The position numbers and the translations under genes are program-made. 64,000 nucleotides of DNA from positions 1-64,000 of the forward strand of contig NZ_NFLJ01000002.1 in the NCBI RefSeq assembly GCF_002160865.1. Reading direction: 5' to 3'. This DNA is from Massiliimicrobium timonense. GTDB lineage: Bacteria > Bacillota_I > Bacilli_A > Erysipelotrichales > Coprobacillaceae. The notes under the pieces were generated by a model. It saw nothing but the letters and a program-made list of their open reading frames with translations, was not told the DNA's origin and made no database searches. Position 1 is the first letter of the stretch. The number at the start of each line of letters is the position of its first letter. Of this stretch, positions 1 through 64,000 are shown piece after piece.

Positions 1-53
1 AAATTACTATTTATTAAACAAATCACTAAATTGTAATTTTAGTGAATAGTAAC

Positions 54-1976
54 TTAATTTTCTTTTTTATTAAACATATGGCGTACTTTATCTATTCGAT
101 TATTTGGTCTACGTGATTGAATAACTGGTTCACAAGTAGCAATTTGATAATCTTTTAATTCTGTCAAAAAAACTGCTTGCCCATTTGTATATAGAGTTAA
201 AGTATTACGATATTCATTAATACAACGTACAGGAATATGTCCTGTAAAAATAACTTCATCATTTTTTGATTGACTTGTTTCAATTATTGCACAATGTTTT
301 TGTGCATCTTTATATGCACGAGAAAAGTATCCCTCTGGTGTAAAAAGTATAAACGAAAGATATGGCTCTAATAATTGCGTTCCCGCTTTTTTCAATGTTT
401 GTTCAAGTACAATTGGGGCAAGAAAGCGAAAATCCGAGGGAGTACTAACAGGGCTATAATAAACACCATATTCAAAACATATTTTACAATCTGTCACTTT
501 CCAACCATACAATCCTTGCTCCAGTCCATAATTAATACCTTCTCTTACTGCATTTTGAAAACTTTGATTTAAATAACCGAGTGAAACTTTGCTTTCGTAC
601 TGTATTCCAGTGCCAATTGGAAGTGGAGTTATTGATAATCCAATTGATGCCCAAAATGGATTTGGTGGTACTTCAATATGAATAGTATAATCTGCCTTTT
701 GTAATGGCTTTTCCAAATAAATTACGGTTGGATCTTCGATTCTTATGTTTATGTGATATTTTTCAATCAACAGAGAACAGATAACTTCTAACTGCACTGT
801 TCCTAAAAAAGAAATGATGATTTCATGTGTTATCGTATCAACATAATAACGTAAAAGAGGATCAGTATCTGCAATTTCTGTAAGAGCATCCAATAATTTT
901 TCTCTCTCTTCTATTTTTATCGGTTCAATTCTTGTTCGTAGTATTGGTACAGTCTTGTCATTCCATACATTGCATGGCAAAATCTTTTCATTTCCTATAA
1001 TATCGTTCAATCTTAATGTATTGTTAGGTATAATAAAAATATCTCCAGAACAAACTATTTTTGTCTGTATCATTTCCCCATTTGAAGGAATATATATTTC
1101 TGTAAGTTTCATTTTCTTTTTTTCTGGCAACATAATTGTATCTCGTAAGTGTAATGTTCCACTATAAAGACGCAAATAAACTAATCTTTGCTTATGGTCT
1201 GTATATTCAATTTTAAAAACTCTTCCACATAGTTCTGAATCATTCTCATTCATTTCAGAACAAAAAAGATTTGAAATAGCTTCGATAAGTTGTTGAGTCC
1301 CTATATTATTTCTAGCACTTCCATGGTATATAGGAAACAACGAACCTTTTTTAACACACCTATATTCTTCATACATTAATTCTTGTATAGTCAATTTTTC
1401 TCCTACAATATATTTTTCTAAAAGTTTATCATTTTTGGAAATTACAGGATCCCAATCATCTAAATCAATGATATTTTTAATTGATATTTCTGGAGTTAAT
1501 GTTACATTTTGCATAACAATAATATCATTTGAAAGTTTTTCTTTGATATTTTGATAAATATTATTTAAGTTAATTCCATCCTGATCTATTTTATTTATAA
1601 AAATAATTGTTGGTATATTCATTTTTTGAAGTGCATGGAATAGTATTCGGGTTTGTGCTTGTACACCATCTTTAGCAGAAATTACTAAAATTGCTCCATC
1701 AAGAACAGATAAGGAACGATACACTTCTGTTATAAAATCTGTATGTCCAGGAGTATCTACAATATTGATTTTGTAGTCATTCCAATTAAAAGAAGTAACT
1801 GCTGCCTGAATTGTGATTCCACGCTGACGTTCTAAAAACATAGTATCTGTCCTTGTTGTTCCCTTATCTACACTGCCTAATTCTAAAATTGCTCCACTTG
1901 TATAAAGCAGACTTTCCGTTAAGGTCGTCTTTCCTGCATCTACATGAGCAAGAATACCAATGTTGATTATTTTCAT
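54..1976 (-). CDS. tet(44): Tetracycline resistance ribosomal protection protein, Tet(44)-like
   Basis: This 640-residue translational GTPase removes tetracycline from the ribosome in a GTP-dependent way and acts in the cytoplasm. The sequence shows G1 (AHVDAGKTT, about residues 10-18), G3 (DTPGH, about 74-78) and G4 (NKID, about 128-131). The C-terminal EF-G-like half carries the conserved [11 protein letters not shown] and [14 protein letters not shown] stretches of the Tet(O)/Tet(M) family. Length equals the family norm. Compared from memory it is much closer to Tet(44) than to Tet(O) or Tet(M); the family call is firm, the allele call is moderate. The start is preceded by GGGAGG at good spacing. 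It is the last gene of a VOC-PadR-tet unit, 49 bp behind the PadR gene, so it probably depends on the promoter near 2986. The leader is too short for a typical tet(M)-type attenuator. Confidence 0.93.
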
Positions 1977-2025
1977 GGAATTTCCCTCCCTACAAATTTA
2001 TCTTTTAACTTAAAATCAATATTTG

Positions 2026-2553
2026 CTAATTTTGTTCTTTTAAACTATTCTCAAAATCAATTATCCACTTTTCTAATGTTTCTACTAATGCTAATTGTTG
2101 TTTGAACATTTGTTTTCCAACATTAGGAATATGTTGTCTATGAGAACGTCTTTCATTTAGTAATTCTTTTAATTCTAATATCTTTGATTTTATATTAGAA
2201 ACAAGAATCTGTTTTTGTTCATCATCTACTAAATCTAAATTCGTGATAATAACATTAAAATCCAAATATAGACTAACATCAGAATTTGAAATATCATTCA
2301 TAAGTTTATTAAAATAATCATTACCTTTGTTAGTAATAGTATATATTGCTTTATCTGGCATATTTCCCTCTTTCTCTTTATGGCTAACAATATATTCTTT
2401 TGATTCTAATTGTAATACTTTCTTATAAATAGACTGTTCACTAATTTTTACCCATCTTGGTATATTACGATATTCTATATTTTTTTTAATATCATAAGCA
2501 CTTTGTGATTTTTGTTTAATAAATCCTAATAATACCAAATCTATATTTGACAT
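2026..2553 (-). CDS. PadR family transcriptional regulator
   Basis: A 175-residue PadR-type repressor. The N-terminal winged helix (about residues 1-85) has the family pattern of LGFI, a tyrosine-rich helix and a wing region ending in YTITNKG. The C-terminal helical half (about 95-170) is the dimerisation part of the Vir-C type. PadR proteins repress small operons until a phenolic compound or drug binds. It lies between the VOC gene (12 bp upstream) and the tet gene, and its Shine-Dalgarno GGAG overlaps the end of the VOC gene, so the three are probably one transcript. A perfect palindrome over the operon promoter (2950-2970) is the likely operator, implying autoregulation. The inducer is unknown. 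Confidence 0.85.
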   Translation of the reverse strand: MSNIDLVLLGFIKQKSQSAYDIKKNIEYRNIPRWVKISEQSIYKKVLQLESKEYIVSHKEKEGNMPDKAIYTITNKGNDYFNKLMNDISNSDVSLYLDFNVIITNLDLVDDEQKQILVSNIKSKILELKELLNERRSHRQHIPNVGKQMFKQQLALVETLEKWIIDFENSLKEQN

Positions 2554-2565
2554 AATCTCTACTCC

Positions 2566-2916
2566 TTACTTAATATAATCTGTAACGCCAAGTCTATTTC
2601 CAAATGGATCTTCAAACTCGACTGCATTACCAGTTCCAATTTTAAAAGGCTCACTCAAAAATTTTATATCATTATTCAACATTTCTTTATAGAAGATTGC
2701 AACATCTTCTACTTCAAACCATATTGTAGGCTTTAAATTCTCAAATTTATTTTTGTCTTTTAAAATTATTGCAGGTTCTTCATTTCCAATATTATAAGCA
2801 ACCATTCCCTTATCAGAGAAATCAAATTTCTTTTTTAACCCCAATATTTCCTCATAGTATCTTTTTGCTTCTTCCATATTATCTACAGGAAGAAAATAAT
2901 TGTCATAATTTTTCAT
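2566..2916 (-). CDS. VOC family (glyoxalase/bleomycin resistance-like) protein
   Basis: A 116-residue single-domain vicinal oxygen chelate protein. It shows the N-terminal pattern of FLPVDNMEEAKRYYEEILG and the C-terminal FEDPFGNRLGVTD, which contains the usual metal or ligand Glu. Proteins of this size dimerise to form a cavity that binds drugs or small electrophiles, or act as lyases and dioxygenases; the substrate cannot be read from the sequence. It is the first gene of the VOC-PadR-tet unit, starts after a strong AAAGGAGG, and sits just behind the palindrome-covered promoter. Its place beside a drug resistance gene suggests a ligand-binding or detoxifying accessory role, which is inference. 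Confidence 0.85.
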   Translation of the reverse strand: MKNYDNYFLPVDNMEEAKRYYEEILGLKKKFDFSDKGMVAYNIGNEEPAIILKDKNKFENLKPTIWFEVEDVAIFYKEMLNNDIKFLSEPFKIGTGNAVEFEDPFGNRLGVTDYIK

Positions 2917-2949
2917 ATATTTAATGTCCTCCTTTCTACTATAAACTAC

Positions 2950-2986
2950 ACTACTATATTTTATAGTAGTTATCGTTAAAAGTCAA
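2950..2986 (-). promoter_or_regulatory. Promoter of the VOC-PadR-tet unit covered by a perfect palindrome
   Basis: Read on the minus strand: -35 TTGACT (2981-2986), 17-bp spacer, -10 TAAAAT (2958-2963), then AAAGGAGG and the VOC start. A perfect inverted repeat, arms ACTACTATA and TATAGTAGT with a 3-bp TTT spacer (2950-2970), covers the -10 box. The ACTATA/TATAGT character fits PadR operators, so the encoded PadR protein is the natural candidate repressor. Confidence 0.75.
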
Positions 2987-3050
2987 TATATAATAAAAAA
3001 ATAGATTAGTTGCACTGAACTAATTTATTTGTATAACTGCCTGTCGTACA

Positions 3051-3080
3051 AAAAAGACTGTCATTACTGACAATCTTTTT
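3051..3080. terminator. Bidirectional hairpin terminator between the tet cassette and the LPD28 gene
   Basis: Arms AAAAAGACTGTCA (3051-3063) and TGACAATCTTTTT (3068-3080) with loop TTAC form a 13-bp stem with one mismatch or wobble and A/T runs on both sides. It marks the right edge of the resistance cassette. It lies downstream of the LPD28-like gene, which is on the minus strand, and insulates the cassette promoter. Confidence 0.75.
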
Positions 3081-3140
3081 GGTAAATTACTATTTATTTA
3101 ATTAAATTATCTCATGAAGAAATTTTGTTTACAAGATAAA

Positions 3141-3869
3141 TTAACGAGAATGATTAGATTTCACAATAGGATATTTCTTAAGATAATCATGGAGTGAGAT
3201 ACTTCTAGCATCTGCAAATAACATATCTTTAATTTCATCTACATTTCTATAACCATGATGTAATCCTATCTTCTTTGTAGTCAATATGGTTCCCCAAAAA
3301 TTGACATGAATACATTTTCCTATCATTGTAATTATTCCATCTTGATTATCATCGCACTGGCACTCATATCTGTATAACCCTTTAGGCAAATCTTTATTAT
3401 CGATTCGATAAGGTGTAAATAATGCATGCTTACTGAAAATTGTTATTTCTTGAAATCTTATATCTTCTAGTTTTATCTTCTGTGTGTTGGGTATATTATT
3501 GTTTTTATTATTGTTATAGAGTTGATATAGATTTCCTTGAATCAGTATATCTTTAATTGAATGAACATGCTGTGTCTTTATTAGCATACTTAAATGTTTA
3601 TCAAACCCTTCTACACGATTAAGGTATTGATATGCTCTAAATACGTCCATGATGTAATCATCTTTAGTAATAACATGGGCTAGATATTTTAAATTTTCGT
3701 TACTTTGATGTGTAAACTTGAATCTTACATGGGAAAATTTAATATCATAAGGATAATATCCTAACTTGTGTAGGGAATTAGAAACATGATCATATCCTTT
3801 TGAAAGGTCGATATATACTTTCCTATCATCAGTCCATAATACCATCTTGAATGAATTTTTATCTTTCAT
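3141..3869 (-). CDS. LPD28-like domain protein of a mobile element
   Basis: A 242-residue cytoplasmic protein with no signal peptide. The C-terminal part (about residues 150-232) has the pattern of the LPD28 domain (large polyvalent protein-associated domain 28) common in Firmicutes conjugative elements: FTPYRID, then LPKGLYRYEC, a GKCIHVNFWGTILTT core and a final SISLHDYL helix. The function of LPD28 proteins is not known. The N-terminal half is unrecognised and contains an Asn/Lys-rich linker at about 113-128. The start overlaps the preceding gene by 11 bp, so it belongs to the same transcript as the two paralogues upstream. The domain call is from pattern recall and should be treated as moderate. 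Confidence 0.7.
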   Translation of the reverse strand: MKDKNSFKMVLWTDDRKVYIDLSKGYDHVSNSLHKLGYYPYDIKFSHVRFKFTHQSNENLKYLAHVITKDDYIMDVFRAYQYLNRVEGFDKHLSMLIKTQHVHSIKDILIQGNLYQLYNNNKNNNIPNTQKIKLEDIRFQEITIFSKHALFTPYRIDNKDLPKGLYRYECQCDDNQDGIITMIGKCIHVNFWGTILTTKKIGLHHGYRNVDEIKDMLFADARSISLHDYLKKYPIVKSNHSR

Positions 3870-4584
3870 ATTCCTTTTTCACCTTATTAGGCTTTGTTTT
3901 ATTTCTTTCAAATTCAAGATGTTTGCTCATGATGACTTGACATCGCTCTTTATAATCCTTGAAAGCATCTGTGTAACTTGAAAAATAGTGACCAGCATAA
4001 TATCCATGTTTTCTGTTAGGTGTAGTATCCCATGTCACATAGGGAGATGGGGAAATAGAGCTGTGTCCTAGAACAATCGATCTACTCCCAATACTTGTTT
4101 CGGCAATAATTTTATATGGTCCATTTGCCTCCTGATAAAGATCAGAAATATCTATATGATCTGAACTATATAATGAAATGACTTGTGAAGTGATTTCATG
4201 TAGTTGGCAGTAGGATAGATATTTCTGAAGACCTTTCATGTGAGAAATATCTTCGCGCCAGTTATCAATAGTGTACCAGATGCCACAATGCTCGTCCAAT
4301 GTCATATATTCTATCTCAAACCCATTTTCAAGATCATCCAATAGATAGTCCTCAATGTTATAGTCCCATTCAAGAATTTTCATATATTCTGATTTTCCTT
4401 GAATATTTTCACGAATGCATCTTATTTCATCAAGATTACTTTGAGATACAGCTATTGCCTGAAATCCAGTTGTACCATCTCCGTTTTTAAATGATAATAC
4501 TTGACTGATGACCATATCAAATTCTTCCTTATCCCTTAATATTTGATAAGAGTTATTGATGAAATCTTTAACTACTTTCTTCAT
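3859..4584 (-). CDS. Mobile-element protein of unknown function, paralogue of the upstream gene
   Basis: A 241-residue soluble protein that I do not recognise. The start at 4584 was chosen because GGGAG lies 8 bases upstream; a longer reading frame begins at 4623 but lacks a Shine-Dalgarno. Its middle part matches the preceding gene product at low identity: ENGFEIEYMTL against NKGYKIVYISI, and IWYTIDNWREDISHM against LWGFIDNYYHSIDIF, followed by similar YLSYCQLHEIT and YMSFCYEIGLT helices. The two genes overlap by 17 bp, so they are transcribed and probably translated together. The protein has an extra C-terminal basic tail (KTKPNKVKKEYER). The position in an element next to LPD28, ParA and ParB genes suggests an accessory role in the element. 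Confidence 0.75.
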   Translation of the reverse strand: MKKVVKDFINNSYQILRDKEEFDMVISQVLSFKNGDGTTGFQAIAVSQSNLDEIRCIRENIQGKSEYMKILEWDYNIEDYLLDDLENGFEIEYMTLDEHCGIWYTIDNWREDISHMKGLQKYLSYCQLHEITSQVISLYSSDHIDISDLYQEANGPYKIIAETSIGSRSIVLGHSSISPSPYVTWDTTPNRKHGYYAGHYFSSYTDAFKDYKERCQVIMSKHLEFERNKTKPNKVKKEYER

Positions 4585-5209
4585 TTTCTGTTCTCCCGTC
4601 AAGAATCTTGTAGCATAGTTCATTTCTGAGTTCTAGGGAAGTTATCATACGATTGTTACTTTCTATCATAGTTTTGACTAGTTCCTTAGATGATTCAAAT
4701 GTAACTTCACCTAAAAAATCATGAATGAAATCTGGAAAATATCCACAGCTATAGTGCGATAAAAAAGTAGAAGTGAGACCTATTTCATAACAGAAAGACA
4801 TATAATAAATGAGACCAACATCAAAAATATCAATGCTGTGATAATAATTGTCTATAAATCCCCACAATTTAATATGAAAGGCGATTGATATATAGACAAT
4901 CTTGTATCCTTTATTCAATTGCTGAAGCACGTATCCCTCAACACATTCATCAAACAACTCTCTATATTTTTGTTTGTCATAACGAATGTTTTGAATAGGA
5001 ATTGATTTGCTTCTCGCTTTTGGGCGAAATAGAAAAGATTCATCTGGATTGATTTGATCTGAAACACCAGCTGCATAATAATCCTTTCCATTGATTTCCT
5101 TGACAAGAATAAAATCAATATGTGGATATTCATATAGACTTGAATTTCCTATTTCATTGATGACTTTTTCTATATGTTCTGCTCTAGTTTTAAAAATCAT
5201 AGTTTTCAT
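4568..5209 (-). CDS. Mobile-element protein of unknown function, first of two tandem paralogues
   Basis: A 213-residue soluble protein without recognised domain, signal peptide or membrane segment. Residues about 85-175 resemble the following gene product, with shared aromatic and acidic positions in an I/LW-x-x-IDN motif and the helix after it. The start has AAAGAAAGGAATG upstream. It follows a terminator (5232-5258), so it should have its own promoter, which I could not place with confidence in the 22 bp left; read-through past the terminator is the alternative. It is the first gene of a three-gene set ending with the LPD28-like gene. Confidence 0.75.
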   Translation of the reverse strand: MKTMIFKTRAEHIEKVINEIGNSSLYEYPHIDFILVKEINGKDYYAAGVSDQINPDESFLFRPKARSKSIPIQNIRYDKQKYRELFDECVEGYVLQQLNKGYKIVYISIAFHIKLWGFIDNYYHSIDIFDVGLIYYMSFCYEIGLTSTFLSHYSCGYFPDFIHDFLGEVTFESSKELVKTMIESNNRMITSLELRNELCYKILDGRTENEESS

Positions 5210-5231
5210 TCCTTTCTTTATTTAATTATTT

Positions 5232-5258
5232 AAAAACAGGCAGCAATGATGCCACCTG
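5232..5258 (-). terminator. Terminator after the adhesin operon
   Basis: On the minus strand, CAGGTGGCA and TGCTGCCTG form a 9-bp stem (two G-U pairs) with loop TCAT, followed by TTTTT. It lies 18 bp behind the 41-residue membrane peptide gene and ends the adhesin transcript. Confidence 0.75.
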
Positions 5259-5275
5259 CTTTTAATAATTAATTG

Positions 5276-5401
5276 TTAATGTTTTTGTTTCATTTCGATG
5301 AGTTTTCTTTTTTGTCTTTTGATTTTTATATATATCTTGATGTTTAAAACAATTGCAACAATTGATAATGTAACTGTTGCAATCCATAAGGCATTATTCA
5401 T
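5276..5401 (-). CDS. Small membrane peptide translationally coupled to the adhesin
   Basis: A 41-codon frame: MNNALWIATVTLSIVAIVLN forms one N-terminal membrane helix, followed by a very basic tail (IKIYIKIKRQKRKLIEMKQKH). The ATG at 5401 lies inside the last codons of the adhesin gene (stop at 5394), an 8-bp overlap typical of translational coupling. A hairpin terminator follows directly. The strong helix plus basic tail suggests an inner-membrane protein with the tail inside. It could assist sorting or anchoring of the adhesin, which is inference from position alone. Confidence 0.6.
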   Translation of the reverse strand: MNNALWIATVTLSIVAIVLNIKIYIKIKRQKRKLIEMKQKH

Positions 5402-8400
5402 TCATGTCACCATCTTTCTTTGATTTTCTTGATATCACTAGGACTGCAATTCCTGCCATTGCCATGACTGCTAGATATAATCCTGTTTGAGAATTGTCAC
5501 CAGTTTTCACAACAGTTGTCTTAGGTTGATCCTTCATGACAACTTTTTGAACCTCTCCAGTATCAGCAATAGTAAATTCCACATCACTGGCAACTTCATA
5601 ACCTGCTGGGGCAAGATCTTCATGCAAGATATAAACTTTTCCTACTTCCAGCCCTTCGATTCTATGTGGTTCTTTCTTTGAAGTCCAAGATTCAACAACT
5701 TTTCCAGTTTCCTTATCTGTTAAAGTTAATTTTGCACCTTCAATTTCTTTTTGATTTGTTGCATCGACCTTTGAAATATCTACTTTTGTGATTTCATCTT
5801 TCATAGTCACTTTTGTTGGAGTTCCATCAGCATTAACTGTAAAAGTGACATCTGAAGCAGTTGCATATCCGATTGGTGCTAAATCTTCATGAAGTGTATA
5901 TTTTTCACCAGCCAAAAGCCCTCTGATGATATGTGCTTCTTTACCAGAAATCCATTCTTCAATGATGTTTCCATTCTTATCTTTCAATGATAAGTGAGCA
6001 CCTTCAAGTTCTTGATTATTTGTTGCATCAATCTTTGAGATTTCAGTTGTTGTTTTTTCATTTTCTATATTGATTTCTTTTGTATAGATAATTTTGTCAC
6101 TGTGATCATAGCTTAAATCAATATCATAGACAGTATCGTTTGGTACATATCCTTCAAGAGTATGAACTTCTTTCAATTCATATTTTCCTAATGGAAGATT
6201 TCCAATATGGATTTCTCCAAGTTCGTTGGTTACATATAATCCATTTTCAGAAATATCTACGGATACTTTATCACCAGCTTTATACAGCAATGAGTTTCTT
6301 CCATCAAGAGTATAAATATCTTCTTTTGCTGTTAATTCAAATGTAATGCCTCCTAATGGTTCTTTTGTATCTTTATCAGTTTTATATAAATCAATCTGTC
6401 CATATGGAGCAATATTAGTGACATTGATTTCATGAGTATATTCCTTAGTTGTTGTATCTTCTGCCTTGAAGATAATGTCATGAACAGTTTCATCTAAAAC
6501 ATACCCTTCATTTGTCAATGTTTCCTTTAATTCATATTCACCCATGAATAGATCGTCAATAATAATTTGTCCATTGACATCCGTTTTTCCTTTAGCAACA
6601 GTTTCTCCTTTTTTGAAAAGAATAGAGCCATCTATTCCAGAAACAATATCATTTTTTGCAGTCAACAGATACTCAATATCTGTCATGGCTTTACCAGTTT
6701 CCTTATCTGTTTTATTGATGATGATTTTTCCTTTAGGCTGAGCATTGGCTACCTTAATTGTTAAGATAGGAGTTTCATCTTCATCCATGTCATAGTCGTG
6801 CTGATTTGTAATTGTAAAGGTAATTGGTTCTTCCAATTCAAGGAAACCATCAGGAACCTTGATTTCTTCCACCGTGTATGTTCCTGCATCCAATTCTAAC
6901 GGTAAAGTCACTTCTCCTAATTTACCAAAAGAAGTAATTACTTGATTCTTAGAATTCGTTGTAAAAGTATCAATTTTTTGTCCAGCAACTTTTTGAACAA
7001 CATAATTACCCTCGCTGTTCTTAATCTTGAAACTTGCACCATTTAAAGTGACTGTCTTTCCTGTTTCTTCATCAACTTTAATTAATTTAACCTGTGAAGT
7101 GAAAGGTCTATTGTTGATATTAATAATCTTGATTTGTTCAATATCTTCATATTCGGTATAATCATCAGTCACACTGATTGTAAAGTCTGGAGCAGTAATA
7201 TAGTCCTTTGGAGTCTTTGTTTCTTTGACTAGATATTCTCCATGAGGAAGATACGGTGTTGTTGCACGACCATTTTCATCAGTAGTAATTACTGCATAGG
7301 TTGTAGCATTATCCCATCCTACATGATTGACTTCACTTTTCAATTTCCATGTAAATTCTGCTCCTTGCAGTCCTTTTACAATACCAGAAATTCCATCTTT
7401 TTCACCTGATTTGAACACCTGAATTTTTTGCATGTTGACACGATTTGATGTATCTGCTTCTTTGACAACTTTAGAAACTGTCTGATCTTGATACTCAAGA
7501 GAAACATTGATAATAGAAGTATTTAAAACCAATGAATCATTTGATGATGTTTCCTTGATGTAATAATTACCTAAAGGAAGATCATTCCAAGTGATTTTTC
7601 CATCTTTGTTTGTTTTCTTTGCTGATACTAAAGCGTCTTTTTCATAATATGTTTTTGTTCCAGCTTTATTTGTGATTCTTTCTTTGGCACGCAATTCGTA
7701 AGTATTGCCTTCCAATGTTGCATCACCAGTTAAGCCATTTGTTTTAGAAGAATCAATGGATTTTGTTAATTCTATCTTTCCAGTTGGTTCGTTATTGGTA
7801 AATTCAATAGAAGTTGTTTCATTTGGTTTTATTTCAAATGATTTCTCACTTACATTGATAAGATATCCATTAGCAGATTTTGTTTCTACTGCTTTGTATT
7901 CACCAGGAACTAATCTATCTAATTTGATTTTTCCATTTTTATCAGTTGTGTGTGTTTCATCAAAATCATTTGGTCCAGTAATGCGATAAGATGTTTCAGC
8001 AATTGTAGATGTTTTATCATCATTGTATTTTGTTAGTACAAGCTTTCCAAACTGATTGACTGTCACTTTCATTGAAGTCTGCATGACATCATCAATTTTG
8101 AAACTTGCAACTGCTTGACAGTCATCAGCAGTATAATAAATGCTGACTCCAGTTTCACTTGCAGGAATGTCTTTCTTCAATACAATATTTGCTTTGGTAA
8201 TAGATGATGTACCTTTTACAGTTAACGTATTTCCACTGATCTTAACATCTAGACCACCATCGTCTACAACTACCATATCTTCCAAGACACCTTTTGTATC
8301 AGTCAAGGTCAATGTTTTATCTGCATCAATGTTGTGTGTCTTATTGGCAAATGATGGAGCCACATAAAACTTATCAACATCAGCTAGAATTTCTTTCCAC

Positions 8401-8864
8401 TTTTGCTGAACCTCTGCATAAGTGTAGGCTGTTGGGGTTCTCACCCACTCCAGATCATCTCTTTCATGAATTTCTCTCCAAAGAAGTCCCTGAGTGATTG
8501 CGTACCAATCCTTATCCGTTCTTCCTGCAACTTTCGTTCCATAGTAAGCTATCAAAGACAATCTCTTTGCCTTTTCTTCACTGATACCAATATCTTTATA
8601 TGTTCCAGCTGTTACTTTCTTGTTGTTACGAAAAGTTGTAAAGTAGTCTACACAGAACACAGGCTGATTGTCAACCAACAAGTATCCCTCTGTTCCATGT
8701 TCACTACCATCAGTAGGGTCAATAAGAATCCAATCGTTATATCGAATTGAACTGGTTGTTCCAGTTAATGCAAACGCATTTGTAACAAGTCCATTCATTA
8801 ACATCATGACACTTGCTATACACAGAACTGATTTCTTTGTCATTGTTTTTATTTTATCTAACAT
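5394..8864 (-). CDS. Thioester-domain surface adhesin with CnaB/SpaA repeats and sortase signal
   Basis: A 1156-residue cell-wall adhesin. Residues 1-32 are a Sec signal peptide ending TNAFA. A thioester (TQXA) domain follows: Cys71 in VFCVDY and Gln125 in AITQGLLW are the expected bond-forming pair, able to attach covalently to host proteins. From about residue 275 there are eight SpaA/CnaB-type beta domains, each starting with a KxD/KTDKxT-like strand and ending near a YxLxE(T/D) strand, which normally carry Lys-Asn isopeptide bonds. The last two (TTTEISKIDATN and TKVDISKVDATN) are clearly a recent duplication. The end has a VVKTGD sorting signal in place of LPxTG, a hydrophobic helix and a basic tail. 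Such proteins are common cargo of Firmicutes conjugative elements. The start has AAAGGAGAAG upstream. Confidence 0.92.
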   Translation of the reverse strand: MLDKIKTMTKKSVLCIASVMMLMNGLVTNAFALTGTTSSIRYNDWILIDPTDGSEHGTEGYLLVDNQPVFCVDYFTTFRNNKKVTAGTYKDIGISEEKAKRLSLIAYYGTKVAGRTDKDWYAITQGLLWREIHERDDLEWVRTPTAYTYAEVQQKWKEILADVDKFYVAPSFANKTHNIDADKTLTLTDTKGVLEDMVVVDDGGLDVKISGNTLTVKGTSSITKANIVLKKDIPASETGVSIYYTADDCQAVASFKIDDVMQTSMKVTVNQFGKLVLTKYNDDKTSTIAETSYRITGPNDFDETHTTDKNGKIKLDRLVPGEYKAVETKSANGYLINVSEKSFEIKPNETTSIEFTNNEPTGKIELTKSIDSSKTNGLTGDATLEGNTYELRAKERITNKAGTKTYYEKDALVSAKKTNKDGKITWNDLPLGNYYIKETSSNDSLVLNTSIINVSLEYQDQTVSKVVKEADTSNRVNMQKIQVFKSGEKDGISGIVKGLQGAEFTWKLKSEVNHVGWDNATTYAVITTDENGRATTPYLPHGEYLVKETKTPKDYITAPDFTISVTDDYTEYEDIEQIKIININNRPFTSQVKLIKVDEETGKTVTLNGASFKIKNSEGNYVVQKVAGQKIDTFTTNSKNQVITSFGKLGEVTLPLELDAGTYTVEEIKVPDGFLELEEPITFTITNQHDYDMDEDETPILTIKVANAQPKGKIIINKTDKETGKAMTDIEYLLTAKNDIVSGIDGSILFKKGETVAKGKTDVNGQIIIDDLFMGEYELKETLTNEGYVLDETVHDIIFKAEDTTTKEYTHEINVTNIAPYGQIDLYKTDKDTKEPLGGITFELTAKEDIYTLDGRNSLLYKAGDKVSVDISENGLYVTNELGEIHIGNLPLGKYELKEVHTLEGYVPNDTVYDIDLSYDHSDKIIYTKEINIENEKTTTEISKIDATNNQELEGAHLSLKDKNGNIIEEWISGKEAHIIRGLLAGEKYTLHEDLAPIGYATASDVTFTVNADGTPTKVTMKDEITKVDISKVDATNQKEIEGAKLTLTDKETGKVVESWTSKKEPHRIEGLEVGKVYILHEDLAPAGYEVASDVEFTIADTGEVQKVVMKDQPKTTVVKTGDNSQTGLYLAVMAMAGIAVLVISRKSKKDGDMNE

Positions 8865-8970
8865 TTTTCTTCTCCTTTGTATTTTTATTCTTTATTTGTA
8901 GTGTTTTAAATAAAAAGAATGAACATGGAGATCTTATTTTAGTCTTCATATTTATATTTCCTTTCCAACA

Positions 8971-8997
8971 AAAAAGACACCTCATGTTTGAGATGCC
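8971..8997 (-). terminator. Terminator between the 44-residue peptide gene and the adhesin
   Basis: On the minus strand GGCATCTCA and TGAGGTGTC form a 9-bp stem with two G-U pairs and loop AACA, followed by TTTTTT. The adhesin must therefore have its own promoter in 8865-8970 or depend on read-through. Confidence 0.75.
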
Positions 8998-9025
8998 TTT
9001 AATATCTTGCTTATTTAATTTTGAT

Positions 9026-9160
9026 TTAATTTATATATGGTGCAATATTCTTTTCTATTTGTTCAACGTTATATTCTTTACGTTTTTGCTTTTCTTCACT
9101 ATCTGAAGTTAGATAAACAGCTAAACCTATGATAAATAATGCTATTAATATTTTCTTCAT
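9026..9160 (-). CDS. Small membrane-anchored or secreted peptide
   Basis: A 44-codon frame, MKKILIALFIIGLAVYLTSDSEE followed by a charged tail ending IEKNIAPYIN. Residues 3-17 form one hydrophobic helix after a KK pair, so the peptide is a single-pass membrane protein or a short precursor. AAGAGGTG lies 8 bases before the ATG, a promoter lies about 95 bp upstream (9254-9281) and a terminator follows, so it looks like a real single-gene unit in the mobile element. No homologue is recognised. Confidence 0.6.
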   Translation of the reverse strand: MKKILIALFIIGLAVYLTSDSEEKQKRKEYNVEQIEKNIAPYIN

Positions 9161-9253
9161 AACAATCACCTCTTGTTATGATTATAGATAACTCTATTTT
9201 TTATAACAAATGTATGAAATTATATAAGTATTTCTATATATAATTAGTTAGTT

Positions 9254-9281
9254 ATAATATATAGTGAATTTAAGAGTTCAA
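9254..9281 (-). promoter_or_regulatory. Candidate promoter for the 44-residue peptide gene
   Basis: On the minus strand -35 TTGAAC (9276-9281), 16-bp spacer, -10 TATTAT (9254-9259). This leaves a leader of about 90 nt before the gene at 9160. Confidence 0.5.
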
Positions 9282-9422
9282 AGGTGATTCCTTTCGGAAT
9301 GTTAAGGGGGTTTTAGGGGGAAAAACAGTCACGACTGGCAACGAAAAAAGGCGTACTACCCCCATGAATACGCTGAAATTTAATAATTCTGCAATTTTAT
9401 CATTCACATGTGTGAATATAAA
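9282..9422. other. Noncoding G/C-rich block downstream of parB
   Basis: This stretch stands out from its AT-rich surroundings. It holds two GGGGG runs separated by TTTTA, a matching CCCCC about 40 bp further on, a short stem ATTCC/GGAAT (GAAA loop on the minus strand), a CAGT/ACTG stem followed by TTTTT on the minus strand (possible weak terminator for parAB), and arms TTCACA and TGTGAA just after the parB stop. No reading frame is convincing. It could be a transcription end, a replication-related site or a small RNA; I cannot decide from sequence alone. Confidence 0.35.
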
Positions 9423-10364
9423 TTATCTAGAATGTTCTCTTTCTCTTTTTTTATGCCATTCACCCAATAATTTGAGAATAATCTCCTTTTTTTGGTTAGG
9501 TGTATAGGATTTTGGAAAATATTTATTAATTTCCTCCATCTTGAGACTTATTTTTTCCTTTTGGTTTGGCTTGTCCGCCAGTAACATATCCATCATCATA
9601 TCTTTAGATAACTCTTCATTTTGACTTTTACGTTTCAATTCCTGAGCCTGAGCAAGACTAGGGGTAGCTAAAGTTTCCTTGATGACTTCAACGAGTTCGT
9701 TTTGTTCCTTGATTTGAAGAAATGATAGTTCATAGGCTGGATTCAATGCGATAGTAAATCCATCTTCATGAATTTCATCAACCATATTTCTTAATTCTTT
9801 AACCAAGTATGTTAATCGAATAAATCGTTGAATTTGATTTCTACTTTCTCCAACCTGTTCAGCCAACATATCATCGGCTCTTTTTAACTTTGTCCCAACT
9901 TGGGACGAAGTTAAATCATTACGTTTTCCTTGATGTTTCATTGCCTCTAATTTCATACGATAGGCAAATCCACGTTCAGTTGGCAGAATATGCTCACGTT
10001 GAATATTGCTATCAACCATGATGATGGTTGCTTGGTCGTCATCAAGTTCTCTTACAATAGCGTCGATTTCCGTTATCCCATTTTGCTCTAACGCAAATTT
10101 TCTCCTGTGCCCTGATACCATCTCATATCCACCATTTTTATCTGGTCTGACAAGAGCAGGCATTAAGACACCATTTTCTTTTACGCTGTCAATCAGTTTT
10201 ACCATGTCCTCGTCCATACGGACATGAAAAGGATGCTGTTTGAAGTCATGAATTTCACTGATAGGAATTTTCATGACCTTTTCAAGTCTGGCTTCCTGTC
10301 TTTGTTCCTCAGTGGAGAAAAGAGTATCTTCAAATTTAGGAAGTCCTAAATCAAATTTGTTCAT
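9423..10364 (-). CDS. parB: ParB/RepB/Spo0J family partition protein
   Basis: A 313-residue DNA-binding partition protein that works with the ParA encoded just upstream. The ParB/sulfiredoxin N-terminal domain (about residues 30-120) has GVLMPALVRPD, the CTP-pocket motif SGHRRKFA and the NIQREHILPTERGFAY stretch. A helix-turn-helix region follows (about 160-185, MLAEQVGESRNQIQRFIRLT). The C-terminal region is helical and probably dimerises. The start is 13 bp behind parA, so the two are one operon. ParAB pairs in conjugative elements stabilise the excised circular form; the likely DNA target is the dyad array at 11417-11604. Confidence 0.92.
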   Translation of the reverse strand: MNKFDLGLPKFEDTLFSTEEQRQEARLEKVMKIPISEIHDFKQHPFHVRMDEDMVKLIDSVKENGVLMPALVRPDKNGGYEMVSGHRRKFALEQNGITEIDAIVRELDDDQATIIMVDSNIQREHILPTERGFAYRMKLEAMKHQGKRNDLTSSQVGTKLKRADDMLAEQVGESRNQIQRFIRLTYLVKELRNMVDEIHEDGFTIALNPAYELSFLQIKEQNELVEVIKETLATPSLAQAQELKRKSQNEELSKDMMMDMLLADKPNQKEKISLKMEEINKYFPKSYTPNQKKEIILKLLGEWHKKREREHSR

Positions 10365-10377
10365 GATATTTCAACTC

Positions 10378-11199
10378 CTATCTTTCTGGTGTACCTTTAT
10401 GTTTTGACCTTTCAATTTTTCTGATTTCCTTAGTTAAATCTTCATAAGCTTTAGCCACGTTACTGTCTTTTGCGTGCTGATATACACTTTTTCCGGATAC
10501 ACTGGCTTCAGCAGCTTTAACACCAATAGGAATAATCGAATTAAAGACTTTGATATGTTTTCCATAATTTTCTCTAATTGTGTCCACTGTACTTTTTCCC
10601 AAATTGGTCTGCATATTAGCAAGAGTGATAGCAACACCAAGTATATCGACCTTTGGATTGATTTGATGTTTTACTTTGCTGATTGTATTCAGTAATTTAG
10701 TCATTCCTTTAGCTGGAAGATACTGAGCTTGTACAGGTATCAGAATATTATCGGCAGCAGATAACGCATTGATTGTCAGCATCCCAAGAGAAGGGGGACA
10801 GTCAATCAAGATATAGTCATAGTGTTGTTTGAGAGGGCTAAGACACATATCAAGAACACGTTCACGATTCATGACACTCACTAGCTTTAATTCAAAGTCA
10901 GCAAGTTCAATGTTACTTGGGATTAAGTCAATCTGTTCCTCGTGGTGAATGATTAGATTATTGTAATCAACTTCCTTATCATAGATAATATCATTCATTG
11001 CCTTGGATATAGTGTTTTCCATATCATCAGCATTCTTTAATCCTAAACAAGCTGATAAATCTCCCTGTGGATCAAAGTCTACCATTAATACTTTTTTGCC
11101 TTGATTAGCTAAACCTATGCCTACATTTTCAGTAGTCGTGGTTTTTCCTGTTCCACCTTTTTGATTTGCAACTACTATTACATTGCACTTCTTTGTCAT
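10378..11199 (-). CDS. parA: ParA family ATPase
   Basis: A 273-residue deviant Walker A ATPase. NQKGGTGKTTTTENVG (about residues 13-28) is the signature motif with the extra lysine, VDFDPQGDLSACLG is the A' motif, and DCPPSLGMLTINAL is the Walker B region. There is no N-terminal helix-turn-helix, so this is a short type Ib/Soj-like ParA that depends on ParB for specificity. It is followed by parB and preceded by a strong AAAGGAGG. The leader contains a GCCAGT/ACTGGC hairpin next to the Shine-Dalgarno and a 10-bp inverted repeat further up, both likely control points. Confidence 0.93.
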   Translation of the reverse strand: MTKKCNVIVVANQKGGTGKTTTTENVGIGLANQGKKVLMVDFDPQGDLSACLGLKNADDMENTISKAMNDIIYDKEVDYNNLIIHHEEQIDLIPSNIELADFELKLVSVMNRERVLDMCLSPLKQHYDYILIDCPPSLGMLTINALSAADNILIPVQAQYLPAKGMTKLLNTISKVKHQINPKVDILGVAITLANMQTNLGKSTVDTIRENYGKHIKVFNSIIPIGVKAAEASVSGKSVYQHAKDSNVAKAYEDLTKEIRKIERSKHKGTPER

Positions 11200-11222
11200 A
11201 TAAATTTACCTCCTTTCTCATG

Positions 11223-11240
11223 GCCAGTGCTAAGACTGGC
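11223..11240 (-). promoter_or_regulatory. Hairpin just upstream of the parA ribosome binding site
   Basis: GCCAGT and ACTGGC form a perfect 6-bp stem with a 6-nt loop, ending 9 bases before AAAGGAGG of parA. Such a stem can set translation level or be a protein-binding site. It is not followed by a T-run, so it is not a terminator. Confidence 0.4.
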
Positions 11241-11271
11241 TATGTAATTTTTGATGATGGATACATTTTCT

Positions 11272-11297
11272 TACTAATAATAAATTGATTATTAGTA
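11272..11297. repeat. Perfect 10-bp inverted repeat upstream of parA
   Basis: TACTAATAAT (11272-11281) and ATTATTAGTA (11288-11297) with a 6-bp spacer. It shares the core TTAGTAA with the dyad array at 11417-11604, which suggests that one DNA-binding protein recognises both. Its place about 75-100 bp before parA suits an operator. Confidence 0.6.
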
Positions 11298-11350
11298 TAT
11301 TTAAAATATAAGAAAAATATCTAAGAAATCATAATTTACGGAATAAAAAA

Positions 11351-11400
11351 ACTTATACGTGAGTGCTAAATTTTGAAGAAAAATATAGCGACGTATAAGT
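11351..11400. repeat. Perfect 10-bp inverted repeat with 30-bp spacer
   Basis: ACTTATACGT (11351-11360) and ACGTATAAGT (11391-11400) are exact complements. The pair lies in the noncoding end of the element, between parA and the chromosome. It may be a recombinase or relaxase site, or a stem in an RNA; nothing in the sequence decides. Confidence 0.5.
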
Positions 11401-11416
11401 ATCAAAAAATGTATTT

Positions 11417-11604
11417 GTTAGTAACGTGTTAGTAACTGAAAAACTCTCACTAAGTCTGAAATGCTCCCACCACGCACCAACAGACTTATTGTTGATTAAA
11501 AAAGTATCGATGAACAGAAAGAAATTTAAATTTTAGTTTGTTAGTAACGTGTTAGTAATTTGTTAGTAACTGTGTTAGTAACCTGTTAGTAACCTGTTAG
11601 TAAC
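11417..11604. repeat. Array of eight GTTAGTAAC dyads at about 11-bp spacing (iteron or centromere candidate)
   Basis: Copies start at 11417, 11428, 11540, 11551, 11562, 11574, 11585 and 11596; seven are exact GTTAGTAAC and the one at 11551 is GTTAGTAAT. The unit is itself a dyad (GTTA-G-TAAC). Spacing of 11-12 bp puts all sites on one face of the helix. Two groups (2 and 6 copies) are separated by a 100-bp segment containing TAAGTCTG/CAGACTTA (11451-11458, 11481-11488). Position directly upstream of parAB fits a partition site or operator for ParB; a replication origin is the alternative, although no Rep gene is in the window. Confidence 0.8.
11451..11488. repeat. 8-bp inverted repeat enclosing a C-rich loop
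   Basis: TAAGTCTG and CAGACTTA flank a 22-bp loop holding CTCCCACCACGCACC, unusually C-rich here. A hairpin with an unpaired C-rich loop resembles nick regions of transfer or replication origins. No known nic consensus is recognised, so this is only a candidate. Confidence 0.4.
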
Positions 11605-11686
11605 TGAAAAAATCGTTAGGAGTTTCATAAAGTTTTAACACGTTTATTTAATATAATACGAAATTTTTACTGTGTCATAAAAACAA

Positions 11687-11713
11687 AAAAACTCTGATTA
11701 AATCAGAGTTTTT
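11687..11713. terminator. Terminator of the NifU-like/GGGtGRT operon
   Basis: AAAAACTCTGAT and ATCAGAGTTTTT form a 12-bp stem with loop TAA, with T-runs on both strands. It lies 24 bp after the GGGtGRT gene. The chromosome-element boundary probably lies between here and about 11605. Confidence 0.85.
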
Positions 11714-11736
11714 CGCAATATTTAGAAAATACCTAA

Positions 11737-12735
11737 TTATTTACAAGCTTCTTCGATCGCTACAGCAACAGCAACAGTTGCTCCAACCATTGGGTTATTA
11801 CCCATACCAATTAATCCCATCATTTCTACGTGAGCAGGAACTGAAGAAGAACCAGCAAATTGAGCATCACTGTGCATACGTCCCATAGTATCAGTCATAC
11901 CATAAGAAGCAGGACCAGCAGCCATATTATCAGGATGTAAAGTACGTCCTGTTCCTCCACCAGAAGCTACTGAGAAATATTTTTTACCTTGTTCAACACA
12001 TTCTTTTTTATAAGTACCAGCTACTGGATGTTGGAAACGAGTAGGGTTAGTAGAGTTACCAGTAATAGAAACGTCTACACCTTCTTTGTGCATAATTGCA
12101 ACACCTTCACGAACATCATCAGCACCATAGCAGTTTACTTTTGCTCTTGGACCATCTGAGTAAGCAGTTCTTGATACTTCTTTAACTTCACCTGTGAAAT
12201 AATCAAATTGAGTTTCTACATAAGTGAAACCATTGATTCTTGAGATGATTTTTGCAGCGTCTTTTCCTAAACCGTTTAAGATAACTCTTAATGGTTTATT
12301 TCTTACTTTGTTTGCTTTTTCAGCAATTTTAATAGCTCCTTCAGCAGCAGCAAATGATTCATGTCCAGCTAAGAAAGCAAAACATTCAGTTTTTTCATCT
12401 AATAACATTGATCCCAAGTTACCATGTCCTAAACCAACTTTACGATCATCAGCAACAGATCCTGGAATACAGAATGATTGTAAACCAATACCAATTGTTT
12501 TAGCAGCGTCAACAGCTTTTGTATCTCCATTTTTGATTGCCATAGCAGCACCAACTGTATAAGCCCAGCAAGCATTTTCAAAACAGATTGGTTGAGTTGA
12601 TTTTACGATGTTATAAACATCAATACCTTTTTCATCACAAATTGCTTTAGCTTCTTCGATTGATTTAATATCATATTTAGCTAATGCAGCGTTGATTTGA
12701 TCAATTCTACGTTCATAATTTTCAAATAATGCCAT
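11737..12735 (-). CDS. GGGtGRT protein
   Basis: A 332-residue soluble protein named after its conserved SGGGTGRTLHPDNMAAGPASYGMTD stretch near residue 265. It is nearly always encoded next to a NifU-like scaffold, as here, and its biochemical role is not known; iron-sulfur or sulfur metabolism is assumed from that pairing. The start at 12735 (MALFENYERR) has GGAGG 8 bases upstream; a longer frame to 12798 lacks a signal and overlaps the upstream gene. The glycine-rich C-terminal part (GLIGMGNNPMVGATVAVAVAIEEA) suggests a nucleotide or cofactor binding fold. It is the second gene of a two-gene operon. Confidence 0.88.
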   Translation of the reverse strand: MALFENYERRIDQINAALAKYDIKSIEEAKAICDEKGIDVYNIVKSTQPICFENACWAYTVGAAMAIKNGDTKAVDAAKTIGIGLQSFCIPGSVADDRKVGLGHGNLGSMLLDEKTECFAFLAGHESFAAAEGAIKIAEKANKVRNKPLRVILNGLGKDAAKIISRINGFTYVETQFDYFTGEVKEVSRTAYSDGPRAKVNCYGADDVREGVAIMHKEGVDVSITGNSTNPTRFQHPVAGTYKKECVEQGKKYFSVASGGGTGRTLHPDNMAAGPASYGMTDTMGRMHSDAQFAGSSSVPAHVEMMGLIGMGNNPMVGATVAVAVAIEEACK

Positions 12736-12748
12736 TTTCGTACCTCCA

Positions 12749-13441
12749 TTATTCCTTTCTTGGATCGATGTATTTTGCAGCACTATCAAATCTACCATAA
12801 GTACCAGTAGCTTCTTTTACTGCTTCATTAGCATCTTTTCCAGATTTAATCATATCCATCATTCTTCCAAGATTAATGAATTCATAACCGATGATTTCAT
12901 TGTTTTCATCTAAAGCAAGTCTATTAATGTAACCTTCAGTTAATTCAAGGTATCTAGGTCCTTTTAATTTTGTAGAATAAGCAGTACCTAACATACTTCT
13001 TAATCCTTTACCTAAATCTTCAAGACCAGACCCAATAGTAAGTCCTCCTTCAGAGAAAGCTGATTGAGTACGACCATAAACAATTTGCAAGAATAATTCT
13101 CTCATTGCAGTGTTAATAGCATCACAAACTAAGTCAGTATTTAAACCTTCTAATAAAGTTTTACCAACTAAAGCTTCACTTGCCATAGCAGCAGAATGAG
13201 TCATACCTGAACATCCAAGTGTTTCAATTAATGCTTCTTCGATAATTCCTTCTTTCACGTTTAAAGTTAATTTACATGCACCTTGTTGAGGAGCACACCA
13301 ACCAACACCATGTGTTAATCCAGAAATATCTTTGATTTCTCTTGAATATACCCATTTTCCTTCTTCAGGAATTGGAGCACATCCATGACTTGCACCACGT
13401 GCAACAGTACACATTTCTTCTACTTCTTTTGTATAAATCAT
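12749..13441 (-). CDS. NifU-like iron-sulfur cluster assembly scaffold protein
   Basis: A 230-residue NifU_N/IscU-like protein. Candidate cluster or metal ligands are Cys11, Cys21, Cys49, Cys56 and Cys77, the last in the LGCSGMTHSAAMASEAL motif typical of IscU-like folds. There is an extra C-terminal part (about 120-230) not found in standard IscU. The gene starts after GAAAGGAGT and is followed 13 bp later by the GGGtGRT gene. A consensus promoter (13535-13563) and a structured leader of about 90 nt precede it, so expression may be controlled after initiation. Confidence 0.85.
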   Translation of the reverse strand: MIYTKEVEEMCTVARGASHGCAPIPEEGKWVYSREIKDISGLTHGVGWCAPQQGACKLTLNVKEGIIEEALIETLGCSGMTHSAAMASEALVGKTLLEGLNTDLVCDAINTAMRELFLQIVYGRTQSAFSEGGLTIGSGLEDLGKGLRSMLGTAYSTKLKGPRYLELTEGYINRLALDENNEIIGYEFINLGRMMDMIKSGKDANEAVKEATGTYGRFDSAAKYIDPRKE

Positions 13442-13480
13442 TTTTTTACTCCTTTCATTTTCAAAATGATTAGCCAGACA

Positions 13481-13509
13481 AATCAGAAAACTGTACTTTT
13501 TTTCTGATT
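13481..13509 (-). promoter_or_regulatory. Stem-loop in the leader of the NifU-like operon
   Basis: AATCAGAAAA and TTTTCTGATT form a perfect 10-bp stem with a 9-nt loop in the leader, about 40 bp before the start codon. No U-tract follows on the minus strand. A second small dyad GGTGAA/TTCACC lies at 13512-13527, just after the predicted transcription start. Either could be an operator or an RNA control element; no riboswitch class is recognised. Confidence 0.45.
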
Positions 13510-13534
13510 GTGGTGAAGGAATTCACCTACTGTG

Positions 13535-13563
13535 ATTATAAGTCAAATAGCCTCTAAAGTCAA
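13535..13563 (-). promoter_or_regulatory. Consensus promoter of the NifU-like/GGGtGRT operon
   Basis: On the minus strand -35 TTGACT (13558-13563), exactly 17-bp spacer, -10 TATAAT (13535-13540), an almost perfect housekeeping promoter. Confidence 0.8.
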
Positions 13564-13700
13564 TGTAGACAGCACTTTCATAGTGAAAAAATTATCAAAA
13601 AATGTGAAATATAAATATTTACTTATTGCAAATGTCTTGTATATTTTATATAATAGAATTGCTTTAAGTAAATACCCAAATAAAAAAAGAAATAGTTAGA

Positions 13701-14054
13701 CTATTCCTTTAAATGATTCATCTTTTCAATAATATTCATAAGCGACTGAATACCTTCCAACAATATTTCACGTTCTTTAGGAGAAAGACTTCTCATATAT
13801 TGAATAACTTTTTCTTCATCTTTACCTTGAATTAACAAATCAGGGTTGCCATGACTATTCAAATGCAAGAGATGATTCAAATCAATATCAAGAATCTGAC
13901 AAATATCCTTAAGAATATCCAGACGTGGAAAGTTCGTATCTGTTACATATGCTGAAAAGGCACCGGGTGAAATATTTAATTTTTTAGCAATCTCTTTTTG
14001 TGTCATATTCTTTTCTTCTAATCTGGTTGCTAAAATTTTGCCAATTTTTAACAT
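13701..14054 (-). CDS. XRE-family helix-turn-helix regulator
   Basis: A 117-residue protein with an N-terminal HTH_3 domain (about residues 5-62: LEEKNMTQKEIAKKLNISPGAFSAY is the helix-turn-helix) and a C-terminal helical tail with LSPKEREILLEGIQSLM. The layout is that of small phage-type repressors. It is a single gene on the minus strand, divergent from the unknown gene at 14208, with the 153-bp gap probably holding both promoters. The start follows GAGGTGAGATAA. The target is unknown; autoregulation or control of the divergent gene is likely from position. Confidence 0.85.
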   Translation of the reverse strand: MLKIGKILATRLEEKNMTQKEIAKKLNISPGAFSAYVTDTNFPRLDILKDICQILDIDLNHLLHLNSHGNPDLLIQGKDEEKVIQYMRSLSPKEREILLEGIQSLMNIIEKMNHLKE

Positions 14055-14207
14055 TTATCTCACCTCGTCTTTTACCATTATATCGGAGAGTTAGGAAAAT
14101 CTGTGGAATATTCATGAATAATTGATTTATATTTGATATCCATTTAAACTATTGTTATAATGAAAAAAATAATAGATAAAAAAGTAACTATATAAGGAGA
14201 TGTTCCT

Positions 14208-14891
14208 ATGTATATATATGATTTTTTTCATTCTCTAACCTTTTTACAACCATCTGATCAATTTTTTGATGAAGATTTTTTAGCTGATAAATATCATGTT
14301 CAAGTGATTCATCATAGTCAGCTCACTGAAAATGTTTCCTATCATCAAAAAGCAAACTTCTATCTTATTTATACAAAACAAGAACATTCAAAAAAATTTT
14401 ATGCCTACAGTTTGGATAACTTATATCAATATATAAAGCAGTTATCTTTGATGAAAATTACAATTCCTGCTTCTCAGGCTATTTATTTAGAAGCTGGTAT
14501 TCTTGAAGCCATTTATTTGTATGATTATCTTTTGTCAAACCCTTTCATGAATTCCTGTTCTCATCTATTATCACCATTATCTTATCTTGATAATCTTTTT
14601 TGTGGATGTCCGCAAAATAATAAAAATGATTATCCACAAACTTATCATATAGAGTGTCTACAACAACTCTATATTCTTCGTTTTTATTATTTTATTATTC
14701 AATATTGTTATATTCGTTTTCAGTGTCAACAACATCTTGTCTTAACACACCCATATCATTTTGATATTCTTGTACAAAATAAGTTGACACAATATTTAAA
14801 AGCTAAACCAATAGAACATATTCAAGATTTAACTTTTTTAGATAATCCTATCCTTGATCAATATATACATTCATTTCAAAATGATTCTTAG
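14208..14891 (+). CDS. Protein of unknown function
   Basis: A 227-residue soluble protein that I do not recognise. It is rich in Tyr, His and Gln, has no signal peptide and no clear membrane helix; an aromatic stretch at about 155-172 (QLYILRFYYFIIQYCYI) is hydrophobic but more like a buried helix. Four cysteines lie in the centre (SCSHLL, FCGCPQ, ECLQQ). The start has AAGGAGAT 6 bases upstream, and a U-tailed hairpin overlaps its stop, so it is a single-gene unit. It is divergent from an XRE regulator. Confidence 0.7.
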   Translation: MYIYDFFHSLTFLQPSDQFFDEDFLADKYHVQVIHHSQLTENVSYHQKANFYLIYTKQEHSKKFYAYSLDNLYQYIKQLSLMKITIPASQAIYLEAGILEAIYLYDYLLSNPFMNSCSHLLSPLSYLDNLFCGCPQNNKNDYPQTYHIECLQQLYILRFYYFIIQYCYIRFQCQQHLVLTHPYHFDILVQNKLTQYLKAKPIEHIQDLTFLDNPILDQYIHSFQNDS

Positions 14892-14904
14892 GAATCATTT
14901 TTTT
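14881..14904 (+). terminator. Terminator overlapping the end of the 14208 gene
   Basis: ATGATTC (14881-14887) and GAATCAT (14892-14898) with loop TTAG, then TTTTTT. The stop codon lies within the loop. Confidence 0.8.
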
Positions 14905-14973
14905 AACAAAAAATAAAAAATATGCAATAATATAACTAATCATCTCATTAATATAGTGAAAGGGGGAAAAAAT

Positions 14974-15489
14974 ATGAATCAAAAAGAAATAGATGATCTC
15001 ATTCTTCAGATTCCCCATATTGATAATGCTTTAGATCAATTATATGAAAAAACAAAAACAAGTGTTTTTGCCTATATTATGAGCATTATCAAAAACTACG
15101 ATGATAGTAGTGATATTTTACAAGAAGTATATGTGAAAATTTATTTAGCGGCTAAAAATTATCAATCACAGAAAAAACCACTTGCATGGATTTATACAAT
15201 CGCAAGAAATGAAAGTTATCTTCATTTACGAAGACAAAATGTAACACAGGAATATCAAGATCATTTGTATTGTCCTCCAGAAACAGATATGCATACTCAA
15301 ATGATTTTAGAACATTTGTTTGAAAGTTTAAATGATCAGGAAAGAGAAGTCATTATTATGCATTCTTTATGGGGATTGAAACATCATGAAATAGCAAGTT
15401 TATTAAATATTCCTATAGCGACATCCTTATCAAGCTATCATCGTGGTATGAAGAAAATGAAAAAGATAGGAGAGAAGACTTATGAATGA
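14974..15489 (+). CDS. ECF-type RNA polymerase sigma factor
   Basis: A 171-residue sigma-70 family protein with region 2 (about residues 22-90; DSSDILQEVYVKIYLAAKNY and PLAWIYTIARNESYLHLRRQ) and region 4 (about 115-165; LNDQEREVIIMHSLWGLKHHEIASLLNIP, helix-turn-helix). No region 1 or 3, so it is an extracytoplasmic-function sigma. The ATG at 14974 was chosen because AAGGGGG lies 7 bases upstream. The next gene overlaps by 8 bp and encodes an RsgI-like membrane anti-sigma, which gives the expected pair. No ECF-type autoregulatory promoter was identified in the 70-bp gap. Confidence 0.9.
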   Translation: MNQKEIDDLILQIPHIDNALDQLYEKTKTSVFAYIMSIIKNYDDSSDILQEVYVKIYLAAKNYQSQKKPLAWIYTIARNESYLHLRRQNVTQEYQDHLYCPPETDMHTQMILEHLFESLNDQEREVIIMHSLWGLKHHEIASLLNIPIATSLSSYHRGMKKMKKIGEKTYE

Positions 15490-16876
15490 AATCAAAAAGG
15501 CTTTTAAGAAAATAACACCTCATCGCTTAGATGAAATTAAAGAAGAATTAAAATATCGAGATGAAAATATTGTAGTAGAAACCAAAAAGAAAAAAAGACA
15601 TTATCTCTTTGCAGTTCCAGTGGCTGCTGTATGTATGGCTATGGTATTAATGTTGTTGCCTTCAACACATGCTGTGGAAACAGTTGTTGGTTTAGATGTC
15701 AATCCTAGTGTGGAATTGAATCTAGATAATGATTATAAAATTGTTGAAGTCAAGACAAACAATGAAGATGGTAAAAAAATCGTTGGTGATATGAATTTAA
15801 AAGGTAGTGATATTGAAGTGGGTGTCAATGCTTTGATTGGTGCCATGTTGAAGGAAGGCTATATTGATGAACTGAAAAATTCATTATTGATTTCTGTGAC
15901 TGGCGATAATGAACAGGAAAATGAAAAGCTCAGAGAACAGCTTTCATTGAATATTGATGAATTATTGAAAGCCAGTGATATTAATGGTTCCATTGTTTCA
16001 CAGACAATCAGTGATAAGGATATTGAAGCACTGGCTAAGCAATATCAGATTTCTGTAGGAAAAGCTGAAATTATTCAACAGCTTGTTTCTAAGAATTCAT
16101 TATATACATTTGATTCATTGAAGAATCTGTCTATTCATGAATTGAATCTCTTATTACAAAGCAATCAGGTTGATCAGGTATCCATTACAGGCAATGCCAG
16201 TGAAAGTGGATATATCGGAAAAGAGAAAGCACAGCAGATTGCATTGACAGATGCCAATGTATCAAATCCAGAGATGGCAAAGGTAGAGATGGATTATGAT
16301 GATGGTGTGATGATATATGAAGTTGAATTCTATAAGAATCAAGTAGAATATGATTATGAAATCAATGCAACAACAGGAGCGATTGTGAAAAAAGAAAAAG
16401 ACAATGAACATTCTACACAATCATCAAGTCAATCAACTCAACAAAATCAGACAACATCTTCATCAAACAACCAGATTTCACAGGAACAGGCAAAATCAAT
16501 TGCGAAAAATCATGCCGGAGTCAGCACAGTAAGTCAAGAAAAGATGGAAAAAGATTATGATGATGGTATTTATGAATATGAGTATGAATTTGTCAGTGGC
16601 AATTATAAATATGAATATAAGATTAATGGAACAACAGGTTCAATCTTAAAGCATGAAAAGGAATATGTTGGTCAAGTGAAAATCAATCACAATGATGCGA
16701 AACAAAAAGCATTCCAACATGCAGGTGTTTCATCATCAAATGTTTATGATGTCGATGTTGAATTAGATGATCATCACTATGAAGTTTCTTTTAAATCTGG
16801 ACATTATGAATATGAATATGAAATCAGTGCTGAAAATGGATCTATTCTTTCACATGAAAAAGACTATGACGATTAG
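15482..16876 (+). CDS. RsgI-like membrane anti-sigma factor with three PepSY domains
   Basis: A 464-residue single-pass protein. Residues 1-40 are cytoplasmic and should bind the sigma factor, one membrane helix lies at about 41-60, and the periplasm-side RsgI core follows with VVGLDVNPSVELNLDNDYKI (LDVNPSVE at about 71-78; family members are reported to be cut at this Asn-Pro). A helical segment runs to about 225. Then come three PepSY-type domains (about 238-305, 331-394 and 398-464), each with an [I/Y]xxxxAxxxA helix and a YExxFxxxxxxYEYxI-xxxTGxI hairpin; a Ser/Thr/Gln-rich linker (SSQSTQQNQTTSSSNNQ) separates the first two. In clostridial RsgI proteins the outer domains bind polysaccharides; here PepSY suggests peptide or protease sensing. 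A terminator follows. Confidence 0.88.
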   Translation: MNEIKKAFKKITPHRLDEIKEELKYRDENIVVETKKKKRHYLFAVPVAAVCMAMVLMLLPSTHAVETVVGLDVNPSVELNLDNDYKIVEVKTNNEDGKKIVGDMNLKGSDIEVGVNALIGAMLKEGYIDELKNSLLISVTGDNEQENEKLREQLSLNIDELLKASDINGSIVSQTISDKDIEALAKQYQISVGKAEIIQQLVSKNSLYTFDSLKNLSIHELNLLLQSNQVDQVSITGNASESGYIGKEKAQQIALTDANVSNPEMAKVEMDYDDGVMIYEVEFYKNQVEYDYEINATTGAIVKKEKDNEHSTQSSSQSTQQNQTTSSSNNQISQEQAKSIAKNHAGVSTVSQEKMEKDYDDGIYEYEYEFVSGNYKYEYKINGTTGSILKHEKEYVGQVKINHNDAKQKAFQHAGVSSSNVYDVDVELDDHHYEVSFKSGHYEYEYEISAENGSILSHEKDYDD

Positions 16877-16902
16877 AAGAAGTGACAAGCTTCTTCTTTT
16901 TT
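16876..16902 (+). terminator. Terminator of the sigma/RsgI operon
   Basis: GAAGAAG (16876-16882) and CTTCTTC (16890-16896) with a 7-nt loop, then TTTTTT. Confidence 0.85.
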
Positions 16903-16964
16903 CTTAATAAATTCTTAAAACATTCACATGAATAATGTAATATAATGATGAATGAGGTGAGAAT

Positions 16965-17645
16965 ATGAATATTTTAGTTGTTGATGATGAAAAAGAAATT
17001 GCTGATTTAGTAGAATTATATTTAAAAAATGAAAACTTTCATGTTTTTAAATTTTATAATGGTTGCGATGCTTTACGTTGTGTTGAAACAAAGGATATTG
17101 ATTTGGCTGTATTGGATATTATGTTGCCTGATATTGATGGTTTAAAAATATGTTCTAAAATACGTGAAACGAAAATTTTCCCTATTATTATGTTGACTGC
17201 CAAAGAAACGGAAATAGATAAGATTACCGGTTTAACAATGGGGGCTGATGATTATGTCACAAAACCTTTTCGACCATTAGAACTGATGGCAAGAATTAAG
17301 GCACAATTACGTCGATATGCAATGATGTCACCTAAAAAAGATGAATCTGTTTTAACAATAGGGGCTTTAACTATTGATAAAGATAATCATCATTGTTATT
17401 TAGATAATCAATTATTGTCATTGACTCCAACTGAATTTTCTATTTTATGGTTGCTATGTTCCAATAAGGGAAAAGTTGTCAGTGTTGATCAGATTTTTCA
17501 CGATTTATGGGGTGAGAAGTATTATACAAATTCTAGTAGTTCAATTATGGTTCATATTCGACATTTAAGAGAAAAAATGAATGATTCTGCTGAAAATCCA
17601 CGTTATATTCAAACTGTATGGGGAGTAGGTTATAAAATTGAATAA
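16965..17645 (+). CDS. OmpR/PhoB-family response regulator (VanR-like)
   Basis: A 226-residue response regulator. The receiver domain (1-115) has the acidic pair VVDDEKE, phospho-acceptor Asp in LAVLDIMLPDIDG (about residue 52), the switch Thr in IIMLTAKE and Lys in GADDYVTKPF. The winged-helix output domain (about 130-225) ends with IMVHIRHLREKMNDSAENPRYIQTVWGVGYKIE. Spacing and wording match VanR-type regulators. The kinase gene overlaps by 8 bp. A GAGGTGAG Shine-Dalgarno is present. Confidence 0.92.
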   Translation: MNILVVDDEKEIADLVELYLKNENFHVFKFYNGCDALRCVETKDIDLAVLDIMLPDIDGLKICSKIRETKIFPIIMLTAKETEIDKITGLTMGADDYVTKPFRPLELMARIKAQLRRYAMMSPKKDESVLTIGALTIDKDNHHCYLDNQLLSLTPTEFSILWLLCSNKGKVVSVDQIFHDLWGEKYYTNSSSSIMVHIRHLREKMNDSAENPRYIQTVWGVGYKIE

Positions 17646-18735
17646 AGATTATACAAAGAAATTTCAACATGAAATTATTAAAATACATATATTGATTACA
17701 GCAAGTTGTTTTGTTTTTATTCTTTGTCTTTATTTTTATATGGATTATTTTTATAATGGTGCTTTTATTAATTTTTTACAAGAGTTTTTTGGTTGGGATT
17801 TTGCTCATTTTGCATTAAGAAATCAAAGAACGATTATCTTTATGATTATTATGATGGTTATTTTATTAAATTCTATTATCGTAGAAATTTATGCCATTCA
17901 AAAAATATCTCGTGTTTTTTCACAGATTCAAATTCTTTTTCAAAAAGATGATCAAAGAATTGTTTTAGATGAATCTCTATATGAATTAGAAAATGATTTA
18001 AATGCCTTAAAAAGAGAAAGTATTGAAAATGAAAAAAAGGCTATTGATGAAGTTCAGCATAAAGTAGATATGATTGCATATCTGGCTCATGATATTAAAA
18101 CACCTTTAGCCTCAGTAATAGGTTATTTATGTCTGTTAGATGAAACGCCTCATTTACCAGAGGATTTACGTCATCAGTACACTCATATTACTTTAGAAAA
18201 AGCCTATCGTTTAGAACGACTCATTAATGAATTTTTTGATATTGCAAAACTCAATCAGACATATTCTCCTTTACATCTAGAAAATATCCATCTTCTTTAT
18301 CTTTTAGAACAAATGAAAGAAGAATTTTATCCATTAACTTCTCAAAAAGATCAGAAAATAGATATTCAAGTTCCAGAAAATTTGATTGTCTGTGTTGATG
18401 CTCAAAAAATGGCAAGAGTTTTTAATAATATTTTAAAAAATGCTTTTCATTATAGTTATGAACATACAATCATTCATATCCAAGCATATCAAGATGAAAG
18501 CTATACACATGTGGTTTTTGAAAATCAGGGAGATACAATTCCACCCGATAAAATTCAAAATATTTTTAAGCAGTTTTATCGTTTAGATGAATCACGTAAT
18601 TCATCAACAGGAGGCTCAGGGCTAGGATTATCTATCGCCAAAACAATTGTGGAACAACATCATGGTTTTATTAAAGTCAAGAGCGAAAATCAAAAAACAT
18701 CTTTTGATGTGATGTTACCACGTCATGAACTTTAG
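17638..18735 (+). CDS. Membrane sensor histidine kinase (VanS-like)
   Basis: A 365-residue kinase starting with TTG at 17638 behind GGGAGTAGGT. Two membrane helices (about 12-36 and 62-86) enclose a short outside loop of about 25 residues. HisKA has MIAYLAHDIKTPLASVIGYLCLL with the phospho-His at about 149. HATPase_c shows the N box RVFNNILKNAFHYS, and G boxes with SRNSSTGGSGLGLSIAKTIVEQH. The architecture is that of VanS/PhoR-like kinases with very small sensor loops that read membrane or cell-wall state. No van resistance genes are near; the downstream C39-like protein is the likely target. Confidence 0.92.
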   Translation: MNKDYTKKFQHEIIKIHILITASCFVFILCLYFYMDYFYNGAFINFLQEFFGWDFAHFALRNQRTIIFMIIMMVILLNSIIVEIYAIQKISRVFSQIQILFQKDDQRIVLDESLYELENDLNALKRESIENEKKAIDEVQHKVDMIAYLAHDIKTPLASVIGYLCLLDETPHLPEDLRHQYTHITLEKAYRLERLINEFFDIAKLNQTYSPLHLENIHLLYLLEQMKEEFYPLTSQKDQKIDIQVPENLIVCVDAQKMARVFNNILKNAFHYSYEHTIIHIQAYQDESYTHVVFENQGDTIPPDKIQNIFKQFYRLDESRNSSTGGSGLGLSIAKTIVEQHHGFIKVKSENQKTSFDVMLPRHEL

Positions 18736-18805
18736 AAAATCTTAAGTATTTATTAAAAAAATATATTTTTTATTCCTCTATAATGTTTTCATGGAGGAAG
18801 ATGTT

Positions 18806-19567
18806 ATGAGAAGAAAAATATTAGTATTTATAGCAGTATTGGTGATTCCTATCCTTATTTTACTAGCGGATCATTTTATTTTAAAAGAAGATATTCATTT
18901 ATCTTATGATTATGATATATCTGCCAAATGGCATCAAATTGTTGATAACCCCGATGCTTATCCTCAAGAATTGATTGATCTGGCATTAAGAAATAAAGAA
19001 ACCATTCCTTTTGTAGCTGATTATCCTGAAGATCATGAGAAAGACATTGCTATTAATATTCAACAAGAGATTCAAAGTGAAAGTATGCCTTTATTTATGC
19101 AATGGGATAAACGTTGGGGATATAAGATGTATGGGGATCAGATGATGGCTATTGATGGATGTGGACCGACATGTTTATCAATGGTTGTCAGTTATCTTAC
19201 TCAAAATGGACGTTATCATCCTTATTATATGGCACAGTATAGTGAACAAAATGGTTATTATAGTGAAGCAGGAACAGCGTGGCCATTGATGGTGAGAGGG
19301 GCACAGGCATGTGGTATTGATGTTAAAGAAATTCCTTTGGATGAAAAAACAGTTGTTTCAAATCTGTTAGAAGGACATCCTATTATTTGTAGTGTTTCTA
19401 AAGGGACTTTTACATCTACAGGTCATTTTATTGTTTTATCTGAATATAAAAATCATCAAATAAAAGTGCTTGATCCTAACAGTCAAAAGAAAAGTGGATA
19501 TTATTCTTTTGATGATCTATCTTACCAAATTAGAAATTTATGGGCATATAGCCAGAATAGTTTTTGA
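18806..19567 (+). CDS. Membrane-anchored C39-like cysteine peptidase family protein
   Basis: A 253-residue protein with an N-terminal signal-anchor (about residues 4-22, ILVFIAVLVIPILILLADHF). The C39_2-type papain-like domain (about 95-245) shows LFMQWDKRWGYKMYG, the catalytic Cys in DGCGPTCLSMVVSYL, His in STGHFIVLSEY and Asp/Asn in LDPNSQ. The start at 18806 is chosen because GGAGG lies 10 bases before it. Such proteins act on the outer face and may cut cell-wall peptides or other substrates; the substrate is not visible. It follows the VanRS-like pair by 70 bp and is probably part of its regulon. Confidence 0.85.
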   Translation: MRRKILVFIAVLVIPILILLADHFILKEDIHLSYDYDISAKWHQIVDNPDAYPQELIDLALRNKETIPFVADYPEDHEKDIAINIQQEIQSESMPLFMQWDKRWGYKMYGDQMMAIDGCGPTCLSMVVSYLTQNGRYHPYYMAQYSEQNGYYSEAGTAWPLMVRGAQACGIDVKEIPLDEKTVVSNLLEGHPIICSVSKGTFTSTGHFIVLSEYKNHQIKVLDPNSQKKSGYYSFDDLSYQIRNLWAYSQNSF

Positions 19568-19592
19568 CTATTCTTTTTTTGTGTTATAAAAT
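19554..19592 (+). promoter_or_regulatory. Terminator with the metF promoter embedded in it
   Basis: AGAATAGT (19554-19561) and ACTATTCT (19567-19574) with loop TTTTG and a following T-run form the terminator of the C39-like gene. The -35 TTGACT (19564-19569) lies in its loop and arm, and after 17 bp the -10 TAAAAT (19587-19592) follows, 23 bp before the metF start. No SAM riboswitch or T-box fits in this gap. Confidence 0.7.
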
Positions 19593-19615
19593 AAACAAAA
19601 AATGGAGGTAACAAT

Positions 19616-20500
19616 ATGAAAATTTCTGAAATATTAAAAAAGAAAGCAACTATTTCTTTTGAAGTTTTTCCGCCTAAAAATAAAGAAGGAGATATTTCAT
19701 CTATTTATTATACAATTGAAGAATTATCACATTTAAATCCAGATTTTATCAGTGTCACTTATGGAGCTGGTGGTTCAACAAAAGGAAAAACTGTTGAAAT
19801 CGCATCTACGATTAAAAATCAATACCATATTGAAGCAGTTGCTCATTTGACATGTATTTCTTCAACACAACAAGAAATATTAGACATCTGTCAACAATTA
19901 AAAGACAACAATATAGAAAATATTCTCTCTTTACGTGGAGATTATCCTCAAGATGGTCTTCAACATGAACTTGCTTTTCATTATGCAAAAGATTTAAATC
20001 AATTTATTTCATCTCATTTTCCAGATGATTTTTGTTTATCTGGAGCCTGTTATCCCGAAGTGCATCAAGAAGCCAGTTGTTTAGAAGAAGATTTAAAGGC
20101 TTTAAAAGAAAAGGTGGATGCCGGAGCTGAATATCTGATTACACAAATTTTCTTTGATAATCATTATTACTATCGTTTGGTTAAAGAGGCTAGAAAAAGA
20201 GGTATTACAGTACCGATTCTAGCTGGAATTATGCCTGTCACACATTCTAAATCATTATTAAGAACAGCCAAATTATGTGGATGTTCAATTCCATATGAAT
20301 TATCAACAATGATTGAATCTTACTATCATTATCCTCAAGCTATGAAAGAAATAGGAATTAATTATGCAACACATCAGATTATTGATTTAATCACAAATGG
20401 AGTTGATGGTATTCATATTTATACAATGAATAAACCTGAAATAGCTAAAGCTATTTTTCAAAATATTCCTACTGTATTAAAAGAGTTGAATCATGAATAA
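19616..20500 (+). CDS. metF: Methylenetetrahydrofolate reductase
   Basis: A 294-residue FAD-dependent TIM-barrel enzyme that reduces 5,10-methylene-THF to 5-methyl-THF, the methyl donor for MetH. Typical motifs are ISFEVFPPKNKEG (catalytic Glu near residue 18), FISVTYGAGGST, HLTCISST, LSLRGDYP and GAEYLITQIFFDN. Length is the family norm. The start follows ATGGAGGTAACA. It overlaps the next gene by 8 bp and opens the metF-activation protein-metH operon, so one-carbon units flow directly to methionine. Confidence 0.95.
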   Translation: MKISEILKKKATISFEVFPPKNKEGDISSIYYTIEELSHLNPDFISVTYGAGGSTKGKTVEIASTIKNQYHIEAVAHLTCISSTQQEILDICQQLKDNNIENILSLRGDYPQDGLQHELAFHYAKDLNQFISSHFPDDFCLSGACYPEVHQEASCLEEDLKALKEKVDAGAEYLITQIFFDNHYYYRLVKEARKRGITVPILAGIMPVTHSKSLLRTAKLCGCSIPYELSTMIESYYHYPQAMKEIGINYATHQIIDLITNGVDGIHIYTMNKPEIAKAIFQNIPTVLKELNHE

Positions 20501-21122
20501 ACAACTGATCAGACATTATCTTCAAGCCCAAACGGTAATGGACCAGACAACTGAACAATTCATAGATGAATGTATTCATGAAGTCCAGACGATTGCACAA
20601 TTTAAAGCTGTCTATCAAATTTATCATTTATCCCATCATCCCTTGATGTTGAAAGAAGTGAATATTCCTTTGGTATCAGATGATTTAAAGTTTTATTTCA
20701 AAGATTGTCATGAATGTTGTATTATTGCCTGTACGCTCTCAACAATGATTGATCGTCAATTGAAGTATTATGAACATATTGATATGCATAAAGCTGTTGT
20801 ATTTGATGCCGTGAGTAATGCGTATTTAGAGGAATGTTGTGATGATTTTGAAAAGACTTTAGATTTTAAAGAACGAACATTTCGTTTGGCACCGGGTTAT
20901 GGAGATATACCAATGCAGCTCAATAAAACATTCGCAACTTTGTTGCAGATTGATAAAAAATTAGGTGTCAGTATGAATAGTTCGGGCTTATTGATTCCAA
21001 TGAAGTCGATGATTGGTCTTATAGGGATTGGAAAAAATATGAAAAAAACATGTTTATCGTGTATTCGCAAAGAAAGTTGTGAATTAAGGAAAGGGGGACA
21101 AAGATGTTACGTGAAAGATTAA
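20493..21122 (+). CDS. Stand-alone methionine synthase activation-domain protein
   Basis: A 209-residue protein matching the C-terminal reactivation domain of cobalamin-dependent methionine synthase. The core shows FRLAPGYGDIPMQLN, IGKNMKKTCLSC and the SMNSSGLLIPMKSMIGLIGIG stretch where S-adenosylmethionine and cob(II)alamin normally meet. C-terminal cysteines (TCLSCIRKESC...RCYVKD) could bind an iron-sulfur centre or metal. In this lineage MetH lacks its own activation domain, and this separate protein is thought to supply it. It overlaps metF by 8 bp and metH by 19 bp, so expression is tightly coupled. Confidence 0.9.
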   Translation: MNKQLIRHYLQAQTVMDQTTEQFIDECIHEVQTIAQFKAVYQIYHLSHHPLMLKEVNIPLVSDDLKFYFKDCHECCIIACTLSTMIDRQLKYYEHIDMHKAVVFDAVSNAYLEECCDDFEKTLDFKERTFRLAPGYGDIPMQLNKTFATLLQIDKKLGVSMNSSGLLIPMKSMIGLIGIGKNMKKTCLSCIRKESCELRKGGQRCYVKD

Positions 21123-23452
21123 AGAAAGAATTATTGATTTTTGATGGTGCTATGGGTTCAATGTTGCAAAAGTATGGAATGAAAGCAGGGGAGATACCAG
21201 AAGTTTATAATATAGAACACCCTGAGATGATTATTGATATTCATAAGCAATATCTTAAGGCTGGGGCTCATTTTATCACGACGAATACTTTTGGGTGTAA
21301 TCCTTTAAAGATGCAGGAAAGTGGATATTGTTATTGTGATTTATTGAAAGCCGCTGTGAAAAATGCTAAAAAAGCAAGAGATGAAGTGAATCCAGATGCT
21401 TATATTGTTTTAGATATTGGACCTATAGGCCAGTTATTGGAACCACTAGGGACACTTCGCTTTGATGAAGCTTATGAAATGATTGCTTCACAGGTTTTAA
21501 TGGTAAAAGATGATGTTGATGCTGTTTTACTAGAAACAATGACGGATTTATATGAAGTCAAAGCAGGTATTTTAGCTGTTAAAGAAAATAGTGATTTACC
21601 TGTGTTTGTGACAATGACATTTGAAAGTCATCAGCGAACTTTAACAGGAACAGATCCTCTTACATTTGTCAATGTAGTTGAAGGATTAAAGGTCGATGCT
21701 CTTGGTGTGAATTGTTCACTAGGACCAGTTGAACTATTACCGATTGTCAAAACGATTTTAAAATATGCTTCTGTGCCAGTCATTGTTCAACCAAACGCTG
21801 GATTACCTTGTTTAGAACATGGTCATACATGTTATCCAATGAAAAGTGATGAATTTGTAGAAGCTATGAAAGAATATGCACAGCTTGGTGTTAATATTAT
21901 TGGTGGATGTTGTGGAACGACACCAGAATTTATTGCTGGTTTAAAAGAGCATTTGCCTTCATATAGTCAACCCCGAGAAGTCTTACCTTATACTGCTGTG
22001 TCCAGTGCTCATCAGACAGTTTTATTTGAAGGACAAGTGGTTGTTTGTGGTGAAAGACTTAATCCGACTGGGAAAAAGAAATTGAAAGCGGCTTTAAAAG
22101 AAGGAAACTATGAAGAATATGTGAAAGAAGCCATTCAACAACAAAGAGCTGGCGCAGATATATTAGATGTTAATGTGGGTTTACCTGGTATTGATGAAAA
22201 ACAGGTGATGGTCACTGTTCTCAAAATGTTGCAGGAAGTGATTGATTTGCCTTTACAGATTGATTCTTCTTCGCCAGAAGTCATTGAAAAAGCATGTCGT
22301 TATTATAATGGAAAGCCATTAATTAATTCAGTGAATGCTAAAGAGGAAGTTATGGAAGCTATTTTTCCGATTGTTCAAAAATATGGTGGTGTTGTTATTG
22401 GATTAACATTACAAGATGGAATTCCTTTATATGCAGATGAAAGATTAACACTTGCCAAAAAAATTATACAAAAAGCAAAAACTTATCAAATACCATCAAA
22501 AGATATCATTATTGATTGTTTAACTTTAACAGCTTCAGCTCAACAAAAAGAAGTACAAGAAACATTAAAAGCTGTATCATTAGTTAAAAATGAATTATCT
22601 CTTTATACGACATTAGGTGTATCTAATGTATCCTTTGGTTTACCTCATCGTCCTTTGCTTAATCGTACCTTTTTAGCACTGGCATTACAGGCAGGATTAA
22701 ATTTACCGATTATTAATCCTTTAGATCAACAATTAATGGATACGATTGATGCTTATCGTGTTCTCTCTTATCAAGATAAAGATGCAATTCAATACATTGA
22801 AAAACAATCCCAGCACACCGTACAACCAGTCTTTCCTACAACGGATTTTACATTGCATGATATCATTATTCATGGTTTAAAAGATGAGGTGAAAGCCAAA
22901 ACACAGGAACTCTTACAAACAAAACAAGCTTTAGAAATCATTGATCAAATTATTATTCCAGCACTGAATCAAGTGGGTGATGATTATGAAAACAATCGTA
23001 TCTTTTTACCACAACTGATTCAATCAGCAGAAACAACAAAACTTGCTTTTGAAGTCATTAAATCAACGTTTCATCAACAAGATGCTGCAAAAGCGACAGT
23101 TGTTATGTGTACTGTTGAAGGAGATGTTCATGATATTGGAAAGAATATTGTTAAGGTTATTTTAGAAAGCTATGGTTATCAAGTTATTGATTTAGGCAAA
23201 GATGTGAAAAAAGAACGTGTTGTGGAAGCCTATCAAAAATATCACCCTCAGGCGATAGGTTTGAGTGCTTTAATGACAACAACAGTCGTCCATATGCAAA
23301 AAACGATTCAGGCATTAAAAGAAGCTCATTGTGATTGTCCTATCTGGGTAGGAGGAGCTGTACTCACAGCGGATATTGCTAGAGAAATAGGGGCTGATTA
23401 TTATTGCCAAGATGCAATGGCAACAGTCACATTATTACAGGATATTTTATAG
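21104..23452 (+). CDS. metH: Cobalamin-dependent methionine synthase without activation domain
   Basis: A 782-residue enzyme that moves the methyl group of methyl-THF to homocysteine through cobalamin. Domains in order: homocysteine/zinc domain (1-290, LLIFDGAMGSML; zinc cysteines in GVNCSLG and GGCCGTTPE), pterin-binding domain (about 310-560, VCGERLNPTGKKKLK, ADILDVNVGLPG), cobalamin cap domain (about 590-670) and Rossmann B12 domain with CTVEGDVHDIGKNIVKVIL, whose His is the lower cobalt ligand. It ends there, so the reactivation domain is missing and is supplied by the preceding gene. AAAGGGGG lies before the ATG. Confidence 0.95.
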   Translation: MLRERLKKELLIFDGAMGSMLQKYGMKAGEIPEVYNIEHPEMIIDIHKQYLKAGAHFITTNTFGCNPLKMQESGYCYCDLLKAAVKNAKKARDEVNPDAYIVLDIGPIGQLLEPLGTLRFDEAYEMIASQVLMVKDDVDAVLLETMTDLYEVKAGILAVKENSDLPVFVTMTFESHQRTLTGTDPLTFVNVVEGLKVDALGVNCSLGPVELLPIVKTILKYASVPVIVQPNAGLPCLEHGHTCYPMKSDEFVEAMKEYAQLGVNIIGGCCGTTPEFIAGLKEHLPSYSQPREVLPYTAVSSAHQTVLFEGQVVVCGERLNPTGKKKLKAALKEGNYEEYVKEAIQQQRAGADILDVNVGLPGIDEKQVMVTVLKMLQEVIDLPLQIDSSSPEVIEKACRYYNGKPLINSVNAKEEVMEAIFPIVQKYGGVVIGLTLQDGIPLYADERLTLAKKIIQKAKTYQIPSKDIIIDCLTLTASAQQKEVQETLKAVSLVKNELSLYTTLGVSNVSFGLPHRPLLNRTFLALALQAGLNLPIINPLDQQLMDTIDAYRVLSYQDKDAIQYIEKQSQHTVQPVFPTTDFTLHDIIIHGLKDEVKAKTQELLQTKQALEIIDQIIIPALNQVGDDYENNRIFLPQLIQSAETTKLAFEVIKSTFHQQDAAKATVVMCTVEGDVHDIGKNIVKVILESYGYQVIDLGKDVKKERVVEAYQKYHPQAIGLSALMTTTVVHMQKTIQALKEAHCDCPIWVGGAVLTADIAREIGADYYCQDAMATVTLLQDIL

Positions 23453-23461
23453 GAGGGTCTT

Positions 23462-23614
23462 ATGGCATTAAAAGTTAAAATGAATGCAACCGATTTAGAT
23501 GAACTTGAAACAGAGATTCCTTTGTTTGCAACACAAGAAGAAAGTGAAGATATTCAAGTTGATGAACAAATGACAATTAAAATTAAAGTCAAAGAAAAAG
23601 AAGAACAGTCTTAA
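23462..23614 (+). CDS. Small acidic/charged protein after metH
   Basis: A 50-codon frame: MALKVKMNATDLDELETEIP followed by an acidic middle and a KIKVKEKEEQS end. It starts 9 bp after metH behind a perfect AGGAGG and is almost surely translated. No domain is recognised and there is no membrane segment. Its last codons form the left arm of a long terminator hairpin, and its stop overlaps the stop of the convergent ABC-F gene by 4 bp. A link to methionine metabolism is suggested only by its place in the operon. Confidence 0.7.
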   Translation: MALKVKMNATDLDELETEIPLFATQEESEDIQVDEQMTIKIKVKEKEEQS

Positions 23615-23630
23615 TGTGACTGTTCTTCTT
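23598..23630. terminator. Bidirectional terminator inside two convergent coding ends
   Basis: AAGAAGAACAGTC (23598-23610) and GACTGTTCTTCTT (23618-23630) form a perfect 13-bp stem with a 7-nt loop. The stem encodes KEEQS in both directions, as the C-terminus of the 50-residue protein and of the ABC-F protein. Confidence 0.9.
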
Positions 23631-25347
23631 TTTCTAATAGAATAAGCCAACGATTGCTTTTGGTTTCAATATCTTCCTCTAATTGATTTCTTTGACAAGA
23701 AAGAGCTTGGATAGAAGCAAAATCACTGACATGATGAAGTTGTTCATCTAATTCATGAAGCTGTTGTTCTAGTAAAGGAAGTGTTTCTTCTAATGTTTGA
23801 AGTTCCTTTTTTTCATGATATGTTAATCTGACAGCACGTTCTTTTTGAGGTTTCACTGCCTTTTTGACTTTGCGTTGAACAGGTTGTGCATTCAACATAT
23901 AATCACTATAGCCTCCATTATGAATTTCAATACGCTGATGATTAAACACCCAAAGCGTATCACAAAGACGATCTAAGAAATAACGATCATGGGATACAGT
24001 GATGATTATTCCTTGAAAGCTATCTAAATAGTCTTCTAAAATCTGTAATGTCGTAATATCTAAATCGTTAGTTGGTTCATCTAATAACAAGACATTAGGA
24101 GCACTCATTAAGACTTTTAATAAATATAAGCGTCTTTTTTCACCACCAGATAAACGACCAATAGGCGTATATTGCATATCTTTATCAAATAGAAATTTTT
24201 CACACATTTGTTTAGCGGAAAACTCACCTTGACGTGTCTGGAGATATCGGGCTTCATCTTGAATATAGTCAATCACTTTTTGTTGAGAATCCATATCTTC
24301 GTGACCCTGTTTAAAGTAACCGATACGAATGGTTTCACCATATTCTACATATCCTTTTGTAGGCTGTAATTCTCTGGCTATAATATGGAGTAAAGTTGAT
24401 TTGCCAGAACCATTGATACCAATAATACCAACACGTTCATTTCTTTTTAATAAATAATCAAAAGGTTCAAACAAAACGGAATCATAACCATGTGATACAC
24501 CATGTAAAACAATGGTTTTATGACCTAAACGTGAAGCAATATCAATCATTTCTAAGTTTTGACGAACAGGAACATCCTCCTGTTGACTTAAAGTTTCAAA
24601 TCTTTGAAGACGTCCTTTGTTTTTAGTTGTACGTGCCTGAACACCAGCACGAACCCATTCGAGTTCTTTTTTGAGAAATTGTTTTCTTTTGTGTTGTGTA
24701 TTTTGTTGTGTTTCTTCTCGCAAAGCTTTTTGTTCTAAATAAAGTGAGTAGTTCGCATCATAGAAATAAAGTTGTCCATAGTCTAATTCCATCATACGCT
24801 TTGTAATACGTTCTAGAAAATAACGATCATGGGTAATCATAACTAAAGCTTTATTGAATTTGATAAGAAATTTTTCTAAATATTCAATCATTTCATGATC
24901 TAAATGATTGGTTGGTTCATCTAATAAGAGTAAATCACAAGGTTTGATGAGGGCGATTGCTAAAGCAACACGCTTTTTTTGACCACCTGATAATTGACCG
25001 ACAGGTTGATGATGGTGAGTGATCTGAAAACGATTTAAAATGGAAAGGATTTCATATTCGGCAATATCATGACCAACTTCTTGGTAGACTTGTTGTAGAA
25101 CGGTGTTTTCTGGCTGGAATTGTGGATGCTGAGAAAGATAGTTAATGCGGATATCTTTCTTTTTGATAATTTCTCCTTTATAATCTTCTTGACCAGCTAA
25201 AATTTTTAAAAGAGTTGATTTTCCAGCTCCATTAAGACCAATCAAACCTATTTTATCATGTTCATGAATAGAAAAAGAAATATCTTTTGCGATACATTTT
25301 AAATTGTTATATTTTTCAAGATGTGATACACTCATTAACATATTCAT
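23611..25347 (-). CDS. ABC-F family ATPase (Uup-like)
   Basis: A 578-residue soluble ABC protein with two nucleotide-binding domains and no membrane segments. Walker A motifs are GLNGAGKST (about residue 40) and GINGSGKST (about 315); signatures LSGGQKKR and LSGGEKRR; Walker B LLLLDEPTNHLD and VLLLDEPTNDLD. The inter-domain linker contains ELEWVRAGVQARTTKNKGRLQRFE, typical of Uup-like members. The C-terminus (about 500-578) is a coiled-coil extension, as in Uup. These proteins act on the ribosome or on DNA-linked processes; a resistance role is not indicated. Confidence 0.9.
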   Translation of the reverse strand: MNMLMSVSHLEKYNNLKCIAKDISFSIHEHDKIGLIGLNGAGKSTLLKILAGQEDYKGEIIKKKDIRINYLSQHPQFQPENTVLQQVYQEVGHDIAEYEILSILNRFQITHHHQPVGQLSGGQKKRVALAIALIKPCDLLLLDEPTNHLDHEMIEYLEKFLIKFNKALVMITHDRYFLERITKRMMELDYGQLYFYDANYSLYLEQKALREETQQNTQHKRKQFLKKELEWVRAGVQARTTKNKGRLQRFETLSQQEDVPVRQNLEMIDIASRLGHKTIVLHGVSHGYDSVLFEPFDYLLKRNERVGIIGINGSGKSTLLHIIARELQPTKGYVEYGETIRIGYFKQGHEDMDSQQKVIDYIQDEARYLQTRQGEFSAKQMCEKFLFDKDMQYTPIGRLSGGEKRRLYLLKVLMSAPNVLLLDEPTNDLDITTLQILEDYLDSFQGIIITVSHDRYFLDRLCDTLWVFNHQRIEIHNGGYSDYMLNAQPVQRKVKKAVKPQKERAVRLTYHEKKELQTLEETLPLLEQQLHELDEQLHHVSDFASIQALSCQRNQLEEDIETKSNRWLILLEKEEQSH

Positions 25348-25416
25348 ATTCTCCTTTATTGTTTTATTGTATCATGACTTTTTATTTTGTAAATATTTTC
25401 GTAGGAAGTGATGTTC

Positions 25417-26103
25417 ATGAAAAAAGTCATCATTATTTTATTCATTTTCATATTCATGTGTCAACCTGTTTTTGCACGTGCTGGAGGAGGTAGCAGCAGT
25501 GGTGGAGGAAGTCGTGGACATAGCAGTCATACTTCATCACCACATACAAGCTCAACTCGTCAAGGTGGTTCGCCAATTGCAGGTGTTTTAGGTGCAGGTG
25601 GCTGTCTGATGATGATGCTGTACTGGAAGCGTCATAAAGCCAAAAAAATGCATCAGGAGATTGTAGATGATATAAAAACAGCATATCAGCAGGATACATT
25701 CTGGGATGAAAAAGTCTTAAAGAAAAAAGTAGAAGAACAATATTTTAAAATCCAGAAGGCTTGGTCAAAACAGGATTTAACAACACTCAAGCTATGTTTA
25801 AGTGACGCTCTTTATGAAAGATGGCAATTAAAGATGGAATGGCAACAATATCAAAATCAACAGAATGTTTTAGATAATATTCAATTGTTTAAGGTGATTC
25901 TTGTTGATTTATATGATGATATAGATAATCATCAAGATTATTTCTGGGTATATATTGAAGGAAAGATGAATGATACGATGGTTCAAGATGAACAAATCAT
26001 AGAGAGTCATCATGATACTTTTGTAGAATATTGGAAATTTATACGTTATGGAGATGACATTTTATTGGATGAAATTAAACAACAAGATGAGGTAGAGTCA
26101 TGA
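25417..26103 (+). CDS. Tim44-like domain membrane protein
   Basis: A 228-residue protein with an N-terminal signal sequence (MKKVIIILFIFIFMCQPVFARA), then a Gly/Ser/His-rich low-complexity stretch (about 25-55), a second hydrophobic segment (about 58-71) and a basic KRHKAKK motif. The C-terminal domain (about 95-225) has the pattern of bacterial Tim44-like proteins: helix with YFKIQKAWSKQDLTTLKLCLSDALYERW, then VYIEGKMND and FVEYWKFIRYGDDILLDEIKQ strands. The start at 25417 was chosen for AGGAAG spacing; GTG 25408 and ATG 25411 are alternatives. It overlaps the nuclease gene by 4 bp, so the two probably work together. Confidence 0.8.
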   Translation: MKKVIIILFIFIFMCQPVFARAGGGSSSGGGSRGHSSHTSSPHTSSTRQGGSPIAGVLGAGGCLMMMLYWKRHKAKKMHQEIVDDIKTAYQQDTFWDEKVLKKKVEEQYFKIQKAWSKQDLTTLKLCLSDALYERWQLKMEWQQYQNQQNVLDNIQLFKVILVDLYDDIDNHQDYFWVYIEGKMNDTMVQDEQIIESHHDTFVEYWKFIRYGDDILLDEIKQQDEVES

Positions 26104-26804
26104 AGTGGATTTGGAAATTATTTCGATGGCTGATTCATTTGTTAGGACGTTTATGTGGTTCATTGTTAGGTTGGATATTTGGCTGGATTCCTCGTTTAAA
26201 AAAGCATATGACTGGCATTGAATTTGAACAATATGTTTATGAAATATTGAAACGACTAGGTTATAAACATTTGCGTTTAACACGTCAAAGTGGGGATTAT
26301 GGGGTTGATATTCTAGCCAGTTATCGAGGTGTTAGATATGCTTTTCAATGTAAGTATTATAGTAAGCCAGTAGGTGTCAGTGCGATTCAACAGGCTTATA
26401 GTGGTTGTGAGTATTATGATTATGATGAAGCAGTCGTTGTTACTAATCAGACTTTTACAAGACAGGCTTATGCTCTAGCAAAAAATAATGGTGTCATTTT
26501 ATGGGATGGAGAAAAATTGGCTTTAATGCGTCGTCGTGCGAATCGTCACGCTTTATTTTATCGTTTTCATCATTCTGATCATCATCCTTATGAAGATATT
26601 TTGCAGGTCATTATAAATGCGAATTATGCTTCTGAAGATTTGCTTTATCAACAGCTCCAAATTCCTCTTTCACGAATTGATTATATTTTAGATGATTTAG
26701 AATTTTATGATATTGTATCATGTGAAGATGAATATGGTTTAAGAGAAGTATATATTTCTTCAGTAGAGGAAGGCATAAAATTATTAGAAAAAAGTCCTAT
26801 TTGA
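26100..26804 (+). CDS. Membrane-anchored Mrr-like restriction endonuclease with C-terminal winged helix
   Basis: A 234-residue protein. Residues 1-30 form an amphipathic or membrane helix rich in Trp and Leu. The Mrr_cat domain (about 38-140) has MTGIEFEQYV, then SGDYGVDILA and YAFQCKYYSKPVG; Asp70 and Gln83-x-Lys85 are the PD-(D/E)xK active-site set. The C-terminal part (about 168-228) has a winged-helix pattern close to FtsK-gamma: LQVIINANYASEDLLYQQLQIPLSRIDYILDDLE followed by LREVYIS. The ATG overlaps the TGA of the Tim44-like gene. Mrr nucleases cut methylated foreign DNA or respond to stress; the membrane anchor and the FtsK-like domain are unusual additions. Confidence 0.85.
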   Translation: MKWIWKLFRWLIHLLGRLCGSLLGWIFGWIPRLKKHMTGIEFEQYVYEILKRLGYKHLRLTRQSGDYGVDILASYRGVRYAFQCKYYSKPVGVSAIQQAYSGCEYYDYDEAVVVTNQTFTRQAYALAKNNGVILWDGEKLALMRRRANRHALFYRFHHSDHHPYEDILQVIINANYASEDLLYQQLQIPLSRIDYILDDLEFYDIVSCEDEYGLREVYISSVEEGIKLLEKSPI

Positions 26805-26818
26805 TATCATTTATGATA
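26801..26818. promoter_or_regulatory. Palindrome in the promoter region of the aminopeptidase gene
   Basis: TATCAT (26805-26810) and ATGATA (26813-26818) with a TT spacer overlap a possible -35 TTGATA (26801-26806). A good -10 at standard spacing is not clear, so this is a weak operator candidate. Confidence 0.3.
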
Positions 26819-26843
26819 CAATAATAAAAACGGAGGTATAAAA

Positions 26844-28166
26844 ATGTATAAAGAAGTTTCTCAACAGTTAATGTCTTTTATTCAACAAAGTCCAACAGCT
26901 TTCCATGCTGTAGATACAATGAAAAAAATGTTGAATGAAGCAGGATATCAAGAATTATCAGAAAGTCAAAAATGGTCTATGACAAAAGGTGGAAAATATT
27001 ATGTGACACGTAATCAGTCAAGTTTAATTGCTTTTCATATTGGTGAAAAATTAGATCATTATAATTTTCAGATTGTGGCATCACATAGTGATTCACCTAC
27101 TTTTAAATTAAAAGAAAAGGCAGAGATGGAAGTGAAAAACCATTATCTGATGTTGAATACAGAAGGATATGGTGGAATGATCTGTTCATCATGGTTTGAT
27201 CGACCATTATCGATTGCCGGTCGTGTGATGATTAAACAAAATAACACTTATCAGACACGTTTATTAAGTTTTGATCGTGATCTGGTTTTGATTCCTCATT
27301 TGGCTATACATATGAATCGTACAGTTAATGAAGGATATGCCTATAATAAACAAATTGATATGTTGCCTCTTTTTGCTGGAAAGCAAGGTCAAATAGGTGA
27401 TTTGAAAAAAATGATTGCAAAAGAATTACAAGTAGATGAAGAAGCTATCTATGGCAGTGATCTTTACTTATATAATCGCACTGCACCATCTTTATGGGGT
27501 GCTCATGAAGAATTTATTTCTGCCCCTCGATTAGATGATTTACAATGTGCCTATACATCTTTACAAGGATTTTTACAAGGATCACATCCTCAATCTATTC
27601 AGGTTTTTGCTTGTTTTGATAACGAAGAAGTGGGTTCAGGAACAAAACAAGGTGCTGCCTCAACATTTTTGTATGATACTTTATATCGCATTCATCATCA
27701 TCTTTTCCAAGACAGTGAAGATTTCTATCGTGCTTTAGCTAATAGTTTTATGTTAAGTGGAGATAATGCACATGCTGTACACCCTCATCATGTTGAAAAG
27801 ACAGATCAAGATAATTGCGTGTATATGAATCAGGGAGTTGTCGTCAAATCTCATGCCGGACAAAAATATACAAGTGATGGTTTAAGTATTGCGGTGATCA
27901 AGGGATTATGTCAAAAAGCCAATGTTTCATTACAGTTCTTTGCGAATCGTTCTGATACTGTAGGTGGTAGTACTTTAGGAAATATTGCCATGTCACAAGT
28001 ATCTATGAATTGTGTGGATATTGGTTTACCACAATTAGCGATGCACTCAGCTTATGAAACAGCAGGGGTTCAAGATTCTTATGATATGATTCAGTTAACA
28101 AAAGCATTTTTTAATAGTCATATTCAGGTATTAAGTGATGGAAATATTTTAATAGAAGGTGATTAA
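26844..28166 (+). CDS. apeB: M18 family aminopeptidase
   Basis: A 440-residue zinc aminopeptidase of the aspartyl aminopeptidase family, cytoplasmic, cutting N-terminal residues from peptides. Metal ligands are visible in IVASHSDSPTFKLK (His and neighbouring Asp), SAPRLDDLQCA (bridging Asp), ACFDNEEVGSGTKQGA (general base Glu pair), SGDNAHAVHPH and the late GLPQLAMHSAYETAG motif. Length is normal. The start follows CGGAGGTAT. A small membrane peptide gene follows 3 bp after the stop. Confidence 0.93.
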   Translation: MYKEVSQQLMSFIQQSPTAFHAVDTMKKMLNEAGYQELSESQKWSMTKGGKYYVTRNQSSLIAFHIGEKLDHYNFQIVASHSDSPTFKLKEKAEMEVKNHYLMLNTEGYGGMICSSWFDRPLSIAGRVMIKQNNTYQTRLLSFDRDLVLIPHLAIHMNRTVNEGYAYNKQIDMLPLFAGKQGQIGDLKKMIAKELQVDEEAIYGSDLYLYNRTAPSLWGAHEEFISAPRLDDLQCAYTSLQGFLQGSHPQSIQVFACFDNEEVGSGTKQGAASTFLYDTLYRIHHHLFQDSEDFYRALANSFMLSGDNAHAVHPHHVEKTDQDNCVYMNQGVVVKSHAGQKYTSDGLSIAVIKGLCQKANVSLQFFANRSDTVGGSTLGNIAMSQVSMNCVDIGLPQLAMHSAYETAGVQDSYDMIQLTKAFFNSHIQVLSDGNILIEGD

Positions 28167-28169
28167 ATA

Positions 28170-28322
28170 ATGTTTAAGCGTATATTTAAATTTGGATTTT
28201 ATTCTATTTTTTCATTTTTCATAGTGACATGTCTGGCTTCTATTTTACCATTAGAGAAACAACAAAAGATTTTACGTATGCCTTTTGAACAAAACAAAAA
28301 AGATCCTTACTCAAAAAAGTAA
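28170..28322 (+). CDS. Small membrane peptide after the aminopeptidase
   Basis: A 50-codon frame with a hydrophobic helix (about residues 8-27, FGFYSIFSFFIVTCLASILP) and a polar basic tail ending NKKDPYSKK. AGAAGGTGATT lies 6-8 bases before the ATG, and the last codons form the terminator hairpin, as in other genes of this window. No family is recognised; it is likely a single-pass membrane protein co-expressed with the aminopeptidase. Confidence 0.6.
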   Translation: MFKRIFKFGFYSIFSFFIVTCLASILPLEKQQKILRMPFEQNKKDPYSKK

Positions 28323-28326
28323 GGAT
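28303..28326. terminator. Shared terminator of two convergent small membrane genes
   Basis: ATCCTTACT (28303-28311) and AGTAAGGAT (28318-28326) with a 6-nt loop and A/T runs on both sides. Confidence 0.85.
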
Positions 28327-28329
28327 TTT

Positions 28330-28542
28330 TTATTGAATAGATATTTTATGAGTGATGATTAAAGCTAAGGGTATAATGAATACGATATAAATAAAGATAC
28401 ATATCAGGCCTAAGATATTATCAAATGTCAGAGAAGATGAAGGTGAGAACAGAAAAATAATCTTTTGAATGATATGGAAATAAAGCCATGAAATGGCTAG
28501 AAAAAATATGATTTGTACAAATCTTTTTAAAAAAGTATTCAT
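28330..28542 (-). CDS. Small two-helix membrane protein
   Basis: A 70-residue protein with two membrane helices (about 9-30, IIFFLAISWLYFHIIQKIIFLF, and 42-64, ILGLICIFIYIVFIIPLALIIT) joined by a short Ser-rich loop. A perfect GGAGGAGG precedes the ATG. It lies downstream of the L,D-transpeptidase gene but behind that gene's terminator. No family is recognised. Convergent with the 50-residue peptide through a shared hairpin. Confidence 0.7.
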   Translation of the reverse strand: MNTFLKRFVQIIFFLAISWLYFHIIQKIIFLFSPSSSLTFDNILGLICIFIYIVFIIPLALIITHKISIQ

Positions 28543-28587
28543 AAAATCCTCCTCCTATCTTTATACTAGCATACATCCATAAAATAA

Positions 28588-28607
28588 AAAAGGCTTTGCA
28601 GCCTTTT
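28588..28607 (-). terminator. Terminator of the L,D-transpeptidase gene
   Basis: On the minus strand AAAAGGC and GCCTTTT with a 6-nt loop, followed by a T-rich run. The stem overlaps the stop codon at 28606. Confidence 0.8.
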
Positions 28608-30054
28608 AATAATAACAAACAACAGGAATATTCACTTTCAGTTGACTATATAATGAAGCAGCAACATTCAATGGTAAGTTGATACAACCATGAGAACCAT
28701 GTGTTTTATAACGGTCGCCACCAAAAGAAGATTGCCATGTTGCATCATGTAAACCTATTCCACCATTAAATGCCATCCAATAAGCGACAGGTGTTTCATA
28801 TTCTGGTTTTCCATCAGCTTGAATCTGCCCTCTTAATACACGATTACGTTGCATAAAATAAACATAATAAGTTCCACCAGGAGTGATACGATCAGGTGTA
28901 GGTAATCCTGTAACACAGTCAGATTCTAAAACAACATTACCATTTTTGATAAACCACATATGTTGTTTTGTCATGTCAATTTCCACAAAAGTATTACCTA
29001 AACCACCATTACTATAAGAAGCCTGTACACCAGTTACAGAAGGACTTCTTGTTTCTTTTTTATGTGCTTTAATATCACTTAATAAACCAGTGACTTCTTT
29101 ACTTTGATTTAATTTATAACCATAATTACCACCAGATACAGTTCTTGTGCCATTGGCTCCTTTAAATGTTTTTGATTTTCCAATAATATTAATTTTAGGA
29201 GCTAAAGTATCTTTTACAAAAGCTGTTGCCTGTTTCTTAAATTCATCCTCATCATAATAATAATTTCCTTTTTCATCAATAGATAACCATTGAATCAAAT
29301 CATTACCATCTAACACAACATTACCAGAAACAGTTTTATAAGTAATTTTCGCATCACAATATTCTTTAGCAAGTTTCTCTAAATTTGTAATGATTTTATC
29401 TTGAGATGTCAGTTTTGGTTCTTTATAAATATGTTGTTCTTTTAAATGAATCGTATCTTGACGTGTCTGAAATGCCTTTTCTACAGCGTCAATCAATTGT
29501 TCATTTTGAATAGTTGTTCCAAAAACTTCAGGTGTAATCACAAATTGTTCATCTTTATACTCTACTTTTGCATCCACTGGTGCAATTTGTTCATCTTGTA
29601 CATGTTTTAAAGATGTCACAGCTTTTTCTAATTGTTTTTGATCTGTGATTAATAAATCATTTAAATTGATATCTGTAGATTGAAAGAAATGTGTAAACCA
29701 TAAAAAAGGATTCTGTTTATCCATTTCCTTTTGAATGCTGTTATTAGGATTAAAAGTGATACCACTTTGATCTTGTTTTAAAGTTTCTTTTTGATTATCA
29801 ACAAAAGTCAATGACAATGTCTGATTTGTCAGTGCATTTTCAAGCGTATCACTGGCTTGTTTGTAAGTCATTCCTGAAACATCAATATCATTAATAGCTG
29901 TACGACTCATAAATTTGTCATGATAATAGAAACATCCAAAAAGATAAACAACAATAATGAGTGCCCCTAAAATAAGCAGTGCTTTCAAAACATGATCTTT
30001 TCTTATGCGAACCTTTTTTCTTGTCTGTTTTTCTTGCTTTTTTGTTTCCTCCAT
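28606..30054 (-). CDS. L,D-transpeptidase (YkuD) with peptidoglycan-binding repeat region
   Basis: A 482-residue cell-wall enzyme. One membrane helix (about 24-45) follows a very basic cytoplasmic N-terminus; the rest is outside. Residues about 50-330 contain two PG_binding_4-like units (SGMTYKQASDTLENAL and later GTRTVSGGNYGYKLNQSKEVTGLLSDI). The YkuD domain (about 355-482) holds the catalytic motif DATWQSSFGGDRYKTHGSHGCINLP with His455 and Cys457. It forms 3-3 cross-links or attaches proteins to peptidoglycan. It is divergent from the MerR-type gene, whose operator lies about 125 bp from its start. Confidence 0.92.
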   Translation of the reverse strand: MEETKKQEKQTRKKVRIRKDHVLKALLILGALIIVVYLFGCFYYHDKFMSRTAINDIDVSGMTYKQASDTLENALTNQTLSLTFVDNQKETLKQDQSGITFNPNNSIQKEMDKQNPFLWFTHFFQSTDINLNDLLITDQKQLEKAVTSLKHVQDEQIAPVDAKVEYKDEQFVITPEVFGTTIQNEQLIDAVEKAFQTRQDTIHLKEQHIYKEPKLTSQDKIITNLEKLAKEYCDAKITYKTVSGNVVLDGNDLIQWLSIDEKGNYYYDEDEFKKQATAFVKDTLAPKINIIGKSKTFKGANGTRTVSGGNYGYKLNQSKEVTGLLSDIKAHKKETRSPSVTGVQASYSNGGLGNTFVEIDMTKQHMWFIKNGNVVLESDCVTGLPTPDRITPGGTYYVYFMQRNRVLRGQIQADGKPEYETPVAYWMAFNGGIGLHDATWQSSFGGDRYKTHGSHGCINLPLNVAASLYSQLKVNIPVVCYY

Positions 30055-30176
30055 ATAACATACCCCTCATTTTTAAACTTCATTTAGAAGTATAGGTATT
30101 TTTACCATAAAAGTCAAGTTATCCAACATTTTATATGCTTGAAATCAATTTTTTTATATGATTTTTCATAAATATA

Positions 30177-30207
30177 TTGACCTTCGTGTGACTCTAAGGT
30201 TTACAAT
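30177..30207 (+). promoter_or_regulatory. MerR-type promoter with 19-bp spacer and central dyad
   Basis: -35 TTGACC (30177-30182), 19-bp spacer, -10 TACAAT (30202-30207). Between the boxes lies the dyad ACCTT (30180-30184) / AAGGT (30196-30200). The long spacer and dyad are the classic layout bent by MerR activators, so the gene at 30230 probably activates itself on ligand binding. Confidence 0.8.
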
Positions 30208-30229
30208 GTAAGCGAGGAAGGTGGAAAAG

Positions 30230-31324
30230 ATGAAAATTAAGGAAGTAGAAAAGCAATTATCTATCAGTTCACATGCTTTACGTTATTATGAAAAAATGCA
30301 TTTGATTCATCCTCATAGAGATGAAAATGGTTATCGTGATTACAATATGCAGGATATAGATAGACTGAAAAAAATCCGTTTTTTAAGAGAATTAGAAATT
30401 CCGATTGAGGATATTGCAGCTATTTTAGACCAATCAACAAATTTTCAGACAGTTTTAGAACATCATATTCAAAAGTTAGATACAAAAATTACTTCTTTAC
30501 AATATATCCAACAGATATGTCAAGAGTTTCAAGATAAAGGTATTCCTGTTTTAGATGTTTTAACACAGGAGCAGTTACAGGAACAGAAACATATTGATAA
30601 GACATTGGTCAAGCAAGGTCTAAAAAAATTAGGGGATTATTTACGTAGTCAACATACGACTGTCATAGGAACAAGAATCCAGATTGCTGATTATCTGACA
30701 GGTTTACTTATCATGATTGCTTTGTCTATAGGTTTAGGTTTTGTTTTTGGAGATGTTTTACCTCGCATGATTGGCAGGGTAAATTCACAATATCATCTGT
30801 CTTTATTGACAGGGTATTCACCTCATTTAAAGATGTTTGTATTGATGACGATTATCAGTTTGATTTTGATACTTTCATTGTATCACATCGCTATAACAAA
30901 ACAGGATTATATTGAATTGACGGATCAGGGAATACAAATTTGTTCTCGTCAATTTCAAAGTCGCTATTCCATCCTTATAGGATTCTTATTGAAACAAAGT
31001 GAACGTAGAAATCAACATTATCAATGGCAACAATTAAAAAATGTTTCTATTGATATCGTTATATCGACCATGACACAAAGATATGGTTTATCTAAGATCT
31101 ATTTACCACGTTTTACCTTTACATTTGATGATGGACAAGTTTATACAATCAAATCAGGATTGGCATTTGATGAAAACAGCAAAATGGCTTATCAAATCAT
31201 CAAAGCTAAACATATTCCCATCACTGGAGATGATTATACAATAGGTTTTTATAAACAGGATGAAATGAGTGGGTTTGAATATTTTGAAAAACATTATGCT
31301 TTGAATACGCCTCGAAAAAAATGA
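30230..31324 (+). CDS. MerR-family regulator with a membrane-embedded C-terminal half
   Basis: A 364-residue protein. Residues 1-70 are a canonical MerR winged helix (MKIKEVEKQLSISSHALRYYEKMHLI...GYRDYNMQDIDRLKKIRFLRELEIP), followed by the long dimer coiled coil (about 75-120). Then comes an unusual extension with two membrane helices (about 147-170, YLTGLLIMIALSIGLGFVFG, and 199-220, MFVLMTIISLILILSLYHIAI) and a soluble C-terminal domain (about 225-364) rich in beta strands resembling small membrane-associated PH-like domains. The ATG at 30230 has AGGAAGGTGG; GTG at 30221 is an alternative. The nature of the signal is unknown; membrane or envelope state is a reasonable guess given the divergent L,D-transpeptidase. 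Confidence 0.88.
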   Translation: MKIKEVEKQLSISSHALRYYEKMHLIHPHRDENGYRDYNMQDIDRLKKIRFLRELEIPIEDIAAILDQSTNFQTVLEHHIQKLDTKITSLQYIQQICQEFQDKGIPVLDVLTQEQLQEQKHIDKTLVKQGLKKLGDYLRSQHTTVIGTRIQIADYLTGLLIMIALSIGLGFVFGDVLPRMIGRVNSQYHLSLLTGYSPHLKMFVLMTIISLILILSLYHIAITKQDYIELTDQGIQICSRQFQSRYSILIGFLLKQSERRNQHYQWQQLKNVSIDIVISTMTQRYGLSKIYLPRFTFTFDDGQVYTIKSGLAFDENSKMAYQIIKAKHIPITGDDYTIGFYKQDEMSGFEYFEKHYALNTPRKK

Positions 31325-31337
31325 TTGTGCATATAAT

Positions 31338-31365
31338 TTGAAATCTTTAGATTTTGGGGTATACT
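31338..31365 (+). promoter_or_regulatory. Promoter of ldh
   Basis: -35 TTGAAA (31338-31343), 16-bp spacer, -10 TATACT (31360-31365), 21 bp before the start codon. Confidence 0.65.
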
Positions 31366-31386
31366 AGAGATGGAAGGTGATAAAAA

Positions 31387-32331
31387 ATGGTTAATATGCA
31401 AAAAGTTGCTGTTATTGGATGTGGATTTGTTGGAGCTACATCTGCATTTAGTTTGATTCAGACAGGTTTATTTTCTGAAATGGTATTGATTGATGCAAAT
31501 ACGCAAAAAGCTGAAGGTGAAGCTATGGATTTGAGTCATGGAAGTGCTTATTTGACACCAATGAATATTTATGCTGGAACATATGATGATATTGTTGATG
31601 CGGGATTAATTGTCATTACCGCAGGAGCTAATCAAAAACCAGATGAAACAAGATTGGATTTAGTGAAAAAGAATGTTCAAATCTTTAAAAGTATTATTCC
31701 TGAAATTAAAGAAAGAAATTGTGAAGGAATTTTATTGATTGTTTCTAATCCTGTTGATATTTTAACTGAGGTGGCATTGAAATTATCAGGATTCCCTGCT
31801 CATCGTGTTATTGGTTCAGGAACAGTTCTTGATACAGCGAGATTGAAATATGTTTTAGGTAAACATTTACAAGTCGATCCTCGAGATATTCATGCTTATA
31901 TTATTGGTGAACATGGTGATAGTGAACTGGTTGTTTGGTCAGGGGCACAGGTTGCAGGTATTCACATTAATCATTTCTGTGAATTGCGTGGTCATTTTAA
32001 TCATGAAGAATCTATGGAAAGACTGGCTCAAGAAGTTCGTGATAGTGCTTATGAAATTATTAAAAGAAAAGGTGCAACTTACTATGGTGTAGCAGTAGCT
32101 GTCAAACGTATTGCAACAGCAATTGTGAAAGATGAACATGCTGTTTTGCCAATTTCAAGTTTAATGCAGGGAGAATTTGGATTAAATGATATTTGTCTAA
32201 GTATTCCAACTGTCATTGGACAAAATGGTGTTGAAAAAGTTGTAGATATTTACTTGAATAATGATGAAAATGAAAAATTACAAACAAGTGCTAAAGCTTT
32301 AAAAGATGTTTTAGATGGTTTGGATTTATAA
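31387..32331 (+). CDS. ldh: L-lactate dehydrogenase
   Basis: A 314-residue NAD-dependent enzyme reducing pyruvate to L-lactate, the fermentative NADH sink. It shows the Rossmann motif VAVIGCGFVGATSAF, LIDANTQKAEGEAMDL (Asp for NAD), ITAGANQKPDETRLDL (substrate loop with Gln and Arg that favours lactate over malate), IVSNPVDILTE, SGTVLDTARLKY and the catalytic His in IGEHGDSE. Length is normal. Single gene with its own promoter, ending in a terminator shared with the convergent kinase. Confidence 0.95.
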   Translation: MVNMQKVAVIGCGFVGATSAFSLIQTGLFSEMVLIDANTQKAEGEAMDLSHGSAYLTPMNIYAGTYDDIVDAGLIVITAGANQKPDETRLDLVKKNVQIFKSIIPEIKERNCEGILLIVSNPVDILTEVALKLSGFPAHRVIGSGTVLDTARLKYVLGKHLQVDPRDIHAYIIGEHGDSELVVWSGAQVAGIHINHFCELRGHFNHEESMERLAQEVRDSAYEIIKRKGATYYGVAVAVKRIATAIVKDEHAVLPISSLMQGEFGLNDICLSIPTVIGQNGVEKVVDIYLNNDENEKLQTSAKALKDVLDGLDL

Positions 32332-32339
32332 AAGAAAAG

Positions 32340-32372
32340 CTCTGTAAGGTGGATTACTTTACAGAGTTTTTT
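32340..32372. terminator. Terminator shared by ldh and the PfkB-family gene
   Basis: CTCTGTAA (32340-32347) and TTACAGAG (32359-32366) with an 11-nt loop, then TTTTTT on the plus strand. The right arm is also the last codons of the convergent kinase gene. Confidence 0.85.
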
Positions 32373-33214
32373 GATATCTTCATAGCCGCCATATCATTCG
32401 CTTTTTGTAAGCTTTCTTCCCAGATAACGCCTTGAATACGATAAGCCATAATAGCACCCAAATGGGTATCACCAGCACCATTGGTATTAAAAACGGGAAC
32501 TTTTTGAGTTGGAATATAAAAGTTTTGTGTTTGATTATAGAAATAACATCCTTCCTGACCAAGTGTGACAATTATTGGTTGTTGTGTCTTTGTATAAAGT
32601 ATCTTACAGGCATTTTCTAAGTCATTTTGATGGGTATAGGTAAGGATTTCCTGCTTGTTGAGATGTAAAATGGGATGAAGGGAAAGAATGTTATGCATGG
32701 CTTGTTGAGGGATTTTGAAAAGACGAGGTCCGGGAGCAAAATATAAAGTATGATGAGGATATTGTTTTAAAAACTGATAAATCACTTGTTTGTGATCTTC
32801 TTCAATATCTAATCCACAAATATAAATAGCTTGATATAAAGACATATCTAATTGTGTGAACCACTCCTTATGAAAAACATATTCAGCGCCATGTTCACAA
32901 AGAAAAGTACGTTCTCCCTGCTTATCTACCACACAATAACAACATCCATTCTTTTGTGATGTTTCAATGAAAACAGGAACATGATTTTTTTGAAACTGGG
33001 CTTTGACAAAATCACCATAGAATCCTTTGCCAATGGGTGAAAAAAGAGTATAAGGAAGTTGTAATTGTCTAAAAACTGCACTTACATTCCAAGCACATCC
33101 ACCCATTGTCATTTCTTGTTTTATAATATTTTCATCGCCTGTGATTTGTGGAAATTGTTGAACATAGATATTGACATCACAGACACTTGAACCAATGATT
33201 AATGTCGATTTCAT
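32354..33214 (-). CDS. PfkB family carbohydrate/nucleoside kinase
   Basis: A 286-residue ribokinase-fold enzyme. It shows the N-terminal strand IIGSSVCDVNIYV, the GGCAWNVSAVFRQL signature (in place of GGxxxN), the anion-hole and catalytic base in VFNTNGAGDTHLGAIMAYRI, and VTLGQEGCYFY. The family phosphorylates sugars such as ribose or fructose, or nucleosides; the substrate is not evident. Start follows AAAGGAGAAAC. Single gene on the minus strand. Confidence 0.88.
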   Translation of the reverse strand: MKSTLIIGSSVCDVNIYVQQFPQITGDENIIKQEMTMGGCAWNVSAVFRQLQLPYTLFSPIGKGFYGDFVKAQFQKNHVPVFIETSQKNGCCYCVVDKQGERTFLCEHGAEYVFHKEWFTQLDMSLYQAIYICGLDIEEDHKQVIYQFLKQYPHHTLYFAPGPRLFKIPQQAMHNILSLHPILHLNKQEILTYTHQNDLENACKILYTKTQQPIIVTLGQEGCYFYNQTQNFYIPTQKVPVFNTNGAGDTHLGAIMAYRIQGVIWEESLQKANDMAAMKISKNSVK

Positions 33215-33314
33215 AATGTTTCTCCTTTTTTTTGATGATTTTTCATGATTATAACAGATGTTTGTATATTTAGAAAAGCATTAGTGCTAAAATAGTGAAA
33301 GGGGAGGGAAATAT

Positions 33315-34661
33315 ATGGAAGATACAAATACAATGATAGAGGGTTCAATAGCAAAGAAAATTATTTATTTTGCGATTCCTTTATTTTTAGGAAACTTATT
33401 TCAACAGTTATATAATACTGCAGATTCTTTAATCGTGGGAAATTTTTTAGGGTCAAGTGCCTTAGCAGCAGTCGCTTCTTCTGGTAATTTGATTTTTTTA
33501 CTTGTTGGATTCTTTAATGGTCTTTCAGTAGGGGCAGGTGTTGTCATTGCACGTTTTTTTGGTGCGCATGATCATCGACGTGTTCGTTTATCCATTCATA
33601 CGACTGTCGCCTTAGGAATTATCTGTGGACTTGTTTTGACTGGGGTAGGGGTGATTTTTGCACCTAAGATACTTGTTTTAATGGGAACACCACAAGATGT
33701 TTTACCTGATTCTATTATTTATTTTCGTATTTATTTTATGGGTTCACTAGCTTTTGTTTTATATAATGCTTTTACCGGTATTTTACAGGCACTGGGAGAT
33801 AGTAAACATCCTTTATATTATTTGATTATTTCTTCAGTAATTAACGTTGTTTTGGATATTGTATTGATTACTGTTTTTCATATGGGTGTAGATGGAGCTG
33901 CGATAGCGACTGTTATATCACAAGTTGTCAGTGCTGTTTTATGCTTTTTATATCTTTTAAAACATCCATCTTATCCACTCGTAATCAAAGACATTCGTTT
34001 CGATATACCCATGTTGAAACAAGTTATTCAAAACGGATTACCAGCAGGAATTCAAAATTCCATTATTGCGTTAGCTAATGTGGTTGTTCAAAGCTATATT
34101 AACAGTTTTGGAAAAATGGCAGTGGCAGGATGTGGAGCATATTCTAAAATTGAAGGATTTGGTTTTTTACCAATTACATGCTTTGCCTTAGCCATGACGA
34201 CCTTTGTATCACAGAATATGGGGGCCAAAAAATATGATCGTGTGAAAAAAGGAACACGCTTTGGGATTATATGTTCATTAATACTTGCTCAAATCATCGG
34301 GATTGTGATTTTTATAGCAGCACCATTTTTAATCAGTTTATTTGATTCTACGGTGGATGTTGTGGGATTTGGAACAGCGCAAGCTAGAACAGTGACATTA
34401 TTTTATTTTTTATTAGCTTTTTCACATTGTATTGCTGGTATTTTACGAGGGGCAGGAAAGTCAATGGTACCGATGCTTGTCATGATGGTTTTCTGGTGTA
34501 TTGTGCGTGTTTTATATATGAGTGTTGCTTTATATTTTATTCATGATATTCATCTTGTCTTTTGGGCATATCCTATCACATGGACATGTAGTTCGATTGT
34601 TTTTCTATGGTTTTATCTTTTTTCTTCGTGGTTACCAAATCATCAGTCAAAACCTTTTTGA
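33315..34661 (+). CDS. MATE family efflux transporter
   Basis: A 448-residue multidrug and toxic compound extrusion protein with twelve membrane helices in two bundles. Typical family motifs are IPLFLGNLFQQLYNTADSLIVG at the start, GDSKHPLYYLIISSVINVVLDIVLI in helix 5-6, and PAGIQNSIIALANVVVQSYIN at the start of the second half. It exports drugs or metabolites with Na+ or H+ antiport. GGGGAGGGAAAT precedes the ATG. It stands alone between the kinase and the dcw cluster. Confidence 0.93.
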   Translation: MEDTNTMIEGSIAKKIIYFAIPLFLGNLFQQLYNTADSLIVGNFLGSSALAAVASSGNLIFLLVGFFNGLSVGAGVVIARFFGAHDHRRVRLSIHTTVALGIICGLVLTGVGVIFAPKILVLMGTPQDVLPDSIIYFRIYFMGSLAFVLYNAFTGILQALGDSKHPLYYLIISSVINVVLDIVLITVFHMGVDGAAIATVISQVVSAVLCFLYLLKHPSYPLVIKDIRFDIPMLKQVIQNGLPAGIQNSIIALANVVVQSYINSFGKMAVAGCGAYSKIEGFGFLPITCFALAMTTFVSQNMGAKKYDRVKKGTRFGIICSLILAQIIGIVIFIAAPFLISLFDSTVDVVGFGTAQARTVTLFYFLLAFSHCIAGILRGAGKSMVPMLVMMVFWCIVRVLYMSVALYFIHDIHLVFWAYPITWTCSSIVFLWFYLFSSWLPNHQSKPF

Positions 34662-34790
34662 TAATTTGTTAAAATATGGAAAATTAACGATAAGTGGCGA
34701 AAATAAGCCACTTTTTTATTATAAAAAATCAAAAAATAAAGCATGTTTTTTCTATACATCATCTTATAAATAGTATATAATGGTGGTATG

Positions 34791-34830
34791 AAGTGTTAAA
34801 AAATGTATAGAAATGTATAAAAGTGGGTGA
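34791..34830 (+). promoter_or_regulatory. MraZ operator: four 10-bp direct repeats
   Basis: Four consecutive decamers: AAGTGTTAAA, AAATGTATAG, AAATGTATAA and AAGTGGGTGA. The A-A-R-T-G core at exact 10-bp period is the known MraZ box pattern. The array lies between a TATAAT (34775-34780) and the mraZ start and includes its Shine-Dalgarno. Confidence 0.85.
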
Positions 34831-34837
34831 TTTTGAA

Positions 34838-35266
34838 GTGTTCATAGGTGAATATAGGCACAATATAGATGCAAAAGGACGTTTGAGTATTCCAGCCAAA
34901 ATGCGTCTTGAATGTGGTGAAAAAGTCTATGTCACTCGTGGTAATGAAGGTTGTTTAGCCGTCTATACTGTTGAAGGGTGGCAAACATATTATCAATCAC
35001 TCATGAAATTACCAAAAACAAAGAAAAAAACCAGAATATTTATTCGTTTGGTCACTTCCAGAGCAACGGAATGTGAATTTGACAAATTAGGACGTATTAA
35101 TATTCCTCAGGTTTTAAGAAATGAAGGTCAGCTTCAAAAAGAATGCGTGATTGTAGGGGCAGGAGATCACATTGAATTATGGGATAGCCAAATGTGGGAT
35201 TGCTTCTATGATGAGAATATGGATCAGTTTGATGACATTTCAGAAAATATTGATGATTTAGATTAG
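34838..35266 (+). CDS. mraZ: Transcriptional regulator MraZ
   Basis: A 142-residue (GTG start) regulator that binds the repeats just upstream and controls the dcw operon. It holds two SpoVT/AbrB-like halves: FIGEYRHNIDAKGRLSIPAKMR and ATECEFDKLGRINIPQVLRNE, each with the DxxGRixIP signature. The start at 34838 gives the standard V/MFIGEYxHNID N-terminus; a GTG at 34823 in frame would add five residues. It has an acidic C-terminal tail. rsmH follows 9 bp later. Confidence 0.93.
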   Translation: MFIGEYRHNIDAKGRLSIPAKMRLECGEKVYVTRGNEGCLAVYTVEGWQTYYQSLMKLPKTKKKTRIFIRLVTSRATECEFDKLGRINIPQVLRNEGQLQKECVIVGAGDHIELWDSQMWDCFYDENMDQFDDISENIDDLD

Positions 35267-35275
35267 GAGGATGTT

Positions 35276-36220
35276 ATGTTTCATCATATCAGTGTATTAC
35301 TTCAAGAAACGATTGATGGTTTAAATATCAAAGAAGATGGAATCTATGTAGACTGTACACTGGGTGGTGGTGGACATAGTCAGGAGATTCTCAAACGTTT
35401 AACGACGGGACATCTTTATTGTTTTGATCAAGATCAAACGGCTATAGCGGCGGCTCAAGAACGTCTGGCACAGATTTCTGATCGTTTTACTATTATTTAT
35501 GCCAATTTTAAAAATTTAAAAGAAGAACTGGCAAAACGTGGTGTCGGCCACGTGGATGGATTTGTTTTTGATTTGGGTGTATCTTCGCCACAGTTTGATG
35601 ATGGTGAACGTGGTTTTAGTTATAACTATGATGCTCGTTTAGATATGCGAATGGATCAAAATCAAAAGATCAGTGCCTATGAACTGGTCAATCAGGCACC
35701 AGTGTCAGATTTAATCACATGGTTATATAAATATTCTGATGAAAAGTTTGCTAAACAGATTGCCAGAGCCATTGCACGTCATCGTGAACAAAAACCTATC
35801 GAAACGACTTTTGAGCTTGTCGATATTATTAAAGAAGCAATACCAGCTCCAGCCAGAAGAAAAGGGGGACATCCAGCCAAGCGAACTTTTCAGGCTTTAA
35901 GGATTGCAGTTAATGACGAACTAAATGTTTTTGAACAGGCTTTAAATGATGCTTTGACACTTTTAAATGTTCATGGGCGTATTGCAGTGATTACTTTTCA
36001 TTCTTTGGAAGATAAGATTTGTAAATATACTTTTCAAGAAGTAACGAAACAACCGGATTTACCAAGAGGAATGCCGGTTGTTCCAGAATATTTAAAACCT
36101 CGATTTAAAAAAATAACAAAGAAACCAATTGTAGCAAGTGATGAGGAATTATTAGAAAATCATCGCTCACATTCAGCAAAATTAAGAATTATAGAAAGGA
36201 TATATGAAGATGAGAAATAA
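35276..36220 (+). CDS. rsmH: 16S rRNA (cytosine(1402)-N(4))-methyltransferase
   Basis: A 314-residue SAM-dependent enzyme (formerly MraW) that methylates C1402 in the ribosomal P site. It shows [14 protein letters not shown] (SAM binding), [37 protein letters not shown] and the [14 protein letters not shown] and ITFHSLEDK motifs. Length is normal. GGAGG precedes the start, and ftsL overlaps its end by 17 bp, as expected in a dcw operon. Confidence 0.96.
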
Positions 36221-36509
36221 GAAAAGAGAACCAAGATTTTTAAGATTTTCAAAACGTTTATTAGTGATGAGTTTTATTGTTTTTGTTGTGGGAATTGTTG
36301 CTTTAAATTCTTATGAATCAACAATCAATGTTGCATGTAATAAATTAGAAAAAGACATTAAGACAATTGAATCAGATATTGACGGGTTAGATATGAAAAA
36401 ATTAGAATTAGCATCTTTTTCTCGTCTGGAATCAGTTGCTCAAGCGAAGGGATATACATATAAACAAAATACTGCCACAGCTGCCGTTGTAGGAGTTCCT
36501 GAAGAATAA
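36204..36509 (+). CDS. ftsL: FtsL-like cell division protein
   Basis: A 101-residue single-pass protein. A basic cytoplasmic N-terminus, one membrane helix (about 18-37, [18 protein letters not shown]) and an outside leucine-zipper-like coiled coil (about 45-75). Sequence similarity in FtsL is low, so the call rests on size, topology and position between rsmH and the division PBP. It acts with DivIC and the PBP at the septum. Its stop overlaps the next start by 1 bp. Confidence 0.85.
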
Positions 36510-38662
36510 TGGCAATGAAAAAAAATAATAATCAAAGTGCTAAAATTGTTTATTGCATTATTATGGTGGTTATTGTTTGTATGGTATGCAATGTCATTTA
36601 TCTGGGAGCTACTGGTAAACATTTTGTCAGTGGAAATGATATTGAAGAATATGCTGAAAGTCGTGGTGAAAGTAAGACAGATATTTTATCTGCCAAACGT
36701 GGAACGATTTATTCAAGTGATAATGAAGTCATTGCGGGTGATATGAAAACATATAAGCTTTATGCTATTTTATCAAAAACCCACTTAACTTTGGATAAAA
36801 AGCCAGATTATGTTGTTGATCCAGAAGCAACAGCAAAAGCATTGGCACCAATTATTGGAATGGATGAAGAAGATATTTTGAAGCAATTAAAGAAAGACAC
36901 TTATCAAGTTGAATTTGGAAGTTATGGAAATAATCTTTCTTCACTCGTTAAAGATCAAATTGATGCTTTAAAATTACCGGGTCTGGAGTTTGATGAAATT
37001 ACAACAAGAAATTATCGTTATGGTGATTTTGCTTCTTATGAGGTAGGATATGCGCAAGCTGTTACAGATGAAATCAAAGGAAAAACAGTACAGACATTGG
37101 TAGGAAAAATGGGTATTGAACAAGCTTTTGATGATGAATTATCTGGAACGGATGGAGAAAGAACTTATCTCGCCGACAACAATAATAATGTTTTACCTAA
37201 TGGAATTTTAAGTGAAACTGCACCCGTTGCTGGAAATGATGTTTATTTAACGATTGATACAGATGTTCAAACAGAATTAGATATGCAGATGGAAAAGATG
37301 ATTGAAGAATTAAAACCGGAAAAAGCAACATGTGGTATCATGGATGCCAAGACAGGGAAATTGTTGGCGATTTCTAATTATCCATCTTTTGATCCTAATA
37401 AACGTGATATTAAAAATTATGTGGATTTATTTTTAAATGAACCAGTAGAACCGGGATCAGTTTTTAAATCATTTGTTTATGGAAATGCGATTAATGATCA
37501 AAAATTAGATGTTGATGATACATATCAATCTGGAAAGTTTCATTATAAAGTCAATGGGAAAACGGTTGCTACAATTAATGACCATAATAGTGGTCGTGGT
37601 TGGGGAACAATAAGTTATAAAAAAGGATTTTATTATTCAAGTAATACAGGAATTTGTCATATCTTGAGTGAAAAAACAGATAAACAATCTTTACTTCAAG
37701 ATTATGAAGATTTAGGATTCTTTAAAGAAAGCAGTATTGATGGCTTAACTTCAGCGGCTGGTTTTGCAGGATATAAGCGTGAAGGTGAAAGAACTCTAGA
37801 ATATTTAACAACAGGATTTGGTCAAGGTTCTACATTTACTGCTTTACAATTGATTCGTGCTTATAGTGCTTTTGCGAATGATGGAAAAATGGTAGAGCCA
37901 TATCTGGTTGAAAAAGTTGTCAATAGTGATAGTCAAGAAACACTTTATGAAGCCAAAACACAGTATTCTAAACAGATTTATTCAGTAGATACAGTTAAAC
38001 AAGTTCGAGAATTGTTGAAAGGTGTTATTAATGAAGAAGGAAGTACCGGATACAATTATCGCATGGATGATGTGAGTTTGATTGGAAAAACGGGAACAGG
38101 GCAGGTAGCTTCTGAGTCAGGTGGATATCGAAGTGGTTATTATACACATAGTTTTGTAGGAATGGCACCTTATGATGATCCTCAAGTGATTTTAGTTATG
38201 TGGTATCAGGGAAGTTCATCAAGTACGACATCTGCCGCAAAGGTTGTACAGGGAGGTATTCGTGCAGCTTTGAATAAATTAAATACACAGCCATCACAAG
38301 TTGTGGAAACATCAACATTTGTTTTAGATAATTATATGAATCAAAGTGTTGATTACGCTAAAGAAGTTCTTTCTAATCATCAGCTTTCATCGCTTGTCAT
38401 TGGAGATGGTGATATTGTCATGAGTCAATATCCAAAAGCTCAAACTGAAGTTTCATCGAAATCTCGTGTATTTTTACAGACGAATGGAACGAATATAACC
38501 ATGCCTTCGATGACGGGCTGGTCACGAAAGGAAGCAGAAGCCTTTGGTACGATGGCTCATGTGGATATTGAGTTTAAAGGCGAAGGTACAATTTATAAAC
38601 AGAGTGTAACGAAAGGAACAAAACTCAAATCAAATCAAAAAATTACAGTGACTGCAAAATAG
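36509..38662 (+). CDS. Class B penicillin-binding protein (PBP2B/FtsI-like)
   Basis: A 717-residue septal transpeptidase. N-terminal membrane helix (about 11-33), dimerisation domain (about 50-220), transpeptidase domain (about 245-600) with active Ser317 in PGSVFK, SSNTG (SxN motif) and GKTGTGQ (KTG motif), and a C-terminal PASTA region (about 620-717). It cross-links septal peptidoglycan and works with FtsL. A 13-bp stem terminator follows, so co-transcription with the next PBP is limited. Beta-lactams are its classic inhibitors. Confidence 0.94.
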   Translation: MAMKKNNNQSAKIVYCIIMVVIVCMVCNVIYLGATGKHFVSGNDIEEYAESRGESKTDILSAKRGTIYSSDNEVIAGDMKTYKLYAILSKTHLTLDKKPDYVVDPEATAKALAPIIGMDEEDILKQLKKDTYQVEFGSYGNNLSSLVKDQIDALKLPGLEFDEITTRNYRYGDFASYEVGYAQAVTDEIKGKTVQTLVGKMGIEQAFDDELSGTDGERTYLADNNNNVLPNGILSETAPVAGNDVYLTIDTDVQTELDMQMEKMIEELKPEKATCGIMDAKTGKLLAISNYPSFDPNKRDIKNYVDLFLNEPVEPGSVFKSFVYGNAINDQKLDVDDTYQSGKFHYKVNGKTVATINDHNSGRGWGTISYKKGFYYSSNTGICHILSEKTDKQSLLQDYEDLGFFKESSIDGLTSAAGFAGYKREGERTLEYLTTGFGQGSTFTALQLIRAYSAFANDGKMVEPYLVEKVVNSDSQETLYEAKTQYSKQIYSVDTVKQVRELLKGVINEEGSTGYNYRMDDVSLIGKTGTGQVASESGGYRSGYYTHSFVGMAPYDDPQVILVMWYQGSSSSTTSAAKVVQGGIRAALNKLNTQPSQVVETSTFVLDNYMNQSVDYAKEVLSNHQLSSLVIGDGDIVMSQYPKAQTEVSSKSRVFLQTNGTNITMPSMTGWSRKEAEAFGTMAHVDIEFKGEGTIYKQSVTKGTKLKSNQKITVTAK

Positions 38663-38684
38663 GAACTTTTGAAGTTCCTATTTT
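38656..38684 (+). terminator. Terminator between the two PBP genes
   Basis: AAAATAGGAACTT (38656-38668) and AAGTTCCTATTTT (38672-38684) with a 3-nt loop form a perfect 13-bp stem that takes in the stop codon of the first PBP. Confidence 0.8.
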
Positions 38685-38711
38685 CATATTTTATAAAAGA
38701 AATCATACAAT
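38683..38711 (+). promoter_or_regulatory. Promoter for the second PBP gene
   Basis: -35 TTCATA (38683-38688), 17-bp spacer, -10 TACAAT (38706-38711), directly behind the terminator. The transcript would start near 38718, only about 10 nt before the chosen start codon. Confidence 0.5.
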
Positions 38712-38726
38712 ATGATGGTGATAAAA

Positions 38727-40646
38727 ATGATTTTTTCTCGTATGATCAAAAAGATTCAATGGGTTAATATTGTCATGACCATCATTATTTTATGTATTGT
38801 ACTGCGTTTAGGATATAGTCAATTTTTTGCTTATCAGGAATTAAGCTTAAAAGCAACAGAATCATGGCAACGTAGCTTTCCATTAGAAGCATCACGTGGA
38901 AAAATCTATGATTCTCAACATGTCACTTTAGTTGATAATTTAACAACATCTTCGTTAATTGTTGTACCAAGCCAAATTCATGATCCAATTCATACAGCTT
39001 ATGAATTATCACGTATTTTAAAATGTGATGAGCAGACATTACTGCAAAAAATTCAAAAAAAGGTTTCTGTAGAAAGAATTCAACCTGAAGGCAGACAGTT
39101 AGATGAAAATAAAGCTTATCAAATTGATCGTTTAAAATTACCGGGTGTATATCTTGTACAAGATACATTGCGTTATTATCCTTTTCAAAATTATCTGGCT
39201 CAAACATTGGGATTTGTTGGGATAGATAATCAAGGACTGGTAGGATTAGAACGACAATATGATCAATATCTTTCTGGAGTCAATGGCAGCATTCATTATT
39301 ATATGAATGCTAAAGGACAAAATTTAAATATCTATCCAGCAAAATATGAATATCCTACAACAGGAATGGATATAGAATTAACGATTGATACACGTGTTCA
39401 GGATGTTGTAGAAAGAGAATTGAATAATGCCTATGCGACTTATGATCCCGATTCTATTTTATGTCTGGCGATGGACCCTCGTAATGGAAAAATACTGGCT
39501 ATATGTTCCAAACCGGATTTTGATCCTAATGACTATCAAAATGCTGATAGTGAAATCTATAATCGTAATTTGCCCATATGGAAGTCATATGAACCGGGTT
39601 CAACCTTTAAAATTATCACTTTCAGTAGTGCCTTGAATGAAAATCTATTTGATATGGATAAGGATACTTACTATGATAAAGGGTATGAAATTGTTGGTGG
39701 AGCAAGAATTAAATCATGGAAAAAAGGAGGACATGGCTTACAGACTTTTCGTGAAGTATTACAAAATTCATCGAATCCCGGTTTTGTGGAAATTGGTCGC
39801 AGGTTAGGGAAAGAACGTTTATATCAGTATATACAAGATTTTGGTTTAACGAAGAAAACAGGTGTCGATATGATGGGAGAATCAAGTGGTATCATGTTTG
39901 CTTATGATAAGTTCAATGAAGTAGAACAGGCGACAGTGGCCTTTGGTCAAGGAATATCTGTCACACCGATTCAACTGGTAAGAGCTGTTTGTGCCTGTGT
40001 CAATGGAGGAAAACTTTATCAGCCCTATATTGTCAACAAAATATATAATAGCAAAACACATGAAGTGATCAGTGAAACAAAACCAAAAATGATAAAACAG
40101 GTGATTACAGCGCAAACATCTGCCAAAGTCAGAGATGCCTTAGAAGGTGTTGTGACAGATGGTGGAGGTAAAAATGCCTATATTGATGGCTATCGTATTG
40201 GTGGAAAAACAGGAACAGCTCAACGTGCTATGAATGGAACATATGCAGGGAATGGATATATTTTATCTTTTTTGGGTGTTGCGCCTATTGATAATCCTCA
40301 GATTGTTTTGTATCTGGCTATGGATAATCCAAAAAAATGTGTCCAATATGGTGGGACAACAGCTGCTCCTATTGCCAGAAAGATTTTTATGGATGTTTTA
40401 CCTGCTTTAGAAATACCAAAAGTAACGAAACAGAGGGAAAAAGCCTATGTCTGGACAGATGTTCCTGCCTATGATGTAGAAAATTATATTGGTAAGAAAA
40501 AATCTGAAGTCCAAAATGAAAATTATGGTTTTGAGTTTTTAGGAGAAGGAGATTATGTGATTGATCAATTGCCACGTGTAGGTGAACAAATAGAACAAGG
40601 TCAAAAAGTCAAGATTATGTTAGGCAATAAACAGGATATACGATAA
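38727..40646 (+). CDS. Second class B penicillin-binding protein (SpoVD/PbpB-like)
   Basis: A 639-residue transpeptidase with an N-terminal membrane helix (about 11-30), dimerisation domain (about 40-190, RGKIYDSQHVTLVDN) and transpeptidase domain (about 225-560) with active Ser292 in PGSTFK, SSNPG and GKTGTAQ. A short PASTA-like tail (about 580-639) ends the protein. Its place after the septal PBP matches spoVD in spore formers. The start is uncertain: ATG 38712 lies at the -10 box, 38727 has a GGTGATA signal, and 38742 is a further option. It probably has its own promoter. Confidence 0.92.
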   Translation: MIFSRMIKKIQWVNIVMTIIILCIVLRLGYSQFFAYQELSLKATESWQRSFPLEASRGKIYDSQHVTLVDNLTTSSLIVVPSQIHDPIHTAYELSRILKCDEQTLLQKIQKKVSVERIQPEGRQLDENKAYQIDRLKLPGVYLVQDTLRYYPFQNYLAQTLGFVGIDNQGLVGLERQYDQYLSGVNGSIHYYMNAKGQNLNIYPAKYEYPTTGMDIELTIDTRVQDVVERELNNAYATYDPDSILCLAMDPRNGKILAICSKPDFDPNDYQNADSEIYNRNLPIWKSYEPGSTFKIITFSSALNENLFDMDKDTYYDKGYEIVGGARIKSWKKGGHGLQTFREVLQNSSNPGFVEIGRRLGKERLYQYIQDFGLTKKTGVDMMGESSGIMFAYDKFNEVEQATVAFGQGISVTPIQLVRAVCACVNGGKLYQPYIVNKIYNSKTHEVISETKPKMIKQVITAQTSAKVRDALEGVVTDGGGKNAYIDGYRIGGKTGTAQRAMNGTYAGNGYILSFLGVAPIDNPQIVLYLAMDNPKKCVQYGGTTAAPIARKIFMDVLPALEIPKVTKQREKAYVWTDVPAYDVENYIGKKKSEVQNENYGFEFLGEGDYVIDQLPRVGEQIEQGQKVKIMLGNKQDIR

Positions 40647-40719
40647 GAAGAAAACACGTCTGATGATAGCTTGTTGAAGAAGAATATGTTATAATAAAGC
40701 ATTGATTGGAGGAATCATA

Positions 40720-43700
40720 ATGCTTATACAGGAAAGAGAAATCAGACGTGTTGTTAAGGATGAAAAGGAATATCGTTATGGCCGTTTTATGGATATACGA
40801 GACGTCTTGGAAAGAATGACAATTTCTTTTGATGAAGGCAATCATTGTTATAGAATGAATGCTAGAATGTCAATTCGTGATGAGAAATTTATTGTTTCTA
40901 TGAAAATATCACAGGATGGGGAGATTATTCAATCACATTGTAGTTGTTCATTAAAAGGACAATGTCGTCATATTGCAGCTATTTTATTCTTTTTAAAGAC
41001 ATTGACGGTGACATCTTTTCCTTATTTTTATGAAAAAGATGATCAATGGAATAAACAACAACAATTAGCAAAAATAGAAAAACAAAGACAAGAACGAATC
41101 TTACAAAAAAAGCAACAGGAATCAATGGATTTAATTCATTTATATAAAGAACAGTTATTAAGAGAATCTTTTGTTCCTTTGATTTCAAAACAATATCAAA
41201 TTAAAGTTTTTGTACAACAAAAAAAAGATCATTTATGGATTGCTTTTAAGATTTTAGCACCTCATCAAAGCTATATTATTAAAAATATTGAATCTTTTTT
41301 AAAAGCCATTGATCATCATGAAAATGTCCAATATAGTAAAAATTTTGGTTTTATTCATAGTTTAGAAGCTTTTGATGAAGACTCAAGAGAAATTATCACA
41401 TTGATGAAAAAATGTTTTTTAAACAATCAATATCTCCAACAAGGAATCATTAAGACACTTATGTTAAATGATGAACTGGATGAATTTTATCAAATCATGA
41501 GTGTTTTACCATCTTCTTATTGTGATATCGCCTTTGATAAGAAAAATATACAGATTCCTCTAGAAATAACCTTAAAAGAAGAAAGTTATGTCTTAGATTT
41601 TTCTGATTATCATCAATTTGAAAATGTTTTGATGACTTCTCATTATATTTATCGTTTAGAAAACGATGTTTTATATCGTTATGATTTTCATGCACCCCAA
41701 CAAGTACTCACTTTTATTCAAAAATGGATGGAAACCAAAGGCGGTTTCTATATCCCACAATCATCTTTGATGGATTTTTATAAATACGTACTTTATGATT
41801 TAAATGATGATATTCTTTTAGATACCCATCTTTTTGATACTTATCATCAAGAAGATATGATTAATCTTTATGCAGATATGACCAAAGATGATCAAATCTG
41901 TATACAGCTGGAATATATATATGATGATCATATGAGTTATGGTTTTGATGAACACAATACTCATAAATCGAAACAAGCTGATTTAATTGAAGACTATTTA
42001 CGTCCTTATATTGAAGATATTGATGACCACATGGTTTATTTACAATATGACCATGATTTTACTTATCAGTTTTTAAAGGAAAGTCTGCCTTATCTTTCCC
42101 ATTATTGTCAAGTTTTTGTTAGTGATGCTTTAAATAGCTTTTCACAGGCTAAACCTGTTGATATACGTGTCGGAGTTCATCTGCAAAATGGTTTGCTTTC
42201 GATTGATATTCAAAGTGTGCATGTTCAAAAAGAAGAACTGATGGATATATTAAAAGCATATAAGAAAAAAAGAAAATTTTATAAATTAAAAAATGGACAG
42301 ATTCTTTCATTAGATAATCAGGAATTACAGGATTTAGACCATCTAACAGATACGTTATCATTGCCAGTGCAGGATATTGTGCGTGGAGAGGTTCAAATCC
42401 CAACTTATCGTTTATTTGAAATTGATCAGATGATGCAAGATGATACATCTTTACATTATCAAAGAAGTGAAGAATTAAAGAAATGGATAGAAGATTTTCA
42501 AACAAAGGAACATGAATTTGATGTGCCTGAACATTATCAACCGATTTTAAGGGATTATCAAAAGAAAGGATATCAATGGTTAAGGTTGATGGAACATTAT
42601 CATTTTGGAGGTATTTTAGCGGATGATATGGGGTTGGGGAAAACCTTACAGATGATTACTTATTTTGATAGCTTAAAAGGACAGGGAACACATTTGGTTA
42701 TTGCTCCAGCGAGTTTAATTTTAAACTGGCAGGATGAATTGATGAAGTTTTCAAATGATTTAAACGTCCTTTGTGTTTATGGAAATAAAGAAGAAAGAGA
42801 AGAACATTTAAAAAATCAAGAACAATATGATGTTTTGATTACATCTTATGATTATTTAAGAAGGGATATTGAATGGTATGAAAAATTGTCTTTTCATACA
42901 GTTGTGATTGATGAAGCCCAGAATATTAAAAACCCTAAAACGAGAAATGCGATATGTGTCAAGCGTTTAAAAGCTAAACAGCGTTTTGCTTTAACGGGAA
43001 CACCGATTGAAAACTCATTAGCTGAATTATGGTCTATCTTTGATTTCTTGATGCCTTATTATCTTTATCATTACAGTTATTTCTTAGAACAATTTGAACG
43101 TCCTATTGTTAAAGAACATAATGAACAAAAACAAGAACGTTTAAAACAAATGATTACACCTTTTGTTTTAAGAAGAAATAAAAAAGATGTCTTATATGAG
43201 TTACCAGAAAAGATTGAACAAACTTTATATATGCATTTGAGTGAGGAAGAAGAAAAATTATATCTTGCTAATTTAGTTCAAGTGAATCAATCTCTCCAAC
43301 AAAAGCTAGATGTTCAAAAATTAGGACATATTGATATTTTAGCTATGTTGACACGTTTAAGACAATTATGCCAAGATTTGCGTTTATTATATCCAGAGTT
43401 TCAAGGGCCTTCGTCAAAGCTGAAAGGATGTATGGAATTGATTCATTCATTAAAAGATAATCATAAGAAAATATTATTGTTTTCTTCATTTACATCTTTA
43501 TTACATTTAATTGAAGAACAATGTCAAAAAGAACATGTGAGTTATTATCTTTTAGATGGTTCAACACCTAAGGAAAAGCGTAAAAAGATGGTCGATCAGT
43601 TTCAAAATGATGATACAACCTTGTTTTTGATTTCTTTAAAAGCGGGTGGTTCAGGTTTGAATCTGACCAGTGCACAGGCTGTTATACATTATGATCCATG

Positions 43701-43926
43701 GTGGAATATGTCAGCAAAGAATCAGGCAACAGATCGTGCTCATCGTATTGGACAACAGGAAACCGTACAAGTCTTTTCTTTGATTATGAAAAATACGATT
43801 GAAGAAAAAATCATGGAATTACAGATGCAAAAGAAAAACTTAGCCGATACTTTTGTAGAGGGCAATGAAGGAAGTATTACAAGCATGAGCTTAGAAGATA
43901 TGAAATCTTTATTTGAGATCTCTTAG
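40720..43926 (+). CDS. SNF2-family helicase with SWIM zinc finger
   Basis: A 1068-residue ATPase. A SWIM zinc finger (CSCSLKGQCRHIAAIL, about residues 68-83) opens the protein, followed by a coiled coil (about 105-135) and a long SNF2-associated bacterial region (to about 600). The ATPase core (about 610-1060) has GGILADDMGLGKTLQMI, VIDEAQNIKNPKT, TGTPIENSLAELWSI, LLDGSTPKEKR and the last motif QATDRAHRIGQQETVQVF. Such proteins translocate on duplex DNA. The ATG at 40720 follows TTGGAGGAATC. It occupies the place where mraY normally continues the dcw cluster. Confidence 0.93.
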   Translation: MLIQEREIRRVVKDEKEYRYGRFMDIRDVLERMTISFDEGNHCYRMNARMSIRDEKFIVSMKISQDGEIIQSHCSCSLKGQCRHIAAILFFLKTLTVTSFPYFYEKDDQWNKQQQLAKIEKQRQERILQKKQQESMDLIHLYKEQLLRESFVPLISKQYQIKVFVQQKKDHLWIAFKILAPHQSYIIKNIESFLKAIDHHENVQYSKNFGFIHSLEAFDEDSREIITLMKKCFLNNQYLQQGIIKTLMLNDELDEFYQIMSVLPSSYCDIAFDKKNIQIPLEITLKEESYVLDFSDYHQFENVLMTSHYIYRLENDVLYRYDFHAPQQVLTFIQKWMETKGGFYIPQSSLMDFYKYVLYDLNDDILLDTHLFDTYHQEDMINLYADMTKDDQICIQLEYIYDDHMSYGFDEHNTHKSKQADLIEDYLRPYIEDIDDHMVYLQYDHDFTYQFLKESLPYLSHYCQVFVSDALNSFSQAKPVDIRVGVHLQNGLLSIDIQSVHVQKEELMDILKAYKKKRKFYKLKNGQILSLDNQELQDLDHLTDTLSLPVQDIVRGEVQIPTYRLFEIDQMMQDDTSLHYQRSEELKKWIEDFQTKEHEFDVPEHYQPILRDYQKKGYQWLRLMEHYHFGGILADDMGLGKTLQMITYFDSLKGQGTHLVIAPASLILNWQDELMKFSNDLNVLCVYGNKEEREEHLKNQEQYDVLITSYDYLRRDIEWYEKLSFHTVVIDEAQNIKNPKTRNAICVKRLKAKQRFALTGTPIENSLAELWSIFDFLMPYYLYHYSYFLEQFERPIVKEHNEQKQERLKQMITPFVLRRNKKDVLYELPEKIEQTLYMHLSEEEEKLYLANLVQVNQSLQQKLDVQKLGHIDILAMLTRLRQLCQDLRLLYPEFQGPSSKLKGCMELIHSLKDNHKKILLFSSFTSLLHLIEEQCQKEHVSYYLLDGSTPKEKRKKMVDQFQNDDTTLFLISLKAGGSGLNLTSAQAVIHYDPWWNMSAKNQATDRAHRIGQQETVQVFSLIMKNTIEEKIMELQMQKKNLADTFVEGNEGSITSMSLEDMKSLFEIS

Positions 43927-43940
43927 TGAGATCTTTTTTT
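43916..43940 (+). terminator. Terminator of the SNF2 gene
   Basis: AGATCTC (43916-43922) and GAGATCT (43928-43934) with a 5-nt loop, then a T-run to 43940. The stop codon lies in the loop. Confidence 0.85.
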
Positions 43941-43950
43941 GTGCAAAAAA

Positions 43951-43966
43951 TGCCCAATTTTGGGCA
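43951..43966. promoter_or_regulatory. Perfect palindrome upstream of the orphan LytTR gene
   Basis: TGCCCAA (43951-43957) and TTGGGCA (43960-43966) with a TT spacer, flanked by A-runs on both sides. It lies 155 bp before the LytTR gene. A GC-rich operator in AT-rich sequence is plausible; it also could be a second terminator stem, but no T-run follows. Confidence 0.4.
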
Positions 43967-44121
43967 AAAAACGTGTAGAAATGCGTCGAATTTTGTAGAA
44001 AAATATACAATATTTAGGCAAATATGCATTTGATTTTGTCATAGAAGGTGAACATAACAGATTCATCTTGTGTTTTTTAAAGAAAATGCATTTCATATAT
44101 TTATATGGGAGGGATGAAGGC

Positions 44122-44592
44122 ATGAAGATTATCTATGATGAAAATGAACATATGAATCATCATGAATTAAAACTCGTGTATCATCCCAAAAATAAAAAAT
44201 TGGCACAATTACTATTAAAACAATTTACAGAAAATTTAGGAGAAGTAGAACTCTATGATGAATATCATAATAAATACTATATCCCTCTTTTAGCTATTTA
44301 TTATTTTGAGATGGTTGATCAAAAATTTTATGCTTATACTGAAAAAGATGTTTATCGTATTTCCTGTATGAAAATGGAACTTTTAAAAAAGCGGGTGCAG
44401 GACTATGGATTTTATCAAATTAATGTTCGTACATTGGTAAATATAAAACATGTTAAAACATATAAAATACAAAGAGGGAGTCGGCGAAGAATTGTTTTAG
44501 ATAATGATGATATTTTGATTTCCAGTCGACATTATAAACCAGAATTTGATCGACTCGCAGATCATTTAAAAATAGAAAAAATTCATATTTAA
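44122..44592 (+). CDS. Orphan LytTR-type DNA-binding protein
   Basis: A 156-residue protein with no receiver domain. The LytTR domain (about residues 55-150) shows IPLLAIYYFEMVDQKFYAYTEKDVYRI, the FYQINVRTLVNIKHVKTYKI recognition region and a basic RRRIVLDNDDILISSRHY stretch. The N-terminal 50 residues resemble the short helical part of LytTR-DUF3021-type regulators, although no DUF3021 gene follows. The ATG at 44122 has GGGAGG; a frame to 44068 lacks a signal. Ends in a 12-bp stem terminator. First gene of the LytTR cluster that runs to 48869. Confidence 0.85.
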   Translation: MKIIYDENEHMNHHELKLVYHPKNKKLAQLLLKQFTENLGEVELYDEYHNKYYIPLLAIYYFEMVDQKFYAYTEKDVYRISCMKMELLKKRVQDYGFYQINVRTLVNIKHVKTYKIQRGSRRRIVLDNDDILISSRHYKPEFDRLADHLKIEKIHI

Positions 44593-44624
44593 AAAGAACG
44601 AAAGAAAACTCCTTCGTTCTTTTT
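44591..44624 (+). terminator. Terminator of the orphan LytTR gene
   Basis: AAAAAGAACGAA (44591-44602) and TTCGTTCTTTTT (44613-44624) form a 12-bp stem with a 10-nt loop. Confidence 0.9.
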
Positions 44625-44900
44625 TGATGCATCATATATAAATACATATGTAAGAAGCCAAGTTCTTTTAGGCTAAGTCACAATATGATTTATATCTTCT
44701 ATTCATTTCTATGAGTTGCTGATGAGAAAAATCCCTTTCTTTTATATTTTTGAGTTCATTTTCATATAGAAATGAATAGGTGTTCTTTAAAGACAAGTTC
44801 ATTATAACGAATCTTTTAATAAAAAACGATGTTAAATGAAAAAAAGACAAGAAAAGAGTAATCATTTTACCGATTCGTCAAAAAATATAAATAAAAAAAA

Positions 44901-44922
44901 TTACAGTTTTGTCAAACTGTAA
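44901..44922 (-). terminator. Terminator of the small XRE gene
   Basis: TTACAGTTT (44901-44909) and AAACTGTAA (44914-44922) with loop TGTC; on the minus strand a T-run follows. Confidence 0.85.
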
Positions 44923-44934
44923 GATTTCTTGTTA

Positions 44935-45174
44935 TTATTGGTCTAAATCCTTAATACCATAAAATTCATCTTTCTTTTCTACGTTTTCACAAATATAATC
45001 TAAAGAAGCTTTATAAAAACGTGAAAAACGAATAAGCTTAGGAACTGAAGGTGTTCTTTGATCAGATTCATACTGAGAAACAATAGGTTTAGACATTTTT
45101 AATGCTTCCGCAACTTGTTTTTGTGATAATCCTGCTTCTTTTCTTAACGTTTTTAATCTTTGCCCAATACTCAT
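44935..45174 (-). CDS. Small XRE-family helix-turn-helix regulator
   Basis: A 79-residue protein that is almost only an HTH_3 domain (about residues 5-62: LKTLRKEAGLSQKQVAEALKMSKPIVSQYESDQRTPSVPKLIRFSRFYKASLDYI). A short acidic tail follows. The start has AAGGTGGTG upstream. It is divergent from the LytTR response regulator gene at 45386, with 211 bp between, and may control it. Single-gene transcript with its own terminator. Confidence 0.88.
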   Translation of the reverse strand: MSIGQRLKTLRKEAGLSQKQVAEALKMSKPIVSQYESDQRTPSVPKLIRFSRFYKASLDYICENVEKKDEFYGIKDLDQ

Positions 45175-45290
45175 GCTTTCACCACCTTACAAATATTATA
45201 CACTATGAAGATTTGCTTTAGGGAAATTGATAAGAATTTACAATCTTTTCCAATCATTTGTCATTCGACATATTTCCAAAAATTGGCATA

Positions 45291-45359
45291 AAAGTGACCA
45301 AAAACGGGAGAAAAGTGGACTGATAACAAACTGCAAATTGACTACAATAAAAATATAAT
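45291..45359 (+). promoter_or_regulatory. Candidate LytTR-binding site and promoter of the tandem regulator operon
   Basis: Two direct repeats, AAAGTGACC (45291-45299) and AAAGTGGAC (45312-45320), start 21 bp apart, the spacing of LytTR/AgrA binding sites. A weak -35 CTGCAA (45331-45336), 17-bp spacer and -10 TATAAT (45354-45359) follow. A weak -35 next to two direct repeats is the pattern of AgrA-type activated promoters. Confidence 0.5.
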
Positions 45360-45385
45360 CATAATAAGATAAGGGAGAGGAAACT

Positions 45386-46141
45386 ATGAATGTTGCAGTA
45401 TGTGATGATCAACTTGATTATTTGAATTTAATTCAAAAGAAAATCATTGAATGTTTTCATGAACCAGAGATGGAATTGAATGTGTATACTTTTTCAACCA
45501 TTCAAGATATGCTCAATAGTACAAGGTTTCGCTGTTATGAATTTGCTTTTATTGAAATGAAAGTGGAAAAAGATCGAGGTATTGAGGCAGCTTATAGATT
45601 GAGAAAGCTGAATCGTGCCTGTCAAGTCGTATTTATTAGTGATCAGTATTATCATATTCATGAAGCATTTGCAGTAAAAGCAAGAGAATATTTATTGAAA
45701 CCGATTGATACAAAACAATTTCAAAGCGTTTTTGATTATCTGATGGATTGGTATTTACATCAAAATGTAAAGTTTGTGATTCCAATTAGGGAATTAGGAC
45801 GTAAACGTATTTTTAATGTAGATGAAATCAAATATTTTGAAACTTACTATAATGATTTGGAAATTGTGACTGTTGATGATCAGCATTTCATGGCTCATGT
45901 CAAGAATCGTTATAAGCTAAGACCAGTATTAAAATCAAGATGGTTTATGCAGGTTAATCAAAGTGTTCTGGTGAATATGAAATGTATTGATTTTTTAACG
46001 GATCGTAATGTTATTTTGAAATCAAGAGAAGTTTTTCCAACAAGTCGTAAAACATTATTTCAAAATCATCTTTTATTTGAGAAATTTTTAAAGGAACAAG
46101 AAGAAAAAGAATTATTAAAGAATGGGGAGAGTAAAAATTGA
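45386..46141 (+). CDS. LytTR response regulator with Glu at the phospho-acceptor position
   Basis: A 251-residue protein with receiver domain (1-118) and LytTR domain (about 135-235). The receiver has the acidic pair VCDDQ, the switch Ser in VVFISDQ and Lys in YLLKPID, but the phospho-acceptor strand reads FAFIEMKVEKDRGIE: residue 57 is Glu where the two other regulators of this cluster have Asp (YLDIEL and FLDIEL). Glu often mimics phosphorylation, so the protein may be always active. The LytTR part contains VDEIKYFETYYNDLEIV and MQVNQSVLVNMKCI. The next gene overlaps by 4 bp. No kinase gene is on this transcript. Confidence 0.88.
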   Translation: MNVAVCDDQLDYLNLIQKKIIECFHEPEMELNVYTFSTIQDMLNSTRFRCYEFAFIEMKVEKDRGIEAAYRLRKLNRACQVVFISDQYYHIHEAFAVKAREYLLKPIDTKQFQSVFDYLMDWYLHQNVKFVIPIRELGRKRIFNVDEIKYFETYYNDLEIVTVDDQHFMAHVKNRYKLRPVLKSRWFMQVNQSVLVNMKCIDFLTDRNVILKSREVFPTSRKTLFQNHLLFEKFLKEQEEKELLKNGESKN

Positions 46142-46854
46142 GAATTGCAGTTGTAGATGATGAAGAATTATATCTTCAGGATGTCTGTTTAAAGATAGAA
46201 AAATTGAAACAATCATTTGATGAAATTGTTGATATTGAAGTAGATACATTTCATCAAGGAAAAGATTTTTTAAAGGCATTTCGTTTAAAGCCTTATGATC
46301 TTGTTTATTTAGATATTGAATTATCTGATATTAATGGTGTTCATTTAGCTCATCAGATTCACCTTCAAAGTCTTTCAACAATGATTATCTTTATGACGAG
46401 TCATATGAACTATTTCCATCAGTCCTATGTTGTAAATGCTTTTCAATATCTAACCAAACCATTAAAAGAACCATTATTTTCATATGAATTAAAAAGAGCT
46501 ATAAAACATTATAAATATATGAATAAAGCTTTTGTATTTCCAACTTCACAAGGAAAGATTGTCTTTCGTTTATCAGAAATTATTTATTTTGAAACAGCTT
46601 ATAAAAGCTATAAAATACATACCACAAGAGGTGTATATTATGGTTCATTAAAAGCAGCCTATGGACTTAGAAAAGCATTACTAGATTATAACTTTGTGAA
46701 AATACAAAGAAGTTTTATTGTCAATATGGAACATATTGTAAAAGTAGAAAACATATTATTGTATATGTCAGATGGGAGTTTATTAATTGTTTCTAAGAAA
46801 CGCTATAAAGAATTCAAAAGAATATTTTATAGATTCTTAGAGAATAAAAAATAA
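46138..46854 (+). CDS. LytTR response regulator, second of the tandem pair
   Basis: A 238-residue AgrA/LytR-type regulator starting with TTG behind GGGGAGAG. The receiver (1-118) is complete: VVDDEE, Asp59 in LVYLDIELSDINGVHLA, Thr in IIFMTSH and Lys in YLTKPLK. The LytTR domain (about 133-235) has LSEIIYFETAYKSYKIHTTRGVYYG and VKIQRSFIVNMEHI. Its start overlaps the stop of the first regulator. It is convergent with the kinase gene of the second system, sharing one terminator. The partner kinase is probably the one at 46876-48153, by proximity. Confidence 0.9.
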   Translation: MRIAVVDDEELYLQDVCLKIEKLKQSFDEIVDIEVDTFHQGKDFLKAFRLKPYDLVYLDIELSDINGVHLAHQIHLQSLSTMIIFMTSHMNYFHQSYVVNAFQYLTKPLKEPLFSYELKRAIKHYKYMNKAFVFPTSQGKIVFRLSEIIYFETAYKSYKIHTTRGVYYGSLKAAYGLRKALLDYNFVKIQRSFIVNMEHIVKVENILLYMSDGSLLIVSKKRYKEFKRIFYRFLENKK

Positions 46855-46877
46855 GACAAATTTCTGTCTTATTTTTT
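46846..46877. terminator. Shared terminator of the two LytTR operons
   Basis: AAAAAATAAGACA-type arm (stem 46846-46858) and TGTCTTATTTTTT-type arm (46865-46877) with a 6-nt loop form a 13-bp stem that includes the ends of both convergent genes. Confidence 0.85.
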
Positions 46878-48153
46878 ATTTCTGCAACATAATCCTTAAA
46901 ACAACACAATCATCTTTAACATCATATTTCACATCACCATGATATTTCTTTGCGATTTCTTTGATGCCTTTGACACCATATCCATGAGCAACACTATCCT
47001 TTTTACTTGTCTTATGAAAATAAGGGTGACTACCTCGAGGAATAGAGTTTGTGATATGAATAATAATATGAGTTTGTTTACTTTGTAGTTTTAAAGATAT
47101 TTTTCTTTGATCCTTTACTTTTTCACAAGCTTCTCTTGCATTATCAAAAGCTAAACCTAATACTAAAGATAAGTCATCTGGCACAATACTTCCTAAATGT
47201 AAAATCTTAGTAATCTCTTCATCATATTCAATATTCTGTTCTTTCATTTGATATATTTGATGATTAATTGTACTATCAATCATAGTCATACCTGTATGTG
47301 TTAATGCTTGATATGCCTTGATATGAATATCTAAGTTTTTATCAATATATTCAAGTGCTTCCTTATATTCTCCTTGTTTTAAGTGAGATTGCAGGATAAT
47401 AAGGATATGATTGAGATTATGATTAATTTTTCTAATTTCTAACTGTTGTTTTTCTAATTCTTGTACAAATTCTTCTTCTTTAGCCATATTTTGTATAATT
47501 GCTTCTTTATTGTGTTTATCTGTTTCATATTTTGTCTGCATTCTATCAAAGCATATTAACGCAATAATACTAATAACGACTGTAAAGATATAAGTACGGG
47601 CGATACTGACAGTACGAAATAAAATGGGATTATTAAAAATGAAAACAAAAGAAAAATATATTAAAATAAAGATAGTTAACAATTTATAATATTTTAAATT
47701 AATAAATATTATATTTCTATATTTAATTAAAAGAAAAGTATATAAAATATAATCTGCAAAAACATAATTTAGTATAAAATAATTAAAAATCTTGGGTGTG
47801 TAAAAAATGTAAAATCGTACATTAAATATCCATGTGAGTATAAAAGCTGCAAATATTTGAATGATGATTTTTTCAAAACTATAACTAAGAATTCCTTTTG
47901 CAAAATCTAATTTATTAATACTATAATACCAATATATAATAAATAACAAGAAAGTAATAAAAAGTTGCATCAAAAAATAACTTGTAAAATTGTAAATATA
48001 TTGTAAGCATATAAAAATAATTAAATACATGATATATTTTATATTTTTAAATTTTCTTTTATATACATCTGGATAAATATTTTTTAAATAAAAATCAAGT
48101 AACAAAATATCTAAAATAGCGATAAATGCTTTGCATAATAAATTAATAATCAT
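46876..48153 (-). CDS. AgrC-like sensor histidine kinase (GHKL type)
   Basis: A 425-residue membrane kinase. About six membrane helices fill residues 5-205, very rich in Ile, Phe and Tyr, as in peptide-sensing AgrC/ComD kinases. A coiled coil (about 210-240) leads to EIRKINHNLNHILIILQSHL, where His245 is the likely phospho-site; the residue after it is Asn in place of the usual Asp. The GHKL ATPase domain (about 310-425) has GLAFDNAREACEKV (N box) and HGYGVKGIKEIAKKYHG (G box). Stop and start are 2 bp from the regulator gene upstream. No AgrD-like peptide gene or AgrB gene is adjacent. Confidence 0.9.
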   Translation of the reverse strand: MIINLLCKAFIAILDILLLDFYLKNIYPDVYKRKFKNIKYIMYLIIFICLQYIYNFTSYFLMQLFITFLLFIIYWYYSINKLDFAKGILSYSFEKIIIQIFAAFILTWIFNVRFYIFYTPKIFNYFILNYVFADYILYTFLLIKYRNIIFINLKYYKLLTIFILIYFSFVFIFNNPILFRTVSIARTYIFTVVISIIALICFDRMQTKYETDKHNKEAIIQNMAKEEEFVQELEKQQLEIRKINHNLNHILIILQSHLKQGEYKEALEYIDKNLDIHIKAYQALTHTGMTMIDSTINHQIYQMKEQNIEYDEEITKILHLGSIVPDDLSLVLGLAFDNAREACEKVKDQRKISLKLQSKQTHIIIHITNSIPRGSHPYFHKTSKKDSVAHGYGVKGIKEIAKKYHGDVKYDVKDDCVVLRIMLQK

Positions 48154-48155
48154 AA

Positions 48156-48869
48156 TTACATCTCCTTTTCTACGTAATCAAAATATTTTTCTCTGAACTC
48201 TTTACGAATACGTTTCGTTAATGGAAGCATGTCATCATTGGACATAACGACATAGTCAAAATAAAATGATTTGACATGCTTAAAGTTAATAATGATACTC
48301 CTATTGAGTGGAAAGAAATGATAATCTAATAATTGTTGTCTTGCTTTCTTGATTGTTTTGAGATTGCCATAATAATGGTGGTTAGTTGTTTTGAGTTTGT
48401 ATTTTCCATAACTGGTTTCTAAATAGATGATTTCATTTGTTTTGATATGGATTTTTCCTTCTGTTGTGGAAAATGTTACTGTACGATTTAAACGTTTATA
48501 AACTTGAAAAGCATGTTCAAGTTCTCTGTCGAGTAAATCATAGTCGATAGGTTTATCAATAAATAAATCTGCACCTAACCACATAGATTCTGGTAAATAA
48601 TAATGATATGCAGTAATGAAAACAAAGATACAGTTTGGTTTTATATCTAACATCATTTTCGCTAGTTCAATACCATTTAATGTTTCACCAAGTTCAATAT
48701 CCAAAAAGACAATATCGTAAGGTTCAATCCGAAAAGCATCTAATAACTGGGTGCCTTGTATAAAACCATCAATAATGGCGGGCTTCGTGTCATGAAACTC
48801 ATATTTCTCAATCCTTTCCATAATATCTTCAACATAAAATAATTCGTTGTCACATATTGCAATACGCAT
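48156..48869 (-). CDS. LytTR response regulator of the AgrC-like kinase
   Basis: A 237-residue AgrA/LytR-type regulator. Receiver (1-120): ICDNE, Asp57 in IVFLDIELGETLNGIELA, Thr in FVFITAYH and Lys in LFIDKPID. LytTR domain (about 135-235): TNEIIYLETSYGKYKLKTTNHHYYG and FPLNRSIIINFKHVKSF. AGGAGGTAG precedes the start. It is the first gene of the pair with the AgrC-like kinase and is divergent from the secreted protein at 49038. The 29-bp dyad between them is a likely binding site. Confidence 0.9.
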   Translation of the reverse strand: MRIAICDNELFYVEDIMERIEKYEFHDTKPAIIDGFIQGTQLLDAFRIEPYDIVFLDIELGETLNGIELAKMMLDIKPNCIFVFITAYHYYLPESMWLGADLFIDKPIDYDLLDRELEHAFQVYKRLNRTVTFSTTEGKIHIKTNEIIYLETSYGKYKLKTTNHHYYGNLKTIKKARQQLLDYHFFPLNRSIIINFKHVKSFYFDYVVMSNDDMLPLTKRIRKEFREKYFDYVEKEM

Positions 48870-48941
48870 ATTTTCTACCTCCTTTTTGACAACTATTTAC
48901 ATTATATGACAAAGGATTTTATATCAAAAAACTTCTTTCAA

Positions 48942-48970
48942 TGTGCATTTTTAAAGCTTAAATATGCACA
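48942..48970. promoter_or_regulatory. 29-bp imperfect palindrome in the divergent LytTR/secreted protein region
   Basis: Outer arms TGTGCAT (48942-48948) and ATGCACA (48964-48970) are exact complements and the inner TTTTAA/TTAAA segments continue the symmetry. It lies midway between the regulator gene (start 48869) and the secreted protein gene (start 49038), so one protein bound here could control both. Confidence 0.5.
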
Positions 48971-49037
48971 AATTCGTCATAAATGATAACTTTTTTGATA
49001 GATATGATAGAGTTTTTTTTGAAAGGAGGTGGAAAAT

Positions 49038-49469
49038 ATGACAATACAAAAAAAGATGACAGCCATTGCATTAAGTTTGCTTGTCTTAGGAGGGACAATG
49101 GCATCAACTTTTGCTTATACTTATGTATCTGGAACGAAGTATCAGACTGTAACTCATAAAGATATTCCTGCGTGGGGAAATACCCACTATGATACAAATT
49201 ATGGGAGTAAAAAAACGATGACAAGTCAAATTGGTACGTTTAAAAAAACAAAAGGGGATGCTGCGTTGGGTAACTTTGCAGAACTAATTACTTCTTCTAA
49301 AAAATCAGTAACAATGGCTGAAGGAATTCCTTTGAATTATGCAGTGCTTGTTAGTGAGCATGGCTGTAATAAGGGAACTGTTTATTTTACAGGGGTATCT
49401 TCTCATGGATTAGAACCAAGTAATACTTGTGATGTAACTTTAAAATTTAGTGCAGATGATTTATTGTAA
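49038..49469 (+). CDS. Secreted protein of unknown function beside the LytTR system
   Basis: A 143-residue precursor. Residues 1-26 are a Sec signal peptide (TIQKKMTAIALSLLVLGG core, cleavage after STFA). The mature part of about 117 residues is beta-rich and basic in its first half, with two cysteines (SEHGC and SNTC, 21 residues apart) that could form a disulfide. The ATG at 49038 has GAAAGGAGGTGG just before it, one of the strongest signals in the window. No domain is recognised; size and export would fit an extracellular signal, bacteriocin-like protein or surface binding factor. Divergent from the AgrC/LytTR-type operon, which may control it. Confidence 0.8.
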   Translation: MTIQKKMTAIALSLLVLGGTMASTFAYTYVSGTKYQTVTHKDIPAWGNTHYDTNYGSKKTMTSQIGTFKKTKGDAALGNFAELITSSKKSVTMAEGIPLNYAVLVSEHGCNKGTVYFTGVSSHGLEPSNTCDVTLKFSADDLL

Positions 49470-49475
49470 ATAAAA

Positions 49476-49505
49476 AAACCTAGTTGATTTGTTTCAACTA
49501 GGTTT
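49476..49505. terminator. Shared terminator of the secreted protein and TlyC-like genes
   Basis: AAACCTAGTTGA (49476-49487) and TCAACTAGGTTT (49494-49505) form a perfect 12-bp stem with a 6-nt loop. The stop of the TlyC-like gene lies in the right arm. Confidence 0.9.
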
Positions 49506-50807
49506 CTTTGTGATAATAACTTCCTTGATACGTCGATCTTGAATCTTGGTAATCTGGAAGGTAAGATTGTCAATATGAAGTGTTTTGGTTGTGCCATCTT
49601 TAGGGATGGAACGTAAATGACTGTATATATAACCACCAATGGTGTTGTAGTCTTCATCTTGTGGAAATGGAATATTGATGGCTTCAGAAAGTTCATCAAG
49701 ATCAGCATTTCCGTTGACTCTCCATTGTGTTTCATTGATTTTTTGAATATCAGGTCTTTCACGTGAATCGTGTTCATCATAGATGTTTCCAAAGATTTCT
49801 TCAACTAAATCTTCTAATGTAATAATACCACTGATTCCACCAAATTCATCTATAGCTATCGCAAAATGAATGTTTTTATTTTGCATATCTGCAAATAGAA
49901 GATCAGCTCTCATTGAATCTGGGATGAAATATGGTTTTGAAAGTATCTTTTCAAATGGTTTTTTCTTGGTTTGAAGATTTAATAGATAATCTCTAACATG
50001 TAGAACACCAATGATATTGTTTTCATCATCTTGATAAACAGGATAACGAGATAAACCAGAACTTTGAATTATTTTGATAATTTCTTCTTGAGTTGCATCA
50101 GCAGAAATCATTGTGACATCAACAGATGGAGTCATGATTTCTGATATATCTGTGTCATTGAAATCAAAGATATTTTGTAACCATTCGCTTTCGTCTTCGT
50201 TGAGAACACCACGTTTTTCACCGAGTTCAATCATTGTCAGGATTTCTTCTTCGGTAATGTTATCTTCTTCAGCTTCTGTTTTTAAGTGTAATAGTTTTAA
50301 AACAGCATTGGTTGAAAAGGATAAAAATTTAACAACAGGGTTCATAATTTTTGCAATCATTAAAACTGTTCCACATGAGATTTTAGATACTTCATATGGT
50401 TTTTGCATTGCGATTCTTTTAGGAACTAATTCACCAAAGATTAAAGTAAAATAAGATAAAATAATCGTAATGATAATGACTGATAATGTATCAAGAACAT
50501 TTAATGGAATACTTGTGATTCCTAAATCCTGTGATACCCATTGAACAAGATACTCTGAAAAGTTATCAGCCGCAAAGGCACTTCCTAAAAATCCAGCTAA
50601 CGTAATTCCAATTTGAATGGTTGATAAGAATCCAGAAGGTTCTTGTAGAAGAATTAATAAACGTTTGGCTGTTTTTTCTCCACCTTCAGCTTTTTTCTCT
50701 AATTGTGTCTTGTTTAATGATAAGACAGCAATTTCTGTTGCTGCAAAGAATGCATTCAATAAAATTAAAATAATCTGCAATAATAATTGCGAGGGTATAG
50801 AGTCCAT
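49494..50807 (-). CDS. CNNM/CorC-type (TlyC, hemolysin family) membrane protein
   Basis: A 437-residue protein. DUF21/CNNM membrane domain (about 1-190) with three to four helices and ALLLNAFFAATEIA-like first helix; two CBS domains (about 205-330, MTPSVDVTMI and GLSRYPVYQDDENNIIGVLHVRDYLL); and a C-terminal CorC/HlyC domain (about 345-430) with WRVNGNADLDELSEAINI and DEDYNTIGGYIYSHL. Such proteins transport or control divalent cations (Mg2+, Co2+ or Mn2+ export); the hemolysin name is historical. The leader holds a yybP-ykoY manganese riboswitch, which makes a manganese-related function likely here. Confidence 0.93.
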   Translation of the reverse strand: MDSIPSQLLLQIILILLNAFFAATEIAVLSLNKTQLEKKAEGGEKTAKRLLILLQEPSGFLSTIQIGITLAGFLGSAFAADNFSEYLVQWVSQDLGITSIPLNVLDTLSVIIITIILSYFTLIFGELVPKRIAMQKPYEVSKISCGTVLMIAKIMNPVVKFLSFSTNAVLKLLHLKTEAEEDNITEEEILTMIELGEKRGVLNEDESEWLQNIFDFNDTDISEIMTPSVDVTMISADATQEEIIKIIQSSGLSRYPVYQDDENNIIGVLHVRDYLLNLQTKKKPFEKILSKPYFIPDSMRADLLFADMQNKNIHFAIAIDEFGGISGIITLEDLVEEIFGNIYDEHDSRERPDIQKINETQWRVNGNADLDELSEAINIPFPQDEDYNTIGGYIYSHLRSIPKDGTTKTLHIDNLTFQITKIQDRRIKEVIITKKPS

Positions 50808-50852
50808 AACTTCACTCTCCTTTTATTTTTTGGCTCTATATGTTTGTGATAT

Positions 50853-50980
50853 AAAAAAAGACAACTACCACAACACTGCAATAAAAGTCTCGTTATTTCA
50901 TATATAAAACCGGCTAATAAACTTAGCGTGATGTCGATTATATAACATCATAAAAATGATGCTAACTACTCCCTTTTATG
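50853..50980 (-). ncRNA. yybP-ykoY (manganese) riboswitch with overlapping terminator
   Basis: On the minus strand the aptamer starts with AAAAGGGAGTAG (near 50968-50979) and ends with ACGAGACTTTTAT (near 50882-50894). AAAAG pairs with CTTTT as P1, and GGGAGTAG and GAGAC are the two conserved loop segments of the class; a GCCGG block lies between. The stretch GAGAC is also the start of a terminator stem: it pairs with GTCTT, followed by a second 8-bp stem of TTATTGCA with TGTGGTAG, loop GTGT and a T-run (50853-50857). So P1 and the terminator exclude each other, giving an ON switch when Mn2+ is bound. The CNNM/TlyC gene starts 45 bp downstream. Confidence 0.85.
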
Positions 50981-50986
50981 TGTTCT

Positions 50987-51014
50987 ATTTTATCATATTG
51001 CACGTAACTGTCAA
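50987..51014 (-). promoter_or_regulatory. Promoter of the riboswitch-TlyC unit
   Basis: On the minus strand -35 TTGACA (51009-51014), 16-bp spacer, -10 TAAAAT (50987-50992), 8 bp before the aptamer. Confidence 0.75.
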
Positions 51015-51056
51015 TATTGTTATGATAAGAGTATGTAAAAAAGGAGAAAAAGATGT

Positions 51057-51452
51057 ATGTATTTACAGTTATTAGAATATGTCAGTCATGATTTACCAGA
51101 TGGGTTTACACCTTATTATATTTATGGAATTATGGTAGATGATAAGGAAGTTGGTAGAATCACTTTTAGAGAAGGGTCATTGCAGGAACATTATTTTGAT
51201 GGACATATTGGTTATCATATTGAAGAAGCATATAGAGGACATCACTATGCTTATCAGGCTTGTTTACTTTTACAAAAAGAACGTGATTTTCATCAAGTGA
51301 TTTTAACATGTGATCCATCTAATCAGGCATCACTTAAAACGATTCAAAAGCTTCATGCAAAGTATCTTGAAACAAAAACAATTCCTAAAAGTCAACGTCG
51401 TTTCTTTCACCAAGATGAAAAGGAAAAAATGATTTTTTTATGGGAAGTTTAA
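51057..51452 (+). CDS. GNAT family N-acetyltransferase
   Basis: A 131-residue small acetyltransferase. The GNAT core shows KEVGRITFREG, then HIGYHIEEAYRGHHYAYQACLLL, where the Q/RxxGxG/A-type acetyl-CoA loop is reduced to RGHHYA, and ILTCDPSNQASLKTIQKL in place of the usual N-x-x-S motif. The substrate is unknown. GGAGAAAAAG precedes the ATG. It starts close to the promoter of the divergent riboswitch gene. Confidence 0.88.
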   Translation: MYLQLLEYVSHDLPDGFTPYYIYGIMVDDKEVGRITFREGSLQEHYFDGHIGYHIEEAYRGHHYAYQACLLLQKERDFHQVILTCDPSNQASLKTIQKLHAKYLETKTIPKSQRRFFHQDEKEKMIFLWEV

Positions 51453-51502
51453 GTTCATTGTTTGTATTGATTTCGTTATAATAGAAAAAAGGAGGGTGTT
51501 TT

Positions 51503-52630
51503 GTGAAGTTTGTACATATTGGAGATTTACATTTAGGGAAAGTCATTCATCAGTGTTCCTTACTATCTATTCAACGTGAATTGTTGTTTGAATTATTAGA
51601 TGAGATGGACCAAAGAAATATTCGTTTATTGGTTATTGCGGGAGATATTTATGATCGTTTGATTCCTAGTCAAGAAGCAGTGAATTTGTTGGATGAATTT
51701 TTAACGAAAGCCTTATTGACTTATCATATTGAAGTTTTGATGATTAGTGGAAATCATGATAGCTCTGACCGTTTACATTTCGCTAGTTCTTTATTGGTGA
51801 AAAATGGATTACATATTGAAACTTATTTAAAAGAAAAGATGGTGTATGTTGAAAAAGAGAATGTCAGATTTTATCTGTTGCCTTTTGTTAAACCATCACA
51901 AGTGAGAATGTTATATCCTGATCAGGAGATTCATACTTATCAAGAAGCTTTGGCTTATTATCTCTCCAAGCAAAGTCTTGACCATGATTATCAAAATATT
52001 CTTGTTACACATCAATTTGTTGGACATTCAAGCATAACCAGTGAATCAGAAGTGCCATTAAGTGTGGGTGGTAGTGAAATTATTGATGCTTCTTTATTTG
52101 ATGATTTTGATTATGTAGCTTTAGGGCATCTTCATGCTCCTCAAAAGGTCAAACGTGAAACGATGCGTTATAGTGGTTCTTTGATGTGCTATTCTTTTGA
52201 TGAAGTCAAGCAAAAGAAGTCTGTTGTTGTGGTGGATACAGATACAATGGAAATCACAACCTTTTCATTGCATCCATCTCAGACTTTACAAAAATATCAA
52301 GGAACATTTGCTGAATTGATGGATGTCAATTTTATTGAAAAAAAGGACGATTATTTATCATTTGAACTGTTAGATCAAAAGATTATTCCTCATGCGATTG
52401 AACAGTTGCGTGTCCTTTATCCTCATCTTTTACAATTGACTTATCAATATTTAATGAAGGATGCCAAACAATCCACTTTTCGTCCTATGCAATCTATTGA
52501 ACAAATGGATACATTATCTTTATTTCAACAGTTTTATCATGATGTGAAAAATCAGGAGTTATCCAATTTAGCAAAGAATGTTGTGCAGGAGTTATTAGAA
52601 AAGGCAGGTGAAAAGAGTGAAGATTATTAA
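51503..52630 (+). CDS. sbcD: Exonuclease SbcCD subunit D
   Basis: A 375-residue metallophosphoesterase nuclease subunit that, with SbcC, opens hairpins and trims DNA ends. Metal motifs are FVHIGDLHLGK, VIAGDIYDR, ISGNHDSSDR, VTHQF and LGHLHAPQ. The C-terminal capping and SbcC-binding region (about 270-375) is present. Starts with GTG behind AGGAGGGTG. SbcC overlaps by 14 bp, a normal operon. Confidence 0.95.
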   Translation: MKFVHIGDLHLGKVIHQCSLLSIQRELLFELLDEMDQRNIRLLVIAGDIYDRLIPSQEAVNLLDEFLTKALLTYHIEVLMISGNHDSSDRLHFASSLLVKNGLHIETYLKEKMVYVEKENVRFYLLPFVKPSQVRMLYPDQEIHTYQEALAYYLSKQSLDHDYQNILVTHQFVGHSSITSESEVPLSVGGSEIIDASLFDDFDYVALGHLHAPQKVKRETMRYSGSLMCYSFDEVKQKKSVVVVDTDTMEITTFSLHPSQTLQKYQGTFAELMDVNFIEKKDDYLSFELLDQKIIPHAIEQLRVLYPHLLQLTYQYLMKDAKQSTFRPMQSIEQMDTLSLFQQFYHDVKNQELSNLAKNVVQELLEKAGEKSEDY

Positions 52631-55600
52631 ATTGACGATGAATGCTTTTATGGCTTATAAGAATTTAACAGTTGTTGATTTTGAAAATATGCAAGATCAT
52701 GGCTTGTATTTAATTAGTGGACCTACGGGATCAGGAAAAACAACACTTTTTGATGCGATGACTTTTGCATTGTATGGAGAAGCCAGTGGTTCTCATCGAC
52801 AAACTTCCTATTTTCGTAGTGATTTTGCTGATGCAAAAGAAGAAACATATGTGGAATTGACATTTGAATTGCATCAGCATCGTTATACAGTGAAACGTTC
52901 ACCAACATATTATCGTGAAGGTTATAAAACGCCCAAAATGGCTCAAGCCTATTTTGATGATGGTCAACAGATTATTGAAGGAATTAAAGAAGTCAATGCA
53001 AAGATTAAAGAATTGTTGGGAGTGGATGTGCGTCAATTTAAACAAATTGTAATGATTGCTCAAGGAGAGTTTACAAAACTGATTTATGCCAGTAGTGAAG
53101 AAAGAGAACGTGTTTTACGTCATGTTTTTCATAGTGAACCACTTGTTATCTTTGAAAATCTATTAAAAGACAAGGTAAAACACTATAAAGATGAATTTAT
53201 GATGTCGAATCAGGATTTATCTTCTCGTTTTTCCATGTTGCAGTTATCATCTGATTTTATACAACAACATCAAGAATTTCACCCTTCTTATATTCAAGAT
53301 GCCCAAATAGAAAATCAAAAAATTAATGAACAGCTTGATTTAGATAAACACAACTATCATAAAGCCAAAAATGAATATGATAAGTTTTCTCAACAATACT
53401 ATCAAAAACAAGAACACAATCAACAATTATTAGAATTAGAAGAAGTGATGAAACAATATCATCAACTACAAGCTCAAAAAGAAAAAATGTTGTTGCTGGA
53501 AAAGGATTTTGAAAAAATAGAACATATCAAAAATCATCAATCTTGTATTCATCAATACAAACAAAGTCAAACATCTTATCAACAAGCCTGTTTCCAAAAA
53601 CAGGAGGTTGAACACAAACTTTCCTCTTTACAACAACAATTCTCTTTATTAAAAAAAGAATATCAAAAATTAGATGAAGATAAACACCAAAAAGATCAAT
53701 TATTCATAGATATAGACAATACCAAAAAAGCCTTAGAACAATATCAGTTATATCAAAAACAACGAACAATTTATCAACAACAATACAAACAATATCAAGC
53801 TTTACAAAATGATTATCATGATTTACAGGTGCGATATGAAAAAATGGAAAATCGTATTGGGCGTGATCAGGACAATGTCAATCGTTTACCACGTCTGGAA
53901 CTGGAATTAGAACAGAATGAAAAAAATGTTAAAGAAATCAATCAAAAAAGAGTCATGATTCATGAATTAAGCCAGTTCTATGATGAATGGAAATCTTTAC
54001 AAGATCACCACTATGATTTATCAGTTATCTATCAACAAAAACAAGCTGAATATGAAAAGATTTTACAGTGTTATCGTCATGAAGATGAATTATTTCGTCG
54101 TCAACAGGCGGGTATTTTAGCTAGCCACCTTAAAGACAATGAACCTTGTCCTGTCTGTGGTTCTACCCATCATCCTCATCTGGCAGAACTTGAAAAACAG
54201 GTCCTTTCTTCTCGTGAATTAGAACAACTCTCACAACAGGTTGAAGCGAAGAATATTGAACAGCAGGAAGCTTATCAGGAAGTTTATCAACAAAATGAAC
54301 GTGTGACAACGATGCAGACACGTATTGAAATGTTGAAAAAACAGCTCAATATTCAAGAGGAATTATCAAAAGAAGTCTTTATTCATTTATTATCAGATAT
54401 TGTGCAAGTTATTGAAGAACAGGAAAAAACATATCAGAAAAAGTATAATGATGTGATTTATTTAAAGAAGATTCAACGTAGTTTAGAACAGGATACACTT
54501 TTATTAAAACAACAAAATCAATACTTACAAGATATGCAACAACAATTAATGGATAAAGAAAAAAGTATATCTTTATTACAACAACAATATCTTCAATTGG
54601 AGAAAGACTATCATTTTGATCAACATCAAGATATTTCATCTGTTTTAACACAACAACAAAAAGACTTCAAACAATTAGAAAAACACATTGAAACAATAGA
54701 GAATCAATATCATCAATGCCAAGAAAATCTTTCTATTTATACACATCAGTTCACTCAAATCACACAACAGCTTCAATTATTAAAAGAAGAAAAAGACAAA
54801 GCTCAATTATTATATCAGCAGTTTATTCAAGATTGTTTTGAAGATGAAAAACAATATCTCTATTATCAAGAACATATAAAAGATATTGAAAGTCAAAAAC
54901 AGGCATATCAAAATTATTTTATACAGTTAGAAGCTTTAGACAAACAAAAAACACTTTTAGAAGAAAAAACAAAAGATTATCAGTTATATGATCTGGCTCA
55001 AGAAAAACAACAATTAGATGATTTATTATTAAAACGTGATCAGGCTTATACAAAGTATCATGAAACTTTATATGTTTTTCAACAAAACGATAAAATCTTA
55101 AAACAGTTAGAAAAAGATTATCTAAACAATCAGGATATTTTTGAAAAGTATACACTCTACCAAGATTTATATGATCAGACAGTTGGAAAGAATCCTTTAC
55201 GTATGTCTTTTGAAAGATATGTATTATCGACTTATTTTGAACAGATATTAGAATATGCCAATATTGAGTTGATGAAGATGACACAGGGACGTTTTGCCTT
55301 GTATCGTAAAAAAGATGTTAAAGGTGTCAAACAGCAGGGACTGGATTTGAGTGTTTTGGATTATGAAACAGGCGTGATGCGTGATATTCAGTCTTTATCA
55401 GGTGGAGAATCTTTTAAAGCGGCTTTATCATTGGCTTTAGGTTTATCTTCAATGATTCAAAATTATGCTGGAGGAATTGAATTAAACACTTTGTTTATTG
55501 ATGAAGGATTTGGAACTTTAGATCATGAATCCATTGATCAGGCATTATCTGTTTTAATGGACTTAAAAAATGATCATAAGACAATAGGTATTATTTCACA

Positions 55601-55688
55601 TGTTGATGAATTAAAAGAAAGAATTGAAACACAGATCATTGTGGAAAAAACAAATCAAGGAAGTACACTACATATAGAAAGAGGGTAG
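52617..55688 (+). CDS. sbcC: Exonuclease SbcCD subunit C
   Basis: A 1023-residue SMC-like ATPase. Walker A GPTGSGKTTLFDAMTFALYGEASG (about residues 32-55), Q loop in IAQGEFTKL, two long Gln- and Lys-rich coiled coils (about 170-505 and 525-880), the zinc hook CPVCG (Cys511 and Cys514) at the apex, signature LSGGESF and Walker B LFIDEGFGTLD near the end. It drives the SbcD nuclease. The GTG at 52617 gives the usual MKIIKLTMNAF start; GTG 52608 is an alternative. Confidence 0.95.
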   Translation: MKIIKLTMNAFMAYKNLTVVDFENMQDHGLYLISGPTGSGKTTLFDAMTFALYGEASGSHRQTSYFRSDFADAKEETYVELTFELHQHRYTVKRSPTYYREGYKTPKMAQAYFDDGQQIIEGIKEVNAKIKELLGVDVRQFKQIVMIAQGEFTKLIYASSEERERVLRHVFHSEPLVIFENLLKDKVKHYKDEFMMSNQDLSSRFSMLQLSSDFIQQHQEFHPSYIQDAQIENQKINEQLDLDKHNYHKAKNEYDKFSQQYYQKQEHNQQLLELEEVMKQYHQLQAQKEKMLLLEKDFEKIEHIKNHQSCIHQYKQSQTSYQQACFQKQEVEHKLSSLQQQFSLLKKEYQKLDEDKHQKDQLFIDIDNTKKALEQYQLYQKQRTIYQQQYKQYQALQNDYHDLQVRYEKMENRIGRDQDNVNRLPRLELELEQNEKNVKEINQKRVMIHELSQFYDEWKSLQDHHYDLSVIYQQKQAEYEKILQCYRHEDELFRRQQAGILASHLKDNEPCPVCGSTHHPHLAELEKQVLSSRELEQLSQQVEAKNIEQQEAYQEVYQQNERVTTMQTRIEMLKKQLNIQEELSKEVFIHLLSDIVQVIEEQEKTYQKKYNDVIYLKKIQRSLEQDTLLLKQQNQYLQDMQQQLMDKEKSISLLQQQYLQLEKDYHFDQHQDISSVLTQQQKDFKQLEKHIETIENQYHQCQENLSIYTHQFTQITQQLQLLKEEKDKAQLLYQQFIQDCFEDEKQYLYYQEHIKDIESQKQAYQNYFIQLEALDKQKTLLEEKTKDYQLYDLAQEKQQLDDLLLKRDQAYTKYHETLYVFQQNDKILKQLEKDYLNNQDIFEKYTLYQDLYDQTVGKNPLRMSFERYVLSTYFEQILEYANIELMKMTQGRFALYRKKDVKGVKQQGLDLSVLDYETGVMRDIQSLSGGESFKAALSLALGLSSMIQNYAGGIELNTLFIDEGFGTLDHESIDQALSVLMDLKNDHKTIGIISHVDELKERIETQIIVEKTNQGSTLHIERG

Positions 55689-55696
55689 CTGAAAAT

Positions 55697-55897
55697 ATGT
55701 TTATATACAAATATCATCGTATGACAACAAAAGTGTCTGGAATAGGAATTACAGAATATCGTTTTGAGAATATGCGTGATGTTATAGATAAATATGCCAA
55801 TGATGGATGGCGTTATGTTGGTTTTGTGCCTGTTTTACAAAGAGGAAATGGATATATTGAAGAAATAGAGCTGATTTTTGAAAAAGAAAAGTCATAA
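55697..55897 (+). CDS. DUF4177-like small protein
   Basis: A 66-residue soluble protein: YKYHRMTTK strand, a helix with FENMRDVIDKYANDGWRYVGFVPV and a final EEIELIFEKEK strand. The NxGWRYV motif after an amphipathic helix is the DUF4177 pattern. The function is unknown. It follows sbcC by 8 bp, so it is read with sbcDC; GAGGGTAG precedes the start within the sbcC end. Confidence 0.8.
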   Translation: MFIYKYHRMTTKVSGIGITEYRFENMRDVIDKYANDGWRYVGFVPVLQRGNGYIEEIELIFEKEKS

Positions 55898-55925
55898 TTG
55901 CTTTTTGGTAAAATTCTTGTATAAT
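55898..55925 (+). promoter_or_regulatory. Promoter of proS
   Basis: -35 TTGCTT (55898-55903), 16-bp spacer, -10 TATAAT (55920-55925), 34 bp before the start. The short leader excludes a T-box. Confidence 0.65.
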
Positions 55926-55959
55926 AGTAAGGTAAATATTAAAGAAGGGGTATAGAAAA

Positions 55960-57396
55960 ATGGCAAATAAAGTAAAAAATGATGCGATTACATCAAGAGA
56001 TGAAAACTTTGCACAGTGGTATACAGATGTATGTCGTAAAGCTGAATTAATGGATTATTCAAGTGTCAAAGGGTTTATCATTTATCGACCATATGGTTAT
56101 GCTTTATGGGAAATGATTCAAGCCTACATGGACAAAAAATTTAAAGAAACAGGACACGAAAATGTTTATATGCCGATGTTGATCCCTGAATCTTTACTAC
56201 AAAAAGAAGCAGATCATGTGGAAGGATTCGCTCCTGAATGTGCTGTTGTCACACGTGGTGGATTAGATGAACTGGAAGAAAAATTGGTGATTCGTCCAAC
56301 ATCTGAAACATTATTTTGTGAACACTACGCTAAAATTGTGAATTCTTATCGTGATTTACCTAAGTTATATAATCAATGGTGTTCTGTTGTACGTTGGGAA
56401 AAAACAACACGCCCATTTTTAAGAGGTTCAGAATTCTTATGGCAGGAAGGACATACAATTCATGCAACGGCTGATGAAGCCAGAGAAGAAACGATGCGTA
56501 TGCTGGATATTTATGAAACAACAGCCAGAGAATTATTAGCCATACCAATGGTGACAGGTAAAAAGACGGAAAGAGAAAAGTTTGCAGGAGCCGAAGAAAC
56601 ATATACGATTGAAGCTTTAATGCATGATGGAAAAGCATTGCAATCTGGAACATCACATTATTTTGGTGATGGATTTGCGAAAGCTTTTGATATGAAGTTC
56701 CTGGATAAAGATAATCAGTTAAAATATGTTCATCAGACATCATGGGGAGTTTCTACAAGATTACTAGGAGCGATTATTATGGTTCATGGTGATGATAATG
56801 GACTTGTTTTACCACCAAGAGTGGCTCCAACACAAGTGATGATTATTCCAATCCAGCAACAAAAAGAAGGTATCTTAGATAAGGCTTATGAACTGCAAAA
56901 TCAATTACAGGCACAAGGTATTCGTGTCAAAGTGGATGCCAGTGATAAATCGCCAGGATGGAAGTTCTCTGAAGCTGAAATGCGTGGAATTCCATTACGT
57001 TTAGAAATTGGTCCTAGAGATTTACAAAATGGTCAATGTGTTGTGGCAAAACGTGTCAATGGTGAAAAATTAACTTTAGCATTGGATGAAACTTTACCAG
57101 AAAAATTAGCTACATTATTAGATGAAGTCCATGATGAAATGTATCAAAAAGCTTTGAAGTTTAGGGATGAACACATTACTGATGTTGAAACATATGAAGA
57201 ATTTAAAGAAGTTTTAGATTCTAAAGGTGGTTATGTGAAAATGGCATGGTGTGGAGATGAAGCTTGTGAAGTGAAAATCAAAGAAGATACTGCAGCAACA
57301 TCTCGTTGTATTGATACACAAGCTCATGTTGATGGTGTTTGCCCAATTTGTGGAAAGAAAGCGAAACATATTGTTTATTTTGCAAGAGCATATTAA
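55960..57396 (+). CDS. proS: Prolyl-tRNA synthetase, archaeal/eukaryote-like short type
   Basis: A 478-residue class II synthetase charging tRNA-Pro. Lacks the editing insertion of the bacterial long form, so it is the ProS3 (archaeal-like) type. Motifs: [17 protein letters not shown] (motif 1), [13 protein letters not shown] and [28 protein letters not shown] (motif 2) and [29 protein letters not shown] (motif 3). The anticodon-binding domain (about 280-390) and a C-terminal zinc-like domain (CGDEAC...CPICGKK) ending in the conserved YFARAY follow. AAGGGGTATAG precedes the start. Confidence 0.95.
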
Positions 57397-57423
57397 AAAC
57401 AGTTGATGAAAATCAACTGTTTT
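57396..57423. terminator. Shared terminator of proS and the XRE-membrane gene
   Basis: AAAACAGTTGAT (57396-57407) and ATCAACTGTTTT (57412-57423) form a perfect 12-bp stem with loop GAAA. The right arm is the end of the convergent gene. Confidence 0.9.
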
Positions 57424-58132
57424 CTTTATGTAACCATAATTGATCGATATACTTATGACCTTTCATGACATAACAATGATGAAAGACTGTCATATTTAAA
57501 AATAGACCACAGAATGCAATAACAAATGCACTCCCTTGAACACTGGTCCATAAATAAAGCATAAAACCCCCTATAATTAAAATTATTGGGATAAATATAA
57601 GATTGTAAGTGACCAGTTCTATATGAATGAGTTTATTCATAGGATAGTTTTTGATATTTTGGAATCGATTTTTAAACGTATAGATGATGATACTTATACA
57701 AGGAATACCAAAGATAAGTAGTCCGGGTAGTATCATTTGATTGAAAAAGGATATGAGAATTTCCGAAAAGTCAATTGTTTTAGGACCAAAGACATCATTG
57801 TTATACAAGATAAAAACGACAATAATATTGATGATATTAAAGATAACTTGTGTTGCATGGTAATTAAATTGATTCATTGTGGCATAGTATCTTTGATACC
57901 ATTTCTTTTTTTGTATTGTTGCACTCTTTTGACCTGTCAAGATTTCTTGAACGGGGATTTGAAAGTATTCACAGATTTGTAAAAGAGTATCATAATCGGG
58001 AAGATTAACACCTCTTTCCCAGCGTGAAATTGTACGATTTGTAACACCAAGAACCTGAGCAAGTTGTTCCTGTGTCATTCCTTTTTGATAACGGGCTTTT
58101 TTTAAGATTTGTCCAAATGTTTTAGGGTTCAT
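57413..58132 (-). CDS. XRE-family regulator with membrane C-terminal domain
   Basis: A 239-residue protein. The N-terminal HTH_3 domain (about 6-62: ILKKARYQKGMTQEQLAQVLGVTNRTISRWERGVNLPDYDTLLQICEYF) is followed by a linker and four hydrophobic helices (about 95-115, 130-152, 172-195 and 200-222). This HTH plus membrane layout is common in Firmicutes and thought to sense envelope or small-molecule signals, with the DNA-binding head at the inner membrane. Start has AGGAGGCATACTT. Single gene on the minus strand. Confidence 0.88.
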   Translation of the reverse strand: MNPKTFGQILKKARYQKGMTQEQLAQVLGVTNRTISRWERGVNLPDYDTLLQICEYFQIPVQEILTGQKSATIQKKKWYQRYYATMNQFNYHATQVIFNIINIIVVFILYNNDVFGPKTIDFSEILISFFNQMILPGLLIFGIPCISIIIYTFKNRFQNIKNYPMNKLIHIELVTYNLIFIPIILIIGGFMLYLWTSVQGSAFVIAFCGLFLNMTVFHHCYVMKGHKYIDQLWLHKENS

Positions 58133-58206
58133 AAGTATGCCTCCTTGCTATGTTTATCATATCAAACTTGGCGATTTATGAACAGGACATATCACGAGAA
58201 TACCCT

Positions 58207-58797
58207 TCATGAGTCTTTTATTTTAACATTTAATAAGTGAATAAGGTCAATGGCTTGAAAACTATTAATCATAGCACCACGAATATCTTCGGGAGAAGTC
58301 ATGATTCCTTCAATCTGACATGATGATAAATCTGTTTTATATAATGGAGCATGAAGAAATTCACATTGAGTTAAATCACATTCCTGGAATGAGGTTTTAT
58401 TCATTTTGGTTTCAATAAAACTGGCATTATGTAATGAACATTGATGAAATTGAACGGTTTTGTTGTTCATGAATGCAAAATTAGCAAAATGACATAAACA
58501 GTCTTTGAAAGCTACATGATCAAAAAGAGATTCAGCAAAATCTGTTCCCATGAGTTTACAGTTTTGAAATTGAACATGGCGAAAAAGGGTTGTATTCATT
58601 TTGATGTTAGATAAATCACAATGAGAAAATGTGACATCTACAAAATAACTGTGTTCAAAAGAAATATCTTGAAAATCAATATGATCAAAATAACAGTTTT
58701 GAAAATCTTTATTAGTTAAATTTTCATCAATAATAGCTTCATTATGATAGGATGCATCAAAGATTTTTTCCTCTAATAAATCTTCTTTTAATATCAT
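58207..58797 (-). CDS. Pentapeptide-repeat-like protein
   Basis: A 196-residue protein whose residues about 20-165 repeat the A(D/N)LxX-type pattern with aromatic centres: NCYFDHIDFQDISFEHSYF, VTFSHCDLSNIKM, FQNCKLMGTDF and SFQECDLTQCEF. These form a right-handed square helix. A low rate of exact matches is typical. Family members include DNA mimics such as Qnr and MfpA, but many are of unknown role and nothing here points to gyrase protection. The start follows AGGAGTGACC. Divergent from the pyridoxal-type kinase. Confidence 0.85.
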   Translation of the reverse strand: MILKEDLLEEKIFDASYHNEAIIDENLTNKDFQNCYFDHIDFQDISFEHSYFVDVTFSHCDLSNIKMNTTLFRHVQFQNCKLMGTDFAESLFDHVAFKDCLCHFANFAFMNNKTVQFHQCSLHNASFIETKMNKTSFQECDLTQCEFLHAPLYKTDLSSCQIEGIMTSPEDIRGAMINSFQAIDLIHLLNVKIKDS

Positions 58798-58910
58798 GAT
58801 TGGTCACTCCTTTATTTATTAAAAATATCATAACATAGAAAGATATCAATGTAAATAAGTTCTTTTTTATCAATGTTTGTGATAAAATATGAAACAAAAG
58901 AGGTGTAAAC

Positions 58911-59741
58911 ATGCAAAAGAAGATAGCTTTAATTAATGATATGACAGGGTTTGGAAGATGTGCCATTGCGGCTATGGCACCTATTGTTTCAGCAATGAAA
59001 ATACAGGCAGTCCCTATACCTACAGCCATTTTATCAACACATACACAATTTCCAGTTTTTTATTTTGATGATTATACATCAAGAATGAAAGATTATATTC
59101 AAACATATAAGGATTTACATTTGGAGTTTGATGCGATTGCGACAGGATTCTTAGGTTCTGAAAAACAGGTTGATATTGTGATTGATTTTATTCAGACATT
59201 TAAAAAAGATAATTCATTTATTCTAGTTGATCCGGTGATGGGAGATCATGGTCAATTGTATAAGACTTATACTCCTGAGATGTGTGAAAAAATGAAAGAA
59301 CTGGTAAAATATGCAGATTTAATGACGCCTAATCTCACTGAATTAGTCACATTGGTTGATCGACCTTATCCAGTTTCATTACCTTCATTTGATGAGTTAA
59401 AAGAAATGTGTGAACAGCTTTCTAAACAGGGACCATCACATATTGTTGTGACGGGAATACCTTTTAATGATAAACAGATTTTGAATTTTATTTATAATCG
59501 ACATGAAGATTATCAGATTGTGATGGTTGATCGTATTGGTAAGGATCGTTGTGGAACCGGTGATGTCATTGCGGCAGTGATTGCAGGAAGTTATTTGAAT
59601 GGATTGAGTTTTTATGAAAGTGTGAAAAAAGCAACGAAGTTTGCTTCAAAGTGCATTCGCTATTGTGAAGAAACGCATGTTCCACATCATTATGGTTTAT
59701 GTTTTGAGGAATATTTATATGAGTTAGGAGAAGAGTTATGA
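58911..59741 (+). CDS. Pyridoxamine/pyridoxal kinase-like protein
   Basis: A 276-residue ribokinase-fold kinase phosphorylating B6 vitamers at the 5' hydroxyl. It shows LINDMTGFGRCAIAAMAPIVSAMKIQAVPIPTAILSTHT at the start, ILVDPVMGDHGQLY, LMTPNLTELVTL and the anion hole with catalytic Asp in RIGKDRCGTGDVIAAVIAG. These fit PdxY/PdxK-like proteins (pyridoxamine kinase in annotation). GAGGTG precedes the ATG. The next gene starts at the ATGA overlap. Confidence 0.88.
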   Translation: MQKKIALINDMTGFGRCAIAAMAPIVSAMKIQAVPIPTAILSTHTQFPVFYFDDYTSRMKDYIQTYKDLHLEFDAIATGFLGSEKQVDIVIDFIQTFKKDNSFILVDPVMGDHGQLYKTYTPEMCEKMKELVKYADLMTPNLTELVTLVDRPYPVSLPSFDELKEMCEQLSKQGPSHIVVTGIPFNDKQILNFIYNRHEDYQIVMVDRIGKDRCGTGDVIAAVIAGSYLNGLSFYESVKKATKFASKCIRYCEETHVPHHYGLCFEEYLYELGEEL

Positions 59742-60379
59742 TTTTATATACATTACATGGAAATGGTTATCAGGATATTGCTCAATTGTCATCTTGTCAA
59801 GGAGCAACTGTTTATGTTAATTTAACGAATCGTTGTCCTTGTGCCTGTACATTTTGTTTAAGACAGACAAAAGAAATGGAAGAAGGGCATAGTTTATGGT
59901 TAAAAAAAGAGCCAACAGTGGAAGAAGTAATTCAAGAATTTCAAAAATATGATTTGGATGATTTTAAAGAAGTGGTATTTTGTGGGTTTGGTGAACCTTT
60001 GGAAAGAGTGGAAGATGTGGTTCAAATTGCAGGGATTTTAAAGCATTTTCGTAGAGATTTGCCGATTCGTATCAATACCAATGGTCTGGCTAATCTCATT
60101 CATCAGCGTGATGTGACACCAGAATTAAAAGGACGTATTGATACAGTTTCGATTAGTTTGAATGCGCCAGATGCTGGTGAATATGATGCTTTGACACGTA
60201 GTCGTTTTGGGAAAGAATCATTTCAGGCTATGTTAGATTTCGCTTCTCTATGTCGTCAATATGTACCCCATGTTGTGATGACTGTTGTCGATATTATTGG
60301 TGACGAAAAAATACAAAGGTGTCAAGCGATTTGTGATGAACTAGGTGTCAAATTACGTGTTCGTCCATTTGAAGAATAG
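59738..60379 (+). CDS. TatD-associated radical SAM protein
   Basis: A 213-residue short radical SAM enzyme. The cluster motif is CPCACTFC (C-x3-C-x2-C, about residues 34-41) after VYVNLTNR; the SAM-binding GFGEPLERVED and the later RINTNGLANL and VSISLNAPDAGEYDAL stretches are typical of the TatD-associated family. The family usually accompanies a TatD nuclease gene and its reaction is not known. No TatD gene is in this window. The start overlaps the kinase stop (ATGA), so the pair is one operon. Confidence 0.9.
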   Translation: MILYTLHGNGYQDIAQLSSCQGATVYVNLTNRCPCACTFCLRQTKEMEEGHSLWLKKEPTVEEVIQEFQKYDLDDFKEVVFCGFGEPLERVEDVVQIAGILKHFRRDLPIRINTNGLANLIHQRDVTPELKGRIDTVSISLNAPDAGEYDALTRSRFGKESFQAMLDFASLCRQYVPHVVMTVVDIIGDEKIQRCQAICDELGVKLRVRPFEE

Positions 60380-60391
60380 GAGAGTGAAAAG

Positions 60392-61129
60392 ATGTTATAT
60401 ATGACAAGAGAGCAACGCCAGATTTCATTAGAAAAAATGACAAATACGAGAGATTTAGGTGGTTATGAAACACAGAGTGGATTATATAGTCGAGCTCATA
60501 AATATGTTAGAGCAGCAGCTCCAACATATGCTTCATCAAAGGATATTCAAACCTTAAAAGATTATGGTGTTAAAGTGGTGGTTGATTTAAGGAGTGACTT
60601 TGAAAAGGAATGTCAACCTAACCCTTTCGCAAATGACAAGGATATTGATTATTATGAAGTGAATTTATTTGATTCTTCAAAAGCAGTTCTTGTTCCAGAC
60701 GAAGTGAAAACATATAAAGATTTAGGTGGTGTTTATATTTATATGTTGGAAGGAATGAAACATAAATTTAAGGAATTGTTTGATATTTTTATGAAATATC
60801 CTTATGAAACTGTTTTATTTCATTGTTCTGCTGGTAAGGATCGTACCGGTGTTACAGCAGCTTTATTATTGGATTTAATTGGTTGCCATGAATATGATAT
60901 TGTTAAGGATTATAGTGAGTCTTATGAAAATAATAAGGAAATGAATGCTTCTTTGGCACAGATGATGAATGATGAAGAAGCCAAACAATATTTAAGATCT
61001 TCACCACGTTATATGATGGAATTATTGGATTATTTAAGAGAACATTATGGAAGTGCTAAGGAGTATTTATTGGAAATTGGTATGAAAAATGATGAAATTG
61101 AAGAATTAATTGAAAATTTTACAATTTAA
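60392..61129 (+). CDS. Tyrosine-protein phosphatase (Y_phosphatase3 type)
   Basis: A 245-residue cysteine phosphatase. It has NTRDLGGYET at the start, the VVVDLRSDFEKE acid strand, and the P-loop FHCSAGKDRTGVTAALLL (CX5R) with catalytic Cys near residue 149. No signal peptide. It may act on phospho-tyrosine proteins or phosphoinositide-like substrates. GGAGAGTG precedes the start. Third gene after the kinase and radical SAM gene, 12 bp apart, so likely the same transcript. Confidence 0.92.
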   Translation: MLYMTREQRQISLEKMTNTRDLGGYETQSGLYSRAHKYVRAAAPTYASSKDIQTLKDYGVKVVVDLRSDFEKECQPNPFANDKDIDYYEVNLFDSSKAVLVPDEVKTYKDLGGVYIYMLEGMKHKFKELFDIFMKYPYETVLFHCSAGKDRTGVTAALLLDLIGCHEYDIVKDYSESYENNKEMNASLAQMMNDEEAKQYLRSSPRYMMELLDYLREHYGSAKEYLLEIGMKNDEIEELIENFTI

Positions 61130-61134
61130 AAAAG

Positions 61135-61181
61135 AAAAATGCCCTCAAAAATGCGTATATAAGTATTAGGAGGGTATTTTT
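61135..61181 (+). promoter_or_regulatory. Hairpin with the next gene's Shine-Dalgarno in its arm
   Basis: AAAAATGCCCTC (61135-61146) and GAGGGTATTTTT (61170-61181) pair over 12 bp (one G-U), with a 23-nt loop. The 3' arm holds the AGGAGGG and ends at the base before the ATG at 61182. It can serve as terminator of the phosphatase gene (U-tail in the arm) and as a lock on translation of the following gene. Confidence 0.6.
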
Positions 61182-61613
61182 ATGGAAAAAAAGTTAACGT
61201 TAAAACAAAAGGATTATATTGTTAGAAAGATTTATAAAACATATCAAAAGGCACAATTGGATATATTATATTTAACACAACATTATAATTACTATCCACA
61301 AGTGGATATGTTTAAAGTGAAAGATTCTTCGACTGTTTATCATGGAGATGAAAAAATGGTACAACAAATAGAACGTAAACAGCGTTTAGAAAATTATGTT
61401 GAGATGATTCATCAGGTACATACACATTTATCTCATGAAACTTATGATTTTATTGAACATGAATATATTAATTATTATGAATCTTCATGGTGGATGACAT
61501 TTTATTCACGTGCCAGTTATTATCGTTTAAAGCATAGAGCTTTAGATGAGTTTATGGATTGTATTTCTATTTTTTGGAGTGAAGAAGATATTTTATCTTT
61601 ATTAGACGCATAG
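61182..61613 (+). CDS. MG284/MPN403 family protein
   Basis: A 143-residue soluble protein with helical pattern LTLKQKDYIVRKIYKTYQKAQLDILYLTQ and a C-terminal YYESSWWMTFYSRASYYRLKHRALDEFMDCI helix that resembles a sigma region 4 or helix-turn-helix. It matches the family known from mollicutes and Erysipelotrichia as MG284/MPN403-type proteins, whose function is unknown. The Shine-Dalgarno AGGAGGG is inside a hairpin (61135-61181), so translation may be controlled. Confidence 0.75.
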   Translation: MEKKLTLKQKDYIVRKIYKTYQKAQLDILYLTQHYNYYPQVDMFKVKDSSTVYHGDEKMVQQIERKQRLENYVEMIHQVHTHLSHETYDFIEHEYINYYESSWWMTFYSRASYYRLKHRALDEFMDCISIFWSEEDILSLLDA

Positions 61614-61676
61614 TTTTGTCAAAAACAATAGAAAAATACTTTTTTATCTTATACAATGAGTATAAGAGGTGATTCT

Positions 61677-62501
61677 ATGTTTGATGGATTGTTGTTGATA
61701 TTGGCATTCTTTGCGGGTATTTTAGGTACTTTTATAGGTGGAACACAAACTTTTATATGTACTGGTTTTATTGGTATTGTTGTGGCTATTGTACAGGCAT
61801 GTGGTGGAGATATTTCTTTTTTAGAACCTTATATTTTAAATGGTTTGTTTTTACCATGTATTATTTTTAATGGGTCAGTTGTAGCAACGGCTGTAGCTTC
61901 ACACTACAATGAGAAAATACGTGGGTTTGAAACAGGACGTTCATTGGCTTTTATTCAAGATACGAGAATTTTATTGGCTGGAGGATTGGCTGGTGTTGCA
62001 GGATATTTGATTTATGCAGTGGCCTTGTATTATGATTTTCCTATTGATCAAGGGGCTTTATCAGTTGTTATCATTGGTGTGCTTGCACGTTTAGTTTTGA
62101 ATCAGGAACAGTTTATGAATAAATCTTCTTTACTATTTTTAAAAACACGTTCTATTAATTACTGGGGTTATCAGCTTTTGTTTGCTTTAGCGATTTCATT
62201 TTGCATGGGAGTTATTGTCAAATATACAGGATTATATACAATAGGTTTTTCAATCAGTGCCTTTTCTTTAATTTTTGCGTTGATTGATGGCTCTTTTCCA
62301 GCAACACATCATATCACGCTCGTCGCTGGGTATGCCTACTGGCAGACACAAAGTATGGTTTTATGCTTGATTTTTGGTTTATTGGCTCATCTTATTGGAT
62401 TGTTGTTTAGTTATGTGTTTAATTTGGAATGTGGAACACATGTTGATCCACCAGCTGTAGCGATTGGGTCATTAAGTTTAGTGATTTTTACTTTGTTTTA
62501 G
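61677..62501 (+). CDS. Multi-pass membrane protein of unknown function
   Basis: A 274-residue protein with about seven to eight membrane helices (for example LLLILAFFAGILGTFIGG, LNGLFLPCIIFNGSVVATAVA, GGLAGVAGYLIYAVALYY and YQLLFALAISFCMGVIV). There are no long loops, and Gly-rich helices suggest a channel or permease. The ATG at 61677 was chosen for AAGAGGTGATT; a frame to 61656 lacks one. CinA follows 12 bp later. No family is named with confidence. Confidence 0.8.
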   Translation: MFDGLLLILAFFAGILGTFIGGTQTFICTGFIGIVVAIVQACGGDISFLEPYILNGLFLPCIIFNGSVVATAVASHYNEKIRGFETGRSLAFIQDTRILLAGGLAGVAGYLIYAVALYYDFPIDQGALSVVIIGVLARLVLNQEQFMNKSSLLFLKTRSINYWGYQLLFALAISFCMGVIVKYTGLYTIGFSISAFSLIFALIDGSFPATHHITLVAGYAYWQTQSMVLCLIFGLLAHLIGLLFSYVFNLECGTHVDPPAVAIGSLSLVIFTLF

Positions 62502-62513
62502 GAGGAAGTTTTT

Positions 62514-63566
62514 GTGAATGTAGAAATTATCAATGTAGGAACAGAATTGTTGTTGGGAGAAATTGTGAATACCAATGCCACACTTTTACAAAAGGTATGC
62601 AAAGATTTAGGATTTAATGTGTATTATCAAAGTGTTGTGGGTGATAATCCTCAAAGACTCTATGATTGCTTAAAAGTGGCTTTTGAGCGTGGTGCTGATT
62701 GTGTGATGACAACAGGAGGGCTTGGTCCAACAACAGATGATTTAACAAAAGAATTGTCAGCTCAATATCTTGGGTTGGAAATGGTTTATAATAAACAGGA
62801 AGCACAAAAGGTTGAGCAGAAGTGTCGTTATTGTACAGGCGTTGATCAGGTCCCTGACAATAATTTTAAGCAGGCTTATTATCCTCGAGATGCTTATATT
62901 TTAGAAAATGATATGGGGACAGCCAATGGCTGTGTCATGAGTGATGGTCAACATATGATTATTAATTTACCTGGACCACCAAAGGAATTAAAATATGTTG
63001 TTGAACATTCTTTAATTCCTTATTTGGAATCAATGAAACAAGATACCATCTATACTTATGAGTATTTAACGATGTTTATTGGTGAAAGTAAGATTGATGA
63101 AGTGTTAAGAGATCTGATTGAAGATCAAAATCAAGTTTCGATTGCACTGTATGCTGGAGAGGAAACGGTTCGTATTCGTTTGGCTGTTAAAGCATCTTCT
63201 CAAGAAGTGGCTGATGCCTTGATGAAAGATGTTCAATGTGAAATTGAAAAACGTTTAGCTTCTTATATTATTCATGAAAAGAATTTAAAAGAAGCAATAT
63301 TAAAAGAAAAACCATCACTTTGGATTTGTTATGAAAATGATTTTCGTTTTCAAGATGAGTGGTTATCGCCATTCATTCAAAAAGAAGGTGATATTCATAT
63401 TGTTGTGAAAATAAGACAGGAAAAGCTAGGAGAAGTTGTTTGTATAACGATCAATGATGAATATTTTGAAGTTCCTACTTTTGTGAAGGCACATTATTCT
63501 TATGCGAAAGTAGAAGCCAGATTTGTTGGAAAGCTGTATCAATATATAATGACACATAAAAAGTAA
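62514..63566 (+). CDS. CinA-like protein with divergent C-terminal domain
   Basis: A 350-residue protein starting with GTG behind AGGAGGAAG. The N-terminal MoaB/MogA-like domain (about 1-165) is well conserved: INVGTELLLGEIVNTNATLLQK, TTGGLGPTTDDLTKE and NLPGPPKELKYV. The middle part (about 170-260) has the usual CinA linker domain. The C-terminal domain should be the PncC-type NMN deamidase with an AESCTGG motif, but here it reads LKEKPSLWICYENDFRFQ and lacks the Ser-Cys-Thr-Gly-Gly core, so deamidase activity is probably lost. The N-terminal domain is an ADP-ribose pyrophosphatase in other CinA proteins. Confidence 0.88.
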   Translation: MNVEIINVGTELLLGEIVNTNATLLQKVCKDLGFNVYYQSVVGDNPQRLYDCLKVAFERGADCVMTTGGLGPTTDDLTKELSAQYLGLEMVYNKQEAQKVEQKCRYCTGVDQVPDNNFKQAYYPRDAYILENDMGTANGCVMSDGQHMIINLPGPPKELKYVVEHSLIPYLESMKQDTIYTYEYLTMFIGESKIDEVLRDLIEDQNQVSIALYAGEETVRIRLAVKASSQEVADALMKDVQCEIEKRLASYIIHEKNLKEAILKEKPSLWICYENDFRFQDEWLSPFIQKEGDIHIVVKIRQEKLGEVVCITINDEYFEVPTFVKAHYSYAKVEARFVGKLYQYIMTHKK

Positions 63567-63606
63567 AAATATGGTACTTTTGAAATCTATTCCTATGTTT
63601 GTGGTA

Positions 63607-63620
63607 TGCAATCGCTTACA
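63607..63620 (+). promoter_or_regulatory. cre-like site (CcpA) upstream of the RNA candidate
   Basis: TGCAATCGCTTACA matches the relaxed CcpA consensus TGNAANCGNNNNCA. It lies 68 bp upstream of the -35 of the RNA gene. A single match can be chance. Confidence 0.35.
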
Positions 63621-63674
63621 ATGCGATAAAAATAAAAAAACATTGATAAAATCAACATATTTTTTATTTTTTAC

Positions 63675-63899
63675 TTGCGAATATTAAGACTTTATATATA
63701 ATAGGAGATGTCCTCAAGGACAACGTGTATATCATATCATAATATTCCTCGATATACATATGAAGCAAAAGTATTCATATAATTTACTCAAAGAGATCCC
63801 TGCTAGAGGCAGCAGACTAGCAGATAAATAGTGAACAGCAGCACTATGGATCATTATAAGAAAAGAGCGATATTTCAGGGTATATCGCTCTTTTCTTAT
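63675..63899 (+). ncRNA. Candidate structured small RNA with own promoter and terminator (unknown class)
   Basis: A promoter (TTGCGA 63675-63680, 16-bp spacer, TATAAT 63697-63702) is followed by about 190 nt without a credible reading frame. The predicted stems are: TGTCC/GGACA (63709-63722, loop TCAA); TGTATATC/GATATACA (63726-63758); TTCATAT with ATATGAA (63758-63780); and a three-way junction 63795-63852 closed by GATCC/GGATC, with arms CTGCTAG/CTAGCAG and ATAGTG/CACTAT. Then comes an 18-bp terminator (63856-63899). AGCAG occurs three times and can pair with CTGCT. It is not 6S, SRP RNA, tmRNA or RNase P by the motifs I know. No gene follows on the plus strand, so it is probably trans-acting. 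Confidence 0.6.
63856..63899. terminator. Long bidirectional terminator shared by the RNA and the LysR-type gene
   Basis: An 18-bp stem: arm 63856-63873 (core AAGAAAAGAGCGATAT) pairs with 63882-63899 (core ATATCGCTCTTTTCTT), loop of 8 nt. The stop codon of the minus-strand gene lies in the right arm. Confidence 0.9.
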
Positions 63900-64000
63900 T
63901 TAAGCAGTTCAATAAATTGAATGGCAGCTGGGGTTAAGGTTTTTCTTGATAACCAGGCATAGCCAATACTACGTTTGATGAGAGGTTGATCTAGCTGTAT
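63896..64000 (-). CDS. C-terminal end of a LysR-family transcriptional regulator (partial)
   Basis: The last 34 codons before the stop read IQLDQPLIKRSIGYAWLSRK, then TLTPAAIQFIELLK. A final strand of Arg-x-Ile-Gly followed by the LTPAA-x-x-F-I-x-x-L helix is the usual end of the LysR substrate-binding domain. The rest of the gene lies beyond the window, so the target and ligand are unknown. Confidence 0.75.
   Translation of the reverse strand: MQLDQPLIKRSIGYAWLSRKTLTPAAIQFIELLK

Follow-up and report, generated by a model that had tools for sequence, protein, structure and literature searches.

A new small RNA family of Massilimicrobiota and relatives that displays two CAGCAG octaloops on a three-way junction

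A predicted transcription unit between two convergent genes

Does the 330-bp intergenic stretch between a cinA-like gene and a convergent lysR-type gene encode an RNA of its own and, if so, is that RNA a leader, a by-product of the gene before it or an independent regulator? Within the 64,000-nucleotide stretch of DNA that we analysed (the window), this interval holds a promoter, a structured RNA and a terminator, with the following features.

62514-63566, + strand: cinA-like gene, with the Pfam domains MoCF_biosynth and CinA_KH
63675-63702, + strand: sigma-70 type promoter TTGCGA-16-TATAAT (-35 at 63675-63680, 16 nt, -10 at 63697-63702)
63707-63899, + strand: predicted sRNA transcript of about 190 nt, based on promoter and terminator positions, homologues and fold z-score
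63709-63722, + strand: 5′-terminal hairpin UGUCC/GGACA, from fold and alignment (weak in homologue L064)
63726-63758, + strand: AU-rich hairpin UGUAUAUC/GAUAUACA, in which one pair covaries from A-U to G-C
63795-63852, + strand: three-way junction, from covariation in 14 sequences and from single-sequence folds
63856-63899, + strand: terminator hairpin of 18 bp (63856-63873 paired with 63882-63899)
63896-63898, strand opposite the RNA: stop codon of the convergent lysR-type gene

The original prediction had proposed an RNA with its own promoter and an 18-bp terminator, and we find both in the places it gave. The -10 element is invariant across the homologues compared, and we set the transcript start by distance, 5-8 nt past it. 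A simple scan overlooks the terminator on account of the AT-rich stem and the loop of 8 nt, but folding reveals it; it probably serves both the RNA and the convergent lysR gene. Compared with dinucleotide shuffles, the whole RNA folds with z = -6.3 when the terminator is included and z = -2.7 without it. Several small reading frames of 10-40 amino acids lie inside the RNA, none of which is conserved among the homologues compared, where indels break the frames. The unit thus has the properties of a trans-acting sRNA gene, namely its own promoter, its own terminator and no conserved ORF (in homologues L066 and L068 the terminator is cut off or damaged). The next gene on the + strand, which is purA-like, sits past the convergent lysR gene, which bears out the initial view that the RNA is not a leader.

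Distribution in the family and absence from Rfam

A nucleotide search found copies that are 75-92% identical in four genera. We built a covariance model, R1, from eight homologues, and it matched 14 of 43 genomes of the bacterial family (Coprobacillaceae-type), belonging to 7 of 20 genera, with E-values from 3e-25 to 2e-5, and gave no genome a second strong match. Presence is all-or-none by genus, save for the incomplete genome G001, in which the RNA is absent and cinA was likewise not found. A model of the junction only, R3, recovered the same 14 genomes (E-values 1e-16 to 6e-11) and nothing else credible across the genomes of the family; its weak matches in other genera (L110-L115) have no twin CAGCAG loops, and most of them resemble coding sequence. 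No carrier outside the family appeared in 315 genomes of the order searched with R1 or in 395 of the class searched with R3, both under stricter filters. Among 84,980 named species genomes, a pattern scan picked out 25 places; six of them are the RNA according to the model (in Massilimicrobiota, Stoquefichus, Longibaculum and an uncultured Erysipelotrichaceae bacterium), and the other 19 are at background level. Viral contigs gave no match.

The RNA had been called undescribed, with 6S and raiA named among the families to be excluded, and this description stands: no Rfam 15 family, raiA included, matched the window at its gathering cut-off, and at permissive thresholds the best sub-threshold matches fall on the terminator hairpin or far under the cut-off. 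6S RNA (RF00013) does not match at the locus; the 6S RNA of this genome lies at C47:25817-25977, with 53.5 bits. The papers that we searched describe no regulatory sRNA in the family of these gut bacteria, although the motif lists of large surveys (e.g. PMC8040213) may contain an earlier prediction without a name. The RNA represents a new sRNA family, previously uncatalogued and outside Rfam, of a known kind of RNA.

Genomic context of a stand-alone gene

In 10 of the 14 genomes, which represent six genera, cinA precedes the RNA. This association is what speaks for a cis-acting element, be it a leader, an attenuator, a riboswitch or a mere 3′ UTR of cinA, even though in two genera a small extra gene lies in between. 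The RNA has its own conserved promoter and strong terminator, however, and the genes downstream vary: the convergent lysR gene, gntR, a DUF-like gene or an ABC transporter. Moreover, the copy in genus g8 has no cinA upstream but follows an Mrr-type endonuclease gene (Pfam, Mrr-like), and next to this Mrr-like gene lies one that we take to be luxS. Together with the RNA, some 130 bp of sequence ahead of the -10 has been carried to the g8 locus, comprising the upstream block, the operator and the A-tract/TGATAAAA segment described below. As the g8 locus is different and has its own promoter region, the RNA is a stand-alone gene and not part of a neighbouring operon, and we regard a cis-acting role as highly improbable. 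In RNA-less relatives from genera g3, g12 and g14, cinA and lysR almost touch.

The small gene mentioned above (about 80-90 amino acids, of the MKYKIENCRYELVKDLL... type) lies between cinA and the RNA in L063 and L065, and a gene of the same type is directly 3′ of cinA in g8. Upstream of cinA in the window, the ORFs 61674-62498 (membrane-like, about 275 amino acids) and 61182-61610 (143 amino acids) have no Pfam match.

A conserved three-way junction with twin octaloops

The original prediction included a junction closed by GATCC/GGATC with two arms, which we confirm. Its parts are as follows.

63795-63799 and 63848-63852: closing stem GATCC/GGATC
63800-63823, + strand: arm A
63828-63847, + strand: arm B
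63808-63815, + strand: octaloop A, GGCAGCAG; NNCAGCAG in arm A of 14/14 homologues
63834-63841, + strand: octaloop B, AACAGCAG; NNCAGCAG in arm B of 13/14 homologues, AAGCAGCA in L065

In a cloverleaf-like fold, the six letters CAGCAG are displayed in both loops. The 8-nt loops conform to NNCAGCAG in 27 of the 28 arms of the 14 homologues, with AAGCAGCA as the sole exception, while the stems beneath them differ nearly completely across genera. Both octaloops of the g8 RNA read GUCAGCAG. Loops that stay constant while their stems drift suggest that a partner recognises them.

Covariation analysis within the family had been suggested as a check, and among the 14 homologues the RNA is conserved with covariation. 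In the 14-sequence alignment, which was fitted to the structure and hence leans towards it, 92.9% of cells in the junction pair (77.7% in shuffles), two-sided changes number 42 (14.3 in shuffles), and the covariation score reaches 0.472, as against 0.219 for shuffles and no more than 0.104 for slid controls. Because of this bias, we also made a manual alignment with one or two sequences from each genus, and found compensatory changes between genera in 13 of 19 junction pairs, discounting one base that neighbouring stems have in common in the L065 and L070 rows. When nine homologues were folded singly, with no alignment, eight gave the same three-way junction with two hairpin loops; the remaining one, L063, kept both arms without the closing stem. 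The junction by itself has z = -3.3 against dinucleotide shuffles.

Outside the junction, the UGUCC hairpin and the AU-rich hairpin are mostly conserved among homologues, and the linker AAAAGUAUUCAUAUAA is unpaired and conserved in the closer relatives. The count of at least five stems in the original prediction is right, but one of these, a hairpin near 63758-63780 in the fold, is not conserved. The terminator loop (63874-63881) has a G-tract, from GGG to GGGGG, in 13 of 14 homologues, a feature absent from the loops of the 12 other terminators that we found in the window; the G-rich loop may be a second contact site. Taken as a whole, the RNA is more than a chance fold and is a real small RNA gene of Massilimicrobiota and relatives.

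The sequence of this species also allows a conformational switch, in which CTGCT would pair with alternative copies of AGCAG, as was proposed at the outset. The elements are indeed there, CTGCT once and AGCAG three times within the RNA. However, the 5′ strand of arm A reads CTGTT, CTATT, TTATT or TTAAT in relatives instead of CTGCT, and the third AGCAG (63819-63823), which is the 3′ strand of arm A, is replaced by AACAG, AATGG, AGTAA, AATAA and others. With both CTGCT and the third AGCAG confined to this species, most genera cannot form the alternative pairing. The other two AGCAG copies, which are conserved, belong to the loops and are unpaired in each homologue's fold, and the junction is the single minimum-free-energy fold in nearly all of them, with an ensemble frequency of up to 0.74. 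We consider a switch the least probable of the readings discussed here.

An operator at fixed spacing upstream of the promoter

Upstream of the -35 element, three further features are conserved.

63572-63601, + strand: conserved block GGTAYTTTTaAAAAnnTATTCCTATnTTT, from an ungapped alignment anchored on the -10
63607-63620, + strand: cre-like, CcpA-type operator TGCAATCGCTTACA, in 14/14 homologues
63636-63655, + strand: A-tract plus ATTGATAAAA motif between the operator and the -35, also upstream of rRNA operon promoters

The cre-like site, which had been noted in the original prediction and falls just left of the interval considered there (63675-63899), is real and present upstream of the -35 in all 14 homologues, with the palindrome consensus TGnAAnnGyTTwCA. 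A cre-like palindrome by itself is not rarer than chance, with 0.42 expected per 64-kb window. What is surprising is its conservation and spacing. In the alignment anchored on the -10, the operator is 82% identical and the adjoining spacer 34%, and the distance from the operator to the -10 is 90 bp in 12 homologues, 91 bp in L069 and, by hand count, 89 bp in L070. The 30-bp upstream block keeps the same place in all homologues except L070.

Every RNA-bearing genome encodes a CcpA-like protein (best TIGR01481 E-values about 1e-79 to 1e-75, under the curated cut-off), and CcpA control of the RNA gene is likely. The centre of the palindrome is CG in this species and in L057, and AG or TG in the remaining homologues. 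Variation at the centre has been documented for CcpA sites (PMC5263246); as the operator mostly does not have a central CG, another LacI-family protein could bind instead. In Bacillus subtilis, a cre upstream of the -35 as a rule means activation by CcpA, in a helix-face-dependent manner (PMC3463425), and by this rule our guess for the sign of control would be activation.

As to the third feature, the motif AAAAACATTGATAAAATCAA (63636-63655) occurs in 17 copies in the genome at up to 2 mismatches, compared with one in the reversed control. Copies (among them those at L041, L042, L049, L053 and L056) precede the promoters of three rRNA operons and of two other genes, and some further copies are terminator stems. 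The motif, which resembles an IHF-type site, may act in the bacterial family as an UP-like element or as a bend upstream of promoters.

That the A-tract/TGATAAAA motif is common to the promoter of the RNA and to three rRNA promoters could suggest a lineage-specific RNA of the housekeeping type, 6S-like or ribosome-associated. In addition, the CAGCAG loops resemble two segments of 16S rRNA (the 338 and 515 regions), and in this species the local identity to 16S extends to GAGGCAGCAG. However, relatives do not keep this longer match; all that is common across the family is CAGCAG, so we regard the 16S likeness of the loops as coincidence. The genuine 6S RNA is encoded elsewhere in the genome, and many related genera do without the RNA, which together make a housekeeping role improbable.

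A proposed carbon-regulated RNA acting through its loops

We propose, with moderate confidence, that the locus encodes a stand-alone, carbon-regulated sRNA of about 190 nt, outside Rfam, that acts in trans through twin recognition loops. The structure, its conservation, the stand-alone module and the fixed-spacing operator are read from sequence; transcription, the direction of CcpA control, base-pairing and targets are what we infer. Transcription would begin just past the sigma-70 promoter and end at the 18-bp terminator. The operator, 89-91 bp ahead of the -10, is probably bound by a CcpA-like regulator, which would most likely activate transcription on a preferred sugar, in concert with the upstream block and the A-tract/TGATAAAA segment. 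The predicted junction would then present two near-identical octaloops, NNCAGCAG, which most likely recognise target RNAs by pairing with CUGCUG stretches; the G-rich loop of the terminator might make a second target contact.

The seeds of many Gram-positive sRNAs complement the Shine-Dalgarno sequence, but CAGCAG does not, which counts against pairing. A target search in the RNA's own genome for GGAGG followed by CTGCTG gave two matches and one in the control, neither of the two being obviously at a gene start.

The loops might instead bind a protein. A decoy modelled on CsrB-like RNAs or on the EutX and Rli55 ANTAR sponges would use its twin CAGCAG octaloops to bind a dimeric RNA-binding regulator and titrate it off mRNAs, and the appearance of the same loop twice at a fixed geometry, its letters invariant above drifting stems and in g8 identical in both arms (GUCAGCAG), is consistent with such a role. 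We know of no protein that recognises CAGCAG octaloops, however, and CsrA would require GGA in the loops. ANTAR proteins, the obvious binders of dual hairpins, are absent from 13 of the 14 RNA-bearing genomes, PF03861 being found in only 1 of 14 carriers, and we rejected an ANTAR target RNA as an identification. Such targets consist of two hairpins with hexaloops that have A at position 1 and G at position 4 (PMC3369931). Trimmed to six nucleotides, the NNCAGCAG loops have the G at the fourth position, but their first position varies between G, A and U, so that the A needed by ANTAR proteins (PMC3369931) is not kept. A decoy is accordingly a tentative reading. More doubtful still is that the RNA forms a new protein-binding type, in which the junction would fix the angle of the two CAGCAG octaloops for a dimeric protein and synthesis would be linked to carbon supply. 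As putative modes of action, we rank base-pairing with CUGCUG-bearing RNAs first and protein titration by the twin loops second.

The locus offers an RNA with good covariation support, a clean presence or absence by genus, one short invariant motif shown twice and a promoter that points to carbon catabolite control. The partner of the RNA and its role in sugar use are thereby directly testable.

Comparison with known systems

RsaI of Staphylococcus aureus is likewise a stand-alone Gram-positive sRNA tied to CcpA and glucose (PMC9266662), a link to CcpA that is inferred for the RNA described here, and it pairs with mRNAs and with other sRNAs (PMC9266662). However, RsaI is 111 nt long and repressed by CcpA, whereas here the operator lies far upstream and activation is expected; nor is there a detectable sequence relation between the two, our RNA having no Rfam match. 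The 6S RNA of lactic acid bacteria is likewise non-coding and has a cre ahead of its promoter (PMC8414754), but that cre overlaps the -35 and represses (PMC8414754). In addition, 6S RNA folds into one long bulged hairpin and is a separate gene in this genome. The ANTAR dual-hairpin RNAs EutX and Rli55 similarly place two hairpins side by side, with loops that resemble each other, and can serve as a protein sponge (PMC3369931), whereas the RNA described here has octaloops instead of hexaloops and hairpins joined in a three-way junction. The region upstream of the RNA is alike in architecture to CcpA-activated promoters of B. subtilis such as that of ackA, where an additional conserved block ahead of the cre is required (PMC3463425).
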